This document shows, piece after piece, positions 1 to 64,000 of a DNA stretch of 64,000 nucleotides. The DNA comes from Pseudanabaena sp. PCC 6802 (lineage in GTDB: Bacteria > Cyanobacteriota > Cyanobacteriia > Pseudanabaenales > Pseudanabaenaceae), in assembly GCF_000332175.1 (NCBI RefSeq), contig NZ_KB235914.1, positions 565,966 to 629,965 on the forward strand, read 5' to 3'. The stretch's first letter is position 1, and each line of letters opens with the position of its first letter. The notes below the pieces were generated by a model. That model was not told where the DNA came from, made no database searches, and saw only the letters and a list, made by a program, of their open reading frames with translations. Both the position numbers and the translations under genes were made by a program.

Positions 1-1
1 G

Positions 2-358
2 ACTGCGCTTGATTGTTTACTAGAAGAGTATCAAAATCTAGAACAGGAGTTGCTTAAATTAGATATTGCCCCTAATTTCCCGCTTCACGAGGAATTCCCA
101 GGCTTTGACGAAAAAGAGTTGATAGCGACGATCTGCCAGCGCAATCTATTTGGTTGCGATCCCGATCCAGAAAATATCGCGATCGCCAAACTATGCCTGT
201 GGCTCAGAACGGCTCAATGCGATCGCCCCCTCATTCCTCTCGATCTGAATATCAAGCAAGGCGACCTCTCTAGTCGCAACCTGGCAGCCAAATTCACAGA
301 AATCTTTGCCCAACCTGCTAATCCAGACTGCCTGTTGTTAATTTATACCAAAACCTGA
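2..358 (+). pseudogene. C-terminal fragment of an N6-adenine DNA methyltransferase-like protein, cut by window edge
   Basis: The frame is open from the left edge to a TGA at 356-358, so the start lies outside the window. The segment NLFGCDPDPENIAIAKLCLW followed by LNIKQGDL resembles the part of large N6-adenine methylases (Eco57I/PglX type) that reads (I/L)YGVD.DP.AVEIAKLSLWL...LNIK.GDSL. In that family a long catalytic and specificity region follows, but here the frame ends about 25 codons later in an unrelated-looking tail. This suggests a truncated remnant. The family match is from memory of the motif. Confidence 0.5.
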
Positions 359-565
359 TTCCGGCGATCTTCGGTAAAAAACTCTCAATCAACTCTAGGG
401 TGGACATTGCCCGCCCAGCAGTCTGCACCTTTGACACTGACCCCCTTTTCAGAAGTTGCCTCAACCACCCCAACCTGCCCAACCTGTAGAATTACCCTAA
501 ATGTATCTATAATTGGGTAAAATAGCATAGCTTGTAATTTGGCGCTTATTGGAGTTTTAAGATAA

Positions 566-895
566 ATGAGTTCTGAGGTTGAAATAATAAAGCCATCCGG
601 CAGGTTAGATGTAACTAGTGCGGCTAAATTTCGGCACGAAGTTACCGAATTAGCCGCTACCAAGCCCAGATTTTTACTTGTAGATCTGGAAAATGTCAGC
701 TTTATGGACAGTTCGGGTTTGGGAGCTTTGGTCTCAGCACTCAAAACCATACGCAGCGTCAACGGAGAGTTAGCTGTTTGCTCCCTTAGCGAACAGGTCA
801 AAATGTTATTCGACCTGACCAGTATGAGCAAGATTTTTATTATTTATGCTAACCAGGGCGAGTTTTACTCTAAAGTTGGGCTATCGAGAAGTTAA
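566..895 (+). CDS. STAS-domain anti-sigma factor antagonist (SpoIIAA-like)
   Basis: This 109-residue protein is a single STAS domain. It opens with a short beta strand (VEIIKPSGRLDVTSA) and carries the phosphorylation-loop motif MDSSGLG at residues 47-53, the hallmark of SpoIIAA/RsbV antagonists. Such proteins bind an anti-sigma kinase when dephosphorylated and release it when phosphorylated. It converges with a response regulator/PP2C phosphatase gene 129 bases downstream, which is the expected kind of partner for dephosphorylating the STAS serine. No kinase gene is visible, so the pathway is inferred. The start ATG is supported by the domain beginning directly after it. Confidence 0.85.
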   Translation: MSSEVEIIKPSGRLDVTSAAKFRHEVTELAATKPRFLLVDLENVSFMDSSGLGALVSALKTIRSVNGELAVCSLSEQVKMLFDLTSMSKIFIIYANQGEFYSKVGLSRS

Positions 896-1024
896 TTCGC
901 CATAATTTGTCTCTGTAAAGTTCCATTGGCGTAGGGACAGGTTTCGTTCAAGTACTAGTAGTGACTGCAAAAAATTCTGGCTAAACTTGCCCTTAAATGC
1001 AGCCTATCGATCGAGAGCGCCAAA

Positions 1025-2191
1025 TTAAGCAAAGCTAAGCTCCAACAGCGATAGGTCATCCTCAAGCTTATCGCCATGTTTTGCTGTCAGCGTAGCCTTG
1101 TGTAAGGCTATATCGAGACTATTTTCGCCCTGCCCCACAGGAGATATCAGGGCATCGATCAAACTGTCCAGCCCCCACAGTGAATCATCTGCTTGCGCGA
1201 TCTCATAGGCACCATCGCTAAACAGGTAAAGCTTGCTACCAGGGGGAATATTGCAAATTTTGGTTTCAAATTCGACATCAGATATCATTCCAATTGGTAA
1301 GCCACTAGTTTTGAGCTTCACGATCTCTTTGCCATCAGGACTATCGTTCGAGTTATTTACTAATATGGCAGGTGGATGACCGCCACTGGAATAGGCTAAT
1401 TGTTGATTAGATTTGTTATAGACCCCGTACCAGATTGTAAAGTACATATCTTGATGTCCCGACATCTGGAAATAGTCGTTTAGCGCGCTCAGTACTTCAT
1501 GGGGTTGGCTCAGATCTGTCGATCCCAGTATCTGGGCGCTCCCCTTTTGGCCGCTCGTGCGTAGAAGGTTTAACACGGACACCGATAATAGCGCTGCCCC
1601 TACGCCATGCCCGGCAACATCGAGCAGGTAGAATACTAAGCGATCTCGATCCAGCCAGTAATAGTCAAAACAGTCTCCTCCTAATTGTGCTGATGGCAAA
1701 AAACAGGAACGGGTAGCGATCTGACCTTCAAGAGGATGTGGCAGTAGCGATCGCACGTAGGCTGCCGCTTGCGCTAATTCCGCTTCTAAATATTGTTTCT
1801 GCACCTGTAGAGCATGATTGGCTTGGTATAACCGCAAACCAGCTCTAACCCTCGCTTTTAGTTCATTTAGATCGGGTGGCTTTGATAGAAAATCATCTGC
1901 CCCATTTTCTAAGCCCTGGACTATATCGACCACCTGATCGCGGGCAGTAAGCAAGATAAAATAGGTATTGGCTAAGGTATCTTCGGTTTTGACATGGCGG
2001 CATACTTCCAGCCCATCCATCATCGGCATCATCCAATCACAAACGATCAGAGCCGGACGCAACCTTAGTGCTTCTTTCAGACCTTCTTCTCCGTTGGTAG
2101 CAACAAAGACCTCATAGCCCTGCTTCTTGAGGGACCTCGATAAGGTCAATCTCATGGTTGGATCGTCGTCAACGATCAGAATTTGGCACAT
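1025..2191 (-). CDS. response regulator with PP2C-type (RsbU/SpoIIE) serine phosphatase output domain
   Basis: The 388-residue protein has an N-terminal receiver domain (about 1-120) with acidic residues VDDD at 7-10, phospho-acceptor Asp52 in VCDWMMP and Lys104 in LSKPP. A short coiled linker follows, then a PP2C/SpoIIE phosphatase domain (about 150-386) with metal-binding motifs GGDCFDYY, LLDVAGHG, LFSDGAYE and EDDLSLL. All expected metal-ligand acidic positions appear present. It probably turns a phosphorelay signal into dephosphorylation of a STAS protein; the STAS gene at 566-895 is the obvious candidate, although the two genes converge rather than form an operon. Confidence 0.88.
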   Translation of the reverse strand: MCQILIVDDDPTMRLTLSRSLKKQGYEVFVATNGEEGLKEALRLRPALIVCDWMMPMMDGLEVCRHVKTEDTLANTYFILLTARDQVVDIVQGLENGADDFLSKPPDLNELKARVRAGLRLYQANHALQVQKQYLEAELAQAAAYVRSLLPHPLEGQIATRSCFLPSAQLGGDCFDYYWLDRDRLVFYLLDVAGHGVGAALLSVSVLNLLRTSGQKGSAQILGSTDLSQPHEVLSALNDYFQMSGHQDMYFTIWYGVYNKSNQQLAYSSGGHPPAILVNNSNDSPDGKEIVKLKTSGLPIGMISDVEFETKICNIPPGSKLYLFSDGAYEIAQADDSLWGLDSLIDALISPVGQGENSLDIALHKATLTAKHGDKLEDDLSLLELSFA

Positions 2192-2312
2192 TTACGGCAA
2201 AAGATACGATACAAAGTCATCTGCAACTGAATCCTAACAATCAAAGTTTATCTTGTCTTTGCCGTTGAAATTTTTCCCTTAGCATTAACCATACATAGTT
2301 TTATTACCGAAT

Positions 2313-2858
2313 CTACTGCTGAACTGAGAAGGATGTCGCAACTTTGTAAAACATGTCCTTGACTTTAGGCCAACGGTTTTCCGAGGTCGATACGCTTAAA
2401 GTATACAGGTTACCACGATTTGTAGTGACATTAACCAGATCGTGACGTAGCTCTCCCGTAGCACGCCTGACTGCGTACTCTAGCAGGTAGTAATCTTTGC
2501 CATTGACATCGCGTAGTTCTGCGTTAATTAATTCCGCCTCGCGCCCAGAACCAGAAGCAGCAATTACCTTTTGTTTTACCTTTAGACCGACATCGCTAGC
2601 AGAGCCGATTTCGCCTAGATCCTTTACGCTACTTAGTTTGCTAATAACTACAGACACATTTTCGGCCTGCTCGATAATGTCATGAAAAATGACATCAGGG
2701 CCATTCTTCAGGCTAGTTTGCAACCATCCGTTGGGATAAAGAAAACTATAGCCATCTTTGCTGTCAACGAAAGGGACAAGCCCGTTTGTAGATGAGACAC
2801 AGCCACTTAGACCTATTGTCAACATCATGAGAATAATGCAAACAGCACGTTTGAACAT
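2313..2858 (-). CDS. PsbP-like (CyanoP family) lipoprotein
   Basis: A 181-residue protein with a signal peptide (hydrophobic 8-18) and a lipobox LSGC at about residues 18-21, so it should be lipid-anchored. The mature part begins with FVDSKDGYSFLYPNGW, the typical opening of PsbP/CyanoP domains, and ends with a KDMFYKVATSF motif also typical of the fold. In cyanobacteria CyanoP is a thylakoid lumen lipoprotein associated with photosystem II assembly. Whether this is the CyanoP orthologue or another PsbP paralogue cannot be settled here. It is monocistronic. Confidence 0.8.
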   Translation of the reverse strand: MFKRAVCIILMMLTIGLSGCVSSTNGLVPFVDSKDGYSFLYPNGWLQTSLKNGPDVIFHDIIEQAENVSVVISKLSSVKDLGEIGSASDVGLKVKQKVIAASGSGREAELINAELRDVNGKDYYLLEYAVRRATGELRHDLVNVTTNRGNLYTLSVSTSENRWPKVKDMFYKVATSFSVQQ

Positions 2859-3081
2859 ATGCTTATACCAACCTCGATGAACTATACAGATAGTAATATA
2901 ATTTAATTAAGTAATGCAGCGAAAGATTACGCTTTGTTTCGGAATCCTGAAGTATGTAACCGTAGCATGATAGTTTTTAATGAGGATTTTGAGGAAAGCC
3001 CCCTCAAACAAATATTATCCTTCAATCGGTCTTGTAACTAACACATTCCATTTACAGAAGAAGTTGTATACAAAAGTTGCA

Positions 3082-3297
3082 ATGAAAGAGAACACTATAA
3101 ACTACTCAAATTTCAAATCCGAACCTTCCCCATCCGAAGCTTTAAGTGATTACGTCGCCCATCTACAACTGCACATGACCTTGCAAGCTCGTAATCTAGT
3201 TCCCCATCTCGGCAGCGATCGCTACTCTGGCGATAGCCGCAGCCAGTTACTACAACAGACACAGGTTGCATTTGAAAAGCTGGCATCGCGCCAGTAG
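3082..3297 (+). CDS. small hypothetical protein
   Basis: I do not recognise this 71-codon gene. ATG at 3082 is preferred over the in-frame upstream ATG at 2980 because the segment between is low in acidic residues and looks non-coding. The product is soluble and polar, with no membrane segment. A central stretch SDYVAHLQLHMTLQARNLVPHL is predicted helical and amphipathic. It stands alone between the PsbP-like gene and a repeat element. It could be a small cyanobacterial conserved protein or a chance frame. Confidence 0.4.
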   Translation: MKENTINYSNFKSEPSPSEALSDYVAHLQLHMTLQARNLVPHLGSDRYSGDSRSQLLQQTQVAFEKLASRQ

Positions 3298-3442
3298 TTT
3301 TGGGCGGATGCATTTTATTCCAGAATATTAACTAATTTGCGAGTAATTACTGCATATAAACCTGCTAAGGCTTAATAATTAAGCGCAGGTAGCATCAGTT
3401 TTACTCGCTTTTTGTTGCCTAAGCAAAAGGCCAATGATTATA

Positions 3443-3553
3443 TATAGCTATAGCCAATAGGCTTAGGACGGCGTGCAGGGGTGGAACCCCTGCGTGGTGC
3501 GTGGGGACGCAGCCCCCACACCCCCTGTCCTAACCGATCTGTCTACGGCTATA
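3443..3553 (+). repeat. MITE-like repeat R1, copy a
   Basis: A 111-bp element with imperfect terminal inverted repeats: it starts TATAGCTATAGCC and ends in the complement of TATAGCCGTAGAC. The GC-rich core folds on itself (GGGGTGGAACCCC and GGGGACGCAGCCCCCA). A second copy in reverse orientation lies at 5397-5499, so the two flank ilvC and the remnants beside it. No transposase is inside. Confidence 0.75.
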
Positions 3554-3560
3554 ATTAAAA

Positions 3561-3605
3561 AAAGCGATCGCTCTCACAGCTTTCCATAGGTAGGGCGATC
3601 GCTTT
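3561..3605. terminator. candidate bidirectional terminator built from HIP1 repeats
   Basis: AAAGCGATCGC at 3561-3571 pairs with GCGATCGCTTT at 3595-3605 around a 23-base loop, with A and T runs on the outer sides. It lies between the small hypothetical gene and the convergent ilvC. Confidence 0.4.
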
Positions 3606-3646
3606 ATTTGCAAGGTGATCCATTTGTCACTAGAAACTAGGACATG

Positions 3647-3678
3647 AGGAGCAAGAGTGTGATACCACGCTTGCTCCT
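3647..3678 (-). terminator. candidate ilvC transcription terminator
   Basis: A perfect 9-bp stem (AGGAGCAAG at 3647-3655, CTTGCTCCT at 3670-3678) with a 14-base loop, beginning about 18 bases after the ilvC stop codon. There is no strong U-run. Confidence 0.45.
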
Positions 3679-3696
3679 TAAATGTCAAATCTTTTA

Positions 3697-4692
3697 CTAG
3701 ACCTTCTTCATCCAGCTAAACATAGCACGCAAGTCTTTACCAACGACTTCGATTGGGTGTTCGGCTTCGCGGCGGCGCATGGCAGTAAAGCCAGGTTTGC
3801 CTGCCTGGTTCTCCAGGACGAACTCGCGAGCAAATTGCCCGGACTGGATTTCAGAGAGAATTTTGCGCATCTCCGTGCGGGTTTCTTCCGTAATAATGCG
3901 ATCTCCACGGGTATAGTCGCCATATTCAGCCGTATTCGAGATGCTGTGGCGCATGGTTGCCAGCCCGCCTTCTACGATCAAGTCTACGATTAGCTTGACC
4001 TCATGCAAGCATTCAAAATAAGCCAGTTCGGGTTGGTAGCCAGCATTGACCAGCGTTTCAAACCCCGATTTAATCAACGCACTTAAACCACCGCACAGAA
4101 CCACCTGTTCGCCAAATAGATCCGTTTCAGTTTCCTCGCGGAATGTGGTTTCCAGGATGCCAGCGCGGGTGCCGCCAATACCGCGAGCATATGCCATAGC
4201 GCGATCGCGAGCCTGTCCAGAAGCATCCTGGTAAACGGCAAACAACGAAGGCACGCCCTGCCCCTGTTGAAACACGCGGCGCACCAGATGTCCTGGCCCT
4301 TTGGGTGCAATCATCACCACGTCAACATGGGGAGGAGGCACAACTTGAGCAAAGTGAATATTAAAGCCGTGAGCAAAAGCCAGCACGTCACCTTCTTTGA
4401 GGTTAGGCGCAATATCATTGTTAAACACAGCTTTCTGCACTTCGTCGGGTAGCAGAATCATTAAGAAATCGGCAGCGGCGGCAGCATCAGATGTACTTTT
4501 GACAGTTAAGCCTTCGGCTTCTGCCTTTTGCCAGGATGGACTACCAGGATACAGCCCCACCATGACATCCAGGCCGCTATCTTTGAGATTAAGGGCGTGG
4601 GCGTGTCCTTGAGAACCATAGCCAATGATAGCAATTTTCTTCCCTGCCAGGAAGTCAAGATTTGCGTCGGTATCGTAGTACATCTTAGCCAT
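3697..4692 (-). CDS. ilvC: ketol-acid reductoisomerase (NADP+)
   Basis: The 331-residue product is the usual size of a class I acetohydroxyacid isomeroreductase, which converts 2-acetolactate or acetohydroxybutyrate to the dihydroxy acid in valine, leucine and isoleucine synthesis. The N-terminal Rossmann domain carries [13 protein letters not shown] near residue 24. [10 protein letters not shown] and the acidic Mg2+ site [17 protein letters not shown] are present, and the C-terminal knotted domain includes the [12 protein letters not shown] motif. The start ATG is at 4692. The gene stands alone between two inverted R1 repeats. Confidence 0.97.
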
Positions 4693-4779
4693 AGCTCAGG
4701 TATCTCCAGGACATTCAATAATAGTGAATAGCAGTTAACTTACAATTTACGGCGTGCAATTTTATTGCAGTTTTCTAGT

Positions 4780-5082
4780 TTACCTAAAAACTGGTGGCAA
4801 ATTTAAATCTAGTTGGAAAACTGGAAAACCATCGCAGCAGCTTGCGCTACAAATGGCTCTACTGTAGCTTATTAAAATTGGTGTTTTCAAAACCTTAGGG
4901 AAAGCGACAATTTCATCAGATTTAGTACGAAACTCGCGGAATAAGCGCTCCAGATGATTAGTTATCCGAACCTGGCTGCTGGGAGAGCCAATTTCGCTCG
5001 CCGAACTCAAGCCTTCCGAGCTATCTTTGGAGCCAATTCGTGCCGATGCCCTGATTTTGCTACAGTCCGAACGGTTAGTTTT
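4780..5082 (-). pseudogene. decayed transposase remnant (Mutator/IS256-like C-terminus)
   Basis: Read on the minus strand, 4971-4897 encodes VRITNHLERLFREFRTKSDE, which resembles the TTN.LER.FRE.R.K.DEIGAFPN block around the catalytic glutamate of Mutator/IS256-type transposases. The flanking sequence is not recognisable and no complete transposase frame exists. I treat it as a relic upstream of ilvC; the family assignment is tentative. Confidence 0.45.
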
Positions 5083-5084
5083 GC

Positions 5085-5380
5085 ATAGTGACATCCTCCC
5101 CGCCGCAAGCGGACGGGGCATCCTAACCTCACGATTAGACATTAATCTGCCCAACGCCACTGATCTAGAGCCGCCTCATGACGTACTCCCCGACAGACCG
5201 ACTTGACAGACTGTTTCCCTTCCCCAGAGTCCCTGGGTACAATACAATTCCCGAACTTTGGAGGTCCCGGCAATGCCTGACTTTCACTCTCAATCGGTGG
5301 GCTGCGAACCACAACAATTTTATCACGCCCCAAGGGGCGGGGAATTCGACCCTTAGCGATTAAATTCCAGGTCGAGCCGG
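5085..5380 (-). mobile_element. IS200/IS605-derived remnant (hairpin ends, no intact tnpB)
   Basis: Two GC-rich hairpins bracket the segment: CCCCGCCGCAAGCGGACGGGG near 5099-5118 next to GTGACATCCTC, and CGCCCCAAGGGGCG followed by GGAATTCGACCC near 5327-5349. Such subterminal hairpins beside GAATTCCCCGCC and GAGGATGTCA sequences are what I associate with cyanobacterial IS200/IS605 tnpB elements. The interior (about 210 bp) has no usable tnpA or tnpB frame, so it would be an internally deleted derivative. Exact ends are uncertain. Confidence 0.4.
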
Positions 5381-5396
5381 ATAAAACTATGCCATT

Positions 5397-5499
5397 TATA
5401 GCCGTAGACAGATCTATTAGGACAGGGGGTGTGGGGGCTACGCCTCCACGCAGGGGTTCCACCCCTGCACCCGTCCTAAGCCTATTGGCTATAGCTATA
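5397..5499 (-). repeat. MITE-like repeat R1, copy b (inverted relative to copy a)
   Basis: A 103-bp reverse-complement relative of 3443-3553, sharing both termini (TATAGCCGTAGACAGATC on one side, GGCTATAGCTATA on the other) and the GC-rich core. It ends immediately before the Rpn fragment, whose 5' part is missing. Confidence 0.75.
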
Positions 5500-5501
5500 G
5501 A

Positions 5502-5753
5502 ATGGCAGATTATCGGCTGCGGATATATCGCCGCTTCCCTGAGAAGGAAGTGCGGCAGGTAGTAATTTATCTAGTACCTTCTAGCTCGGAGTTGGTATTC
5601 CAAACCAGCTTTGTCATTCCGGAGATGCCCCATGAATTTGAGGTAATACGATTGTGGGAGCGATCGCCTGCCGAATTTCAGCGACTACCTGGACTGTTAC
5701 CCTTTGCAGTCGCTCGGCAAATCCCGACAACTTCACGCGCGATCTCTGGTTGA
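5502..5753 (+). pseudogene. fragment of an Rpn-family (PD-(D/E)XK) recombination-promoting nuclease/putative transposase
   Basis: The 83 codons contain YRLRIYRRFPEKEVRQVVIY and FEVIRLWERSPAEF followed by PGLLPFAV. These match the middle of the cyanobacterial Rpn family, where RQVVIYL..., HEFEVIRLWE and GLLPFAVL follow one another. Full proteins are about 250-330 residues, so both the N-terminal third with the first catalytic residues and the C-terminal half are missing. Repeat R1b abuts its 5' end, so repeat insertion or recombination may have removed the start. Confidence 0.6.
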
Positions 5754-5775
5754 CTGAGAACAAAATGCGCGTTCT

Positions 5776-5868
5776 CTTGACTTGTATTTATTTCTGTGCG
5801 ATTAATTTTCTTCTCCTGGCGATCGTTCTGCTGTGATTATTTCGTGGGAATTGCCCACCCTACTAGCT
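5776..5868 (+). repeat. interspersed repeat R3, copy a
   Basis: A 93-bp sequence (CTTGACTTGTATTTAT ... GTGGGAATTGCCCACCC ... TACTAGCT) repeated at 6977-7069 and, inverted, at 25430-25518. GTGGG.ATTGCCCAC is a small hairpin inside it. The rest of the stretch between the Rpn fragment and the Uma2 gene holds only HIP1 sites. Confidence 0.7.
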
Positions 5869-6056
5869 CTTTCCAAACACGCGATCGCCGGAAATCCCAA
5901 ACGCAATGATGTAAAGAGATCGCTCAACAAGAACGTTTGATTTCACAATAGGAAAGACTTGCCAAACAAGAGTTGGAGGCGATCGCTGTCACCACTGGTT
6001 GCTACTAAAATACAAAAACTATGGCAGAATAAAGATAACCTGACGTGCTCAAAGCT

Positions 6057-6878
6057 ATGGTTAATCTATCTTCTGAATACCGCCGCCGCTTACCAACGGC
6101 TCAGGAATTACCTTGTTCCGACGAAACTCCTGTGGATAACGAACTGCAAAACGACATCCCAAATATTTTGCTGCACCTGTTGATCGATATTTGGGGCGAT
6201 CGCTCGGACTGGTTCTTTGGAGTCGATATGGCGGTTTACTACGACCCTGACCTGGAAAATCCGAAAAAGTCTAAATCTGTTGTTCCGGATGGTTTTTTGG
6301 CTTTAGGTGTCAAGAAGAGAACGGATGAAGGTGGGCGCTTGAGCTATGCGATTTGGCAAGAGGGAGCGATACCGATTTTCTTCTTAGAAGTAGTTTCTAA
6401 GAAATACAACAATGAATACGAGACTAAGTTGACACAATATGCAGAGATAGGCGTTCTCTATTATGTTGTTTACAATCCGTTAAGTGGCAAAGGAATTCAT
6501 AAAAATCGTCAATCTTTAGAAGTATACAAATTAATCGAAGGGAAGTACGAACTTCAGTCATCCGTAGCGCGGCTACCTGAAGGGGTCGAAATGGTGTGGA
6601 TGCCAGAGATCGATCTGGGTATTGGTTGCGAACGAGCAGATCGCGGTGATTGGCAGAGGGAATGGGTCTATTGGTACGATCGCCATGGCAAGAGATATCC
6701 TACTGCTCGCGAACGGGCTTTACAAGAGCAACAAGCTCGAATCAAGGCTGAAATGCTCGCAGATAGATCTATACTTGCTAAACAAGAAGCGGAGGCGATC
6801 GCTGAGCAAGAACGCCAAAAGAATGAAAAGCTAGAGGCGTACCTCAGATCGCTTGGCATTAACCCCAATGAGGTTTAA
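6057..6878 (+). CDS. Uma2-family (DUF820) putative endonuclease, copy 1
   Basis: About 273 residues from ATG 6057 (an in-frame GTG lies 12 bases upstream). The PD-(D/E)XK core is visible as VVPDGFLALG followed by FFLEVVSKKYNNEYETK and then QYAEIGVLYYVVYNP, the usual Uma2 layout. The last 60 residues form a charged, Glu/Gln-rich helix ending YLRSLGINPNEV. Uma2 genes are very numerous in cyanobacteria; their function is unproven, with nuclease activity and association with mobile DNA inferred from fold. A near-identical copy lies at 23359-24159 and a broken copy at 25611-25983. Confidence 0.85.
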   Translation: MVNLSSEYRRRLPTAQELPCSDETPVDNELQNDIPNILLHLLIDIWGDRSDWFFGVDMAVYYDPDLENPKKSKSVVPDGFLALGVKKRTDEGGRLSYAIWQEGAIPIFFLEVVSKKYNNEYETKLTQYAEIGVLYYVVYNPLSGKGIHKNRQSLEVYKLIEGKYELQSSVARLPEGVEMVWMPEIDLGIGCERADRGDWQREWVYWYDRHGKRYPTARERALQEQQARIKAEMLADRSILAKQEAEAIAEQERQKNEKLEAYLRSLGINPNEV

Positions 6879-6976
6879 CCATGATCGCCTGAGCAACACC
6901 TGATTAACCGATCGCTGGTTGAATGAGCGCTAGGAGCGCGATCGCTTCCTCTGAAACTTGAGAAACAAGGAGAGCG

Positions 6977-7069
6977 CTTGAATTGTATTTATCTCTGTGC
7001 GATTAATCTTCTTCTCTTCGCGATCGTTCTGCTGCGATTATTCCGTGGGCATTGCCCACCCTACTAGCT
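6977..7069 (+). repeat. interspersed repeat R3, copy b
   Basis: A close relative of 5776-5868, about 100 bases past the stop of Uma2 copy 1. The inverted third copy lies about 90 bases past the stop of the broken Uma2 gene, so the repeat travels with, or marks, the 3' side of Uma2 genes here. Confidence 0.7.
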
Positions 7070-7120
7070 TTGATAACAAAGGTAGGCGAAATTAAGCGTA
7101 AATTCGTCACTAGAAAATAC

Positions 7121-7789
7121 TTAGGGGAGATCGCTTCCCAGATAAGCGATTAAATTATGTACGTTAGTTTGGTAATCGTCTATATCGTCATCCCAGCCAG
7201 CCATCGATTTCATGGATGAACTGACTGGATTGTAATTTCGATAACATTCTTCAAAAATCTTATCATCTTTATAAAAGTCTCCTCTATCCGTCCATTCAAA
7301 AGCATTCATCTCATAGCAATCTGCAAAGGTTTGCATCATTGCTGTAAGATTGTCATATTTTTGTTGAAATGGACAATAGCCCCATTCTTTATGGTCAAAT
7401 GTATACACCGGAGAAGAGAGAAATCGATCTACACCGCAAACTATAAAGTAAGTTATGGGATCTCTGTCAAATATTGCCAACCATTTATCTCCCCATAATC
7501 CCTCTCTCTTTAATCTCATAAATAAGCCATTATATTCTTGAATAGCTTCTTCTAAAGAGAAGAAATCTAAACCGCCAAACCCATCAAATTGAAATAATGA
7601 GCCTTGATCGAATCCATTATGCCACTGATACAAACAATAAACCTCTTCTGGCAAGTAGAAGGGAATAGCAGAAGCCATTTGATCGATTTGTATACGTGTA
7701 ATGCCAGGATTAAAAATTTTGGCTCGCTCAGGTTCGTTAATTGTCATCCAACTAATTATTCTGTCCAAACTGTTGATTAGTTCATCCAT
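7121..7789 (-). CDS. SMI1/KNR4 (SUKH) family immunity protein
   Basis: A 222-residue acidic protein. ATG 7789 is preceded by AGGGAGA, and the gene begins 17 bases after the Rhs stop codon, so the two were built as one transcription unit. The region LPEEVYCLYQWHNGF followed by FFSLEEAIQEY is characteristic of SMI1/KNR4-type SUKH domains, with the C-terminal part rich in Asp and aromatic residues. SUKH proteins are the commonest immunity proteins behind Rhs/CDI nuclease toxins, binding and blocking the toxin tip. It most likely neutralises the NucA/NucB-like tip encoded just upstream. The frame is intact although the toxin gene is wrecked. Confidence 0.85.
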   Translation of the reverse strand: MDELINSLDRIISWMTINEPERAKIFNPGITRIQIDQMASAIPFYLPEEVYCLYQWHNGFDQGSLFQFDGFGGLDFFSLEEAIQEYNGLFMRLKREGLWGDKWLAIFDRDPITYFIVCGVDRFLSSPVYTFDHKEWGYCPFQQKYDNLTAMMQTFADCYEMNAFEWTDRGDFYKDDKIFEECYRNYNPVSSSMKSMAGWDDDIDDYQTNVHNLIAYLGSDLP

Positions 7790-7806
7790 CACTTCAGATC
7801 TCCCTA

Positions 7807-10252
7807 TCAATTACCAAAATCAATAATATAAGGGACGAATCTATTTTCGGAATCAATCCACCCAGAGATAAACCACTTCCTGAGAGCAAGAACCCCAAAA
7901 GCCTCCCCTTGCATCATCCTTCCTCTTTTATCTGCTTTGTTATAGAAATTTCCCATGAATGCCGTTTGTCTTGCTGATTCATCCGGATCGACTAGTCGTA
8001 GTGAGACTAAGCCAGATAGATATTTATCCTCTCCTCCTTGAGCAGTTGTGGCAAAAGGATACTCGTCACATGCAGGTTTCTTTCCATTAGTATCTAGATA
8101 TGTCTTTCGAGCAGCTTTACTACAAGTTATATACTTATCCTCATCATACCAATTGCCACCTTCGCGACCAGGCTGATAATTGAGAACAGAGGGCTTCCCT
8201 TCCGCAATGGCATCGGCAATATGCATTGTATGATCGTGGAAGTAAGCGATACCATAAACAATAACTGGGAAGCCAACTCTACATGCAAGATCTTGATCTA
8301 AATTGCATCTATTAACTTCCCTTTCGCTAAACTTATCTTGAATCCAGTCATATATGGACAAGCCAGTATTGACAGTATCAATTATTCTTGGCGCATTATT
8401 TCTAATTACTGAGCCAACTCTAGTTAGGAAGACAAATACTCGAGTTGTTTCCAGTTGTCTATAAAGCTTTTGCCCCTCTGCTTGCAGGACTAAAGTTTCA
8501 TTGACGAGAAATCTACCATCAGGATCTATGGCATTGACGGGATTCCCATGCACGTAAGGATACTTCGCCATCGAGAGAGGCTGCATTATATCGCCTTCAA
8601 ACGGGTCTCTCGTGGTAAATCTGCCCACAGATGGCTTGTAATACCTCGCTCTCAGGTAGTAATCGCCTAGATTCTGATCGAACTGCTCCCCTGCGTAGAG
8701 ATAGTTATTAGCCGTGGTGCCTGTAGAACTGGTCAAGTTCCCATAGGCATCATAAGTATATTTATCCGTTACTGTACCCGCACTGTTAGTCAGAGCGCGA
8801 GTGCTATTGAGCGCGTCCGAGATAAAGAAAGAAGATTCACTATTTCTTGCTTGGGTTCTGGTTTGAACAATCAAATTATTGCTATAAACATACCTGGCTG
8901 AACTACCAGCCCGTGTCTCTTCCAATACCTGAGCGTAATCGCGATTGTCATCGATCAGATAATTCGTCGTGCTGCCATTGGTAGCGCTGCTGATTCTGAT
9001 GCCATGGGCATCGTAGCCATAACGCACCATGCCTGTAGGTAACTGCGCCGATATCAGTCGATTCTGGTCGTCGTAGGTGTAGGCAATGGTTGCCGTACCA
9101 GTGGCCGTGCCCGTGGTATTGCCGTTGTTGTCATAGGAATAGGTATTCGCCCCATCGCTCAACAGCCTGTCATTGGCATCGTAAGTAGAGGTTGTGGTGC
9201 CAGCGCTGCTGGTTTTGGTCAACCTGTTGCCCACTGCGTCATAGGTGTAAGCGATATCACCCTCTGGAGCAGACTCCCGAACTAAACGATAGAGTTTATC
9301 GTAAGTGTAGTTCACCGTCCTGCCACCCAATTCGGCGATCGCAGTGCGATTTCCACTTGCATCCAGCGTATAACTGAATCTGGTCAAGACATTATTGCCT
9401 TTCTTACTCTCCATATCAGTCAGGCGATCGCGCTCATCGTAGGAATGAGTTTCGATGACTCCGTTGGATAGGTTAGTCTGCGTGAGATTCCCCACCTTGT
9501 CATAGGAGTAAGTAGTCACACCCGCAGCAGGATCGCTCACCGTTTTCAGTTGATGATACTTATCAAAAGTATACGCCGTCGTACCCGCAGCCGTAGTCAC
9601 CGCCGTGCGCTGATTTGCCGCATCGTATTCATAACGCACAAACTGCTCATCAGGATCGCTGCGCTGCTTCAACCTTTGTCTGGCATCATACTCATACACT
9701 GTAAACCCTCTACTGTCTTTGACAGACTTCACTTCGCCCGTTGGTGTATAGGTATACTCCACATCAAAACTGTTGTCAGCAAAACGTTTTGCCGCCATCC
9801 GATTCATGGCATCGTACTCGTAGGATATGGTTTTACCATTGAAGTCCGTCATACTTGCCAGATTACCTACCGCATCATAGGTCATGGTAGCTCGCTGTCC
9901 CATCGGCAAAATCGTCGCAATCCGCTGATTGAGTTTATTGTACTCATGCTTGGTGATATGACTGTTAGCATCCTTAATTTCAGTCAGATTCCCTGTTAAA
10001 TCGTAGCTGTATTCCGTTCTCTGATTGAGCGCATCGATAACCGCACTCAAACGTCCCTACACATCGTATTCGTAGCGAGTAGTATTGCCATTCTCGTCGG
10101 TTTTGGCAATCTCTCGACCCAGCGCATCATAAGTCGTAGTGGTAAAGGTAGCATCGGCAAAAATGGTCTTAATCGGGCGATTCAAATCATCATAAACATA
10201 TTTGGTCGCTCTGCCCAACTGGTCGGTCTCAGCGGTAAGGTTGCCTGCCCCG
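7807..10252 (-). pseudogene. Rhs toxin gene, C-terminal segment: YD-repeats, Rhs core and NucA/NucB-like DNase tip
   Basis: This is the 3' exon of the shattered Rhs gene. It encodes about 25 YD/RHS repeats (TYDAVGNLTS-type), the Rhs-associated core (YYLRARYYKPSVGRFTTRDP with NPVNAIDPDG), and a variable tip of about 240 residues. In the tip, ACDEYPFATTAQGG followed by a Q/N..FY motif matches the NucA/NucB deoxyribonuclease fold. An in-frame amber codon at 10059-10057 (GTG TAG GGA) breaks the repeats; the same frame resumes directly after it. The SUKH gene follows by 17 bases. Rhs proteins deliver toxin tips to competing cells, but with the N-terminus gone, this product could not be exported normally. 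Confidence 0.85.
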
Positions 10253-10295
10253 GGTTGGGTCGAGGAGGAATATGACTTCCTGCCCCTCCCAATTA

Positions 10296-10329
10296 GATCG
10301 CAGCGTGCGACTTTCACCGCACTGCGCTC
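10296..10329 (-). ncRNA. group II intron domain V catalytic hairpin
   Basis: 34 nt on the minus strand beginning GAGC (the catalytic AGC triad) with arms that pair around a GTGAAAGT loop, directly downstream of the maturase stop. Size and shape are those of domain V. Confidence 0.75.
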
Positions 10330-10339
10330 CCGATATTCT

Positions 10340-11851
10340 CTAGCTTGCGCTTTTGCCCATGTGGAAATAGGTATGGCAACTCTCATGAATCGCTAACAGG
10401 TTTTCTTTCTTCCAGTTGTTGTGGTTGCCATCGGCATGGTGGAGATGAACTCTTTCGTCCGATAATAATTTGTGACCGCAGGAAGCACATGAATGGTTTT
10501 GCCTTTTTAGGGCTTTAGAGGTTTGACCGTCATAGAGCTTGCTGTTTCGCTCACTCCAGTAGACCAAATCGCCATCAAAGGGAGATTTATTTCCTCTGAC
10601 ATTTACGTGTTTGTTTTCAGAGTAAGGAACAGATGGGAATGCTTTCTCAATCAACTGCTTGGTTGAGTATCGATCCTGCTTCTTCTCCTGATTGAATACC
10701 TTCCATGCCCTGTGACTGATGTGCCATAGGCTATGCTTAGCCCCATCCATCTTGCAGTACCTGTGGTATCTCCTCCATCCTCTCACGAGCGGCGCTAGCT
10801 TTTGAGCTTTCACCTCTGCACCATAGTTTGAGTTGTTGACTATGGCTTTGACTTTCTTGCGGAAAGCTTTGTAGTTGTCCACTGAAGGGAAACTTCTAAA
10901 CTTGCCGTTGTTTTGGACTTTAAAGTGCCAACCGAGAAAATCAAATCCATCTGTCGTTGCGGTTAGCTGCGTTTTGTTTTGGCTAATGTTCATGCCTCGT
11001 TTGGCAAGGAACTGGCTGATTTTGACCAGTATCAAGTCTGCGTTGTCTTCTGGCTTGAGCATAAACACCATATCATCAGCATAGCGGATGGATGGATGCA
11101 TATCTTCTATGCCATTTAGGGCAATGTTCGCTAATAGAGGACTGACCACTCCGCCTTGAGGCGTTCCTTGTTCAGGAAATTCAACACTGGTTCCTGCTTT
11201 TAGGCATCGGAATATGCCGAGCTTTAGCCCTGATGGGGCAATTAGGTTGTCCATTATTGCTTTGTGGTTGATGCGGTCGAAGCATGTTTCGATATCAAGC
11301 TCAATCACTCTTTTACCTATGCCATTGCTTCTGGAGCTTAAATTGTTGAACAAAAGTCTCTGGGCATCATGTGCCGAGCGTCCTGGTCTAAATCCATAGC
11401 TCCTAGCATGGAAGGTTGCTTCGTGTGCTGGTTCTAAGGCGAACTTAGCCAGACATTGCCATGCTCTGTCTGCGATTGTAGGCACCTTGAGCATTCGAGT
11501 TGTGCCGTCCTTTTTTGGGATGGCGATTTCTCGTAAACTTTGGTGCTGCCAAGTGGTAAAGTTAGCCCTAAGTTTATCACTTAGGTTTAAGCGTTCTTCA
11601 CTTGTGAGGGACGCTTTGCCGTCAATTCCCGCAGTCTTTTTCCCAGCGTTTAGCTGGGTTACTTGCCGTATTGCCAATAGGATTGCCGCTTGCGATTTTA
11701 CGATTAGCTTTTGCAGTGAACGGGCTTTCCGCTTGTCTCCAACTGTAACGGCTTTGTAAACTCTTCTTTGTAGCCGGAATAGGTCTTTGCGGAATTTCTT
11801 CCAGTTTAACTTCTTCCAAGATTCACTCGCATTGCTGCTGTGTCTAATCAT
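10340..11851 (-). CDS. ltrA: group II intron reverse transcriptase/maturase with HNH endonuclease
   Basis: ATG 11851 is preceded by GGAG at 8-9 bases and gives 503 residues; the longer frame upstream is ribozyme sequence. Reverse-transcriptase motifs include KKDGTTRMLKVPT, SYGFRPGRSAHDA, ELDIETCFDRINH, TPQGGVVSPLLANI and the catalytic YADD. Domain X (maturase) follows, with LVRGWRRYHRYC. The C-terminus is an HNH nuclease zinc finger: CASCG, HLHHADGNHNNW, HESCH. All catalytic residues appear intact, so the intron may still be mobile and able to splice. Confidence 0.93.
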   Translation of the reverse strand: MIRHSSNASESWKKLNWKKFRKDLFRLQRRVYKAVTVGDKRKARSLQKLIVKSQAAILLAIRQVTQLNAGKKTAGIDGKASLTSEERLNLSDKLRANFTTWQHQSLREIAIPKKDGTTRMLKVPTIADRAWQCLAKFALEPAHEATFHARSYGFRPGRSAHDAQRLLFNNLSSRSNGIGKRVIELDIETCFDRINHKAIMDNLIAPSGLKLGIFRCLKAGTSVEFPEQGTPQGGVVSPLLANIALNGIEDMHPSIRYADDMVFMLKPEDNADLILVKISQFLAKRGMNISQNKTQLTATTDGFDFLGWHFKVQNNGKFRSFPSVDNYKAFRKKVKAIVNNSNYGAEVKAQKLAPLVRGWRRYHRYCKMDGAKHSLWHISHRAWKVFNQEKKQDRYSTKQLIEKAFPSVPYSENKHVNVRGNKSPFDGDLVYWSERNSKLYDGQTSKALKRQNHSCASCGHKLLSDERVHLHHADGNHNNWKKENLLAIHESCHTYFHMGKSAS

Positions 11852-12412
11852 GGTCTGCTCCAATTTGTTTATTCTGAATACCTCGGGGCAATTACGCCCC
11901 GTCCTACCCGTTTCTGAGGGCTTACTCCTCTCGTCCGGTCTACCGTGAATTCGACTTTTCACAGACCTCAGATCCGTTTTTATTCGTTCCGCCCCTATGA
12001 TGGTTTTGTTCCTTTAGGTGTAGCCATTTTGACCGCCAGAACCCCTTACTCTTGCTGCTACTATACGAATGGTGCAGCGGGATACTAATCTCTGACAGGG
12101 TCAGACTTTCGGGCGTTGCGTCTGCCTCTACGTAGGTCACTTTTTTAGGCTCTGTTTCACCTTGGCAACTCCCCTTTAGCGCCAGTGTCATCTGCAACTG
12201 ATGTCTGATTGCGCCCTGCTCCCAGCTTTGACCTCCCGAATTCCGAGTCGGGTCATCATGGGCAGATAGGGATTCACATCTGAGTTTGATGGGAAGGGCT
12301 TTCACCTTCATCATTGGGGCAGTTCAGCTCTTTGGGTGCTTCATGTCTTGCAGCCAAGCTGGTAAGGTTATTTACGGACTGGCTACCGTGATTCCCTTAC
12401 AACGAATCGCAC

Positions 12413-13065
12413 TCGTAAGCATAGTTCATACCATGGCAATCGCAATCATTGCGTAGCTCGATCCTTCTACCCGCAAGATCGTATTTATATTCCTGACGAT
12501 TCCCCAACTCATCAATCTGAGCCGTTACCTGCCCCAGTTCATTATATTCCGTCCGGCGACGCGGGTTATCACTCAAACTATCAGGCGTATCGTCAGGATA
12601 GATGACCTCAATCGGTCGATTCAGCCCATCGTAGACATAGCGCGTCACGTTGCCCGCCTGGTCGGTGGAGCTACTACGCCTGCCCACATTGTCATAGGTT
12701 TCGCTGGTACTGGTACCGTCAGTATAGATTGTCTTGACTGGTCTGCCCACAGCATCGTAGATGTAGGTAGTCGCCCTACCCAAAGCATCTTTCTCGCTGA
12801 TGCGATAGTTGCCATTGTTGTAGGTGTAGGTGCTGACGTTACCGATCGCATCCTTAACACTGGTGCGCCGACCCGCCAAATCGTAGCTGAATTCGCTACG
12901 ATCGCCACGTTCATCAATTTGTGCCTTTACCTGTCCTGCCGCATCATATTCCACCTTTGTGCGCGGATTATCCGTGAGGTCGTCCGGTGTAGCATCGGGC
13001 AGGATCGTTTCCAAGGTTCTACCGAGGGCATCGTAAACCGTGCGCGTAGTTTCGCCCAATTGATT
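12413..13065 (-). pseudogene. Rhs toxin gene, third segment (YD repeats)
   Basis: 217 codons of RHS/YD repeats (YDALGRTLETILPDATPDDL, TRYVYDGLNRPIEVIYPDDT). It is bounded upstream by the IS5-family insertion (target duplication ATT at 13063-13065 and 15218-15220) and downstream by the group II intron. The frame is open throughout and joins in phase to both neighbours when the inserts are removed. Confidence 0.9.
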
Positions 13066-13440
13066 AGACCTCTTGCAAATTAGCCAACTGAGGAGCCTTG
13101 AGAGCGTTCAAAATTGTAGAGACCAGCAATTAGATTGCAACGCAAACCAAAGCGGTGACGACGATTGCGATAGCGTCCAGATAAGATGCGGAAGATCTTC
13201 AAGCGGCGATTAACATGCTCAATGCCAACCCGTTGGCGCGCAAGTTGGCGGTTGAACGCTTTCTGCTCGGGCGTAAGCTGACCACCTTTCGGTTTCTTGT
13301 GGGGTAAGCGGCAGTAGAGATGCAGTTTGGGAGCATCTCAACTTTGCACTGAGTAATAATGCTTAATATAGATGGGTAGCCAAAAGGGGGAAGAAATCAG
13401 AAGATAGGAATACGAGAAACCAACCCCAAGGAGAGCAACC

Positions 13441-13707
13441 ATGACTCCAGAGCAGGAAAAAGAAATGCAAGCGCACGTTCAAGCTATTGCCGCCATCCTT
13501 TATCAGAATACACCATCGGAACAACTAACCAGCTTGGAAGGGATCGAAATCGCTGTGCGGCAGCAAATCCTCGAACATGTCAGCCCAGAAATAGGGAGTT
13601 TTTTATCCGCACAGTTACGGGCACAGAAGCAGGACGCCGCAGGCGAGTGCAAAGCAGCATCGGACAGCTCCACCTCACGCAAAAGCAAGCGCAGAAGCTC
13701 AAAGTAG
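13441..13707 (+). CDS. ISKra4-family transposase, N-terminal frame
   Basis: 88 codons starting at ATG 13441 after the AAGGAGAGCAACC ribosome-binding site. It is a helical, Gln/Glu-rich N-terminal region (MTPEQEKEMQAHVQAIAAIL) ending in a basic tail. It overlaps the catalytic frame at 13647-14516 by 61 bases in the -1 phase. Joining by -1 frameshifting around CGCAAAAGC (about 13679) would give one transposase of about 350 residues. Whether the overlap is programmed frameshifting or a mutation cannot be decided from one copy. Confidence 0.7.
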   Translation: MTPEQEKEMQAHVQAIAAILYQNTPSEQLTSLEGIEIAVRQQILEHVSPEIGSFLSAQLRAQKQDAAGECKAASDSSTSRKSKRRSSK

Positions 13708-14516
13708 CCCCCTATAGCCAGGTGAGCCCGTATGTGGAAAGATGTAGCCTGATCTTGAGTGCGAATGTATCCTACGAACAAGCCGCCAAAGACTTAGCCA
13801 TGTTGATGGGAGTGCAAATATCGCGCAGTACACAACAGCGCCTGGTGCATCGCCATGAATTTAGCCCCCTAGAGGTAGAAGAGTCGGTCGAGGAATTAAG
13901 TGTCGATGGAGGCAGAATCAGACTGCGCACGCCACTTGGACAGCCAAGTGAGTGGAAGGACTATAAAGCTGTGAACTTGCATGGACAAGCCATATTTGCC
14001 ACATTTCAAGATAACATTGCCTTAACAGACTGGGTAAATCGACAGCCTTTAGCAGATATGGTTACCTGTATTGGGGATGGACATGATGGGATTTGGAATA
14101 TTATTGCCCAGATCTCTATACCTGATAGTCGCTATGAAATCTTGGACTGGTTCCATTTGGTGGAAAACCTGCATAAAATTGAGGCTACAGCTCAACTTTT
14201 GACTGGGGTCGAAGCTTTTTTGTGGCGGGGTAATGTAACTGCAGCTATTGCTGAGCTCAATCACTTAGCTAGTCCTCAGAGCATCAATTTTATTGCTTAT
14301 CTGCACAAGCATCGCCATCGTATTCCTGATTATTGGTATTTCCAAACCGAGCAGATTTGCTCTATTGGTTCTGGCGCAGTGGAATCTGCTGTTAAGCAAA
14401 TCGCTAGACGCATCAAAATCTCTGGCGCTCAATGGAACCGTGATAATGTGCCACAAGTCCTCAAACACCGTTCTGCTTACCTTAATGGCTCTCTTAACCT
14501 TGCCTTGCAAAACTGA
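13647..14516 (+). CDS. ISKra4-family transposase, catalytic frame
   Basis: 289 residues from the first possible start, though the real product is probably a frameshift fusion with the preceding frame. Catalytic blocks are ELSVDGGRIRLR (first Asp), VTCIGDGHDGIWNI (second Asp) and GSGAVESAVKQIARRIKI (Glu), in the order and spacing of ISKra4 transposases. The C-terminus ends 9 bases before the element's right end. No internal stops. Confidence 0.85.
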   Translation: MQSSIGQLHLTQKQAQKLKVAPYSQVSPYVERCSLILSANVSYEQAAKDLAMLMGVQISRSTQQRLVHRHEFSPLEVEESVEELSVDGGRIRLRTPLGQPSEWKDYKAVNLHGQAIFATFQDNIALTDWVNRQPLADMVTCIGDGHDGIWNIIAQISIPDSRYEILDWFHLVENLHKIEATAQLLTGVEAFLWRGNVTAAIAELNHLASPQSINFIAYLHKHRHRIPDYWYFQTEQICSIGSGAVESAVKQIARRIKISGAQWNRDNVPQVLKHRSAYLNGSLNLALQN

Positions 14517-15217
14517 GATGCTCCCTGCAGTTTCTGGATGCCTTGATAACCCTTGTCCTGCAAACTCTCGGTTTGAGGATGGAAATGGATGCCAGAAGCT
14601 TTGAACAGCTTGAAATCATGCCGTCGCCCCTTGCCGAAAAACGTACAGATAATCTGCCCAGTAAGAGCGTCAATTATGAGTTGACATTTGAGCGTGTGCC
14701 CTTTCTGTTTGCCGCTATAAAAGGCACGTTGGTGCCGCTTAGGACGCTCAATGCGAGTTTCAGTCACATCAACGTCGCGACTGTAGGTATCCCAAAGCCC
14801 CGCACCAACTGGCGCTTCCCAGGTAGTCGAAAGCGACGTGAGCGGATTAAAGTCTCCTCTACCCAATGCACTATTCGACAAACTGTAGACTCGCTGATGC
14901 CCCAACTAGTGGCGATGTGAAAGTAGGTGCGATATTCCCGCCAATACTCGAAGGCAACCAATATGCGGTCTTCTAGTCCGAGTTTAGGCTTGGCTCCAGG
15001 TGTTGGCGTTGCTCGCCACTCTGGTTTAAGCACTTTCACAATTGCTTTGAACGTATTAGTCTCGATACCAAATCGACGCTTAAAGTGTGCAGCAGGTAGG
15101 GTTTGCGCTATTATATAGTTCATCATCAGGACGCTTTTTCGTTATTGCTATGTCCTGATATTTTCCTATCTTGGGGTTCTTTGGCAACTCAACCTCAACC
15201 TAATCTGCAAGAGGTCT

Positions 15218-17182
15218 ATTGGTTTGCGCTATTGTCTGTCCCTTGGCATCATAGACCGTGGTCTCTGAGGTGCGATCGGCATAGGTCACCTTAGTTTGCT
15301 GCCCCTTATCATCGTACTCATATTCCGTGCGATGTCCCAGTGGATCGGTTGAGGCGATCTGATTGCCCACTTTGTCATATTCCTGACTGGTCACATTCCC
15401 CAACTCATCCTTGGTAGAGGTGACGCGATTATTACTGTCATACGTCCATTCCTTCACCAACTTCCGAATCGTACCATCAGGAAGCCTTTCTGTATGAGTC
15501 TCAGTTAACTGATTGCCATTCGCGTCGTAGGTATAGGTAGTAGTTCTTCCCATCGCATCAGTCTGACTGGTGACGCGGTTGGAGGCATCGTAGACAAATC
15601 TGGTGGTGCTACCATCAGGCGCAGAAATGGCTACAGGTCTACCCTTGATGTCATAGTCATACCCGGTCGTATTTCCTTCCGCATTGGTGAGACTGAGGCG
15701 ATTACCATTCTTGTCATAGGTATAGGTAGTAACTTCGCCTAAGGGATTAGTCTTTGTCAGTACCTCGCCAAAATTGTTGAGCGTGTATCGAGTCGTGTTT
15801 CCTAGTGGGTCTGTAGAACTGGTGAGATTACCCCTAAAGTCATAGGTGTAAGCAGTAGTCCTTCCCAATGGATCGGTTTGAGAGAGGAGATTATTATCCT
15901 CATCGTAGGTGCGCTGAGTCACCCCTCCCAGTGCATCGACCTCAGTGACAACATTGTCCCGCCTGTCATAGACATACGTTGTGGGATTGCCCAACGCATC
16001 GGTCACCGTTTCTTTGCTGTTATCTGGGTCATAGGCAATCTGTACCGACTTACCCAACGCATCCGCCATATTCACCAGGCGACCCTTATCGTCATACTCA
16101 TTCTTAATCCCAGTGCGACCCAACGGATCGATAATCTCCGTGAGGAAATGCGGTCGAGTCGCCAGTGCATACTTAAACTGCGTCTTGTTATTCTCTCTGT
16201 CTGTGACACTGACCAAATCGCCCTTATCATCATAGGCATAGAGCACCTTTTGTCCCATAGGGTCAGTCGCCGAGACAATCCGCCCCACCGCATCGCGCCC
16301 AAACACCACAGCCTGCCCCGTATCGCTCGTAATCCCCGCCTCCGTAAACGTCAGCATATTCCCATTCGGATTGCTCACCGACAACAAATCGCCCGTATCA
16401 CCCTCAATCTCATACACCACACCCTCCTTCGTCGTCAGCGTATAGCTGCCACCAAAATAACTATCCGCCGGATTGTACGGTACACCCGAACCCAACCCAA
16501 AATAGCGATTCTCCACATGCGACAAGCGCGTATCGCGTACCGACAGCGTACTGGTCACACCCTTATCCGCCACAAACGCCGGATGATAAATCGCCGTATC
16601 ATACCCCTCAACGGGCGGAAAATACCCCGATAACCTATCCCTGGTCGGCTTAAACGTAAACCCTTCCCGCTTCCCACCCGGCAGCGTGAGATAAACCCGA
16701 CTGTTATCCCTAAACGCCGCCGTGCGGATCCCCAACTGCCGATACGTCTCATCTACACCCACACTCGTGCGCAAGTCCGTATCCCTAAACTCCAAGCGCC
16801 AACCATAACCCAGATCGTCTCTGGTACTACTGGTAAGCGAATCATAGGTGCGACTGACACTGACTGGTAGTCCCACCACCTCCAGCGCCATGTCCGTAAA
16901 CGATAGACGGAAGTTGCCTAACTTCAAATCTCCCGATACATTCACAATCCGCTCCATACTACTAGTCTTGCCACCCAAATCCTCTGCTGTGACTCGCAGG
17001 ACATAAGCATCATTCCCCAACGTCGCCGGGTCAAAACTAGCGAGCTTACCATTCACGATCGCCGTACTGCCACCCCGTGCCACCTCCACAAACGCATCGC
17101 TACCCACCGGAGCCACCGCAACCGTATAAGCCGCCAGATTCGTATCCTGCACCGTGCCAAATAGCTCCACCGTCGAAGTAAT
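15218..17182 (-). pseudogene. Rhs toxin gene, second segment (Rhs N-terminal domain and YD repeats)
   Basis: About 655 codons between the two IS5-family insertions. It begins TSTVELFGTVQDTNLAAYTV, passes a region LGNFRLSFTDMALEVVGLPV then SVSRTYDS typical of the start of the Rhs shell, and continues in many YD repeats (YDDKGDLVSVTDRENNKTQF, YDANGNQLTETH). The frame is uninterrupted. Phase is preserved across both flanking insertions once one copy of each 3-bp duplication is removed. Confidence 0.9.
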
Positions 17183-18517
17183 AGACCTCTTGCAGATTAG
17201 GTTGAGGTTGAGTTGCCAAAGAACCCCAAGATAGGAAAATATCAGGACATAGCAATAACGAAAAAGCGTCCTGATGATGAACTATATAATAGCGCAAACC
17301 CTACCTGCTGCACACTTTAAGCGTCGATTTGGTATCGAGACTAATACGTTCAAAGCAATTGTGAAAGTGCTTAAACCAGAGTGGCGAGCAACGCCAACAC
17401 CTGGAGCCAAGCCTAAACTCGGACTAGAAGACCGCATATTGGTTGCCTTCGAGTATTGGCGGGAATATCGCACCTACTTTCACATCGCCACTAGTTGGGG
17501 CATCAGCGAGTCTACAGTTTGTCGAATAGTGCATTGGGTAGAGGAGACTTTAATCCGCTCACGTCGCTTTCGACTACCTGGGAAGCGCCAGTTGGTGCGG
17601 GGCTTTGGGATACCTACAGTCGCGATCGTTGATGTGACTGAAACTCGCATTGAGCGTCCTAAGCGGCACCAACGTGCCTTTTATAGCGGCAAACAGAAAG
17701 GGCACACGCTCAAATGTCAACTCATAATTGACGCTCTTACTGGGCAGATTATCTGTACGTTTTTCGGCAAGGGGCGACGGCATGATTTCAAGCTGTTCAA
17801 AGCTTCTGGCATCCATTTCCATCCTCAAACCGAGAGTTTGCAGGACAAGGGTTATCAAGGCATCCAGAAACTGCATCTCTACTGCCGCTTACCCCACAAG
17901 AAACCGAAAGGTGGTCAGCTTACGCCCGAGCAGAGGGTGTGACCATAATTTGATGTAGGGATTAGAGGGAGAAACCATAGCGATTGATATTAGACCAGAA
18001 TTGCTGCCAACGACCTTTGGTATAAGTCAAAGTTCTAAGGCTCAAAACGATAGAAGCACCCCAATCTTTCCATTTCATGCCAGCCCCTCCCAAGCGAGCC
18101 TTAATAATTACTTTGCAAGCAGCTTCGGTGACTCCGGAACCGATTGGTAAATTAGAGGAGATGGCTTCAGCATAAAGCATTTGATGATGATGATTGCGAA
18201 AATAAGTAATAGCATCTTGAAGTCCTTGAATAATGGATTGAGAAACTCTCTTGGGTTGAATGGTTTGTATTTCTGCAAGTAACCTCGAAGCCCCTCCAAA
18301 TTCATGTTTAAGGTCATGACAATGGGTATCCATCCAAGCTTTTTGTGCCTGCTCGTTACGTGGATGAAGAGCCTTAGCTGCTTTGTCTAAATACTGGGTG
18401 GCATGGTAAAAGTCCAATGTTTGGGTGTCGGTTACGGTATTTAGAAAAGTCCAGTTTTCGGGAGCACCATCGGCTAAACCTTGATAATGGGCATTGGGAT
18501 ACAATTGCTTGACAGTC

Positions 18518-19868
18518 GAGACTGATCAGAATTTTGTGTAAGCGGTCTAGAATCACAAAAACCAAGGAGACCGCAACATGTTAAGAGGCAAACAAGCAAC
18601 TAATCGTACAGATGAACTACTAGACGAGTTGGTGTCAGAGTGCCATAGCCCCGAGGACATTCTAGGAGAATCGGGCTTACTGAAGCAACTGAGTCAACGA
18701 CTAATCGAGCGAGCGCTCACGGGAGAGCTGAGCCATCACCTCAAATCAAGCACGCCTAAGGGAGAGGAAGCGGTAGAAGACGAAGTTGTGCGACGCAACA
18801 GCCGCAATGGCTACTCGCAGAAGACGGTGCAGTCGCAACAGGGCGAAATGGAGTTGTCGATACCGCGAGACCGTAACGGCGAGTTTGACCCCGTGCTGGT
18901 ACCGAAACACCAAAGGCGAATAGCAGGACTCGATGAGAAAATCCTGGCTATGTATGCACGGGGATTAAGCACCCGAGACATTAGTGCTCAACTCGAAGAA
19001 CTCTATGGTGCCAAGATCTCCGCCGCACTCATCAGTGAGGTCACTGATGCAGTTAGCGACGAGGTCAAGGCTTGGCAGTGCCGTCCCCTGGAACCTGTAT
19101 ATCCCATCATTTACCTCGATGCCCTCTACGTGAATATCAAGGTGTCGGGTCGGGTGAGCAAGCGAGCGGTCTATGTCGTCTTGGGTATTACGGTTGAGGG
19201 CAACAAAGAATTGCTTGGGCTGTGGATTGGGGAGGTGGAATCCGAAGGCGCTAAGTTCTGGCTCAAGGTGCTGACTGACCTCAAAAACCGTGGGGTCAAG
19301 GACATTCTGATTGCCTGTTGCGATGGCTTAGTGGGATTCCCCCAGGCGATTGAGGCTGTTTTCCCGCAAACCCAGGTGCAACTATGTATTGTGCATCTGA
19401 TCCGCAACTGTTTGCGTCATGTGCCCTGGAAAGACGCTAAAGCTGTTGTGGCTGACCTCAAGCCCATTTATCATGCTGCCACTTTGGCAGAAGCCGAAGC
19501 TGCGCTTGAGGCTTTTGCCGCCAAGTGGGATCGCCTATACCCCGCGATTAGCCAAATCTGGCTGCGCCATTGGCAGAACATTATCCCCATCTTTGACTAT
19601 CCCATGGACATCCGCAAAGTCATCTACACTACCAATGCCATTGAATCCCTCAATCGCTCCCTGCGCAAGGTGATTAAAACCAAGGCTGTCTTCCCCGATG
19701 AGGAATCTGTCTTCAAGCTCATGTTCTTGGCCATGCATAACATTGCCAAGCGTTGGACTCGCCCCCTTAAAGATTGGAAGGCAGCGTTGTCATATTTTGC
19801 TATCCTATTCCCAGGACGTTTAAATTACTGACCTTATTTCTCGCTTACACAAAAATCTGAGCACTCTC
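18518..19868 (+). mobile_element. IS256-family element, innermost insertion
   Basis: 1,351 bp, with about 27-bp terminal inverted repeats (GAGACTGATCAGAATTTTG at the left, GAGAGTGCTCAGATTTTTG at the right after reverse-complementing). The GACAGTC direct repeat (18511-18517, 19869-19875) is the target duplication. Confidence 0.9.
18578..19831 (+). CDS. IS256-family (Mutator-type) transposase
   Basis: 417 residues, the normal size of IS256 transposases, with no lesions. The Mutator-type catalytic core shows YPIIYLDALYVNIKVSG (Asp), DILIACCDGLVGFPQAI (Asp) with VQLCIVHLIRNCLRHV after it, and YTTNAIESLNRSLRKV (Glu). The N-terminal part contains SRNGYSQKTVQSQQGEMELS and PRDRNGEFDP typical of the family. 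ATG 18578 is preceded by AAGGAGACC. The element lies three levels deep in the Rhs gene, so it arrived last in that stack and may still be active. Confidence 0.95.
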   Translation: MLRGKQATNRTDELLDELVSECHSPEDILGESGLLKQLSQRLIERALTGELSHHLKSSTPKGEEAVEDEVVRRNSRNGYSQKTVQSQQGEMELSIPRDRNGEFDPVLVPKHQRRIAGLDEKILAMYARGLSTRDISAQLEELYGAKISAALISEVTDAVSDEVKAWQCRPLEPVYPIIYLDALYVNIKVSGRVSKRAVYVVLGITVEGNKELLGLWIGEVESEGAKFWLKVLTDLKNRGVKDILIACCDGLVGFPQAIEAVFPQTQVQLCIVHLIRNCLRHVPWKDAKAVVADLKPIYHAATLAEAEAALEAFAAKWDRLYPAISQIWLRHWQNIIPIFDYPMDIRKVIYTTNAIESLNRSLRKVIKTKAVFPDEESVFKLMFLAMHNIAKRWTRPLKDWKAALSYFAILFPGRLNY

Positions 19869-20867
19869 GACAGTCTCTACTTCCCGTTGCAGTCGTCCTA
19901 AAAACCGCTCACGTCCATATTCGGGGGTGGCAGCTATGTAAGTTGTGTGTTGCCTGTCCCCTGATTGGTCATACAAGCTAATCGTACCCACCATTGCTTG
20001 GCGATAGCCCTCACCACATAACAACATACAAGTACCATCTAATCCGATACTCACTGTCGGAATTGCTACCTCTAGTTTTGGTGTTTGGTAAGCCCAGTCC
20101 TCCTCTTTGCTCAGCGCGATACTGCCAACTGCTTCGGCTAATGTCTGTACAAATGAACGATGTACTGTGATTCCATGATTCTCGCGTAAGTCTTCAACTA
20201 ACCTCACGCTACTCATTTCTGCATATTTGTGACTGATCTGCTTCGCTAATCTTGGTGTTGAAGTGATGATGATCCTTGCCTCTACTTCCAATGGACAGTA
20301 TGTTGCCCCTCCTGTACTCGCTTGATAAACATGTCGACTGATGCTGATGTTGCCATAGGGTGTTTGATATGTTTTCGCCTGTTTCCCCTTGCTCGTCCAG
20401 TTTTTTCCATCCACTTCTATCGGCAATCCATCCGTATCTAACTGTTTTAGTGCTTCTCCACTCGCTACCGTCCCTGCATCATTTAACGCTGATTGAATGC
20501 TTGTTTCCGTCTCTAAAAATGATTTGCTGTATGGTATCGTAATTTGAAGCGTTACAAATTTCTCATTACTCTCGATTATTGATGTACTCATGCTTTAATC
20601 TTTCTCTTAATTCCTTACCCCTACTGATTAACCTTATCAGCTTTTGTCTTTTACATCAAATTTTGGTCATGCCCCGAGCAGAAAGCGTTCAACCGCCAAC
20701 TTGCGCGCCAACGGGTTGGCATTGAGCATGTTAATCGCCGCTTGAAGATCTTCCGCATCTTATCTGGACGCTATCGCAATCGTCGTCACCGCTTTGGTTT
20801 GCGTTGCAATCTAATTGCTGGTCTCTACAATTTTGAACGCTCTCAAGGCTCCTCAGTTGGCTAATTT

Positions 20868-22351
20868 CTGGAGTTTAGACTAAAAAGTGGTAAAAAGCAG
20901 CCAGCCATTGCAGACTGACCGCTTGATGATGGAAGCTGAAAAGACTATAAAATCAACAGCTTCATCATGATTAGTTTGGATAAACTTGAGCAATTTCGCA
21001 AGTACACGTACGAAATTATAGGGAACGGGAGAGATGCGCTGTTCGACTTGATGGATGCGGTACTGACGAGTCGGAGTGTTTCATCGTTTGTGGAACTTTC
21101 GTTAAGCCCATTATTTCGGAGGGAGTGGTCGAGTATCTATGAAGCACTGCAAGATAGTCATCCTCCACGTGAAGACTTGATGAAGCAATACATACAGCAA
21201 ATGCCGGCAGCAGAGGTGACGATATTGGCGGGCGACCATACAGCCTGGTCGCGTCCCTATGCGGTGACATTACAAGAACGCACCTACGAACATCAACCTC
21301 AACCGGGAGTAGGAAGCAAACCTGTTACGGTGGGGCAAGGATACAGCACAATTGCCTGGATTCCAGAGTCAGAAGGGAGTTTTGCCTTACCGTTGCGGCA
21401 TGAGCGGATCACCAGTTTCGAGAACCCGATTCAGAAAGCCGCTAGTCAGTTACGCTTGGTTTGTGCGGAAATTCCTGGGACTGTGCTTTTCCTGGGGGAT
21501 GGCGAGTATGGGTGCGCACCATTTTTGCAGCAAACAGCAGACATCCCGTGTATCAAGCTGCTCAGGCTACGCCCCAACCGGGTTCTGTATCATGCCCCAA
21601 AGGATTACGAGGGGCATGGGCGACCCCATAAGCATGGAGAGAAATTTAGCCTCAAAGACTCTGACACTTGGTCTATTCCCCAAGCAGACATCACAATTGC
21701 AGAGCCTAAACTGGGACGATTGCAAATTCGTCGATGGCCAAACCTGCACTTAAAGCAAGCCGCAGACCATCCCTTTACACTCATTCTGGTCGAACGTCTT
21801 GATATGCCTGAATCGAAACCCCTGTGGTTGATTTGGGTCGCTAAAGACGAGCCAATCTTGAGTGAGGTATGGCAAAAATATCTGCGCAGATTTGCCATTG
21901 AGCATTGGTATCGCTTGGTGCGTCAACGTCTCCATTGGACAATCCCTCAGCTTTCTACCCCTGCTCAGATGGAGACTTGGTCGGACTTGATGCCTTTACT
22001 TACTTGGCAATTGTGGCTCGCTCGTGAACTTGTCCAAGACTCTCCTCTGCCTTGGCAGAAACCGATGACTAAATTGTCTCCTGGTCGAGTTGCAAATGCT
22101 TTTGCTTTAGTTTTGGTCAGGATTGGCTCTCCTTCCCCTGACCCTAAACCTCGCGGTAAGTCTCCAGGTTGGCCTCTTGGGAAAAAACGAACCCAACGGA
22201 TTCGTTATCCTACTGTCAAAAAACGCTATGCCAAGCCCCTCAAAAAAGCTTCCGCTGCAACTGCTTAGCTCAACTTCTTCCCTTTTATCCTCTCTCTCGC
22301 TAGTTTCTATCTAGCGAGATGCTTCTTGTTGCCTTTTAGTCTAAACTCCAG
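20868..22351 (+). mobile_element. IS701-like (DDE_5-type) element, intact copy
   Basis: 1,484 bp with 13-bp perfect terminal inverted repeats (CTGGAGTTTAGAC and GTCTAAACTCCAG) and a 6-bp target duplication TAATTT (20862-20867, 22352-22357). The second copy at 38396-39880 has the same ends and its own 6-bp duplication TAGTAA. Confidence 0.92.
20967..22268 (+). CDS. IS701-like DDE transposase, intact
   Basis: 433 residues. DDE signature: EVTILAGDHTAWSRPYAVTL (first Asp), GTVLFLGDGEYGCAPFLQQT (second Asp), RRFAIEHWYRLVRQRLHW (Glu within an E..YR-like helix). The C-terminal tail is very basic (WPLGKKRTQRIRYPTVKKRY), probably DNA-binding. Two-fold presence in the window with almost identical DNA implies recent transposition. 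Family naming (IS701 versus another IS4-related group) is uncertain. Confidence 0.88.
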   Translation: MISLDKLEQFRKYTYEIIGNGRDALFDLMDAVLTSRSVSSFVELSLSPLFRREWSSIYEALQDSHPPREDLMKQYIQQMPAAEVTILAGDHTAWSRPYAVTLQERTYEHQPQPGVGSKPVTVGQGYSTIAWIPESEGSFALPLRHERITSFENPIQKAASQLRLVCAEIPGTVLFLGDGEYGCAPFLQQTADIPCIKLLRLRPNRVLYHAPKDYEGHGRPHKHGEKFSLKDSDTWSIPQADITIAEPKLGRLQIRRWPNLHLKQAADHPFTLILVERLDMPESKPLWLIWVAKDEPILSEVWQKYLRRFAIEHWYRLVRQRLHWTIPQLSTPAQMETWSDLMPLLTWQLWLARELVQDSPLPWQKPMTKLSPGRVANAFALVLVRIGSPSPDPKPRGKSPGWPLGKKRTQRIRYPTVKKRYAKPLKKASAATA

Positions 22352-22368
22352 TAATTTGCAAGAGGTCT

Positions 22369-23313
22369 AATCGTCGCGTCCTCCGCCAATACCTGCCCGT
22401 TCTGACGCAACTCAAATGCCACCTCAGGCGCATCAATATCAGTGGGGTCAGATACCGTCACCGATAGCGTATCGCTACCCTCATTCCCCGCCGCATCCAT
22501 CGCTTTGGCAATAATGGAAATTACACCCACCCTCGACATTCTCACCGTGGCACTACCATTGTTATCGAGAATCACGCCCTTACCATCGACAAACAATTGC
22601 CGCCTCGTTACACCGACATTATCCGTAGCACTGACATAGAACGTCACCTCAGTACCCACATCCGTCGGATTAAATCCCGCAAACCCCAATTTCACTACCG
22701 GAGCGATACCATCCGCTGTCACCGTTAGCGTATATTCCTGCACCGCCGCATTCCCCACCGCATCCGTCACCGTCACCACGACGGGATAGGCACCCACCTG
22801 CGCCGCCGTCGGCGTCCAGCGCAGTCTACCCACCGCATCGATGCTCATGCCCCGTCCCACCGCCGCAGGATCGAGACCATAGCTGAGTTGGCTGCCTTCG
22901 GGGTCTACCGCCTGGACATCATAGGCATAGAGCGCCGCCGTTGCCGTCACAGTTATCGCTTCCGAACGAATAATCGGTTTCAGGTCAAGCCGCGCCGTCA
23001 GACTAAAGCTCTGCGCCGCACCCAATCCCTTACTGTCTTTGGCACCTACCTCTACGCGATAATTCCCCGTTATCGGTGTAGCCCAGTTCACCAGTCCCGT
23101 TGTCAAGATTTCTATGCCCAGTAGTTTCTCGATCAGTTCGTAGGCGATCGCATCGCCGACATCGGGGTAGGTTGCCCTTACTTGATAGGTATAGGGTCGA
23201 TTGGTATCCGCCGGGAATAGCGGCGTGGAGGTGATGCTGGGTGGGCGGTTGGCCATGGGGGAGATGACGATCGCAATGGGTTCGGTATCCAGATCTACCA
23301 CTTGCAGCCAAGC
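22369..23313 (-). pseudogene. Rhs toxin gene, first surviving segment (Ig-like repeats); 5' end missing
   Basis: About 314 codons on the minus strand. The segment PPSITSTPLFPADTNRPYTY and SYGLDPAAVGRGMSIDAVGR with LRWTPTAAQVG is typical of putative Ig (He_PIG) cadherin-like modules found at the front of large cyanobacterial Rhs proteins. A third Ig/PKD-like module follows (DNVGVTRRQLFVDGKGV). There is no signal peptide: at about 23313 the sequence switches to the upstream region of Uma2 copy 2, so the true N-terminus was lost by insertion or recombination. Confidence 0.8.
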
Positions 23314-23358
23314 ACAAAAACTATGGCAGAATAAAGCTAACCTGACGTGCTCAAAGCT

Positions 23359-24159
23359 ATGGTTAATCTGTCTTCTGAATACCGCCGCCGCTTACCAACG
23401 GCTCAGGAATTACCTTGTTCCGACGAAACTCCTGTGGATAACGAACTGCAAAACGACATCCCAAATATTTTGCTGCACCTGTTGATCGATATTTGGGGCG
23501 ATCGCTCGGACTGGTTCTTTGGTGTCGATATGGCGGTTTACTACGACCCTGACCTGGAACATCCAAAAAAGTCTAAATCTGTTGTTCCGGATGGCTTTTT
23601 AGCTTTAGGTGTCAAGAAGAGAGCGGATGAAGGTGGACGCTTGAGCTATGCGATTTGGCAAGAGGGTGCGATACCGATTTTATTTTTAGAAGTAGTTTCT
23701 AAGAAATACAACAATGAATACGAGACTAAGTTGGCACAATATGCAGAGATAGGCGTTCTCTATTATGTTGTTTACAATCCGTTAAGTGGCAAAGGAATTC
23801 ATAAAAATCGTCAATCATTGGAAGTATACAAATTGATCGATGGGAAGTACGAACTGCAGGCATCGGTAGCGGGGCTACCTGAAGGAGGCGAAATGGTGTG
23901 GATGCCAGAGATCGATTTGGGTATTGGTTGCGAACGAGCAGATCGCGGTGATTGGCAGAGGGAATGGGTCTATTGGTACGATCGCCATGGCAAGAGATAT
24001 TCTACTGCTCGCGAACGAGCTATGTTGGCGGAGGCGATCGCTACTCAAGCAGAACTAGCAAAGCAAGAGGCAGAGGCGATCGCTAAGCAAGAACGCCAGG
24101 AAAAAGAAAGGCTGGCAGCATATCTCAGATCCATAGGCATTAATCCTGATGAAATTTAG
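23359..24159 (+). CDS. Uma2-family (DUF820) putative endonuclease, copy 2
   Basis: 266 residues from ATG 23359, nearly identical to copy 1 at 6057-6878 over the nuclease domain (VVPDGFLALG, LFLEVVSKKYNNEYETK, GVLYYVVYNP). It diverges in the C-terminal coiled region, which here is shorter (ERAMLAEAIATQAELAKQEA). Similarity to copy 1 begins about 45 bases upstream of the start and ends soon after the stop. The left boundary coincides with the truncated 5' end of the Rhs gene. The frame is intact. Confidence 0.85.
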   Translation: MVNLSSEYRRRLPTAQELPCSDETPVDNELQNDIPNILLHLLIDIWGDRSDWFFGVDMAVYYDPDLEHPKKSKSVVPDGFLALGVKKRADEGGRLSYAIWQEGAIPILFLEVVSKKYNNEYETKLAQYAEIGVLYYVVYNPLSGKGIHKNRQSLEVYKLIDGKYELQASVAGLPEGGEMVWMPEIDLGIGCERADRGDWQREWVYWYDRHGKRYSTARERAMLAEAIATQAELAKQEAEAIAKQERQEKERLAAYLRSIGINPDEI

Positions 24160-24294
24160 GACGATCGCACGAGAAAACACCTATCAGGCGATCGCTCTGC
24201 AAGAAAAACTTGAAATATCGCGGCGGTTCGCATCCCGCAGGGAATTGCTTCGGCAATCTCTCTGAGTAAATATGGCGATCGCTACCCAAAAATC

Positions 24295-24451
24295 TATAGC
24301 GGTTTTCACTTGAGAACAGGTTTTATTTTTGGGGTGAAGGGGTAGAACACGGCAGTGGCTCTAGCGGGGAACCCCCAAGACCGCCCTGCCTCCCCTTCTT
24401 GGGGGCAACGCCCCCAAACCCCCTACTCTTTCCGATCTGAAAAGCACTATA
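24295..24451 (+). repeat. MITE-like repeat R2, copy a
   Basis: 157 bp with terminal inverted repeats TATAGCGGTTTTCACTTGAG and the complement of TATAGTGCTTTTCAGATCGG, and a core with GGGGTGAAGGGG and GGGGGCAACGCCCCC hairpins. Four further copies lie inside the nif cluster (44789, 49755, 58747, 59804). The rest of 24160-24595 contains only HIP1 sites. Confidence 0.8.
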
Positions 24452-24595
24452 TCATCAATGGGGCGATCTCATAAGAGAACATCCAACATGCGATCGCTAT
24501 GTTAACATCTCTAATAAGCGACGGCGAACTAGAAAAAGAACTTTGATTTGTTGCTGCTATTCTCAATAACTTTAAGTTTTTAGAGGTGTCCTTAA

Positions 24596-25408
24596 ATGAA
24601 TCAACTAGTTTTATCCCTAGAAAAGCATATTGAAGGGTTGCTGTTTGAAAGCGATAGTTCATACCCTTTTAAAGTCTTTTTTAGGGATGCAAATCTTGGT
24701 GAGTTTACGGTTGGAGGGTTACTACAATCTATTGGCTACCTTAATCTGGTTAGCTTTGAACAGTTTCATGGAGATATATTTAGCAACCTGCCCGATATAG
24801 CTCAAAAATATGAGGAGATTGCAAACCTCATGCGATCCAACTTAAGCTGTTTTGAAATTTATCAGATTAAAACTGAAGACCTAACCTTTCAAAATGATTT
24901 CTATCCTGGTATTTCTAGTTTTTACATTATCGTGGGTAAGACTGAGTGTGGAAACTATCTTGGCTTATCAACAAAGCTCAATCCGTATGTTGGTCGAAAT
25001 TTTGACTCATCTCTACTCGTTGCAAGAGAGGTAGTTGACGATCCAGAGTTAGCGTTGTTAAATTCTCTACTTTTACAAACTCTAGAAAACTATACATTCC
25101 CTCTTGATATAACATTGTATCCTTTCGACAGTTTTACATGGGAATTTACAACTCAAAAGGGCGCTCTACTAGATTTACTTCTAGACTCTATTGGACTTGT
25201 TGAAACCACAGTATTAGATAAACGTTTAATTATGATTGATGACCAAAGCTACGTTGAAAGAATGTCTGCATTATTCAAACTCCTCTCTCAAAATCTAATT
25301 AACATACGAGTTTATAGGATTGGAGTTATCCAAAACGATATATATATTTTGGGTATTGATAACAATAATAACTTCGTTGGTGTATCTACAATTTCTATTG
25401 ATACTTAA
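24596..25408 (+). CDS. protein with two NuiA-like (nuclease A inhibitor) domains
   Basis: 270 residues. Residues 1-130 follow the layout of NuiA nuclease inhibitors: LEKHIEGLLFESDSSYPFKV at the start and NLSCFEIYQIK ... FYIIVGKTECGNYLGLSTK at the end. The second half repeats it more loosely: LPLDI-type FPLDITLYPFDSFTWEF, then LSQNLINIRVYRIGVIQNDI with YILGIDNNNNFVGVSTISID. The tandem arrangement is unusual; NuiA proteins are normally single-domain, about 135 residues. The gene is AT-rich compared with its neighbours, suggesting transfer, and lies 1.3 kb from the Rhs locus with its nuclease tip. An immunity role is inference. Confidence 0.65.
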   Translation: MNQLVLSLEKHIEGLLFESDSSYPFKVFFRDANLGEFTVGGLLQSIGYLNLVSFEQFHGDIFSNLPDIAQKYEEIANLMRSNLSCFEIYQIKTEDLTFQNDFYPGISSFYIIVGKTECGNYLGLSTKLNPYVGRNFDSSLLVAREVVDDPELALLNSLLLQTLENYTFPLDITLYPFDSFTWEFTTQKGALLDLLLDSIGLVETTVLDKRLIMIDDQSYVERMSALFKLLSQNLINIRVYRIGVIQNDIYILGIDNNNNFVGVSTISIDT

Positions 25409-25429
25409 ACACAAACTCATGGGTTACCG

Positions 25430-25518
25430 AAAGAGCTAGGCAATGCCCACGGAATAATCGCAGCGGAACGATCGCCAAGAGAAGAAGATTAATCGCTCAG
25501 AGATAAATACAAGTCAAG
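25430..25518 (-). repeat. interspersed repeat R3, copy c (inverted)
   Basis: The reverse complement closely matches 5776-5868 and 6977-7069 (CTTGACTTGTATTTATCTCT ... CGTGGGCATTGCC). It sits 3' of the broken Uma2 gene, in the same relative position and orientation as copy b to Uma2 copy 1. Confidence 0.7.
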
Positions 25519-25610
25519 CTATGACCTTGTTTCTTAAGTTTTAGAAGTTGTCGGGATTTACAGGGCGATCGCTTAAATCGCTTAATCAGTTATTTCTCAG
25601 GCGATCGCTG

Positions 25611-25983
25611 TTAAATGTCATCGGGATTGATGCCAAGCGATCTAAGGTAGGCAGCAAGTTTTTCTTTTTGCTGGCGTTCACGATCGGCAATCTCATTCGC
25701 AGTTAAATATCGATTTCCCTCTCGATCGTATAAATACACCCACTCTCTTTGCCAAGTCGCAAAAACCATCAGGCACGATCGCAGGTGTATGTAATTTGTA
25801 GTGAATTGCCATATCCACCCCAAAGAACCAATCCTGCCGTTCTTCCCAAACCAGACGCAATAAATTAAGAATAAAATTTGGGATGTCGTTTTGCAGTTCG
25901 TTGTCCACAGGCGTATCGTCTGAGTGAGGTAACTCCTCAGCCGTTGGCAGTTTCAGTAAGGGATCAGAGGAAAGATGCACCAT
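25611..25983 (-). pseudogene. Uma2-family gene, copy 3, internally deleted and frameshifted
   Basis: The start (MVHLSSDPLLKLPTAEELPH, ATG 25983) and NELQNDIPNFILNLLRLVWE ... DWFFGVDMAIHY match the N-terminus of copies 1 and 2. After AIVPDGF the frame runs into TWQREWVYLYDREGNRYLTA, which belongs near residue 215 of the intact copies, and in another phase. About 125 codons that include the catalytic E-x-K are missing. The C-terminus YLRSLGINPDDI is preserved. Confidence 0.85.
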
Positions 25984-26181
25984 AGCTTTCCTGAGTGAGT
26001 GAGGTTGCATTTATTCTGCCATAAAAATTATGCTAGCGATCGGATCGCCTTGTTTCTCAAGGTTTAGAGGAAGCAAGCGCGCTCTTACCGTGCATATCCT
26101 TAAGTGAAAATCGCCATAGCGCCTTTGAGGAAAGGAGGGGGGGAGATGTTATTTCCAGGGTTCGTCGAACTCACGTCTTAA

Positions 26182-26209
26182 AAGGGGATGCTTTTTCAAG
26201 CATCCCCTT
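26182..26209 (-). terminator. candidate terminator of the pilB-pilT-pilC operon
   Basis: A perfect 10-bp stem (AAGGGGATGC at 26182-26191, GCATCCCCTT at 26200-26209) with an 8-base loop, about 70 bases beyond the pilC stop. It could serve both strands. Confidence 0.55.
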
Positions 26210-26276
26210 CCGTACTGACAAATTTGTAGCGGTCTTTAAAAAGCTGACAGCTAGTAGCCGATAGCTAGCAGCTATA

Positions 26277-27491
26277 TTACTTAATTTTGTCCATAATCGT
26301 GAAAATGGGCAGGTACATGCCAACTAGAATCGAGCCGACCATGCCGCCTAAGACGCAAATCATGATAGGTTCCATCACGCTGGTCAGAGCTTTTACTGCT
26401 TCTTCCACTTCATTTTCGTAGAAGTCCGCCACCTTCATCAACATCTTATCGAGTTCGCCAGTCTCCTCCCCAATTGAAATCATCTGAATCGCCATCAGTG
26501 GAAAAACCTCCTGCTTTTCAATGGCGGGTGCGATCTGGCCGCCCTCACGTACCGCTTTTCTAGCTTCTTCGAGTGCATTAGTAATTACCTGATTGCCAGA
26601 AGTTTCGCCCGTAATTTCCAAGGAACTGAGAATTGGTACGCCTGCTCTAGATAGCGAACCAAACGTACGGGCAAAGCGCGCTACAGCAGTTTTGACAACG
26701 AGATCCCCAAACAAGGGCAATTTGAGAAACACGCCATCCATATACAGCTTGCCTGCAGGCGTACTGTAAAACCATTTATAGGCAGCCATGAAGGCAAAAA
26801 AACCAACAGGCAAAGTAATAAAAGCTGGACTTCGTAGAAAATTACTAATTCCTACTAGAAATTGTGTAAATGCTGGTAGATCTCCTCCCAATTGCTTAAA
26901 CACCCCATCAAAGGTAGGTATGATAAACACGCACATGCCCACAAAAATACCAACTGCCAGAATCGATACCGTCACTGGATAGGTCATGGCGGATTTGATC
27001 TGGTTAGTCAAGCGGGCAGAATCTTCTAGCAACTTGGCCAATCGCTGTAATACGTCATCCAGTACGCCCCCAGTTTCACCTGCCTGTACCATAGCGCAGT
27101 ACAGGCGATCGAAAATTTTGGGATGCTTGCGCAGCGCATCGGAAAAGTTTGCTCCCTGTTGCACGTCCTCTAAAATATCTTTCAGGGCTACTTTCATCTT
27201 GGGATTGGAAGCCTGGTCGGTCATGACACCCAGACCGCGTACCATAGATACACCTGCGTTGACAAGGGTAGCTAGCTGGCGCGAGAAAATGGCCTTGTCC
27301 TTAACTGAAACAGTTTGAAGGGACATGGAAAGCTTCTCAAAACTGAAGCCTTCGGCGACCTCGCTCACGTCCAGAACTGTGAACCCCTTCTGACGCATGA
27401 GGTTACTAACATCCTTGACTGATTCGGCAGAAACCGTTTGCTGCAGGCTTCTACCTTGGGAGTTTTTCAGATTGACTTTATATTTAGGCAT
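26277..27491 (-). CDS. pilC: type IV pilus inner-membrane platform protein PilC
   Basis: 404 residues, standard for PilC/GspF. It has the paired T2SF domains: first with FSRQLATLVNAGVSMVRGL and TGGVLDDVLQRLAKLLED, second with FARTFGSLSRAGVPILSSLE and TGELDKMLMKVADFYENEVE. Hydrophobic segments lie near residues 170-195, 215-240 and 375-400. PilC is the membrane platform on which the PilB and PilT ATPases act in extension and retraction. It is the last gene of pilB-pilT-pilC, 15 bases after pilT. Confidence 0.95.
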   Translation of the reverse strand: MPKYKVNLKNSQGRSLQQTVSAESVKDVSNLMRQKGFTVLDVSEVAEGFSFEKLSMSLQTVSVKDKAIFSRQLATLVNAGVSMVRGLGVMTDQASNPKMKVALKDILEDVQQGANFSDALRKHPKIFDRLYCAMVQAGETGGVLDDVLQRLAKLLEDSARLTNQIKSAMTYPVTVSILAVGIFVGMCVFIIPTFDGVFKQLGGDLPAFTQFLVGISNFLRSPAFITLPVGFFAFMAAYKWFYSTPAGKLYMDGVFLKLPLFGDLVVKTAVARFARTFGSLSRAGVPILSSLEITGETSGNQVITNALEEARKAVREGGQIAPAIEKQEVFPLMAIQMISIGEETGELDKMLMKVADFYENEVEEAVKALTSVMEPIMICVLGGMVGSILVGMYLPIFTIMDKIK

Positions 27492-27506
27492 GGTTTCACC
27501 TCACAT

Positions 27507-28661
27507 TTAACCGCTGATCGAACGAGATTTGACTTCCTGCTTGGGATCGTAGGTTCCCTTCTTGCGGATCACAGGTGCAGGATTGGGGCCGACAAGGCGG
27601 TGCAGTTCTTCAGGGCGTGAGGTTTTGGAAATTGCCGACTCAAATGAAATTTCGCCTTCTCTATATAAATCTGCCAAGACTGACTCTAAAGTCTGCATTG
27701 ACTCTTTCCCCCCCGTTTGAATAAAACCGTACATTTGTGCTGTCTTACCTTCGCGGATCAGGTTGGCGATAGCTGGCGTGACAATCATAATTTCCTGCGC
27801 CATCACCCGCCCAAACTGCCCTGGTTGCACGTTAACTCTGGGAATTAAGGTTTGACTGAGCACAGCTACTAGGGAGTTGGATAACTGGACGCGAATTTGC
27901 CCCTGCTGTTCTGGTGGAAATACATCGATAATCCGGTCGATGGTTTGAGCAGCGGAACTAGTATGCAACGTACCAAATACTAAGTGACCGGTTTCTGCTG
28001 CTGTAACTGCAAGCTGGATCGTTTCTAAATCGCGCATCTCCCCAACCAGAATGACATCTGGATCTTCGCGCAGAGCGCCTCTTAATGCCGCAGCAAAGCT
28101 CTTGGTATCTTCGCCGACCTGCCGTTGGTGAATTACGCTCTTGATCGACTCGTAAACAAACTCGATCAGATCTTCAACGGTGAGAATGTGCTCGGCTCTG
28201 GTCTTATTAATGGTCTGGATCATGGCTGCCAGCGTTGTAGTTTTTCCCGATCCAGTTGGTCCAGTCACCAAAACAAGCCCCCGTGGTTTTTCCGACAGTT
28301 CCTTAACAATTGGCGGGAGCTTTAAATCCTCCATGTCAGGAATTTTGGAAGAGAGTGCCCGCAAACAGGCAGCAACTGTACCCCTATCCTTATAGACGTT
28401 AACCCTGAATCGGGCCAGTCCCTTTACCCCATAGGAACAATCTAATTCCCAATTCTGTTCAAAGGTCTTACGCTGGTTGTTATTCAGCATGGCAAAAATC
28501 AGACGTTGACATTCCTCAGGTGTCAGCGGATCTCGATCTGTAGGTGTTAAGTGGCCATTGATGCGGATATAGGGAGGTAGACCTGCGGAAATATGGATGT
28601 CAGAGCCTTTACGCTCCACGACTTCTTCCATCAGATCCTCAATAATGTAGTCCATTACCAT
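27507..28661 (-). CDS. pilT: type IV pilus retraction ATPase PilT
   Basis: 384 residues with the PilT N-terminal opening MDYIIEDLMEEVVERKGSDIHIS, Walker A GPTGSGKTTT, an Asp box REDPDVILVGEMRDLETIQL, Walker B/His-box region TGHLVFGTLHTSSAAQTIDR and the retraction-ATPase motif AIANLIREGKT. In the usual TIEDPIEF motif the proline is replaced (TVEDLIEF). It drives pilus depolymerisation and so twitching motility and DNA uptake. It is the middle gene of the operon. Either ATG at 28661 or the one two codons later is possible. Confidence 0.95.
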   Translation of the reverse strand: MVMDYIIEDLMEEVVERKGSDIHISAGLPPYIRINGHLTPTDRDPLTPEECQRLIFAMLNNNQRKTFEQNWELDCSYGVKGLARFRVNVYKDRGTVAACLRALSSKIPDMEDLKLPPIVKELSEKPRGLVLVTGPTGSGKTTTLAAMIQTINKTRAEHILTVEDLIEFVYESIKSVIHQRQVGEDTKSFAAALRGALREDPDVILVGEMRDLETIQLAVTAAETGHLVFGTLHTSSAAQTIDRIIDVFPPEQQGQIRVQLSNSLVAVLSQTLIPRVNVQPGQFGRVMAQEIMIVTPAIANLIREGKTAQMYGFIQTGGKESMQTLESVLADLYREGEISFESAISKTSRPEELHRLVGPNPAPVIRKKGTYDPKQEVKSRSISG

Positions 28662-28759
28662 AGTGGTACATCCAATTTAGTCAAGTTAGCATTTATGGTC
28701 GTGTAAGGAGAGATTCTAGAGAGCCAGATTATGGTTGAACCTATGCCGTACGGCCAAGA

Positions 28760-30814
28760 CTAGACAATTCTGGGCGTAGTACAGTAAGGACACTCCAACA
28801 TTTCTGGACGAAGAATAGCATTGCACGTCTGACATTCCAAGCTTCTTTTTCGGCGAGCGCGTTCTTCAGCCTCGCGTCCTTTATCGGTGTAGGTAACCCG
28901 CAAGACTTCTTCGAGCGTAGTATAACCCTGTCGAACCAGATCGAAACTGTATGCCATCAAGGTTTTCATGCCTTCTTCTACGGCAATTTCTTTGATAATG
29001 TCAGTACTGGCACCCTTATTGATCGCGCTTTGGAGCCGCTCGCTCATCCGCATAATTTCATAAGCACCGACTCTGCCTTTGTAACCTACCCCCCCACAAA
29101 CAGGACAGATTTTCTTATTGGTACTTTGACGTGCTAATATTTCTTCGCGGCTGAGCGTATTGGCACGATAGAAAGTATGGCTGCGATCGCTGTGAGGCAG
29201 ACCGAAGGAATCTAATTCCTCGGTGTTTGGGTTGTATGGAATGCGACACCCACTACAGACGCGACGCAGCAGGCGCTGTGCTAAGACACCAATCAGAGCA
29301 GTGCTGGTCATGAATGGTTCGATTCCCATTTCTTCTAAACGGGCGATCGCGCTGGGAGCATCATTGGTGTGCAGGGTGGTCAGCACCAGGTGACCCGTTA
29401 GTGCCGCTTCGATCGCCGTCTTAGCTGTTTCTTTATCGCGGGTTTCTCCCACCAGGATGACATCGGGATCTTGTCTCAAAAAGGCACGCAGGATGTTGGC
29501 GAAGTCCATCCCTTTTTCGCGAATAACCTGGCACTGGGTTAGACCGGGCAAGCTGTACTCAATCGGATCCTCTGCCGTACTGATATTAATTCCGGGATCG
29601 TTACATTCAGCAAGAGTAGAGTACAGTGTTGTGGTTTTACCCGATCCCGTCGGACCAGTAACTAAGATCAAGCCGAACGGTCGCCTTGCCATATCTTGCA
29701 TGAGCTTGAGGCTGTCTGGGTCGGTGATCAGCTTATCTAAGCCTAGTTGCGTAGTTGAGTTGTCGAGGATGCGCAGTACAATTTTTTCGCCGTAGGGTGT
29801 GGGCAGGGTATTAACCCGAAAGTCCACTCTGCGACCCTGAAAATTCCGCTTGAGCTTACCGTCCTGTGGTTTGCGCCGCTCGGCAATATCGAGGTTGGCG
29901 ATGATCTTAAAGCGAGATGTCACGGCAGCAATAATTTGGCGCGGTAGCTTTTTCGCTTCGTCGGATACCATTTCGCGCAGCACGCCATCTTTGCGGAAGC
30001 GAACGCGCAAATATTTTTCTTGAGGCTCGATGTGAATGTCTGAAACCCCATCTTTGAGCGCCCTCACCAAAATTTGGTCTACTAGCTTGATAATTGGGGC
30101 AGAATTTTCCCCAACTGCCTTACCCAGATCGTCGTCTTCATCCGCAATTGCATCTAATGACTCGTCAGCACCATAGATCTGGGTGTCGATCTCCAGGTGT
30201 TCTTGATCGATATCTTCTGCCTGATTAATGCTCTGTTTAACCTGAAGATTAACAATGTCTTCGTAAAGTACCTGGTGGCAGTCCTGCCGAGCGATCACCC
30301 TTTTTTGTAGTGCCAGCCCTTGCGATCGCAGGATCTGGTTATTTAACTCGTCCAGTGCTTTCATGTTATCTGGATTCACCATGCCAACTAGCAGGGATGA
30401 GTCCGTCCTAATTAGCGGCAATATTTCGTGCTCTTTACATTTATTGATAGGGATAACGCTACTATCAATCAAACGGCTAATCCCCGATACATCGAACTTC
30501 TCCTGGTCTACTTCCGGATCGATCGCCTCTATCCCATACAGCAGGGATAGCTCGAATAAGTACATTTTTTTGAAGTAGCGGGTAATTTTAGGAGCTAACT
30601 CATGTCCAATAATTTGCTCTAATGCCTCAAGAATCGAAATATCCTGTTTGGCGCTTTCCTCGATCGCCCGACTAAACTGATCGGAAGTAGCCATTCCTTC
30701 ATTGATCAGCTTACTTTCAAAGGGGGTTCTCCCTCCCCGGGTAGCCAGTGCCTTGGTGCCGCCTACCCTAGTTCTAGTTGCCGGCATAGGAGGGATTTTA
30801 TCTGAGGTATTCAT
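28760..30814 (-). CDS. pilB: type IV pilus extension ATPase PilB
   Basis: 684 residues. An N-terminal MshEN-like domain (about 35-200) is followed by the GspE ATPase with SDIHIEPQEKYLRVRFRKDG, Walker A GPTGSGKTTTLY, Asp box RQDPDVILVGETRDKETA and TGHLVLTTLHTNDAPSAIAR. The tetracysteine zinc site is CSGC ... CPVCGGVGYKGRVGAYEIM. A second C-terminal zinc-ribbon-like pair (CQTCNAILRPEMLECPYC) ends the protein. Full-length and apparently functional. It heads the operon, 98 bases before pilT. Confidence 0.95.
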   Translation of the reverse strand: MNTSDKIPPMPATRTRVGGTKALATRGGRTPFESKLINEGMATSDQFSRAIEESAKQDISILEALEQIIGHELAPKITRYFKKMYLFELSLLYGIEAIDPEVDQEKFDVSGISRLIDSSVIPINKCKEHEILPLIRTDSSLLVGMVNPDNMKALDELNNQILRSQGLALQKRVIARQDCHQVLYEDIVNLQVKQSINQAEDIDQEHLEIDTQIYGADESLDAIADEDDDLGKAVGENSAPIIKLVDQILVRALKDGVSDIHIEPQEKYLRVRFRKDGVLREMVSDEAKKLPRQIIAAVTSRFKIIANLDIAERRKPQDGKLKRNFQGRRVDFRVNTLPTPYGEKIVLRILDNSTTQLGLDKLITDPDSLKLMQDMARRPFGLILVTGPTGSGKTTTLYSTLAECNDPGINISTAEDPIEYSLPGLTQCQVIREKGMDFANILRAFLRQDPDVILVGETRDKETAKTAIEAALTGHLVLTTLHTNDAPSAIARLEEMGIEPFMTSTALIGVLAQRLLRRVCSGCRIPYNPNTEELDSFGLPHSDRSHTFYRANTLSREEILARQSTNKKICPVCGGVGYKGRVGAYEIMRMSERLQSAINKGASTDIIKEIAVEEGMKTLMAYSFDLVRQGYTTLEEVLRVTYTDKGREAEERARRKRSLECQTCNAILRPEMLECPYCTTPRIV

Positions 30815-30906
30815 ACGCGAATTAATGAACCTGTAGAAATTTACGACTCAGGATAGTGGTCTAATCATCGATCATAGCTGCTGAAATGGCAACATGGGGA
30901 AACGTT

Positions 30907-33900
30907 TTATGTACTAACGTACTCTGCTATGGGTAAACACGAGCAAACAAAATGGCGATCGCCGAAGGCATTATCAATCCTACCCACACTGGGCCAAAAC
31001 TTATGCTCTTTACTCCAAATTGCTGGATAGGCAGCCGAGGTTCTGGTGTAGGGGTGCGTCCATTCGTCCTGGAGTAAGGCTTCGGCGGTGTGAGGTGCAT
31101 TTTTTAGCAAGTTATCCTGCCGATCTGCTTGACCGGATTCGATGGCGGCAATTTCGGCGCGAATGGCAATCATGGCATCGCAGAAGCGATCGATTTCCTG
31201 TTTGGACTCGCTCTCGGTCGGCTCTACCATCATCGTGCCCGCCACCGGCCATGAAACTGTGGGGGCATGGAAGCCGTAGTCCATCAGCCGCTTAGCAATA
31301 TCGTCTACTTCAATACCAGCGGATTGCTTCAGTTGACGCAGATCGAGGATGCATTCATGGGCAACTAGACCAGATGCGCCTTTGTAGAGAATAGGATAAT
31401 GGGGGGCCAAACGATGAGCCATGTAGTTGGCATTTAGAATTGCTACTTCGGTCGCTAGCTTTAGACCATACCCACCCATCAGGGCAATATAAACCCAGGA
31501 AATAGCCAGAATACTGGCGCTTCCCCAGGGTGCGGCTGACACGGTGGTGACGTGTTGCCCCTGGCTATTGCCATTGGCATCGGCATTGCTATGGGCGGAC
31601 AAAAAGGGATGCTGTGGCAGAAAGGGGACGAGGTGAGATTTCACCGCGATCGGTCCCATGCCGGGACCACCACCGCCGTGAGGAATGCAGAAAGTTTTGT
31701 GCAAATTGAGGTGGCAGACATCGGCACCAAAATCGCCAGGACGGCACAGACCAACTTGCGCGTTCATGTTCGCGCCATCCATATATACCTGACCGCCATA
31801 GTAGTGGACGATATCGCAGATCTCGGCGATCGCTTCCTCAAATACACCATGCGTGGACGGATAGGTGACCATCAGGGCTGATAGTTCGTGTTGGTGCGCC
31901 TCTGCCTTTGCCTTTAGATCGGCAATGTCGATATTGCCCTGGAGATCGCAGGCCACTACTACAACTTTCATACCTGCCAATACGGCACTGGCGGGATTTG
32001 TGCCGTGGGCAGACTGGGGAATCAGGCATACGTGGCGATGGCGATCGCCTTTCGCCTCATGGTACTGGTGAATTACGAGCAGCCCTGCATACTCGCCTTG
32101 CGCCCCGGCATTGGGTTGCAAGGATACGCCATCAAAGCCGGTAATTTCCGCCAGCATGGCTTCTAGTTGCTGAAACAGGATTTGATAGCCTTGGGTTTGG
32201 CTCAGGGGGGCAAAGGGATGCACCTGACCGAACTCCGGCCAGGTGACTGGCAACATCTCGCTAGTAGCGTTCAGCTTCATCGTGCAGGAGCCGAGCGGAA
32301 TCATCGACGTGGTGAGGGAGAGATCTTTGGCCTGGAGGCGGTGTATGTATCTCAGTAGCTCGGTTTCGGAGTGGTGCTGGTTGAAAACGGGGTGGGTGAG
32401 GTAGGGGGTGGTGCGGATTAGGGATTGGGATTTGAGGATATCGGGGATATTGGAGATATCGGGGATATCGGGGATATCGGAGGGGTTAAGCATTTGTTCG
32501 ACTATCTCTGCATCAAGCTCAGGCATTCCGGGCAAATGCTTAACCCGTACGTCAGGGATGGGGGTGAAAATCTGAAGGAGATCGATGATGTCTTGTTTAG
32601 ATGTGGTTTCATCGAGCGAGATCGTAATGGTACCTGCATTCAGGAGACGCAGGTTAATGCCACGAGCGACGGCACGATCCATAATTGCTGCGGCATTGTC
32701 GCGATCGCTATTGATGCGGAGCGTATCGAAGAATGGGGAGTCACCGAGTTGGTAGCCTAGTTGAGTTAGTTCTCTGGCTAATAGGCTTGTGAGTTGGTAA
32801 ATGCGCGTGGCAATCTGTTTGAGTCCGTCGGGGCCGTGATAGACGGCGTACATGCTTGCCATTACGGCTAGCAACACCTGGGCAGTGCAAATGTTGCTGG
32901 TGGCTTTGTCGCGGCGGATGTGTTGTTCGCGGGTTTGCAGAGCAAGTCGGAGAGCGGGATTACCGTGCGCGTCTTGGGAAACGCCGACGATGCGGCCTGG
33001 AACCTGGCGCTTGTAGGCTTCCCTGGTGGCAAGGTAGGCGGCGTGCGGGCCACCGTAGCCGAGGGGCACGCCAAAGCGTTGAGTAGTACCGACAGCAATA
33101 TCAGCACCAAATTCTCCAGGGGGTTTGAGGAGGGTAAGGGAGAGCAGATCCGCTGCTACGATCGCAATGCCACCTGCGGTATGAATGCGATCGATGCAAT
33201 CGCTATAGTCATAGATCGCGCCATCGGTAGCGGGATATTGCAGAAGAGCGCCGAAGACGGAGCGATCGAACTCAAAGGCTTGACGATCACCTACGATGAC
33301 TTCAATGCCCAGGGGTAAGGCTCTAGTTTGGACTACGGCAATTGTTTGGGGGTGACAATCCTCTGAGACAAAAAACTTGGTCGCGATCGCCGCATCTCGA
33401 TCTTTATGCTTTTGAGTTTGGCTGCCTGTTTGATGACCCGATAATGCCCATGCCATTGTCATGGCTTCGGCAGCGGCAGTACCCTCATCCAGCAGAGAAG
33501 CATTGGCAATCTCTAACCCCGTGAGGTCGATTACCATCGTTTGAAAATTTAAAAGTGCTTCCAGACGACCCTGGGCGATTTCTGCTTGATAGGGAGTGTA
33601 CTGGGTGTACCAACCAGGGTTTTCCAGGATGTTGCGCTGAATTACGGGCGGAGTGATGCAATTGTGGTAGCCCATGCCGATGAACGAGCGACATAACTGG
33701 TTTTTTGAGGCGATCGCCTTTAATTCCTCTAGCAATTCTCGCTCACCGCGTTGAACGCCTGGATCGCCTAGCTTTAGGGGTTGTTTCTGGCGAATCGAGG
33801 GCGGTACGGCTTTGTCAATCAGGGCATCCAGATCGTCAAACCCCATAGATGCCAGCATTTGCTGGATTTCTTCAGGGTTGGAGCCGATGTGTCGATGGAC

Positions 33901-34032
33901 GAATGTGTCGGTTGGCACGAATGGATCTGTCGATTTAGCTGCGACTGACTGGGGCTGGCTACTTTGATGCCCGTTAGATCGTGCTTGCAAATCGAGATCG
34001 GAGCGATTGTGGGCGATCGAAGTTTCCGACAT
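30907..34032 (-). CDS. gcvP: glycine dehydrogenase (decarboxylating), P protein of glycine cleavage
   Basis: 1,041 residues, homodimeric-type P protein; the family is usually about 960-980. It decarboxylates glycine with pyridoxal phosphate and passes aminomethyl to the H protein, important for photorespiratory glycine. The PLP site is [37 protein letters not shown] marks the start of the conserved N-terminus. The extra length comes from a polar N-terminal extension of about 40 residues and a low-complexity insert [16 protein letters not shown] between the two halves. The upstream region has tandem TTGTTAAA motifs. Confidence 0.96.
32434..32484 (+). repeat. 9-bp tandem repeats inside gcvP
   Basis: Units of GATATCGGG with single changes (GATATTGGA, GATATCGGA) repeat about five times on the plus strand, coding IPD/ISN triplets in GcvP on the minus strand. 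Multiples of 9 keep the frame. Confidence 0.75.
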
Positions 34033-34184
34033 AGGTTTTGAGTTAGTAGTAGCTAAACTTTAACAATAGTTTAACAATTGTTTTGTTGTTAATATAACGC
34101 GAGTTCGGCAACCCCGAGCCAGAGGATGGTGAGCTGTAATATTGGGGAGGTATCAAAACCTCAAAATTATGCGGGTAATGAATA

Positions 34185-34421
34185 GTGGACTTTGAAATCA
34201 TCGGTGATATTTCTGATATTGAAACTATTGCTGTAGGGAAAGGTATTCGAGATCGATTGCGCCTTCAAAAATATTATGGGAGAGGTAAATGGAGAAAGTT
34301 AAAAGGTGTTGCCAAAGTTCAGCTTCCTAGCGGTACAATAAGGTTAGCTGAGATTCATTGGTACGAGGCTCACGGTATTGGGAAAAAAGAGTTTAAGTTA
34401 AAGCTACCTTTCCTGGATTGA
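34185..34421 (+). CDS. small conserved hypothetical protein, first gene of a pair
   Basis: 78 codons from a GTG start (34185). The product is basic, with a segment KYYGRGKWRKLKGVAKVQLP followed by IRLAEIHWYEAHGIGKKEFK, which looks like a small beta-barrel or toxin-like fold. I do not recognise it with certainty; short proteins of this kind occur widely in cyanobacteria. Its stop codon is 2 bases before the ATG of the next gene, so the two are almost certainly translated together. No membrane segment. Confidence 0.6.
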   Translation: MDFEIIGDISDIETIAVGKGIRDRLRLQKYYGRGKWRKLKGVAKVQLPSGTIRLAEIHWYEAHGIGKKEFKLKLPFLD

Positions 34422-34423
34422 CT

Positions 34424-34660
34424 ATGATAGCAAAGTTAGATCGGGGCACAAGTTTTGTAATATGCCTGAATAATCAGGGGTACCGAGCCTCGCTTGAGGT
34501 TGGTAAGGTTTACCAAGCGATCTATGATAATGAAGCTGAGTTAAATGGTCTTATCCGTATAGTTGATGAGAGCGGCGAGGACTATGCATTTTCGGCTGAG
34601 CGTTTTTATCCGATTGAGTTGCCTAAGCGCGTAGAGGAGATATTACTAGCAACTCATTAG
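34424..34660 (+). CDS. small conserved hypothetical protein, second gene of a pair
   Basis: 78 codons from ATG 34424. Acidic product with alternating beta-strand-like segments (TSFVICLNNQGYRASLEVGK, YQAIYDNEAELNGLIRIVDE) and a C-terminal short helix. It resembles small SH3-like proteins that begin by stating a cofactor-like strand, but I cannot assign a family. It is coupled to the preceding basic protein. The basic/acidic tight pair has the shape of a toxin-antitoxin module, which is only a suggestion. Confidence 0.6.
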   Translation: MIAKLDRGTSFVICLNNQGYRASLEVGKVYQAIYDNEAELNGLIRIVDESGEDYAFSAERFYPIELPKRVEEILLATH

Positions 34661-34668
34661 CCACCACA

Positions 34669-36633
34669 TTAGCCACTGGTAGTAGGCGCTGAATCGGCTA
34701 GTAAAAGCAGGCGCACTGGGTGTATTTGCACCAGCCAGGATAAAGGGCGATCTTTGAAAGTTGACCATTTTTCCTTAAATACTTCGGCCTGGATGTGATA
34801 GTCCCGTGTGTGGGTGGAAGGAGAATTAAGTTTTAGATATAACGTGATGCGATGCGGGGTTTCGCTGGTCGATGCCAACCAGCAGGGAAATGTGTTGGGT
34901 TGGGTTGGGTCGTTGGTGAAAATCAGTTGGTGGGCGCGAATGCCAACATAGCGCATCGTGCCGGGCACTGGCTCGATCGCCTGGAGCGTGCAACCCCAAT
35001 CAACTGCCTCGATCGCGTGCGACGATACTGCCACGGCACGGGAAAAGTTTTTGAGGCCCGTAAGACAAGCTATAGACAACGTGCGAGGACGCTCGAAAAT
35101 CTCTTGCTTTGCCCCTGCTTGTACGACGCTACCCCGATCCAGTACGACCAGATCGTCACAAACGCGATAAGCTTCTTCGAGGTTGTGGGTGACGAATAGG
35201 GTAACGCCGCGATAGCGCGCTAAAGTTGTCACCAACTGTTGCTCTAACTGATAGCGTAAATGCGTATCCAGCGCAGAAAATGGCTCGTCTAGCAGCAATA
35301 TTTCCGGCTGGCCGACCAAAGCTCTGGCGAGGGCGACGCGCTGCTGCTGTCCGCCAGAAAGTTCGTGGGGGTAGCGATCGCCCAGGTCATGCAACTGCAA
35401 TTGCACCAGTTGTTCTTCTACTTTTTGTTTGGCGGCGATCGCCGAGATACTTTTCGGCAATCCAAAGGCAATATTCTGAACGATGGTCATGTGGGGGAAG
35501 AGAGCGTAGTTCTGAAACAAAAATCCCACGCGGCGATCGCGGGTAGGGATATTAATTCCCGCTTCCGAGTCGAACAATACTCTGCCATTTAAAATGATGC
35601 GTCCTTGCGCGGGAGTTTCTAGCCCCGCAATGCAGCGCAGAATCACGCTTTTACCCGCACCGGAGGCACCGAGAAGCCCTAAAGGGCGATAGCTACTGCG
35701 GAAACGCGCATCCAGGTGGAAATCGGCAATCTGCTTTTGGATATCGATAAATAGATCGCTTAGAACCAGATTGTCAAGGTCGGGAGGATTGGGCAGAGAA
35801 AGAGAAGTAGAGAGATCGCAGGACTTACTAACTTGCAGCCTGAAAGTTCGATCCCCCCAAGCCCCCCTTGTTAAGGGAGGGAGCTTAAAAGCCCCCTTGT
35901 TAAGGGGGTTGGGGGATCTGTTTTGCATAAGTCCTGGCTCTTTCTTCTTCCTCGCACTCTTCCTTTTGCTTCTCCATCTTCTAGTTCGCTGCCAGAAATT
36001 CACGGTTACGATACCCAATAGGGAAATGCCAAGGATAATCAGCGACCACGTCCACGCCTCTTGCATCGCTCCTGCTTCGACCGCAAAGTAGATCGCCATG
36101 GGAATCGTCTGGGTTTCGCCAGGGATATTACCTGCCAGCATTAAGGTGGCACCAAATTCGCCCAAGCTACGGGCAAAAGCCAATACCGTTCCTGCTAGAA
36201 TACCGGGTAAGGCTAGCGGAAAGGTGATACGCCAAAATACGCTTTGTTCCGATGCGCCTAACGTCCTTGCTGCCCTTTCCAAGTTGGCATCTACCTGCTC
36301 GAATGCCCCCAGCGCTGTTTTATACATTAACGGGAAGGAAACCACCGCCGCTGCGATCGCGGCAGCGTACCAGGTAAAAACAATGGTGAGGTTAAGCCGT
36401 TCTAGCAATTGTCCCAAGGGACCATTCTTGCCAAACAAAAGCAGTAGCAAGAATCCCACTACAGTGGGTGGCAGGATCAGAGGCGAGACTAGAATCCCTT
36501 CGAGCGATGCCTTCCATTTGCCTTGATAGGATCTCATCCTGTAGGCAGTACCGATGCCGACAAAGAAAGTGAAAACAGTTGCAATCAGGGCTGTTTTTAA
36601 GGATATCCACAGGGGTGAGAAGTCGGAAGGCAT
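34669..36633 (-). CDS. modBC: molybdate ABC transporter, fused permease and ATPase (ModB-ModC)
   Basis: 654 residues. The first ~225 are a ModB permease with five hydrophobic segments and the EAA loop ERAARTLGASEQSVFWRITF. After a linker (about 226-300) comes the ModC ATPase: Walker A GASGAGKSV, Q-loop FLFQNYALFP, signature LSGGQQQRVALARAL, Walker B ILLLDEP, H-loop FVTHN. A TOBE-type molybdate domain follows at the C-terminus. ModBC fusions occur in cyanobacteria. The linker is partly encoded by an intergenic-type repeat (35846-35925). With modA 9 bases upstream it supplies molybdate, fitting the nearby Mo nitrogenase. Confidence 0.95.
   Translation of the reverse strand: MPSDFSPLWISLKTALIATVFTFFVGIGTAYRMRSYQGKWKASLEGILVSPLILPPTVVGFLLLLLFGKNGPLGQLLERLNLTIVFTWYAAAIAAAVVSFPLMYKTALGAFEQVDANLERAARTLGASEQSVFWRITFPLALPGILAGTVLAFARSLGEFGATLMLAGNIPGETQTIPMAIYFAVEAGAMQEAWTWSLIILGISLLGIVTVNFWQRTRRWRSKRKSARKKKEPGLMQNRSPNPLNKGAFKLPPLTRGAWGDRTFRLQVSKSCDLSTSLSLPNPPDLDNLVLSDLFIDIQKQIADFHLDARFRSSYRPLGLLGASGAGKSVILRCIAGLETPAQGRIILNGRVLFDSEAGINIPTRDRRVGFLFQNYALFPHMTIVQNIAFGLPKSISAIAAKQKVEEQLVQLQLHDLGDRYPHELSGGQQQRVALARALVGQPEILLLDEPFSALDTHLRYQLEQQLVTTLARYRGVTLFVTHNLEEAYRVCDDLVVLDRGSVVQAGAKQEIFERPRTLSIACLTGLKNFSRAVAVSSHAIEAVDWGCTLQAIEPVPGTMRYVGIRAHQLIFTNDPTQPNTFPCWLASTSETPHRITLYLKLNSPSTHTRDYHIQAEVFKEKWSTFKDRPLSWLVQIHPVRLLLLADSAPTTSG
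35846..35925. repeat. inverted repeat of intergenic type inside the modBC linker
   Basis: GATCCCCCCAAGCCCCCCTT ... CCCCCTTGTTAAGGGGG ... GGGGGATC: two CCTTGTTAAGGG hairpins in tandem that can also fold as one larger cruciform. Such sequences are common between genes in cyanobacteria, but here the repeat is read through in frame as SPNPLNKGAFKLPPLTRGAW. Confidence 0.75.
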
Positions 36634-36642
36634 ATCTCTAGT

Positions 36643-37446
36643 CTAGGATTTAGCAAGCGTGAACCCGTATTTCTCAAATACACTCCTGGCAGTTCCACTT
36701 GATAGGAACTTTACATAGTTTTTAGCTACTGGGATGTTTTTGCTATTCTTAAGGACAGCAATAGGATAGACAATAGGAGAATGTAAATTCGTGGAAATTA
36801 GTTCTACTACTCTGACGCGATCGGAGATTTTGGCATCGGTAATATAGACAATACCTGCATCCGCATTACCGCTTTCCACAGCAGCAAGAACGTTACGAAC
36901 TGTGTTGCCCAGAATCAATTTCGATTTTACCTGTTCGGCAATACCTAGTTTTTTGAAAACTTCTTCGCTATATTGCCCCACAGGCACGCTTCTCGGTTCG
37001 CCTACGGCAATCTTTTTGACATTGCCGCCAGCCAAGTTCCGCACGCTTGTAATCCCTAAAGTAGAATTTCTCGGCACGATCAAAGCCAGACGGTTGCCCA
37101 GTAAATTCTGGTTGGTGTCCTGTAAGATTAAACCTTTCGATTGTAAAGCGCTCATTTGTTTCGTAGCAGCAGAGATGAAAACATCTACAGGTGCACCCTG
37201 TTCGATCTGTTGCTGCAAAGCACCCGAAGCACCAAAATTATATTTTACGGCTACCGCAGGCTGAGACTTTTGGTAGATGGGTGCAATCTCTTTGAGTGCA
37301 TCTTGCAAGCTGGCAGCGGCGGATACCAACAGGCTGGTATTACCTTGCGCTATAGCTGGATGTCGCTCGAAGAACTTGGTGCCGACAACTAGACTGAAGG
37401 TAAGAGCGATGCAGGCAATGAAAGTAAAAACTCGTCTTCTATTCAT
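36643..37446 (-). CDS. modA: molybdate-binding periplasmic protein
   Basis: 267 residues with an N-terminal signal sequence (RRRVFTFIACIALTFSLVVG). The mature domain has LLVSAAASLQDALKEIAPIY, NFGASGALQQQIEQGAPVDV with FISAA, and a C-terminal PIVYPIAVLKNSKN stretch, all typical of ModA. It binds molybdate or tungstate and hands it to ModBC, encoded 9 bases downstream. The preceding methyltransferase ends 55 bases upstream on the same strand and may be co-transcribed. Confidence 0.95.
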   Translation of the reverse strand: MNRRRVFTFIACIALTFSLVVGTKFFERHPAIAQGNTSLLVSAAASLQDALKEIAPIYQKSQPAVAVKYNFGASGALQQQIEQGAPVDVFISAATKQMSALQSKGLILQDTNQNLLGNRLALIVPRNSTLGITSVRNLAGGNVKKIAVGEPRSVPVGQYSEEVFKKLGIAEQVKSKLILGNTVRNVLAAVESGNADAGIVYITDAKISDRVRVVELISTNLHSPIVYPIAVLKNSKNIPVAKNYVKFLSSGTARSVFEKYGFTLAKS

Positions 37447-37501
37447 GATGTAGTTTGAGGTTAAGATGGAACCTAATTTATTGGATTTTACTTGGGTTTA
37501 C

Positions 37502-38152
37502 CTAGCGTTTACGAGCAACGATGTGAAAAATATGCCAGTACTTCTCCTCACCTATGGCAGTTTTACCCAGATGTTCCTCTTCTTCCAACATTTCGATCGC
37601 GAATGACCGTAACAATTCTTCTACCTCCTTACGGCTGTGATGATTTGTAGAAGTATAAGTTGCCCAAGAATCCCTGTCTCCAAGTATCTGTCCGCAGAAT
37701 CGACCTCCGGTTTTGAGCGATATTACAATTCTTGCCCACAGGCTAGGAAAGCGATCGGGAGGGCAGAATGGTAAAGAGAAGCTGGCATTGACTAGATCGA
37801 CAGATGTTGGTAAGTTCGCATCTTCAAAGCGAATTACTTGAGATGCAAACTGTTTCTCTAAGTGGATGGGATCGATGTCCGGACGCAGCCGCAGCCGCGC
37901 GATCGCTTCTGCTTGCCCGTCGATTGCCAGAACGTGCCAACCGCGCCGCAGTAGCTCCACAGTGTCGCGACCTTCACCGCAACCGAGATCGACTGCAAAT
38001 CGAGAATTGACTTCGCTTGCTTCAGCATCGAATCTTGCCAGTGCTGCTAAAAGCGTTTCTCTGGGCGGGCGACCTACAACAGCATTGTAATAAGCTTCCC
38101 AATCCCGTTCTAAAACCTTGCTTTTAGAATACTTGTCGTCTATCTGTGGCAT
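37502..38152 (-). CDS. class I SAM-dependent methyltransferase
   Basis: 216 residues with SAM-binding motif I AVDLGCGEGRDTVELLRRGW (residues ~52-71), acidic VLAIDG at the end of strand 2, and DLVNASFSLPFCPP as motif IV. It resembles TehB/small-molecule methyltransferases. The substrate cannot be read from the sequence. It lies directly upstream of modA on the same strand; the link to molybdate uptake may be only positional. Confidence 0.8.
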   Translation of the reverse strand: MPQIDDKYSKSKVLERDWEAYYNAVVGRPPRETLLAALARFDAEASEVNSRFAVDLGCGEGRDTVELLRRGWHVLAIDGQAEAIARLRLRPDIDPIHLEKQFASQVIRFEDANLPTSVDLVNASFSLPFCPPDRFPSLWARIVISLKTGGRFCGQILGDRDSWATYTSTNHHSRKEVEELLRSFAIEMLEEEEHLGKTAIGEEKYWHIFHIVARKR

Positions 38153-38284
38153 GTTCTGGTATGGAATCTTTGGGCTTGCAAGCAGGAATTTAATTCATTT
38201 AATCCTACGAGAGTTAATGAAATTGTAGCAATTATACCAATTCTCAATCGGCACGTTATACAAATACTGTTTAGCTAACCCCTT

Positions 38285-38390
38285 TTACTTGAAGTCCGCC
38301 AAGGCTGACTTTGCTCGTGTAGCCGCGCCTGAAAGTCGCCAGACAATATTAGGGATAAGAGTCGCCAGACAATATTAGGGATAAGAGATT
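38285..38390 (+). repeat. interspersed repeat R4, copy a, with a partial tandem duplication
   Basis: Begins ACTTGAAGTCCGCCAAGGC and ends in GTCGCCAGACAATATTAGGG; the last 26 bases occur twice in tandem (38335-38386). A related sequence at 62851-62925 shares ACTTGAAGTCCGC, GTGTAGC and CAGGCAATATTA. The IS701-like element copy 2 inserted just at its end. Confidence 0.7.
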
Positions 38391-38395
38391 AGTAA

Positions 38396-39880
38396 CTGGA
38401 GTTTAGACTAAAAAGTGGTAAAAAGCAGCCAGCCATTGCAGACTGACCGCTTGATGATGGAAGCTGAAAAGACTATAAAATCAACAGCTTCATCATGATT
38501 AGTTTGGATAAACTTGAGCAATTTCGCAAGTACACGTACGAAATTATAGGGAACGGGAGAGATGCGCTGTTCGACTTGATGGATGCGGTACTGACGAGTC
38601 GGAGTGTTTCATCGTTTGTGGAACTTTCGTTAAGCCCATTATTTCGGAGGGAGTGGTCGAGTATCTATGAAGCACTGCAAGATAGTCATCCTCCACGTGA
38701 AGACTTGATGAAGCAATACATACAGCAAATGCCGGCAGCAGAGGTGACGATATTGGCGGGCGACCATACAGCCTGGTCGCGTCCCTATGCGGTGACATTA
38801 CAAGAACGCACCTACGAACATCAACCTCAACCGGGAGTAGGAAGCAAACCTGTTACGGTGGGGCAAGGATACAGCACAATTGCCTGGATTCCAGAGTCAG
38901 AAGGGAGTTTTGCCTTACCGTTGCGGCATGAGCGGATCACCAGTTTCGAGAACCCGATTCAGAAAGCCGCTAGTCAGTTACGCTTGGTTTGTGCGGAAAT
39001 TCCTGGGACTGTGCTTTTCCTGGGGGATGGCGAGTATGGGTGCGCACCATTTTTGCAGCAAACAGCAGACATCCCGTGTATCAAGCTGCTCAGGCTACGC
39101 CCCAACCGGGTTCTGTATCATGCCCCAAAGGATTACGAGGGGCATGGGCGACCCCATAAGCATGGAGAGAAATTTAGCCTCAAAGACTCTGACACTTGGT
39201 CTATTCCCCAAGCAGACATCACAATTGCAGAGCCTAAACTGGGACGATTGCAAATTCGTCGATGGCCAAACCTGCACTTAAAGCAAGCCGCAGACCATCC
39301 CTTTACACTCATTCTGGTCGAACGTCTTGATATGCCTGAATCGAAACCCCTGTGGTTGATTTGGGTCGCTAAAGACGAGCCAATCTTGAGTGAGGTATGG
39401 CAAAAATATCTGCGCAGATTTGCCATTGAGCATTGGTATCGCTTGGTGCGTCAACGTCTCCATTGGACAATCCCTCAGCTTTCTACCCCTGCTCAGATGG
39501 AGACTTGGTCGGACTTGATGCCTTTACTTACTTGGCAATTGTGGCTCGCTCGTGAACTTGTCCAAGACTCCTCCTCTGCCTTGGCAGAAACCGATGACTA
39601 AATTGTCTCCTGGTCGAGTTGCAAATGCTTTTGCTTTAGTTTTGGTCAGGATTGGCTCTCCTTCCCCTGACCCTAAACCTCGCGGTAAGTCTCCAGGTTG
39701 GCCTCTTGGGAAAAAACGAACCCAACGGATTCGTTATCCTACTGTCAAAAAACGCTATGCCAAGCCCCTCAAAAAAGCTTCCGCTGCAACTGCTTAGCTC
39801 AACTTCTTCCCTTTTATCCTCTCTCTCGCTAGTTTCTATCTAGCGAGATGCTTCTTGTTGCCTTTTAGTCTAAACTCCAG
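38396..39880 (+). mobile_element. IS701-like element, second copy (1-bp longer)
   Basis: Same 13-bp ends as 20868-22351, 1,485 bp, and flanked by its own 6-bp duplication TAGTAA (38390-38395, 39881-39886). The sequence appears otherwise identical to copy 1 apart from one inserted C near 39571. Confidence 0.92.
38495..39797 (+). pseudogene. IS701-like transposase, frameshifted copy
   Basis: Identical to the 433-residue protein of 20967-22268 up to residue ~358 (WLARELVQDS). There GACTCTCCTC has become GACTCCTCCTC, an extra C that leads to a stop at 39601. The lost basic C-terminus (WPLGKKRTQRIRYPTVKKRY) is still encoded in the shifted frame to 39797. All three catalytic acidic residues lie before the lesion. 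Confidence 0.92.
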
Positions 39881-39942
39881 TAGTAATGCACGCGACCTCA
39901 AGCGGAGACTGATAGGCTTTAGAAGGTCGCTGCTAGAAAGTT

Positions 39943-40566
39943 TCACCTGCTTGCGACTTGATGGCGAACTTGCAGAATTTCTGGATGTTCGTCACAGTAT
40001 TCCTGAAAAGCCGTTTTCTCAGGCGGGATCGTACCTTCTTGGTAAACTGCCTCTGCCTGAATTTCCTCTACTAATTGCCAGGCATCAAGGCAGTCGGGGG
40101 CGGTAAATCCCTTGGCATTACAAGTGGATTTGGCATCCGCGATCGCTCTGGACAGTTCGCGCTTGAGCACGACAGACTTGGGATTTTCCAAGAAGTCGCC
40201 TTTATTCAGGATATCGCTCAACGAGATGATACCAATCAATCCATCTCTAATTACAGGGGCAACGTGGATGCCCGTGTTGGCAAACAACCGCGCTACATAT
40301 TCCACACCCAGGTCGGGATTGACTGCGATGCAGGGTTTGGTCATAATTTCGTAGACCCGCATCTTTTCAGGATCTTTACCATAGGCAACGACTTTGTAGA
40401 CGATATCCGCCTGTGTCACAATGCCGTAGGCATCTTGAGGACTGCGAGTATCCACGATGAGTGCGTGTAAATCCTTAAGCCGCATGAGCTTTATGGCTTG
40501 AGCCGCAGTTGCCGAACCAAGAATAGTGGCTACGTCCTGGGACATGATGTCCGATGCTTTCAACAT
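39943..40566 (-). CDS. CBS-domain protein at the end of the nif cluster
   Basis: 207 residues with two CBS motifs: MLKASDIMSQDVATILGSAT with DAYGIVTQADIVYKV, and VYEIMTKPCIAVNPDLGVEY with DGLIGIISLSDIL. A helical tail of about 70 residues follows. Paired CBS domains bind adenosyl nucleotides and act as energy sensors. It lies 61 bases behind fdxB on the same strand, so it probably belongs to the same transcript. A role in tuning nitrogenase to energy charge is speculation. Confidence 0.85.
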   Translation of the reverse strand: MLKASDIMSQDVATILGSATAAQAIKLMRLKDLHALIVDTRSPQDAYGIVTQADIVYKVVAYGKDPEKMRVYEIMTKPCIAVNPDLGVEYVARLFANTGIHVAPVIRDGLIGIISLSDILNKGDFLENPKSVVLKRELSRAIADAKSTCNAKGFTAPDCLDAWQLVEEIQAEAVYQEGTIPPEKTAFQEYCDEHPEILQVRHQVASR

Positions 40567-40627
40567 AGTAATTAAACCTCCTCTCGAACAAAAATGGAAT
40601 TCATAGTGAAATCAAAAACTCAATTGA

Positions 40628-40924
40628 CTAGTTGAGTTCGTAAGGACTGTGCGCGTAACAGTTTTTAGGGCAGATGCGCGAGCAGGCTTGGCAGCCAACG
40701 CAGAGATCCGGGTTGGCAATTGTCATTACCTTGCGTTCGATTTCTTCGTCCTCTTCGTTATCTACGAATTCGCCCTCTTCATTGAGTGCTTTGAGCGCTA
40801 AAACATTGCGGCCGCATACTTTCATGCATCTGCCGCAACCGAGACATGTCGAGTAATTAATTGCCTGAACGAATTGGGGAGTCCAGGCATTGCCTCCAAG
40901 TGTCAATCCAGTTAAGTGTGTCAT
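40628..40924 (-). CDS. fdxB: nif-specific ferredoxin III, 2[4Fe-4S] type
   Basis: 98 residues from ATG 40924, which follows GGAGG at a good distance; a longer upstream frame is rejected. The opening [20 protein letters not shown] is characteristic of nitrogen-fixation ferredoxin III. Two cluster motifs are [13 protein letters not shown] and [13 protein letters not shown]. It is a likely electron donor in the nitrogenase or NifB pathway. The CBS gene follows. The divergent mop gene starts 69 bases upstream, so fdxB needs its own promoter there. Confidence 0.93.
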
Positions 40925-40993
40925 GGTACTTTTTCCTCCAAAATAGCTGTTAGAATTAATTCGTACTCTCAATTACATGTCGAGATTGAAATT

Positions 40994-41203
40994 ATGCAAC
41001 TAAGCGCACGTAACGCCCTCAAGGGAACGGTAAAAGCGATTGCTCCCGGTTCCGTTAATGCTGAAGTCACGATTGAAGTTGCCCCAGGTGTGGAAGTAAC
41101 CTCGATTGTTACAAAGTCCTCAGTTGAGAAACTAGGACTTGCAGTGGGCAAGGAAGCCTACGCAGTTATCAAAGCATCAGATGTCATGGTTGCCATAGAT
41201 TGA
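40994..41203 (+). CDS. mop: molybdopterin/molybdate-binding (Mop, TOBE-domain) protein
   Basis: 69 residues from ATG 40994: MQLSARNALKGTVKAIAPGS and VEVTSIVTKSSVEKLGL followed by AYAVIKASDVMVA, the complete Mop/TOBE fold of molbindins. Such proteins store molybdate as a hexamer. It is the only plus-strand gene within the leftward nif run, divergent from fdxB and convergent with feoA. Its position fits buffering of molybdate for FeMo-cofactor synthesis, with modABC nearby. Confidence 0.9.
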   Translation: MQLSARNALKGTVKAIAPGSVNAEVTIEVAPGVEVTSIVTKSSVEKLGLAVGKEAYAVIKASDVMVAID

Positions 41204-41215
41204 GTGCCCTAAAAC

Positions 41216-41488
41216 TCATGAGGGAGAAATGGGGTGGCTGTCAAAAACGCGAACGTAAATAGCGCGCGCTAGCTGTTCCTCAAGTACCAAGCTTTTCTGT
41301 CCTGCCTTAACCGTGAAGGCAGGATATCGTTTTTCCAGAGTGATGGAAGTTCCTGGCGCAATTCCCATCGCCTCTAACTTTTGCACGACGCGATCGTCGT
41401 TACTTCTAACTTTGTTGACGATACCTTCTTCTCCAGGGTGGAGAAGTTGCAAAGAAGAACCGGAAACAGTAAAGGCTTTGGCAAACAT
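41216..41488 (-). CDS. feoA: FeoA-domain protein of the nif cluster
   Basis: 90 residues from ATG 41488, preceded by GTGGAG at 9-12 bases. The SH3-like FeoA domain is visible: LQLLHPGEEGIVNKVRSNDD, then LEAMGIAPGTSITLEKRYPA. A FeoA-like gene beside fdxH is part of the standard cyanobacterial nif order. No feoB is present. It probably helps in iron supply, but its exact role is not established. Confidence 0.88.
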   Translation of the reverse strand: MFAKAFTVSGSSLQLLHPGEEGIVNKVRSNDDRVVQKLEAMGIAPGTSITLEKRYPAFTVKAGQKSLVLEEQLARAIYVRVFDSHPISPS

Positions 41489-41546
41489 AAGGATTATCTC
41501 CACGATCTTAAAGATCGATTTTGCAGTTACAGTTCGCTGACAAACT

Positions 41547-41846
41547 TTAGACTAAGTAGGCTTCTTGATGGGTGCGGATGACGCAATTGGAGCGAGGGTA
41601 GGAGACGCACAGGAGGACGAATCCCTTTGCGATCTGCTCGTCGTCCAGAAAGACCTGCTCGGATTGATCGATTTCTCCCTCAACCACTTTGGCAACACAG
41701 CTAGAACAGGAACCGGATTGACAGGAAGAAGGTAATTCGATATCTTGCTCTTCCGCCGCCTTGAGGATGGTTGTATCCTCATCGACTGGAATCGTAATAT
41801 CGAGTCCTCTCTTCTTATTGATTAGCTGCACCTGGTAAGTAGCCAT
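41547..41846 (-). CDS. fdxH: nif-specific [2Fe-2S] plant-type ferredoxin
   Basis: 99 residues from ATG 41846 ([20 protein letters not shown]). The ligands follow the plant-type pattern CQSGSCSSC with the fourth Cys in VLLCVSYP. It has the FdxH features of conserved basic residues and the DIELPSSC lead. FdxH is the direct electron donor to NifH in cyanobacteria. It lies between hesB and feoA, all leftward. Confidence 0.93.
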
Positions 41847-41927
41847 GGTTCTTCCCTCCAAGATCGATAATTATTAGGGTTGACTTACTGTCTCGCTTAG
41901 ATACATCGGTTAGATCTTTCCGTTGGT

Positions 41928-42299
41928 TTAGCTGCACTTAACTGCTTCAGGCGTGCAGTCTCCTGCTTTGAAGGATTGCCCGCAACCACAGGATTCAGTC
42001 GCGTTAGGGTTAGAAAACTTAAACCCACTCTGCGTTAGCCCTTCAACGTAGTCTATTACTACTCCCTCTAGAAGCGGTGCGCTTTTGGCATCGACGTAGA
42101 TTCGCAATTTGCCCTGTTCCACTAGCAGGTCTTCTGGCTTAGGCGTACTGGTAACATCTAAGGCATATTGATAGCCACTACAGCCGCCATCGGTTACTGA
42201 AACGCGGATACCTCGCTGTGATGGATCTGCAGTTTTGGCAGAACCCTGGAGAAACTTACGCAGTCTGAATTCTGCTACTTCGGTTAATGTTAGGGTCAT
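41928..42299 (-). CDS. hesB: HesB/IscA-type iron-sulfur assembly protein
   Basis: 123 residues of the A-type carrier family, opening MTLTLTEVAEFRLRKFLQGS. The three ligand cysteines are Cys in DGGCSGYQYAL and the CGC pair in ESCGCGQSF. A short extension with two more cysteines (GDCTPEAVKC) ends the protein, a feature of nif-type HesB. It follows hesA in the usual order and should deliver Fe-S clusters to nitrogenase proteins. Confidence 0.93.
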   Translation of the reverse strand: MTLTLTEVAEFRLRKFLQGSAKTADPSQRGIRVSVTDGGCSGYQYALDVTSTPKPEDLLVEQGKLRIYVDAKSAPLLEGVVIDYVEGLTQSGFKFSNPNATESCGCGQSFKAGDCTPEAVKCS

Positions 42300-42399
42300 A
42301 GAACCTCCTGAATAAATGGATAGATTTTGGGATTAAGATAGATTTGCATGGATGACTCGGTGATGTCCGAGCATATGCGGGGCGATCGCAGTAACTTAT

Positions 42400-43236
42400 C
42401 TAAACCACTCCTGCCGTTTTAGGTGAGTTTTGCCTTACAGCAATTTGCTTCACGCTACCTCTAACGTCTCGCAACCCCACGCGCAGCTCCCTGGAGATCC
42501 TGCCGCAAACAGGGCAATCAGGATCGTGGTAGGAGTGGCGTTTGGCAAAGTCCGCACTGCCCAAGTCCATAGTGAGCAACTGCGAGAACAGTGGCTTGCC
42601 CAAGCCGGTAATCAGCTTGATTGCTTCCAGGGCAGTTAGGCAAGCTAACGCGCCGGAGACTGCACCCAGAACGCCGAAGCCACGCCGATCCCAATCGGGT
42701 TTTTCGGGGAAAAGGCAGGATAGGCAAGGAGTCTTGCCAGGTACGATGGTCGTGAGATACGCCTCCATACCATTCATCGCAGCTTCGATCGCGGGCTTGC
42801 CTGCCTTCACGCACGCAGCGTTGAGCAGATCGCGCTCTATAAAGTTGTGGGCGCAGTCGAGGGCAAGATCGGCAGATGCAACTAGTGCATCTGCATTCTC
42901 TGGCGTGACATATTCGGCGATCGCTTCCACCTGGATGTCTGGATTGATGCTTAATAGAGTCTCTCGGGCTTTGTAGACCCTTGGTTGACCGACCCAATCG
43001 TCAGTCATGAGAATTTGGCGATTCATATCGTCCAATCTCAAGTCGCCACCGCGCACGAGAATCAAGCGTCCGACCCCAGCCACAGCAAGATAGAGCGCCG
43101 CCGTACCGCCCAATCCTCCCACGCCCGTAACCAGAACAGTCGCCGACTTTAACTGCTGCTGTGCGATCTCGCCGAAACCGGGAAGCATAATTTGGCGGCG
43201 ATAGCGCTCCAATTCAGTGGGTGTAAGGTCTAACAT
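42400..43236 (-). CDS. hesA: HesA/MoeB/ThiF-family E1-like adenylating protein
   Basis: 278 residues from ATG 43236. The ThiF/MoeB fold shows TVLVTGVGGLGGTAALYLAV (nucleotide-binding loop), LRLDDMNRQIL (catalytic arginine region), and zinc-binding pairs CLSC and CPVC. HesA sits between nifW and hesB in nearly all cyanobacterial nif clusters. A role in cofactor or sulfur carrier activation for nitrogenase has been proposed; the reaction is unknown. Confidence 0.93.
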   Translation of the reverse strand: MLDLTPTELERYRRQIMLPGFGEIAQQQLKSATVLVTGVGGLGGTAALYLAVAGVGRLILVRGGDLRLDDMNRQILMTDDWVGQPRVYKARETLLSINPDIQVEAIAEYVTPENADALVASADLALDCAHNFIERDLLNAACVKAGKPAIEAAMNGMEAYLTTIVPGKTPCLSCLFPEKPDWDRRGFGVLGAVSGALACLTALEAIKLITGLGKPLFSQLLTMDLGSADFAKRHSYHDPDCPVCGRISRELRVGLRDVRGSVKQIAVRQNSPKTAGVV

Positions 43237-43273
43237 GTGATTTCTCCTGGGTTCTCCTGACATCCTCTAGGCT

Positions 43274-43624
43274 CTAGGCTAGGGTTTCGCAGTTGGCATC
43301 GACTTCGGCATCGACTTCAGCATCAATTTCCGAGAGCAGCACTACGTTAGCTGGCTTCTGCTGGAATACTTTAAATAGCTTTTCGTCAACGGCAGTGGAA
43401 CTGAGAAACACCTCATAAGCCTGCTGAAAAGCCAGTCGATATTGCTCGAATTTTTGCTCTGCGCTCGGGTTAGCAGCATCGATCTCTTTCATGCTCTGCG
43501 AAAATTTTCGCAAAATATGCAGGCGATTGACGTTTACCACTTGAGGATCGTAAGGGAGTTGAAAGAAGTCGAAATACTCTTCAGCATCTACGAGAGTTTT
43601 GAATTTAGCGAAATCCCAGGTCAT
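43274..43624 (-). CDS. nifW: nitrogenase-stabilising/protective protein NifW
   Basis: 116 residues. FKTLVDAEEYFDFFQLPYDP and VNVNRLHILRKFSQSMKEID are the NifW signature. NifW acts on P-cluster/MoFe protein maturation or oxygen protection. The acidic tail SEIDAEVDAEVDANCETLA is a short tandem repeat. The ATG overlaps the stop codon of the preceding CCE_0567-type gene by 4 bases. Confidence 0.95.
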   Translation of the reverse strand: MTWDFAKFKTLVDAEEYFDFFQLPYDPQVVNVNRLHILRKFSQSMKEIDAANPSAEQKFEQYRLAFQQAYEVFLSSTAVDEKLFKVFQQKPANVVLLSEIDAEVDAEVDANCETLA

Positions 43625-43863
43625 CTTTGTGTCTCCAGTGCAGCTAGTTGTTGTTTCATGGCATCTAATTGGCAGTAAATGTCGTAAGTGGTGGCTGCTA
43701 GCTCCATAAGTTGCTTGTAGTTCGCTGGCAACCCTTCTGCTAGATCGTGCAGATCCATCTTGAGTTGACCTGCCTTACTATTGAGGCGTTTGATCTCAGT
43801 TTTGAGTCGAGTAATATCTTGCTCGCGTTCATCAACTGCGATCGCATCCGTTACTTGCACCAT
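43621..43863 (-). CDS. CCE_0567-family (DUF683) nif-cluster protein
   Basis: 80 residues forming a long helical hairpin (ITRLKTEIKRLNSKAGQLKM, YDIYCQLDAMKQQLAALETQ). This small protein occupies the usual place between the DUF269 gene and nifW. The family is known as a metalloprotein with a two-helix fold. Its ATG is 12 bases beyond the DUF269 stop and its stop overlaps the nifW start. Function unknown. Confidence 0.88.
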   Translation of the reverse strand: MVQVTDAIAVDEREQDITRLKTEIKRLNSKAGQLKMDLHDLAEGLPANYKQLMELAATTYDIYCQLDAMKQQLAALETQR

Positions 43864-43875
43864 AAATTTCTCCCA

Positions 43876-44352
43876 TTAGAGTCTGACAACTTCAGGATGG
43901 CTCTCAACCATGGCAATACCAGCTTGGGTTAGCTTCTCACCCTCGGCTGCTAGCTTCTCAGCGGAATCAAAGCCAAAGCGCTGGGCATCTCTGAGCGTAC
44001 GGGTTACGACCAGAAGGCGACCGCTGAAAACGAGCGCCCAACCAAAGCCTTCGTGGCTTAGATCGACAACAACTTGGGATAACGTGCCAGTTGCTTGTTC
44101 GATGCGGGCAGCGATCGCGCGATAAAAAGCTAAAATCCTTGCCTTGGTAACTGGATCGACATCGCCCTCAACAGAAATTTGACGTTTCTTTTCACGACTG
44201 ACAATAAAAGGCTTGAGTACCAATTCATCCGACCAGTCGCGATAAACGCCGTAATGATCTTGAGCGCGAATCTGTCTTGCCAGTTCTTTCAGAAATGGCG
44301 TGTCGTAAATTTCCGATAAAGTTGCTGTCGTTTGGGTAGGTGTGGCAATCAT
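43876..44352 (-). CDS. NifX-associated nitrogen fixation protein (DUF269)
   Basis: 158 residues with FLKELARQIRAQDHYGVYRD, DWSDELVLKPFIVSREKKRQ and the C-terminal LTQAGIAMVESHPEVVRL typical of DUF269. It follows nifX with a 4-base overlap, as in other nif clusters. It is thought to take part in FeMo-cofactor synthesis with NifX; the biochemical role is not defined. Confidence 0.93.
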   Translation of the reverse strand: MIATPTQTTATLSEIYDTPFLKELARQIRAQDHYGVYRDWSDELVLKPFIVSREKKRQISVEGDVDPVTKARILAFYRAIAARIEQATGTLSQVVVDLSHEGFGWALVFSGRLLVVTRTLRDAQRFGFDSAEKLAAEGEKLTQAGIAMVESHPEVVRL

Positions 44353-44762
44353 ACTAGTTCTTTCTCCAGTTCTTCTTCAAAATTTGATGTCTTCTGTTGC
44401 TGAAGGGCTTTACGCAGCCAGGGTGGTGGGCTGCCCTTCAGTGTCTGCACCATTTTGTCAAGGACATCGGTAATGCGATCGTTTTCCGATGGTGCTTTGA
44501 TAGGCGTGATGCGCTTGTTAATCAGGCGGGCTGCGGCACTACCACCGATCGCGGAGACGTAAACGATCGTGCAACCGGCCAAAGCCTCTAGCTTAGGAAG
44601 TAGCTTATCTTCATTCCCATCCTCTTGCAGATCGCCAGCGAATTCTAAGGTCTCCAGGAATTCGTATCTTTCGGCAGTTACTTCGTAAACTGCAATTTGC
44701 TTTGCCCAGCCAAAGTGGGCATTGATATGAATTCCGTCTTCTGTAGTAAATGCAATTTTCAT
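44349..44762 (-). CDS. nifX: FeMo-cofactor precursor carrier NifX
   Basis: 137 residues, one dinitrogenase iron-molybdenum-cofactor-binding domain: MKIAFTTEDGIHINAHFGWA, YEFLETLEFAGDLQEDGNED, CTIVYVSAIGGSAAARLINK. NifX shuttles NifB-co or VK-cluster between NifB and NifEN. It is separated from nifN by 160 bp containing repeat R2b. Confidence 0.95.
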   Translation of the reverse strand: MKIAFTTEDGIHINAHFGWAKQIAVYEVTAERYEFLETLEFAGDLQEDGNEDKLLPKLEALAGCTIVYVSAIGGSAAARLINKRITPIKAPSENDRITDVLDKMVQTLKGSPPPWLRKALQQQKTSNFEEELEKELV

Positions 44763-44788
44763 TTCTCTCCTCCTAGATCGATCGTTCC

Positions 44789-44898
44789 AGCACTTTTCAA
44801 TTGAGAACAGTTTTTATTTTGGGGGTGAAGGGGTTTCACTCTTTACTTGGGGGCGCAGTCCCCACCCCCCAATCGTTCCGAATCTGAAAACCGCTATA
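44789..44898 (+). repeat. MITE-like repeat R2, copy b, between nifN and nifX
   Basis: 110 bp. Starts AGCACTTTTCAATTGAGAAC and ends GAAAACCGCTATA, with an internal GGGGGTGAAGGGG and GGGGGCGCAGTCCCC. It is a short version of 24295-24451. Confidence 0.8.
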
Positions 44899-44922
44899 GT
44901 CATTTACAAAGGTTCAATCACC

Positions 44923-46227
44923 TCAATGCTTTGCCATCGCCTCCTCTCTTTCTAATAAAAGATTGCCGATATCGAATAGAATCTGTACCGTGCCGCGATA
45001 GCCCACAGTACAGCGCTGGCCGTTGCCCAAGCGATCGTGGATGGGTATGCCCATTCGATACAATGGGATATCTAGCCTTCGCGATATCTCCGCACCGTGC
45101 GAATTAGTAATCAGCAAATCCGCTCCTGCCGCCAGATCCTCAAAATCTCCCAAATCGCCAACAGTAACTGTTTCTATTGGGAGTTTTTCGAGTAAGGGCG
45201 ATCGCGTTGGCACGATGGCAGTCTGAATTTTTGCTCCCATCGAAGTCAGCCAGTGGGTCATGGTCGCAAGCTGGTCTGATTCCAGTGCCAGAGCTACGCG
45301 CTTGCGACCAAAATAGAAGTGCGCGTCCAGCATGGCATCTTGCAGTTGGCGGCGCTGGCGACAGTATTTCTCAGGCACGCCGATCTGATTCAGTCGTAAT
45401 AACTGCGCGATCAGATTATCCGTCGCTTCCAATCCCGTTAGCTGCGACAGCACCTCGTAGGGCGTGCCAAACCGTTGTTGCAGGATTTCCGCTGCGGGTC
45501 GCATGCTATCGCCCAGTGCCAGCGTAAATGCCGACTGTCCCAAACTGCGAAGTTGAGCCAGAGTCGTGCCGCCCGTGGTCGTCGCGCTGAAGTTTTCGCC
45601 TAAATGACCGTCTAAGGAACCGGACAGATCGGGAACTACAACAGGCACGAGACCGAAGTCCGTCACGATATCTTTGATTTCCTGGAGATCGCCAGGGGTA
45701 AATTGAGAGCCTGCTAGAATCGACACCTGACCGTGATTAATTTCTCCTGCCTCGGGCAGCGATCGCACCATGCTTTCTACAGCAGCGGCGAAACCTTCTT
45801 GCAACGCCCCTTTAAAGTCGGGTGTAGAAACGAAGATAATTGGTAGCTCGTCTAACTCGGGGTGGCGACCGCGAATGCTCTTCAATATGCCATCCATGTC
45901 ATCGCCTCTCGTCTCCGTCAGTCCGGTCGTACACAAACCGATGATTTCCGGTTTCGCCTTGGCAACTAGAGTTAGAATAGCTTGCTCGATATTATCTTCG
46001 CCGCCCAGGATAGTCGTTACTTCCGTCATGGCGGTAGTAGACATGGGAATTGCTTCGCGGAAGTGCCGCACCAGGGTTACTTTAGCGAAGGCAGTACACC
46101 CTTGCGAGCCATGAAACAGCGGCATCATACCTTTTAATCCCAAGAATGCCAGAGAAGCTCCCAGGGGTTGGCTGAGTTTGAGCGGATTAATAGCAACTGA
46201 CTTTTTGTGACTGGTAACTGTAGCCAT
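44923..46227 (-). CDS. nifN: nitrogenase FeMo-cofactor scaffold subunit NifN
   Basis: 434 residues from ATG 46227, which overlaps the nifE stop as TAATG. Homologous to NifK: ALAFLGLKGMMPLFHGSQGC-type motif (HGSQGCTAFAKVTLVRHFRE) and IIGLCTTGLTETRGDDMDG. NifEN is the scaffold on which the FeMo-cofactor is completed before transfer to NifDK. An upstream in-frame start would lie inside nifE and is rejected. Confidence 0.96.
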   Translation of the reverse strand: MATVTSHKKSVAINPLKLSQPLGASLAFLGLKGMMPLFHGSQGCTAFAKVTLVRHFREAIPMSTTAMTEVTTILGGEDNIEQAILTLVAKAKPEIIGLCTTGLTETRGDDMDGILKSIRGRHPELDELPIIFVSTPDFKGALQEGFAAAVESMVRSLPEAGEINHGQVSILAGSQFTPGDLQEIKDIVTDFGLVPVVVPDLSGSLDGHLGENFSATTTGGTTLAQLRSLGQSAFTLALGDSMRPAAEILQQRFGTPYEVLSQLTGLEATDNLIAQLLRLNQIGVPEKYCRQRRQLQDAMLDAHFYFGRKRVALALESDQLATMTHWLTSMGAKIQTAIVPTRSPLLEKLPIETVTVGDLGDFEDLAAGADLLITNSHGAEISRRLDIPLYRMGIPIHDRLGNGQRCTVGYRGTVQILFDIGNLLLEREEAMAKH

Positions 46228-47609
46228 TAGACCGCCTCCTGTTCCCACGGTGCTGGTTTGCGAACTTGTGCCCATATGGGGCTATAGAGAGCCTCGTCGA
46301 GTTCTCTCGCCATCTCCACCATGCCAGCATAGCCAGCGTAGGGATGGTGGCGTTCTTGATTGATGTCGAGGAAAGGAATGCGTGCTTTCAGGGCGGTATA
46401 CTGGTTGCGACCGCCAGCGATCAGCATATCGGCTTTGGTCTGTGCCACCACTCGCAATAGCTCTTGGGCGTTGCCTTTTTCCATCATGATGCCGTCTTTG
46501 CCTAGCAACTCTCGAATGCGAGCTTTGTCTTCTTCCGTACTTTTCTTGGTACTGGTAGCCACCACTTCCATACCCAGATCCTTCGCGGCTGAGATAATCG
46601 ACCAGCTTTTGACACCACCCGTATACAGTACCACTCGCTTGCCTTTGAGTCTGGCTCGATAGGGAGCTAAAGCGCGATCGAGGGCAGCCTCTTCCTCTGC
46701 GATCAACTGCTCCGTGCGTGCTTGCAAATCGGCATCGCCAAGTTTTAGGGCGATATTGCGCAGACAGCGATTCATATCTTCAACACCGTAGAATGACTCT
46801 TCGATGTAGGGAATGCCGTAGCGTTCTTCCATCTTCCTCGCCATATTGATCAGCGCTTTCGAGCAGATCATAATATTGAGTTTGGCACGATGGGAAGCGC
46901 AAATGTCCCGATAGCGCCCGTCCCCAGTGATTTTTGCCAGTACGCGAATGCCCAGCTTCTCAAACAAGGGCAGGACGCTCCACATTTCTCCCGCAATGTT
47001 GTATTCGCCAATCAGGTTGATGTCGTAGGGGGTGGTAAATTCAGGTTCGACAGTACCTACAACGTATTCCAGTAGCGCTTCCCCACCAACGCGGTTGCCC
47101 AGGTTTTTGCTCCCAATAAAGCCTGGAGAATTCACGGGAATGACAGGAATGCCTGTTTTCTGAGCCGCAGCCTGACAAACCGCATCCAGATCGTCACCGA
47201 TCAAGGCTGTAACGCAGGTGGAATAGACGAATACGGCACTGGGTTGATATCGCTCCTGCACTTCCAGAATACTCTTGTACAGTTTCTTTTCACCGCCAAA
47301 GATAACGTCGTTCTCGCTCAAATCTGTCGTGAATCCCATCTTATACAGGTGAGACCCGGACGAGAGACTACCCCGACTGCCCCAGGAATTCCCCGCACAG
47401 GCGATCGGACCGTGGACTAAATGCGCGGCATCTGTAATCGGAACCAGAGCAATAGAAGCGCCATCGAAAGCGCAGCCACCCTGTGCGGCACCAGGTTGAG
47501 CCTGCTGTTGGCAAGCCTTATTCTTTTTGCCGCCTTCATGCTTGTGGTGATTGTGCGAACAACCTGGCTCTGTGAGTAATTCCTTAATCTTTCCTGCGGT
47601 CATTTTCAT
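46227..47609 (-). CDS. nifE: nitrogenase FeMo-cofactor scaffold subunit NifE
   Basis: 460 residues. Homologous to Nif[38 protein letters not shown] and the [20 protein letters not shown] domain. An N-terminal segment is rich in His, Cys and Gln ([20 protein letters not shown]). This metal-binding-looking lead is longer than in many NifE proteins. Forms NifEN with the next gene. Confidence 0.96.
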
Positions 47610-47635
47610 GGCTACTAGTTCCAGTTAGTTACGAG

Positions 47636-47953
47636 TTAAGTGATGTATTGCGTAACATTCTCTCCACATTCCTCTGAGAGATAGGTTATGCTGCGCAGGC
47701 GCAACGCCACAACTTCTTCATAAAGGGGATTAATCCGGCAAAGAGCTGGGATATGAATCGTACGACCGAATATGCTAACGTCCCTTTCAAAGGGGCAACG
47801 AGAAGGGACGATCTGACAAATCAGGCGGGCAGTTTTTGCATCCTTAATTGCTATACCATTCATCCAATTGCGTATGGGGAATAGAGGATCGCGGATTGCT
47901 TCGATTACCTGAGGCAATCGGTATTGGAACTGTAAGAGAGGGATATCTGCCAT
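47636..47953 (-). CDS. Mo-dependent nitrogenase C-terminal-domain protein
   Basis: 105 residues from ATG 47953. The central segment CPFERDVSIFGRTIHIPALC followed by NPLYEEVVALRLRSITYLSE matches the domain called Mo-dependent nitrogenase C-terminus, found in cyanobacteria as a separate small protein and often near nifK/nifE. Function unknown. It starts after a spacer of 227 bp behind nifK in which I see no other gene. Confidence 0.85.
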   Translation of the reverse strand: MADIPLLQFQYRLPQVIEAIRDPLFPIRNWMNGIAIKDAKTARLICQIVPSRCPFERDVSIFGRTIHIPALCRINPLYEEVVALRLRSITYLSEECGENVTQYIT

Positions 47954-48180
47954 AGGGAGAACCTCCAAGAAAGGTGAAGGTTGGACTCGCTTTGCATCTC
48001 ACGTCTGGGAGTAATACCACCCACTCTTGGGAAGAGCATATACCGATTGGCTTCGCGATATAAGCTAGTGTCAGCGTTATCGCAGAGAATGGGTGGGTAG
48101 GTGCAAACGGAGATGCGTAAAGAGCAAGAATAGCGGATGAAGGACGAGCGACGTAACATCCTCCATCCCTATCTATCTCG

Positions 48181-49716
48181 CTAGCGAATTAGATCGTAGG
48201 AGATATCTGTTTTTGCTGGCACGATCGTTTTGCGATCTAGCTCTTCCAGTATCGTGTTGATAGTCCAGTTAAGCAGGTTGATCGCGCCTTGATACCCAAG
48301 CGTGGGATAGCGATGCAGGTGATGGCGATCGAAGATGGGATAGCCAATCCGCGCTAGGGGTGTATGGGTATCGCGCCATAGGTACTTACCGTAGGAGTTA
48401 CCGATCAGCAGATCCACAGGCTCGGTAAACATGAGCGATCGCATGTGCCACAGATCCTTACCACCCCAGACAGTTGCACCCTGACCGTAAGGACTGGATG
48501 CCAACAGAGCCTTCGCTTCTGCTTCAAACTCAGGGTTGGAATTTGTAACCACAATGTGTACTGGCTCTCCTCCCAATTCCAGCAGGAAACTCAACAGACC
48601 CATGACCAGGTCGGGATCGCCGTAAAGGGCAATGCGTTTGCCGTGAATCCATGCCTGAGAATCGGTCATGGCATCTATTGCTTTACCCCGTTCGATTTCC
48701 AGTTCGCGTGGAATTGGCTTGCCAGTCAACTCTGACAGGGCGGTTAAAAATTCATCGGTACCGCGAATGCCAAAGGGGCGATATACGGCAGTCTTCTGCC
48801 CCCACTCTTTATTGATATAATCCCGAGTCTTGGTGGTGGAGTAGCTTTGCAAGGCGATCGTTGCCTCAGCATTGATCGAATCTGCTGCCTCTTCCAAGGT
48901 TGTATTTCCCTGGTACATGATAAACTCACCTTCGTTGGGCGAATCGAATGTCGTCGAGTTTTCTGCCAGGATGGTGTTATCTATACCAAACAGCGACAGA
49001 ATCCTCTTTAACTCGCGATTATTGTTGACGTAGGTGTCAAAACCAGGAATGAAGTTCAACTTGCCGTTGGTTGTCTCTTTCTTTTTACCTTCCGTGAGCG
49101 TTGTGAGAATGCCCTTCAGCATATTGTCGTAACCCGTGATGTGGGAGCCGACAAAGCTAGGTGTATGGGCGAAGGGAACTGGAAAGTCTTCAGGAATCGA
49201 TCCTTTCTCCTTCGAGGTCTTGATAAAGGCGCTCAAGTCGTCGCCGATGACCTCAGCCATGCATGTAGTGCACATGGCAATCATCTTGGGCTTGTAGAGG
49301 CTGTAGGCATTTGCCAAGCCATCAATCATATTTTGTAGCCCGCCGAATACCGCCGCATCTTCAGTCATGGAAGAAGAAACTGCCGAGAAAGGCTCCTTAA
49401 AGTGGCGGGTTAGATGGGTGCGGAAGTAGGCAACACAGCCCTGCGAACCATGTACGAAGGGTAGCGTTCCTTCAAAACCGGAGGCGGCAAAGATTGCTCC
49501 CAGGGGCTGACAGGCTTTAGCTGGGTTGATGGTTAAGGCTTCGCGAGCAAAATTCTTTTCGCGATAGTCCCAACCCTTTGTCCATTCTGCTACCCGTGCT
49601 ATTTCTTCTGGGCTGTGCTTGGCTTCAAACTCCTTCTTGACCTCAAATAGTTCCTGATACTCTGGTTGATGGAAGAGGTCGACGTGATCCTTGATCTTTT
49701 CTACATTCTGAGCCAT
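48181..49716 (-). CDS. nifK: nitrogenase MoFe protein beta subunit
   Basis: 511 residues from ATG 49716, which matches the family N-terminus ([20 protein letters not shown]); the upstream frame extension is repeat R2c. P-cluster ligands are in [32 protein letters not shown] and [12 protein letters not shown]. The beta subunit carries half of the P-cluster. It is separated from nifD by 207 bp, longer than usual, because of the R2 repeat. Confidence 0.98.
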
Positions 49717-49754
49717 GGTTTTTCTCCATTCATAAATTTTGGCGATCGCGCTAA

Positions 49755-49859
49755 TAGCACTTTTCGGTTGTGAAGGGTGTTTATGGGGCGAAGGGATAGA
49801 ATCCCTTCTTAAGGGCATAGCCTCCAATAACCCCTGCTTTTCAGGTTGAAAACTGCTAT
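49755..49859 (+). repeat. MITE-like repeat R2, copy c, between nifD and nifK
   Basis: 105 bp. Starts ATAGCACTTTTCGGTTGTGA and ends GTTGAAAACTGCTAT, with an inverted pair AAGGGATAGAATCCCTT inside. It is the most diverged member, and would form a hairpin in the nifD-nifK mRNA. Confidence 0.7.
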
Positions 49860-49923
49860 GGAAGCAAGGAAGAGGTAAAGAATGAACTAGAATTTTCTCT
49901 GCCGCCCCTTGCCTCCAAGCTCT

Positions 49924-51390
49924 CTATGCGGCTGCTTCGGCTTTCTTCCACGGAGCCTTGACCAAACCCCAGGTAGGGCTGTTCAGGGCTAAATCCATAT
50001 CCCTGGCGAAGATGGCAAAACCATCGTAGCCGTGATAAGGGCCGGAATAATCCCAGGAGTGCATCTGGCGGAATGGTAGAGCCATCTTTTGGAAGACGTA
50101 CTTTTCTTTAATGCCAGCAGCAATCAGGTCTGGTTTCAGTTTCTTGGCGAAATCTTCAAATTCGTAACCAGAAACGTCATCGTAAATGATCGTGCCATCA
50201 TCTACGTATTCGGCAGTGCGCTTGTAGTCGTCATTGTGCCCAAATTCGTAACCAGTTCCAATCACCTTCATCCCTAAGTCCTTAAAGGCTGGGATGACGT
50301 GACGCGGGCGCAAGCCACCAACCATCAACATCACGGTCTTGCCTTCCAAACGAGGGAGATACTTGGCAATGATGGCATCACTCTGGGCTTGGTATTTAGC
50401 AATTACTCGTTCGGCTCCTTCTTGGATCTTCTCGTCAAATTTAGCGGCGATCGCTCGCAGTGACTCTGCAATGTGAGTAGGCCCGAAGAAGTTAAACTCC
50501 AACCAGGGAATACCGTAGGTTTCCTCCATGTGACGGCAGATGTAATTCATCGACCGATAGCAGTGGATGAGGTTGAGTTTCACCTGCGGTGTAAGTAGCA
50601 CTTCGTTTAGAGTGCCATCACCTGAGAATTGTGACACGACGCGCAATCCCATTTCTTCCAGCAAGATGCGAGAAGACCAGGCATCACCACCGATATTATA
50701 ATCGCCGATTACTGCTACGTCGTAGGGGCCAGGTTCAAAGTTGAGCGATCCGTCTTTTGCCATTTTATCGGCGATCGGAAGTACCCAGTCGCGCACCGTG
50801 TCGTTAGCAATGTGGTGTCCGAGCGATTGGGAAACACCACGGAAACCTTCACAACGTACGGGTACGACGGGCTTGCCAATTTCTTTGCTGGCTTTCTTGG
50901 ATACAGCTTCGATATCATCGCCGATCAGACCAACGGGACATTCTGATTCAATTGTGATGCCTTTGTTGAGAGGGAAGAGTTCTTCCATTTCGATAAGCAG
51001 CTTAGCTAGTTTCTTATCGCCGCCAAAGACAATGTCGCGTTCTTGGAAGTCAGAGGTAAATTGCATCGTACCGAATGTATCAACGCCTGTGGTGCCGATG
51101 TAGTAGTTGCGACGACCAGACCAGGAGTAGTAGCCACATCCCACAGGTCCGTGACTGAGGTGAATCATGTCTTTAACAGGCCCCCAAACCACACCTTTCG
51201 CACCAGCGTAGGCACAGCCACGGGTAGTCATCACGCCTGGCAGCGATTTGATATTGGACTTAACACCACAGTCGGATTTTCCCTCTTCATAGACGTTCAG
51301 GTGCTTTTCTCGCTTCTTAGCACTCTTCTCAGGATAAGCCTCTAAGACTTCCTTAATAACCGCTTTCTTTTCATCAATATTCAATGTCAT
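49924..51390 (-). CDS. nifD: nitrogenase MoFe protein alpha subunit
   Basis: 488 residues, full-length. P-cluster and FeMo-cofactor motifs: [71 protein letters not shown] (FeMo-co Cys), and the C-terminal [20 protein letters not shown] (His ligand). The gene is continuous: no xisA-type excision element interrupts it, unlike in many heterocystous strains. Confidence 0.98.
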
Positions 51391-51425
51391 AGCTTCCTCT
51401 CCGATTGATATAACTGAGGGGCAGG

Positions 51426-51450
51426 GGGTGGGCTATAATACAGCCCACCC
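51426..51450 (-). promoter_or_regulatory. hairpin between nifH and nifD
   Basis: A perfect 9-bp stem (GGGTGGGCT and AGCCCACCC) around ATAATAC, 22 bases past the nifH stop. Hairpins here can stabilise the abundant nifH message or partially terminate; no U-run follows. Confidence 0.55.
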
Positions 51451-51471
51451 GAGTGGGAATACAGTACTTAC

Positions 51472-52407
<936 letters not shown>

Positions 52408-52486
52408 CTAGTGATTCGCCGTCGCTCTTAATACGAATCTCACATTACTTCCATTGTTTTGATACTGGCGGCGATCGCTCGCCACA

Positions 52487-52503
52487 CAACCCAGGTTGGG
52501 TTG
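52487..52503 (-). promoter_or_regulatory. small hairpin in the nifU-nifH spacer
   Basis: CAACCC, loop AGGTT, GGGTTG, about 45 bases beyond the nifU stop on the minus strand; next to it is GGCG-GCGATCGC-TCGCC. Possible transcript end or processing site before nifH. Confidence 0.35.
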
Positions 52504-52548
52504 AACTAAAAGTAATAGGTTTCATAATAATCAAGGTAGTGAATGAAT

Positions 52549-53469
52549 TTAAACAGCTTCAACTACTAGAGTGGGCAGGACTCGCTCCTGCAATCGAGCT
52601 TCGATCGCGCCTTTCAGAGTTGCCGTGCTGCTAGGACAGGAACCACAGGCACCTTTGAGAATCACTTTGACGCGATCGCCCTCTACATCGTAGAGTTCCA
52701 CATCGCCACCATCGGCAACCAGGAGAGGACGCACTTCCTCTTGTATGACCTTCTGGATCAGAGAGATCTTCTGGATTGTGGTTAGAGGAGGCGCAACTCT
52801 GGTTAGAACTGCTCCCTCACCTTCTTTCTCTGCTCTATAGGCCACAGTTAGATTCTGCCTTTCTTGCTCTATCTGTAATGACTCCATCTGCACTGCTGCA
52901 ATTAGATCGTCAATATCAGCCAGGCAAGATCCGCAACCTCCACCTGCTTTGACATAATTTGTCACCTGCTCGGCAACAGTCAGGTTGTTCTCTGCAATAA
53001 CGCGCTTAATCTTAGTTTCGCTAATGCCAAAGCAGGTACAGACCAGGGCACCATCATCGTCCTCATGGGTATCGAGAGGGATGCCGCGATAGGTAAAGAT
53101 CGCTGCTTCCAAAGCTTCCTGTCCCATCACCGAACAGTGCATTTTCTCTTCTGGCAATCCGCCTAAAGCTTCAGCTATTTGCCGATTTGTGATTTTGAGG
53201 GCTTCATCCAAGGTTTTGCCTTTCACTAATTCGGTTAGAGCGGAAGAGGACGCGATCGCGCTAGCACAGCCAAAGGTTTGAAAGCGCGCGTCGAGAATGA
53301 TGTTTGTGGCTTCATCAACTTTAAGGTGCAATCTGAGCGCATCGCCGCAGGCTATGCTACCCACCTCGCCAGTTACGATTTTTACGCCAGATTCGGGTTC
53401 TCCCTCGAACAACCCCTGGTTTTTGGGATTGTAGAAGAAATCCATTACTTTCTCAGTATAGTCCCACAT
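52549..53469 (-). CDS. nifU: nitrogenase Fe-S cluster scaffold NifU
   Basis: 306 residues with all three NifU domains: an IscU-like N-domain (DYTEKVMDFFYNPKNQG, FQTFGCASAIASSSAL, MHCSVMGQEAL), a central [2Fe-2S] domain (CTCFGISETKIKRVI ... GGGCGSC) and a C-terminal Nfu domain (KGACGSCPSSTATLKGAIE). It assembles clusters with sulfur from NifS for NifH and NifB. The order nifS-nifU-nifH is standard. Confidence 0.97.
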   Translation of the reverse strand: MWDYTEKVMDFFYNPKNQGLFEGEPESGVKIVTGEVGSIACGDALRLHLKVDEATNIILDARFQTFGCASAIASSSALTELVKGKTLDEALKITNRQIAEALGGLPEEKMHCSVMGQEALEAAIFTYRGIPLDTHEDDDGALVCTCFGISETKIKRVIAENNLTVAEQVTNYVKAGGGCGSCLADIDDLIAAVQMESLQIEQERQNLTVAYRAEKEGEGAVLTRVAPPLTTIQKISLIQKVIQEEVRPLLVADGGDVELYDVEGDRVKVILKGACGSCPSSTATLKGAIEARLQERVLPTLVVEAV

Positions 53470-53592
53470 AATTCAATTCACCAGTTATCAGTTTATTAGT
53501 TATCAGTTATTCAGTAGTTGTTTGTTCGCGATCGGGGATGAGATTCAGCGATTTGAGTTGCTTTAATTTTTTCACCGATCGCTGGTTGCCAT

Positions 53593-54792
53593 TTACTGGA
53601 GTACTAGAGCTTGCCCTCGATCTTGCAGCCACTCTGCTTCATCGCTATTGAATGGAGAGAGGGCGCGCAGGCGATCGACGATCTGAGGCATCACCTCTAA
53701 GACTGTATCGATCTCTTCGGCTGTGGTATAGCGAGAGAGACTGAAACGAATAGAACCATGCAGGATGGTGTATGGCAATCCCAATGCTCTGAGGACGTGG
53801 GAAGGCTCTAGAGAACCCGAAGTACAAGCTGAACCAGAAGAAGCACAGATCCGGTATTTATCTAGCGACAGCAGTACTGCTTCTCCTTCAATATACTTGA
53901 AGCCAATGTTGGTAGTATTTGGCAGTCTCTGCGTGGGATGCCCGTTAACCTGACAGTTAGGAATGGTAGCGAGAAGACCTTGTTCGAGGCGATCGCGCAA
54001 CCTTCCTTCGCGATCGATATCCCAGAGATAGGAAGTTGCCAGTTCTGCTGCTTTACCCAAAGCAACGATACCCGCAACGTTCTCCGTACCTGCTCTTCTA
54101 CCTCTCTCCTGATGGCCGCCTACAAGTAGGGGACGGAATCTCACACCACGGCGCAAGTACAGAGCCCCAATACCTTTAGGAGCGTGGAGCTTGTGGCCTG
54201 AAAACGCTAGTATATCAACCGTACTGGTTTTCATGTCCAGGGGGATTTTCCCTACTGCCTGCACGGCATCGACATGAAAGAGGATGCCGCGTTCTTTGAC
54301 TATTTGCCCTACTTGCTCGATGGGAAAAATCACACCTGTTTCATTGTTGGCGTACATGATGGAAACGAGAGCAGTATTTCCCGTGAGGGAGGCTTCTAGC
54401 TCTGCTAAATCTAGCTGTCCTTTCTCATCTACTGAGAGATAGGTGACAGTATAGCCCTGCTTTTCTAGAAGCTTGCAGAGATTGAGTACGGAAGCGTGCT
54501 CCACTTGTGTGGTTACAATATGTCGCTTGTTGGGATTAGCAGCTAATGCAGCGCGAATCGCGGCATTATTGCTTTCCGAACCGCAACTGGTAAACACGAT
54601 CTCCGATGGTTCGGCACCGATGAGAGCTGCAACCTGAGATCGCGCCTCACTCACTACTCGACCAACTTGCCCACCGAAGGTATGCATGCTGGAAGGATTG
54701 CCATAGTAACGGATCAAGTACGGCAACATTGCCTCTAGTACGTCATCGTCCACTCTCGTAGTGGCGTTGTTATCGAGATAAATCACGCTCAT
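53593..54792 (-). CDS. nifS: cysteine desulfurase NifS
   Basis: 399 residues, class V aminotransferase fold. The opening is VIYLDNNATTRVDDDVLEAM, the PLP lysine lies in LAFSGHKLHAPKGIGALYLR, and the active cysteine is in CASSGSACTSGSLEPSHVL. It supplies persulfide sulfur to NifU. It is 36 bases beyond fdxN and 123 bases before nifU; the latter spacer has three TTATCAGTT repeats. Confidence 0.97.
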   Translation of the reverse strand: MSVIYLDNNATTRVDDDVLEAMLPYLIRYYGNPSSMHTFGGQVGRVVSEARSQVAALIGAEPSEIVFTSCGSESNNAAIRAALAANPNKRHIVTTQVEHASVLNLCKLLEKQGYTVTYLSVDEKGQLDLAELEASLTGNTALVSIMYANNETGVIFPIEQVGQIVKERGILFHVDAVQAVGKIPLDMKTSTVDILAFSGHKLHAPKGIGALYLRRGVRFRPLLVGGHQERGRRAGTENVAGIVALGKAAELATSYLWDIDREGRLRDRLEQGLLATIPNCQVNGHPTQRLPNTTNIGFKYIEGEAVLLSLDKYRICASSGSACTSGSLEPSHVLRALGLPYTILHGSIRFSLSRYTTAEEIDTVLEVMPQIVDRLRALSPFNSDEAEWLQDRGQALVLQ

Positions 54793-54828
54793 GCTTGCAC
54801 CTCTGTATTAGTGGCTTTGTAGTTCGTG

Positions 54829-55146
54829 TTAGACTGCCGGTTGTTGGATCGTTCTGAGTCTTTTCACCAGGCGAGCGTAGGTAGTAAACCATGATTCCCA
54901 ATAGTCATTGGAGTCCCTGGGATAGATGTCCTGGTTGGGAATGATGTTTTCATCATCGAAGATGGAAACACAGCGATCGCCACTGAGAAATGCCGACCCG
55001 CACATCCGTACAGCACTGCCCTTGCAACCATTACAAAGTTCGCGATCGATACAATAGTGATGGTTAAACCGTTTGATAGCTTGGGTGGGACATTGCGCTT
55101 GACAGCTTTCCCAAGAGATGTACTGATTCCTAGTCGTGTAAGGCAT
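54829..55146 (-). CDS. fdxN: FdxN-type ferredoxin with missing cluster cysteines
   Basis: 105 residues in the fdxN position between nifB and nifS. The first cluster motif, normally C..C..C...CP, reads YISWESCQAQCP: the first two cysteines are Tyr9 and Trp12, and only Cys15 and Cys19 remain. The second, LCNGCKGSAVRMC, keeps Cys38, Cys41 and Cys49 but lacks the fourth at the expected spot. Extra cysteines are Cys32 and Cys59. A C-terminal extension of about 40 residues (DIYPRDSNDYWESWFTTYAR) is also unusual. It is clearly FdxN-derived, but two complete [4Fe-4S] clusters seem impossible. Confidence 0.8.
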   Translation of the reverse strand: MPYTTRNQYISWESCQAQCPTQAIKRFNHHYCIDRELCNGCKGSAVRMCGSAFLSGDRCVSIFDDENIIPNQDIYPRDSNDYWESWFTTYARLVKRLRTIQQPAV

Positions 55147-55167
55147 GACTAAACTCCTTTTAGCTCT

Positions 55168-56679
55168 TTACAGATCCTGTAGTTGTTCCTTCAAAAGTCG
55201 ATCTTGTTCTAGATCTTGCAGAAACTGTTCGTAGAAATCGCGAGCAGCTTTTTCAATTACGTCGTAGGCTTCGACCGGCTCTAGTCCTGCTGCCCGCAAT
55301 TCTGTCTGCGGACAACTGCCAATCTTGGAAGCTATGACAGCCCGACAATCAGAGATTGTCTTAATGATATTTTCTAGAGTTGCTTCCTCTCCATATCCAC
55401 TTTGGCAATAGTGGTCGACCTTACGGTGCCCGACAAAACGAATATTATTGACATCCACTTCGTAGATTTGGAATTCTTTAGCGTGACCGAAGTGCTGGTT
55501 GACGATACCGCCGCCTTTTGTCGCCACTGCCACCATGATTTTGGGACTGTTCTCTGTTGCAGAGCGATCGCCCGATCCTCTTTTTGCTTTGGCTTTGACA
55601 GACTTCAGATCGTCTTTAAACTGCTCAATACCAGCATGAACCTCTTTACGCACTTCAACGTCGTATTCAGGAGCCATCTCCATGAATTTCTCTTTGGTAA
55701 ATTCTTGACTGCGGTCTTCTCCTAACAGTCCCACTGCATCTGCGCGGCACTGGCGACAGTGACGCATCATATTCATATTGCCCGAGCAACTGTCTTGCAA
55801 TTCCTTTAGCTCTTTTGGCGTAGGTCCTCGTTGTCCAGTAAGGCCAAAGTGAGTGCCGTGCTCTGGAGCAGAAATTAGAGGCATGATGTTGTGGAGGAAA
55901 GCACCGTGCGAACGAATTACTTCATTGACTTCAGCCAGGTGCTTGTCGTTGATGCCCGGAATCATTACCGAGTTAACTTTGCAAAGGATATCTGCCTCTT
56001 TAAGGGCTTGCAATCCTTCCATTTGACGTTCGTGGAGAATTTTAGCAGCTTCTACACCCGTATGGCGTTTGCGATTGAAGCGCACCCAAGGGTAGATCTT
56101 TGCACCAATCTCCGGATCTACCATATTGATCGTGATCGTAACGTGATCGACATTTAGTTGTTTGATCCGATCTACGTGGTCGGTTAGTGCCAGGCCATTT
56201 GTTGATAGGCACAGCTTGATATCTGGTGCTTTATCTGCAATTAGTTCAAAGGTGCGGAAAGTTTTTTCGGGATTAGCCAGTGGGTCTCCAGGGCCAGCAA
56301 TACCTAAGACGCTCATTTGAGGAATTTTGCCGGCAATTACCAATACTTTATGAGCCGCTTCTTCTGGAGTTAAAAGCTCGCTCACAACTCCAGGACGACT
56401 TTCGTTCGCGCAGTCATATTTGCGGTTGCAGTAATTGCACTGAATATTACAAGCCGGTGCGACAGCAACGTGCATGCGAGCGTAGTGATGATGGGCTTCT
56501 TCGCTATAGCATGGATGTTTTGCAATCCGCTCTTTTAGTCTTTCATCTAGCCCTTCTGTTTTAGTGCCGCAGCCTGAAGAGGCACAACCGCTGGTTTTCT
56601 TCTCAGCTTCAGTTGAAGATACGTTTATGCCAGACTTTGCTAGCAAATCTAGCGCTGATGTTTTTTCTGTAGCTTGCAT
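55168..56679 (-). CDS. nifB: nitrogenase cofactor biosynthesis radical SAM protein NifB
   Basis: 503 residues from ATG 56679 ([20 protein letters not shown]). The radical-SAM triad [14 protein letters not shown] is at about residue 75-90, preceded by [21 protein letters not shown] NifX-like cofactor-binding domain forms the C-terminus ([20 protein letters not shown]). NifB makes NifB-co, the carbide-containing 8Fe core. It is the first gene of the leftward nif transcript. A longer reading frame to 56739 is not favoured. Confidence 0.97.
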
Positions 56680-56934
56680 TGAATTCCCTTGAGTAATGTG
56701 GACGACACCGCAGTGATGCAAGTGAGGGCATCTAAACACTTCAGCTACCAGGACGCAATTGAATATTGTTCTGTATTGAAGACTAAGTGTTCGAGCGGCT
56801 TGTTAAGTAGGTTATATCAGTAGGCCAATGAAGGGAATTTCCAAGAGCGCAAATCAGAGTTATTGATATATTAAGGATGTACTCAATAGATAAAATCTTT
56901 GACCTGCAAGCATTCCAAAAATATTTTGGGATAA

Positions 56935-56970
56935 GGGTACTGGTATTTTTGCGAATGGGTTCTAGTATTT
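56935..56970 (-). promoter_or_regulatory. two phased AAATAC-type operator motifs upstream of nifB
   Basis: On the minus strand AAATACTAGAACCC (56970-56957) and AAATACCAGTACCC (56948-56935) start exactly 22 bases apart, 255-290 bases before the nifB ATG. The same motif in the opposite orientation precedes nifP. This points to one activator serving both; CnfR is the known activator of nifB and nifP promoters in Leptolyngbya boryana, but binding here is inferred. Confidence 0.6.
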
Positions 56971-57122
56971 TCGCATGGGGGGGCTTGCATTTCTGTACTC
57001 AGGCAAAACCCAGTCCTAGCATAGATTTGACTGGATTTTCATGCATCTCTCGCAAATCGCGATTTAGTACTCAAAATAAGGAAAAGACTGGAGCAGACTC
57101 ACTTAATTTCTACTCCAGGGAA

Positions 57123-57274
57123 GATACAGAAAATTTTTCTGTATCTAAAATAGCACTTTTTGAATTTAATGCAAGAAAATTTTTGAACTTTTGATGACAG
57201 ACCGTATCAACCTCAAACTTCAGAGAAGTTATAAAAATATTTTCTGTATCTAATGTAGCATTTTGGGAACTTAA
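57123..57274. repeat. palindrome and direct repeat in the nifB-nifP control region
   Basis: AGATACAGAAAA (57123-57134) and TTTTCTGTATCT (57136-57147) form a 12-bp-arm palindrome. The right arm begins a 35-base sequence (TTTTCTGTATCTAA..TAGCA) that recurs in direct orientation at 57240-57274, 104 bases on. Nothing else of known type is seen in this AT-rich stretch. Confidence 0.65.
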
Positions 57275-57279
57275 GTGTT

Positions 57280-57320
57280 AAAGTAGAACCGTTTGATTGA
57301 GACCTGGTATATGTTGCTAC
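57280..57320 (-). promoter_or_regulatory. NtcA box with phased -10 element
   Basis: GTA-N8-TAC is perfect at 57307-57320 (GTATATGTTGCTAC). On the minus strand a TACTTT -10 element follows after 21 bases (57285-57280), close to the class II NtcA promoter spacing (N22, TAN3T). It would start a transcript with a leader of about 600 bases before nifB. The palindromic box could also act on nifP, 340 bases to the right. Confidence 0.6.
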
Positions 57321-57437
57321 AAACCTACTAAAAAATATTCCATAAAGCAAGTATGTGAGTACATTTTTAATCTTCTCAAAACAGATATAAAGAAAATGTT
57401 AAGCCCTTATCTGGTATGGGTTAGGGGATGAGTACAT

Positions 57438-57500
57438 AAATACTCGTACCCTCACCTCCAAATACCTGTATCTCAAGTGTAAAATACTCGTACCCCCACC
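57438..57500 (+). promoter_or_regulatory. three 22-bp-phased operator motifs upstream of nifP
   Basis: AAATACTCGTACCCTCACC (57438), a weaker AAATACCTGTATCTCA (57460) and AAATACTCGTACCCCCACC (57482) begin at exact 22-base intervals, two helical turns. The array ends 160 bases before the nifP ATG and is oriented towards it. A mirror-image pair lies upstream of nifB. Confidence 0.65.
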
Positions 57501-57660
57501 CAAAAAAATTCTCAAAAGCTTGATATTTTTGATTTGAGAAGCTTTGAGTACATTCTTAATAATTCTAATATCTTCAATCGAACCCAACGATCGCAATCGC
57601 AGCGGTGCCACCTGATATAAGCAGTAATAGCTATTTATACTGCACTTACACCGCAATTCC

Positions 57661-58446
57661 ATGTCACATCCTAATCTCGTCGCCAGTCCCAGTACATCTG
57701 CAACTAACTCTATGACAGAGAGTGGGGTGAATCGTATTTATTCACTCATGGATGATATTGACTTTGGCGATCGCATAGAGTCGGAAACTAATTCCCTACT
57801 CTCTACGGTCAAGACATTGCTGGTAGATTTTCGTATTATCTTTAAACGCGATCCCGCTGCCAAGAATTGGCTGGAAGTACTGTTCTGCTATCCAGGGCTG
57901 CATGCCCTGTTTATGCATCGCATTGCCCATTGGTTGCATAACCTCAGCATACCATTCATGCCGCGCTTGATGTCTCACCTCGCCCGCTTTTTGACAGGCA
58001 TCGAAATTCATCCCGGTGCCAAAATTGGGAGGGGTGTATTTATCGATCATGGTATGGGTGTCGTGATTGGAGAAACTGCGATCGTGGGAGATTTCGCGCT
58101 AATCTACCAGGGAGTAACCCTCGGTGGCACTGGCAAAGAAAGCGGTAAACGCCACCCTACCATCGGCAGGCATGTGGTTGTGGGTGCAGGAGCAAAAGTC
58201 TTAGGCAATATTCATATTGGCGATCGCGTCCGCGTAGGTGCTGGCTCCATCGTATTGCGGGACGTACCGACTGACTGCACGGTAGTGGGCGTACCGGGTC
58301 GCAATCTCTGCCGTTTGCCCGAGCGTTTTTGTCCGCTCGAACACGGACAAATGCCCGATGCCGAAGCTAGTGTAATTCGCGCCTTATTGGAACGGGTTGA
58401 ACAGCTAGAGCGACAACTGCAAACCCTAACTAATGAGAAGAATTGA
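57661..58446 (+). CDS. nifP: serine O-acetyltransferase, nif-associated
   Basis: 261 residues of the CysE family. The N-terminal helical domain has [20 protein letters not shown] and [19 protein letters not shown]. The hexapeptide left-handed helix follows ([51 protein letters not shown]). It makes O-acetylserine for cysteine, the sulfur source for NifS. It heads the rightward nif genes opposite nifB. It has about 30 more N-terminal residues than housekeeping CysE; an internal ATG at residue 18 is a possible alternative start. Confidence 0.93.
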
Positions 58447-58456
58447 GGTGATCGCG

Positions 58457-58711
58457 ATGTTTCAGCCTTCTGATTCTAATGCCCTGGTTGGTCAAATTGT
58501 CAAAATTGCACGGAGCGATCGCTGGCAGGTTTATCGTCGCTTGCAAGAGTTAACGATTCCCTGTTGGTGTCCGTCGGACGGCTCGCTATGGGTAGAGATA
58601 AATCATAGTATTGCTGCCATTCTAGTTCGCAGCACGATCGAGCAATTTACGGCCTCGCGCCAAGAATTGGTGGATTGGCTAGAACGCTGTTGGGATGCTG
58701 AAGCAACGTGA
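58457..58711 (+). CDS. Asr1405/Asl0597-family nif-cluster protein
   Basis: 84 residues from ATG 58457, 10 bases beyond nifP. IVKIARSDRWQVYRRLQELT and IPCWCPSDGSLWVEINHSIA are conserved features of the small family named after Anabaena Asr1405, whose gene also lies between nifP and nifV. The product is soluble, with a CWC pair. Function unknown. The adjoining order supports a role linked to nitrogen fixation. Confidence 0.85.
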   Translation: MFQPSDSNALVGQIVKIARSDRWQVYRRLQELTIPCWCPSDGSLWVEINHSIAAILVRSTIEQFTASRQELVDWLERCWDAEAT

Positions 58712-58746
58712 TGCGTGCTTCCCTCATTAATCGCTAGATCGACAAC

Positions 58747-58903
58747 TATAGCGGTTTTCAGATGAAAACGAGAAGGGGGTTGGGGGCGTTGCCCCCAAGA
58801 AGGGGAGGCAGGGCGGTCTTGGGGGTTCCCCGCTAGAGCCACTGCCGTGTGGCACCCCTTCACCCCGTCAATAAAACCCGTTCTCAATTGAAAAACGCCA
58901 TAT
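58747..58903 (-). repeat. MITE-like repeat R2, copy d
   Basis: 157 bp, in reverse orientation to copy a. Ends TATAGCGGTTTTCAGATGAA and the complement of TATGGCGTTTTTCAATTGAG. The core (GGGGGCGTTGCCCCC, GGGCGGTCTTGGGGGTTCCC) is nearly identical to copy a. It occupies most of the spacer before the Dps-like gene. Confidence 0.85.
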
Positions 58904-58929
58904 CACTTCAACTATCAAAGGAGAAAACG

Positions 58930-59475
58930 ATGACCCAGTTAACGTTTGTACCGTTCGGACAAGTACAGGATAATGCTGTGGGATTGGGACTTGAGGTTAC
59001 AGTTCCCATTTGCGAAGGACTGAATATTGCCTTGGCGAGCTATCAAGCTCTTTACCTCCAATATCAAAAACATCACTTCGTCGTGGATGGCGCTGAGTTT
59101 TATTCCCTCCACGAGTACTTTCAAGAAAGCTACGGGGCAGTAGCAGGACACGTTCACGCCATAGCGGAAAGGTTAAATGGTCTGGGCGGTACGCCAGCAG
59201 CCAGTTTTGCAAAACTCGCAGAGTTATCTTGCGCTCCCCAGGAGCCCGATGGAGTTTTTTCAGCGCGAGAAATGGTCGAACACGATCTGCAAATGGAACA
59301 GGCTATTCTGGATTTACTGCGGCGACAAGCAGTACAGGCTGAAAGTATCGGCGATCGCGCCACTCGCTATCTGTACGAAACCATTCTCTTGCCTGCGGAA
59401 GATCGCGCCTTCCATCTCGCTCACTTCTTAGCAGAAGACAGCCTGACTGTAAGCTTTGTATCGTCTAAAAAATAA
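58930..59475 (+). CDS. Dps-like ferritin in the nif cluster
   Basis: 181 residues from ATG 58930, with GGAG 9-12 bases upstream. [20 protein letters not shown] and [20 protein letters not shown] align with the Dps ferroxidase helices. His49, His61 and Glu80 match the usual ligands, but the Asp of the E. coli LDTMAER motif is His76 and another acidic position is Gln65. A His-type site of this sort is reported for some cyanobacterial Dps proteins. Dps oxidises and stores iron; near nif genes it could store iron or consume oxidants, which is inference. Confidence 0.85.
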
Positions 59476-59562
59476 TCCGAAGTATCTGCTAAAAACTCAC
59501 ACTCGTTCGGCGATTTGCTACTAAATGGACGATCGCCGACTATTAAATTCTAGGAGGCTACT

Positions 59563-59688
59563 ATGCTTACACTACTCTCTGCACTCAGCATGTTCGCACT
59601 TTACACATGTGCATATACATTTGCAATTTACCTCGCGGTAAAAATTCATCCAGAACCTCACTCCAAACCTAAACTACGAGCTAAGTAG
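59563..59688 (+). CDS. 41-residue single-span membrane peptide
   Basis: ATG 59563 follows a strong AGGAGG at 7 bases. The peptide opens with MLTLLSALSMFALYTCAYTF, one hydrophobic helix of about 24 residues, and ends in a short basic, Pro/His-rich tail (KIHPEPHSKPKLRAK). Positioned between the Dps-like gene and nifV, where Anabaena also has a small unannotated-function gene. I do not recognise a family. The ribosome-binding site and composition argue that it is real. Confidence 0.65.
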   Translation: MLTLLSALSMFALYTCAYTFAIYLAVKIHPEPHSKPKLRAK

Positions 59689-59803
59689 ACAGCCAATGAC
59701 AATCTGTTGTTGTAGGGGCAGTTTTTTGACAGGTGCTGCTAGCAAAAAAACAGCATTTAGCTAAACCTTCCCCTACTGCCCTTAAATGTATGCCATCAAG
59801 TTA

Positions 59804-59915
59804 TATAGCGGTTTTCAGATCAAAACGAGAAGGGGGGTGGGGGCGTTGCCCCCAAGAAGGAGTTCTACCCCTTCACCCCGTCAATAAAACCTGTTCTCAA
59901 TTGAAAAACGCTATA
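59804..59915 (-). repeat. MITE-like repeat R2, copy e, before nifV
   Basis: 112 bp. TATAGCGGTTTTCAGATCAA at the left, complement of TATAGCGTTTTTCAATTGAG at the right; core GGGGGCGTTGCCCCC and GAAGGAGTTCTACCCCTTC. It ends 36 bases before the nifV start. Confidence 0.85.
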
Positions 59916-59951
59916 GAAGCATCCCAATTTTGCAATTTCCTCGGAGCAGAC

Positions 59952-61085
59952 ATGAGTCAAATTCATATCAACGATACAACTCTGCGTGATGGCGAACAGG
60001 CTGCTGGTGTTGCCTTTAACGTTGCGGAGAAGGTAGAAATCGCAACTTTTTTAGATGAGATCGGCATTCGCGAACTCGAAGTAGGTATTCCCGCGATCGG
60101 GCAGGAAGAAGCAATGGCGATCGCTGCGATTAACGACCTGGGATTAAAAGCTCAACTATTGGGTTGGAATCGCGCTGTGAAATCCGACATTCAGGCTTCG
60201 ATTGCCTGCGGGTTGAAACGCGTGCATATTTCAGTGCCCGTTTCGGAAGTTCAGATCGCAGCTAAATTTCACGGGCAGTGGCGCGTGATGTTGGATCGCC
60301 TGCATGAAAGCATCGCCTATGCGCTCGATAGCGGGCTGTGGGTGGCTGTGGGAGGAGAAGATTCCTCTAGAGCCGATGAAAACTTCCTCCTGGATGTGGC
60401 GTTATTTGCCGAACAACAGGGTGCATCGCGGTTCCGTTTTTGCGATACAGTCGGCATTCTCGATCCATTTACAACTTACAGCAAGGTTCGCAAACTGGTT
60501 TCAGAATTATCTATCCCAGTGGAAATGCACACGCATAACGACCTGGGTTTGGCTACTGCTAATGCTTTAGCTGGCATTAAGGCTGGAGCTATATCTGTTA
60601 ACACAACTGTCAATGGTCTGGGTGAAAGAGCCGGTAATGCTGCTTTAGAAGAAGTGATTATGGCTCTCAAACGGATTTATGAAATAGAAGTGGGAATTGA
60701 TACTAAGAGACTATTACGACTATCTCAATTGGTAGCTAAAGCATCTAATCACGAGGTGCCACCGTGGAAGGCTGTGGTGGGAGAAAATACCTTTGCCCAC
60801 GAGTCGGGGATTCACGCTCATGGCGTATTGAAAAACCCCGTTACCTACGAACCTTTCGCTCCCGAAGAAGTCGGTTGGGAGAGGCGCTTTGTGGTGGGCA
60901 AGCATTCAGGACGGCATTTGGTGCTCGATGCGCTCAAACAGCAGGGTGTTAATGTAGGTTCGGCAGAAACTCAGGTCATCTTAGAAGCAGCGCGCAGCTT
61001 ATCCATTAAGCTAAAGAGGGGCCTGACTGCTGACGAGTTGATCGCCTTAGTGTCGAAAGGGAGGTATGCTCGTGCTCAGGGATGA
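59952..61085 (+). CDS. nifV: homocitrate synthase
   Basis: 377 residues from ATG 59952; the longer frame to 59733 translates repeat R2e and is rejected. The catalytic opening is HINDTTLRDGEQAAGVAFNV, with metal ligands in VEMHTHNDLGLATANALAG and NTTVNGLGERAGNAALEEV. It condenses acetyl-CoA and 2-oxoglutarate to homocitrate, the organic ligand of FeMo-cofactor. The 3' end overlaps nifZ by 20 bases. Confidence 0.96.
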   Translation: MSQIHINDTTLRDGEQAAGVAFNVAEKVEIATFLDEIGIRELEVGIPAIGQEEAMAIAAINDLGLKAQLLGWNRAVKSDIQASIACGLKRVHISVPVSEVQIAAKFHGQWRVMLDRLHESIAYALDSGLWVAVGGEDSSRADENFLLDVALFAEQQGASRFRFCDTVGILDPFTTYSKVRKLVSELSIPVEMHTHNDLGLATANALAGIKAGAISVNTTVNGLGERAGNAALEEVIMALKRIYEIEVGIDTKRLLRLSQLVAKASNHEVPPWKAVVGENTFAHESGIHAHGVLKNPVTYEPFAPEEVGWERRFVVGKHSGRHLVLDALKQQGVNVGSAETQVILEAARSLSIKLKRGLTADELIALVSKGRYARAQG

Positions 61086-61344
61086 AATAGAAATTGAAAG
61101 CCCACCTGTATTTGAGATCGGTGAAAAAGTACGGGTTCGCAAGCTAATTCGCAATGACGGCACGTTTCCCGGTCAGGAAATAGGAGCAACGCTGGCAAAA
61201 AAGGGTGACGTTGGCTATGTAGTTGGGATTGGCACGTATCTACAAAGCTCCTATATTTATGCCGTGCACTTCATAAGTAGAGGATTTGTTGTCGGTTGTA
61301 AAAAGAAAGAACTTGAAATCGCAGAGGAAGGACAGGGAACATGA
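61066..61344 (+). CDS. nifZ: nitrogen fixation protein NifZ
   Basis: 92 residues. The NifZ domain is clear: VFEIGEKVRVRKLIRNDGTF followed by AKKGDVGYVVGIGTYLQSSY. NifZ helps mature the second P-cluster of NifDK. ATG 61066 lies inside nifV and is very close to GGGAGG; a GTG at 61072 has better spacing and is a possible alternative start. The stop overlaps nifT. Confidence 0.93.
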   Translation: MLVLRDEIEIESPPVFEIGEKVRVRKLIRNDGTFPGQEIGATLAKKGDVGYVVGIGTYLQSSYIYAVHFISRGFVVGCKKKELEIAEEGQGT

Positions 61345-61547
61345 AAGTAATGCTTCGCAACAATTCCGCAGGTAAGTTATTAGCTTACGTGGCGAAGAAG
61401 GATCTAGAAGAAGAAGTAGTGAATCAAACTTTTGATGCCAATGGAGCCAGAATCTTCACCCTGTCTAATGGTTGGGAGTTAGCGATCGCGGATTTGGCAG
61501 ATCCCTTAACTCTACCGCAGACTGTGGAAGCAAGGCGACTGGCCTGA
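61341..61547 (+). CDS. nifT: nitrogen fixation protein NifT/FixU
   Basis: 68 residues: MKVMLRNNSAGKLLAYVAKK, DLEEEVV and FTLSNGWELAIADLADPLTL are the NifT signature. The ATG overlaps the nifZ stop (ATGA), GGACAGGGAAC is the likely ribosome site. NifT is a small beta protein of unknown function co-transcribed with nif genes. Confidence 0.93.
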   Translation: MKVMLRNNSAGKLLAYVAKKDLEEEVVNQTFDANGARIFTLSNGWELAIADLADPLTLPQTVEARRLA

Positions 61548-61584
61548 ACGATTCAAGCAAACTGAGCCGTGGAGGAACAAAAAT

Positions 61585-62181
61585 ATGGGCAACTCTAACT
61601 ATCAGCAGCCCTGGCAATTTGAATTTGAAGGGCAGTTTTTAGGTTTTGACGGTCATGCCGGCGATAAGCTGAAGTATTTACGTCTTAAATTTCTTGATGA
61701 GACGGTGCAGGTCAAGCTGACCAAAGATTTACGCCATTTTGCCAGATTTAACCTCAGTTTAGGAGAGCGCATTCGCATCACGGGTTTAGGAAAGCTAGAT
61801 CCCGAATCCGGGGATATAAAGCTCAAAGCCCAACAGATCGTACCTACCGACTGTCTTAACTGCCCCTCTGCCGAAACGGTCGAGCAAATTGCAGTGCAAG
61901 AGCCGACTGAGACAGAAATTCCGACTATCTCAACTAAAGTACGGACTATTTTGGTATGTCACAAGTCTAGTTGTCTCAAGCGCGGCGGCAAGAAGCTGTA
62001 TCATGCGATAGAAGATGCTCTGCGCGATCGCGGCTTGCTAGGCAAGGTAGCAATCGAAACTACAGGCTGTCTTAAGCGCTGTTCGTCTGGCAGTCCTAAT
62101 CTCATGTTTATGCCTGGGAAAAAGCATTGTAGTGGAGTCAAATTCGGAGATATCCCAACTCTTTTAGAGAAACACCTTTAG
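61585..62181 (+). CDS. thioredoxin-like [2Fe-2S] ferredoxin with N-terminal OB-like domain
   Basis: 198 residues. Residues 1-95 look like a small beta-barrel (WQFEFEGQFLGFDGHAGDKL, LGERIRITGLGKLDPESGDI). The C-terminal 80 residues are a thioredoxin-like [2Fe-2S] ferredoxin: ILVCHKSSCLKRGGKKLYHA and ETTGCLKRCSSGSPNLMFMP hold the four cysteines. It lies 37 bases after nifT, suggesting an electron-transfer role in nitrogen fixation. The partner is unknown. Confidence 0.85.
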   Translation: MGNSNYQQPWQFEFEGQFLGFDGHAGDKLKYLRLKFLDETVQVKLTKDLRHFARFNLSLGERIRITGLGKLDPESGDIKLKAQQIVPTDCLNCPSAETVEQIAVQEPTETEIPTISTKVRTILVCHKSSCLKRGGKKLYHAIEDALRDRGLLGKVAIETTGCLKRCSSGSPNLMFMPGKKHCSGVKFGDIPTLLEKHL

Positions 62182-62226
62182 GTTGCGTTTGGAATATTGA
62201 AGTATTGAAATATTGAAATACTAGAG

Positions 62227-62655
62227 ATGGCAACTGTAATTTTCTACGAAAAACCTGGCTGCATCAATAATACCAAACAGAAAGCTCTACTCAAGGCGGC
62301 AGGGCACGATCTGGAGGTTCGCAACTTACTCGCTGAGACCTGGACTGCCGAGAGCCTGCGATCGTTCTTCGGTCAGTTACCCGTCGCCGATTGGTTCAAT
62401 CGCTCAGCTCCTAAGATAAAGTCTCAAGAAGTAATTCCCGAACAGATCGATACTGAAACTGCGCTATCATTGATGCTGCAAGATCGGTTGCTAATTCGTC
62501 GACCTTTAATGCAAGTAGGCGATCGGCGCGAGGTGGGTTTTGATGTCGATCGAATAGACAAATGGATCGGTTTGCAACCTATCGATGCCTCTCAAAGATC
62601 TAAAGTTGAAGATTTAACCCATCAAGACTTACAGACCTGTCCTAACAGTCATTAG
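62227..62655 (+). CDS. nitrogenase-associated ArsC/Spx-like thioredoxin-fold protein
   Basis: 142 residues: TVIFYEKPGCINNTKQKALL at the start and LLIRRPLMQVGDRREVGFD in the middle match the ArsC-like nitrogenase-associated protein family. The single Cys of the loop (Cys11 region) replaces the CXXC of thioredoxins. A Pro-containing RRPL motif stabilises the substrate cis-proline position. It ends the rightward nif run. The substrate is unknown. Confidence 0.87.
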   Translation: MATVIFYEKPGCINNTKQKALLKAAGHDLEVRNLLAETWTAESLRSFFGQLPVADWFNRSAPKIKSQEVIPEQIDTETALSLMLQDRLLIRRPLMQVGDRREVGFDVDRIDKWIGLQPIDASQRSKVEDLTHQDLQTCPNSH

Positions 62656-62753
62656 ATAAGTTATTTGTGAAATCTTAGAGTTATCTGCCATCTCATACCA
62701 AATCCTGGGTTGCCAACCCCCTTTTAGGAGATTTCTAGCAAATAAAATCCACT

Positions 62754-62817
62754 TAGGGGCAGGTTTTGCAGTTTATCTTCGGTTAAAACCATCAGGATTG
62801 GGCAAAACCTGCCCCTA
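62754..62817. terminator. long inverted repeat, probable terminator of the rightward nif run
   Basis: TAGGGGCAGGTTTTGC (62754-62769) and GCAAAACCTGCCCCTA (62802-62817) are perfect 16-bp arms around a 32-base loop, between convergent genes. Related GTAGGGGCAG sequences are also seen at 59712, so it may belong to an interspersed family. Confidence 0.55.
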
Positions 62818-62850
62818 CACCTAGGTATATTGTTTCGTAGCAATCTCCTT

Positions 62851-62925
62851 ACTTGAAGTCCGCGCAGGCGAACTTTGTTTGTGTAGCTGCGACTTCCAGT
62901 CGTCAGGCAATATTAAGGGTAATTA
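62851..62925 (+). repeat. interspersed repeat R4, copy b
   Basis: ACTTGAAGTCCGCGCAGGCG ... GTGTAGCTGCGACTTCCAGT ... CAGGCAATATTAAGGG, related to 38285-38390. Together with the inverted repeat it fills the gap between the ArsC-like gene and 62947. Confidence 0.65.
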
Positions 62926-62946
62926 ATGCGGATTTGGTATCGCTCT

Positions 62947-63285
62947 CTAATTTCGCAGTAAAAGATGCAGCTCCAACCAGAAGCGCGGGTCGGTGTACTT
63001 GAGATTAGACATTGGATCGCGTAACAGTCGCGTGGCGTTGATACAAACCACTTCGACTAATCCCATATTCTCTGCTATTTCCCTAAGGGGATACTTATGC
63101 AACTGCACGGCAGCCATCAGATCTTCGGGACAGTAAATCCCAATATATCGGAAATGTTTGCGACTAGTCTTAGAGTAGGCGTTAATCGCTCTGACGCAAC
63201 ATCTTTGTAGCAATACACCTATTTGCGGATAGAAATCCTCCACAACGGCAATGAATTCACGTGCTAGCTGTTCTGAAGTAAACAT
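62947..63285 (-). CDS. hypothetical protein, paired with a cupin gene
   Basis: 112 residues I do not recognise. Mostly helical: FTSEQLAREFIAVVEDFYPQ, DLMAAVQLHKYPLREIAENM, with two adjacent cysteines (RCCVRA). No membrane segment. It lies 28 bases behind the cupin gene on the same strand, so the two are probably co-transcribed. Confidence 0.6.
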   Translation of the reverse strand: MFTSEQLAREFIAVVEDFYPQIGVLLQRCCVRAINAYSKTSRKHFRYIGIYCPEDLMAAVQLHKYPLREIAENMGLVEVVCINATRLLRDPMSNLKYTDPRFWLELHLLLRN

Positions 63286-63313
63286 AATGAAGCGATCGCT
63301 CGACGGAGATCGA

Positions 63314-63925
63314 CTAGAAATTTCTCGCTGTATGATTCACAGGATCGAACTCAAAGCGCTGTGAGTGAGTGGTTTCACCGTAAATATTAAAGGCGATCGT
63401 AGGCTCCACAGATACTGCTTCTACACTGTGAATAGCATCAGGCGTAAAACTTATTATATCACCAGGATGCAGAATTTTCTCTTCTACAAGTTCAATTTTA
63501 CAATCGAATTCTGAGTTTGGAGTTCTGTGCCAAAATGAATTTTTCTCTTGACCTTTTAATATGGCAATTACCCCCCAGGTACCGTGATTGTGAATTGACG
63601 ATTTTTGCCCCTGCATCAATGTTTCGGTCTGTACGGTGAGGGGAAAACCTATTTCGTCATAGAGCAGCAAAATGGCATCTCCCTTTTTAGGCGAAGGTTC
63701 TAAGTATTGAGTTTGCAGCCAGTAGGAATTAATTGTCAACTTCCGCACCAGTTTGCGGATAGTGGGCAGGCAATCCACTTCGCGATCGGCAAGTTCTAGC
63801 GCATCCTCTACCTCCGTAAGGAACCTGTAGAATCGATAGTTCTCTTTGAGCAAATCCCACGATCTAGGCGATTTGCAGGCTCGACAGCAGCCATCTGCAT
63901 CTACGTGCCAGTCGCGATTTTGCAT
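63314..63925 (-). CDS. cysteine-dioxygenase-like cupin protein
   Basis: 203 residues. The cupin metal site reads SSIHNHGTWGVIAILKGQEK (His-x-His ... Glu-like position) and the second motif HPGDIISFTPDAIHSVEAVS adds the third His. The layout resembles the cysteine dioxygenase branch of cupins. The first 30 residues contain four cysteines (CCRAC). Located beside the nif cluster; substrate unknown, though thiol oxidation would fit the fold. Confidence 0.75.
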   Translation of the reverse strand: MQNRDWHVDADGCCRACKSPRSWDLLKENYRFYRFLTEVEDALELADREVDCLPTIRKLVRKLTINSYWLQTQYLEPSPKKGDAILLLYDEIGFPLTVQTETLMQGQKSSIHNHGTWGVIAILKGQEKNSFWHRTPNSEFDCKIELVEEKILHPGDIISFTPDAIHSVEAVSVEPTIAFNIYGETTHSQRFEFDPVNHTARNF

Positions 63926-63952
63926 AGGTTCTAAAGATTTATATTTGCGTGA

Positions 63953-64000
63953 TTATTCATCTTCTTCCTCGGGCGGACGGGTCAGAATATCCAGTACGAG
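63953..64000 (-). CDS. C-terminal end of a gene running off the right edge
   Basis: On the minus strand, 15 sense codons (LVLDILTRPPEEEDE) run from the edge to TAA at 63955-63953. The acidic tail is typical of a protein end, but the fragment is too short for identification. Confidence 0.35.
   Translation of the reverse strand, partial: LVLDILTRPPEEEDE

Follow-up and report, generated by a model that had tools for sequence, protein, structure and literature searches.

Tsujimoto, Kamiya and Fujita are said to have described, in Mol Microbiol in 2016, nine motifs conserved in diazotrophic cyanobacteria and ending about 76 bp upstream of the start site. The nifB and nifP promoters of Leptolyngbya boryana are activated by CnfR, which recognizes motifs I-IX, and CnfR also activates both promoters in the non-diazotroph Synechocystis 6803 (PMC5943405). 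In A. variabilis, nifB1 and nifB2 have conserved elements upstream and an extended -10 promoter that lacks a -35 (PMC8510180; PMC4284476). Loss of the first or the second site of nifB1 halved transcription, and loss of both cut it by 75% (PMC8510180). CnfR, which acts at low oxygen, is the master switch of cyanobacterial nitrogen fixation, and its promoters are parts that could be moved into plants and non-diazotrophs.

We analyzed a 64-kb window (the whole stretch of 64,000 nucleotides) from Pseudanabaena sp. PCC 6802, in which nifB and nifP are divergent:

55168..56679, minus strand: nifB, which opens the large nif operon (TIGR01290, E 2e-202)
57661..58446, plus strand: nifP, serine O-acetyltransferase (TIGR01172)

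Downstream of nifP are an Asr1405 family gene, dpsA, nifV, nifZ and others. The first-pass annotation had read the repeats between nifB and nifP as candidate CnfR sites, which presupposes a cnfR gene in the genome, and the gene was found as a 526-aa ORF at G000:C5:630952, about 1 kb beyond the end of the window. The product has a 4Fe-4S ferredoxin-like N-terminus (Fer4) and an XRE-type helix-turn-helix C-terminus (HTH_3), and full-length relatives, 47-64% identical, occur in other diazotrophic cyanobacteria; 74 genomes, including this one, were CnfR-positive. Judged by its sequence, the 526-aa protein is CnfR. Neither nifB nor cnfR was present in the three sampled members of the same family, and either they may have lost the nif cluster or PCC 6802 may have gained it. 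Two near-identical transposase-like ORFs in the window (20967-22268 and 38495-39601) start with the same protein sequence, the second being shorter, and a reverse-transcriptase-like ORF was located at 10340-11962. Together, these ORFs point to mobile elements around the nif cluster.

The repeats had been described as one consensus in 22-bp steps, occurring three times before nifP and twice, in the opposite orientation, before nifB. The units that we recovered are:

57438..57451, plus strand: nifP unit 1, AAATACTCGTACCC
57460..57473, plus strand: nifP unit 2, AAATACCTGTATCT, two mismatches from the earlier consensus
57482..57495, plus strand: nifP unit 3, AAATACTCGTACCC
56979..56992, minus strand: nifB unit 1, degraded, AAATGCAAGCCCCC, fits the paired pattern with one mismatch
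56957..56970, minus strand: nifB unit 2, AAATACTAGAACCC
56935..56948, minus strand: nifB unit 3, AAATACCAGTACCC

We verified the coordinates, the opposite orientations and the 22-bp steps in the window, and the positions given earlier for five units (57438, 57460 and 57482 on the plus strand; 56970-56957 and 56948-56935 on the minus strand) were all confirmed. The layout itself had to be amended from three plus two to three plus three units, with nifB unit 1, which is in 22-bp phase with units 2 and 3, having been overlooked. Likewise, the consensus is exact before nifP at 57438 and 57482, that is twice and not three times. The 14-mer AAATACYNGWACCC had four exact matches in the window compared to none in each of 100 dinucleotide shuffles, and the pattern of two units paired at 22 bp also had four matches compared to none in the shuffles. 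When the whole 5.6-Mb genome was searched with the paired pattern at up to one mismatch, matches were recovered only at the nifB and nifP promoters; elsewhere in the genome, matches needed three mismatches and were as numerous as the control rate.

The symmetry of the two promoters reaches beyond the array to a distal TGAGTACA, a proximal TTGAGTACATYCTTAATA box and an extended -10, all overlooked in the first-pass annotation. On both sides, TGAGTACA is the most upstream part; the three 22-bp units come next, followed by an A/T tract and a spacer, then the proximal box and, last, the extended -10:

56994..57001, minus strand: nifB distal box, TGAGTACA, read directly, kept at the same place in relatives
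57429..57436, plus strand: nifP distal box, TGAGTACA, read directly
56917..56926, minus strand: nifB A/T tract, AAATATTTTT, in the fourth 22-bp slot, which is also A/T-rich in relatives
56869..56886, minus strand: nifB proximal box, TTGAGTACATCCTTAATA
57544..57561, plus strand: nifP proximal box, TTGAGTACATTCTTAATA
56811..56819, minus strand: nifB extended -10, TGATATAAC, 67 bp from the proximal box
57613..57621, plus strand: nifP extended -10, TGATATAAG, 69 bp from the proximal box

The distal and proximal GAGTAC are 116 bp apart on both sides (57000 to 56884 for nifB; 57430 to 57546 for nifP). The proximal box has the form TTGAGTACA-n4-TAAT, about 80 bp before the predicted start site, and the nifB and nifP copies show a 94% inverted match. 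Downstream of the element, each side has an extended -10 of the general form TGATATAA, 67-69 bp past the proximal box in this genome and without a conserved -35, and start sites are predicted near 56804 (minus strand) for nifB and near 57628 (plus strand) for nifP. The nifP distal box and unit 1 make up the inverted repeat GAGTA-CATAAA-TACTC (57430-57445), which hints that the TGAGTACA boxes and the TACTC of the unit may be one half-site in opposite orientations. As a genome-wide query at up to three mismatches, the proximal box alone gave 29 matches compared to 23 for the control and was too weak to point to targets. A text search of the literature for the TGAGTACA motif returned no relevant paper.

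The locus resembles the L. boryana CnfR element in the genes concerned, the divergent placement of nifB and nifP, several motifs upstream of the start and, in our reading, activation by CnfR. The motif end reported at about 76 bp in L. boryana fits the proximal box at about -80 here, and the gene order nifP-orf84-dpsA of L. boryana is resembled by that downstream of nifP in PCC 6802. Matched by description, the element is almost certainly the CnfR cis-element already described by Tsujimoto in 2016 (motifs I-IX) and not a new system. Conserved upstream elements, the TGAGTATA motif and an extended -10 that has no -35 are also common to this locus and the A. variabilis promoters with CS1-CS3 (PMC8510180, PMC4284476). 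Compared by description, CS1-CS3 are separate sites in A. variabilis, whereas our reading here is one phased array and two boxes. The predicted -10 lies 400-498 bp from the nifB start in Nostocaceae relatives, where start codons are approximate, and the A. variabilis start site at -328 is no close fit to these distances. We conclude that the feature is very probably a back-to-back pair of cyanobacterial CnfR-responsive nif promoters, at which we infer binding by CnfR.

We surveyed 386 Cyanobacteriota genomes, 73 with nifB and 313 without, using the paired pattern at up to one mismatch. The array was present in 60 of the 386. All of these (60/60) carry both nifB and cnfR, and not one of the 313 genomes lacking nifB has the array (Fisher P 6e-58, a value that ignores relatedness, relatives not being independent). 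Only one genome matched the reversed control pattern compared to 60 for the true one, making the pattern a specific finder of CnfR targets. Thirteen of the 73 nifB genomes lacked the paired pattern at this threshold; five of these have a distant NifB (46-50% identity), and several others carry recognizable degraded arrays. Among the five, the CnfR-like proteins of G002, G066 and G298 match over about residues 86-437 only and not at the ferredoxin and helix-turn-helix ends, the CnfR match in G116 covers residues 50-512, and G213 is without CnfR.

Of 67 other nifB upstream regions, 53 yielded two units 22 bp apart with a score of 23/26 or more. Other spacings between 14 and 40 bp in the same 67 regions occurred at most twice each, except 21 bp with 24, a count whose likely cause is the 21-bp step from unit 1 to unit 2 in Nostocaceae. 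Several motifs are common to the nifB and nifP promoters and among diazotrophic cyanobacteria, and the motif is kept in relatives with the divergent nifB/nifP arrangement, on which the earlier reading had been made to depend. The proposal that the units are CnfR sites thus gains from the nearby cnfR, the co-occurrence in 60 of 60 genomes and the conservation in relatives, and needs to be narrowed in that the array is only part of an already described element. The mirror layout, which had been presented as a feature in its own right, did not hold up as such. In Nostocaceae with nifP away from nifB, the separate nifP promoter has an array of its own; each promoter therefore comes with its array, and the mirror results from the divergent placement of two copies that face apart.

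We then surveyed the spacing within the composite promoter in 102 nonredundant copies, with thresholds of our own choice, anchoring on the proximal box and the extended -10 before seeking the array. Between unit 3 and the proximal box lay 59-64 bp in 58 promoters and 70-75 bp in another 43; the single outlier, at 82 bp (L080), has a poor array, and none of the 102 fell at 65-69 bp. The class means are 11 bp apart, equal to half a unit step and close to one helical turn. The two-class pattern was first seen in an initial set and recurred in two families added later; the survey of 102 pools both and is therefore no independent replication. On the NifB tree, the spacing class switched at least eight times on the nifB side and at least four times on the nifP side, and at 11 of the 50 loci that have both promoters, the two fall in different classes. 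Further turn-length classes, suggested by offsets of 106 and 117 bp, were rejected, these offsets being a register slip of one 22-bp unit. The distance from the proximal box to the extended -10 was 65-71 bp, mostly 67-70 bp, across the 102 promoters. The two classes, differing by one helical turn, support the earlier suggestion that the units lie on one DNA face.

The sixth base of the -10 hexamer was left free in this survey. It was never T (0/102), being C or A (2 G) at nifB and G (5 A) at nifP. Of the -10 bases, the final T is among the two that matter most, and because it is missing, nifB and nifP are probably transcribed only weakly unless an activator is present. Neither the one-turn spacing rule nor the missing -10 T was found in PMC5943405, PMC8510180 or PMC4284476, and both may be new.

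We lean towards a model in which CnfR forms a phased assembly, whose stoichiometry (three subunits or dimers) and looping or stacking we infer. At low oxygen, CnfR would occupy the three units along one DNA face and touch the proximal box across a spacer that is, and changes by, a whole number of helical turns. It would thereby recruit or activate RNA polymerase at an intrinsically weak promoter, kept inactive by the lost -10 T. If true, cyanobacterial nif activation would be a stereospecific multi-site mechanism, unlike that of sigma-54/NifA. The geometry (3 x 22 bp, two boxes, a whole-turn spacer, a fixed -10 distance and no final T) lends itself to mutagenesis tests of an Fe-S XRE activator.

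An alternative that we consider unlikely is that the units bind another nitrogen or oxygen regulator, such as NtcA or a further XRE protein, with CnfR acting indirectly or only at the TGAGTACA boxes. Two proteins are conceivable, the sequence of the TGAGTACA boxes being different from that of the 22-bp units, and activation of nifB2 by CnfR1 is reported to require NtcA (PMC8510180). The units are nevertheless unlike the NtcA site GTA-N8-TAC. An NtcA site within the array was rejected for locus L001, where no GTA-N8-TAC falls in the array and the sole match in the locus, outside the array, is at chance level. NtcA is general to cyanobacteria, so the tracking of cnfR by the array in all 60 genomes counts against it. 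The function of the L. boryana promoters with CnfR in Synechocystis 6803 also argues against another regulator (PMC5943405).

Somewhat less credible again is the possibility that no protein reads the units individually and that the 22-bp phasing serves mainly to pre-bend the promoter through the shape of the DNA itself, by A-tracts placed every two turns and C-tracts in between. The A-tracts do recur at 22 bp and the fourth A/T tract occupies the next slot, but the letters of unit 3 outside the A-tracts are conserved beyond the needs of bending: T-A-C in 92-100% at nifB and 83-94% at nifP, G in about 90% and C-C in 89-96%. Chance repeats or shared ancestry without function, a notion that draws on relatives not being independent and on the nif cluster being inherited as a block, merits almost no credence and is already contradicted by conservation, as the shuffles lead us to expect zero matches, the array is kept across deeply separated families with diverged spacers, and the spacing changes jump by a whole helical turn.

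Apart from the nifB and nifP promoters, a third promoter of the same composite type was noticed at nine Nostocaceae loci, roughly 10-15 kb away from cnfR in those loci for which the two coordinates were compared. Downstream of it are small genes, whose products have about 140, 87 and 103 aa; that of about 140 aa is membrane-like. Right after the -10 of this third promoter comes a nearly invariant leader, TATAGGATTTACGCAGAGATTCCCCTCTACCCCCC, which may be a conserved RNA; an Rfam search of the leader from four of the nine loci returned no match. Two further repeats were seen in the nifB-nifP intergenic region of PCC 6802. An extra copy of the proximal box, TGAGTACATTTTTAAT, lies at window positions 57356-57371 on the nifP side, upstream of the array and with no array before it, and is 94% identical to 57545-57560. 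A 58-bp direct repeat occupies the middle of the intergenic region (57112-57169 and 57217-57274; 78% identity, 105 bp apart), and its first copy contains the palindrome-like AGATACAGAAAATTTTTCTGTATCT.
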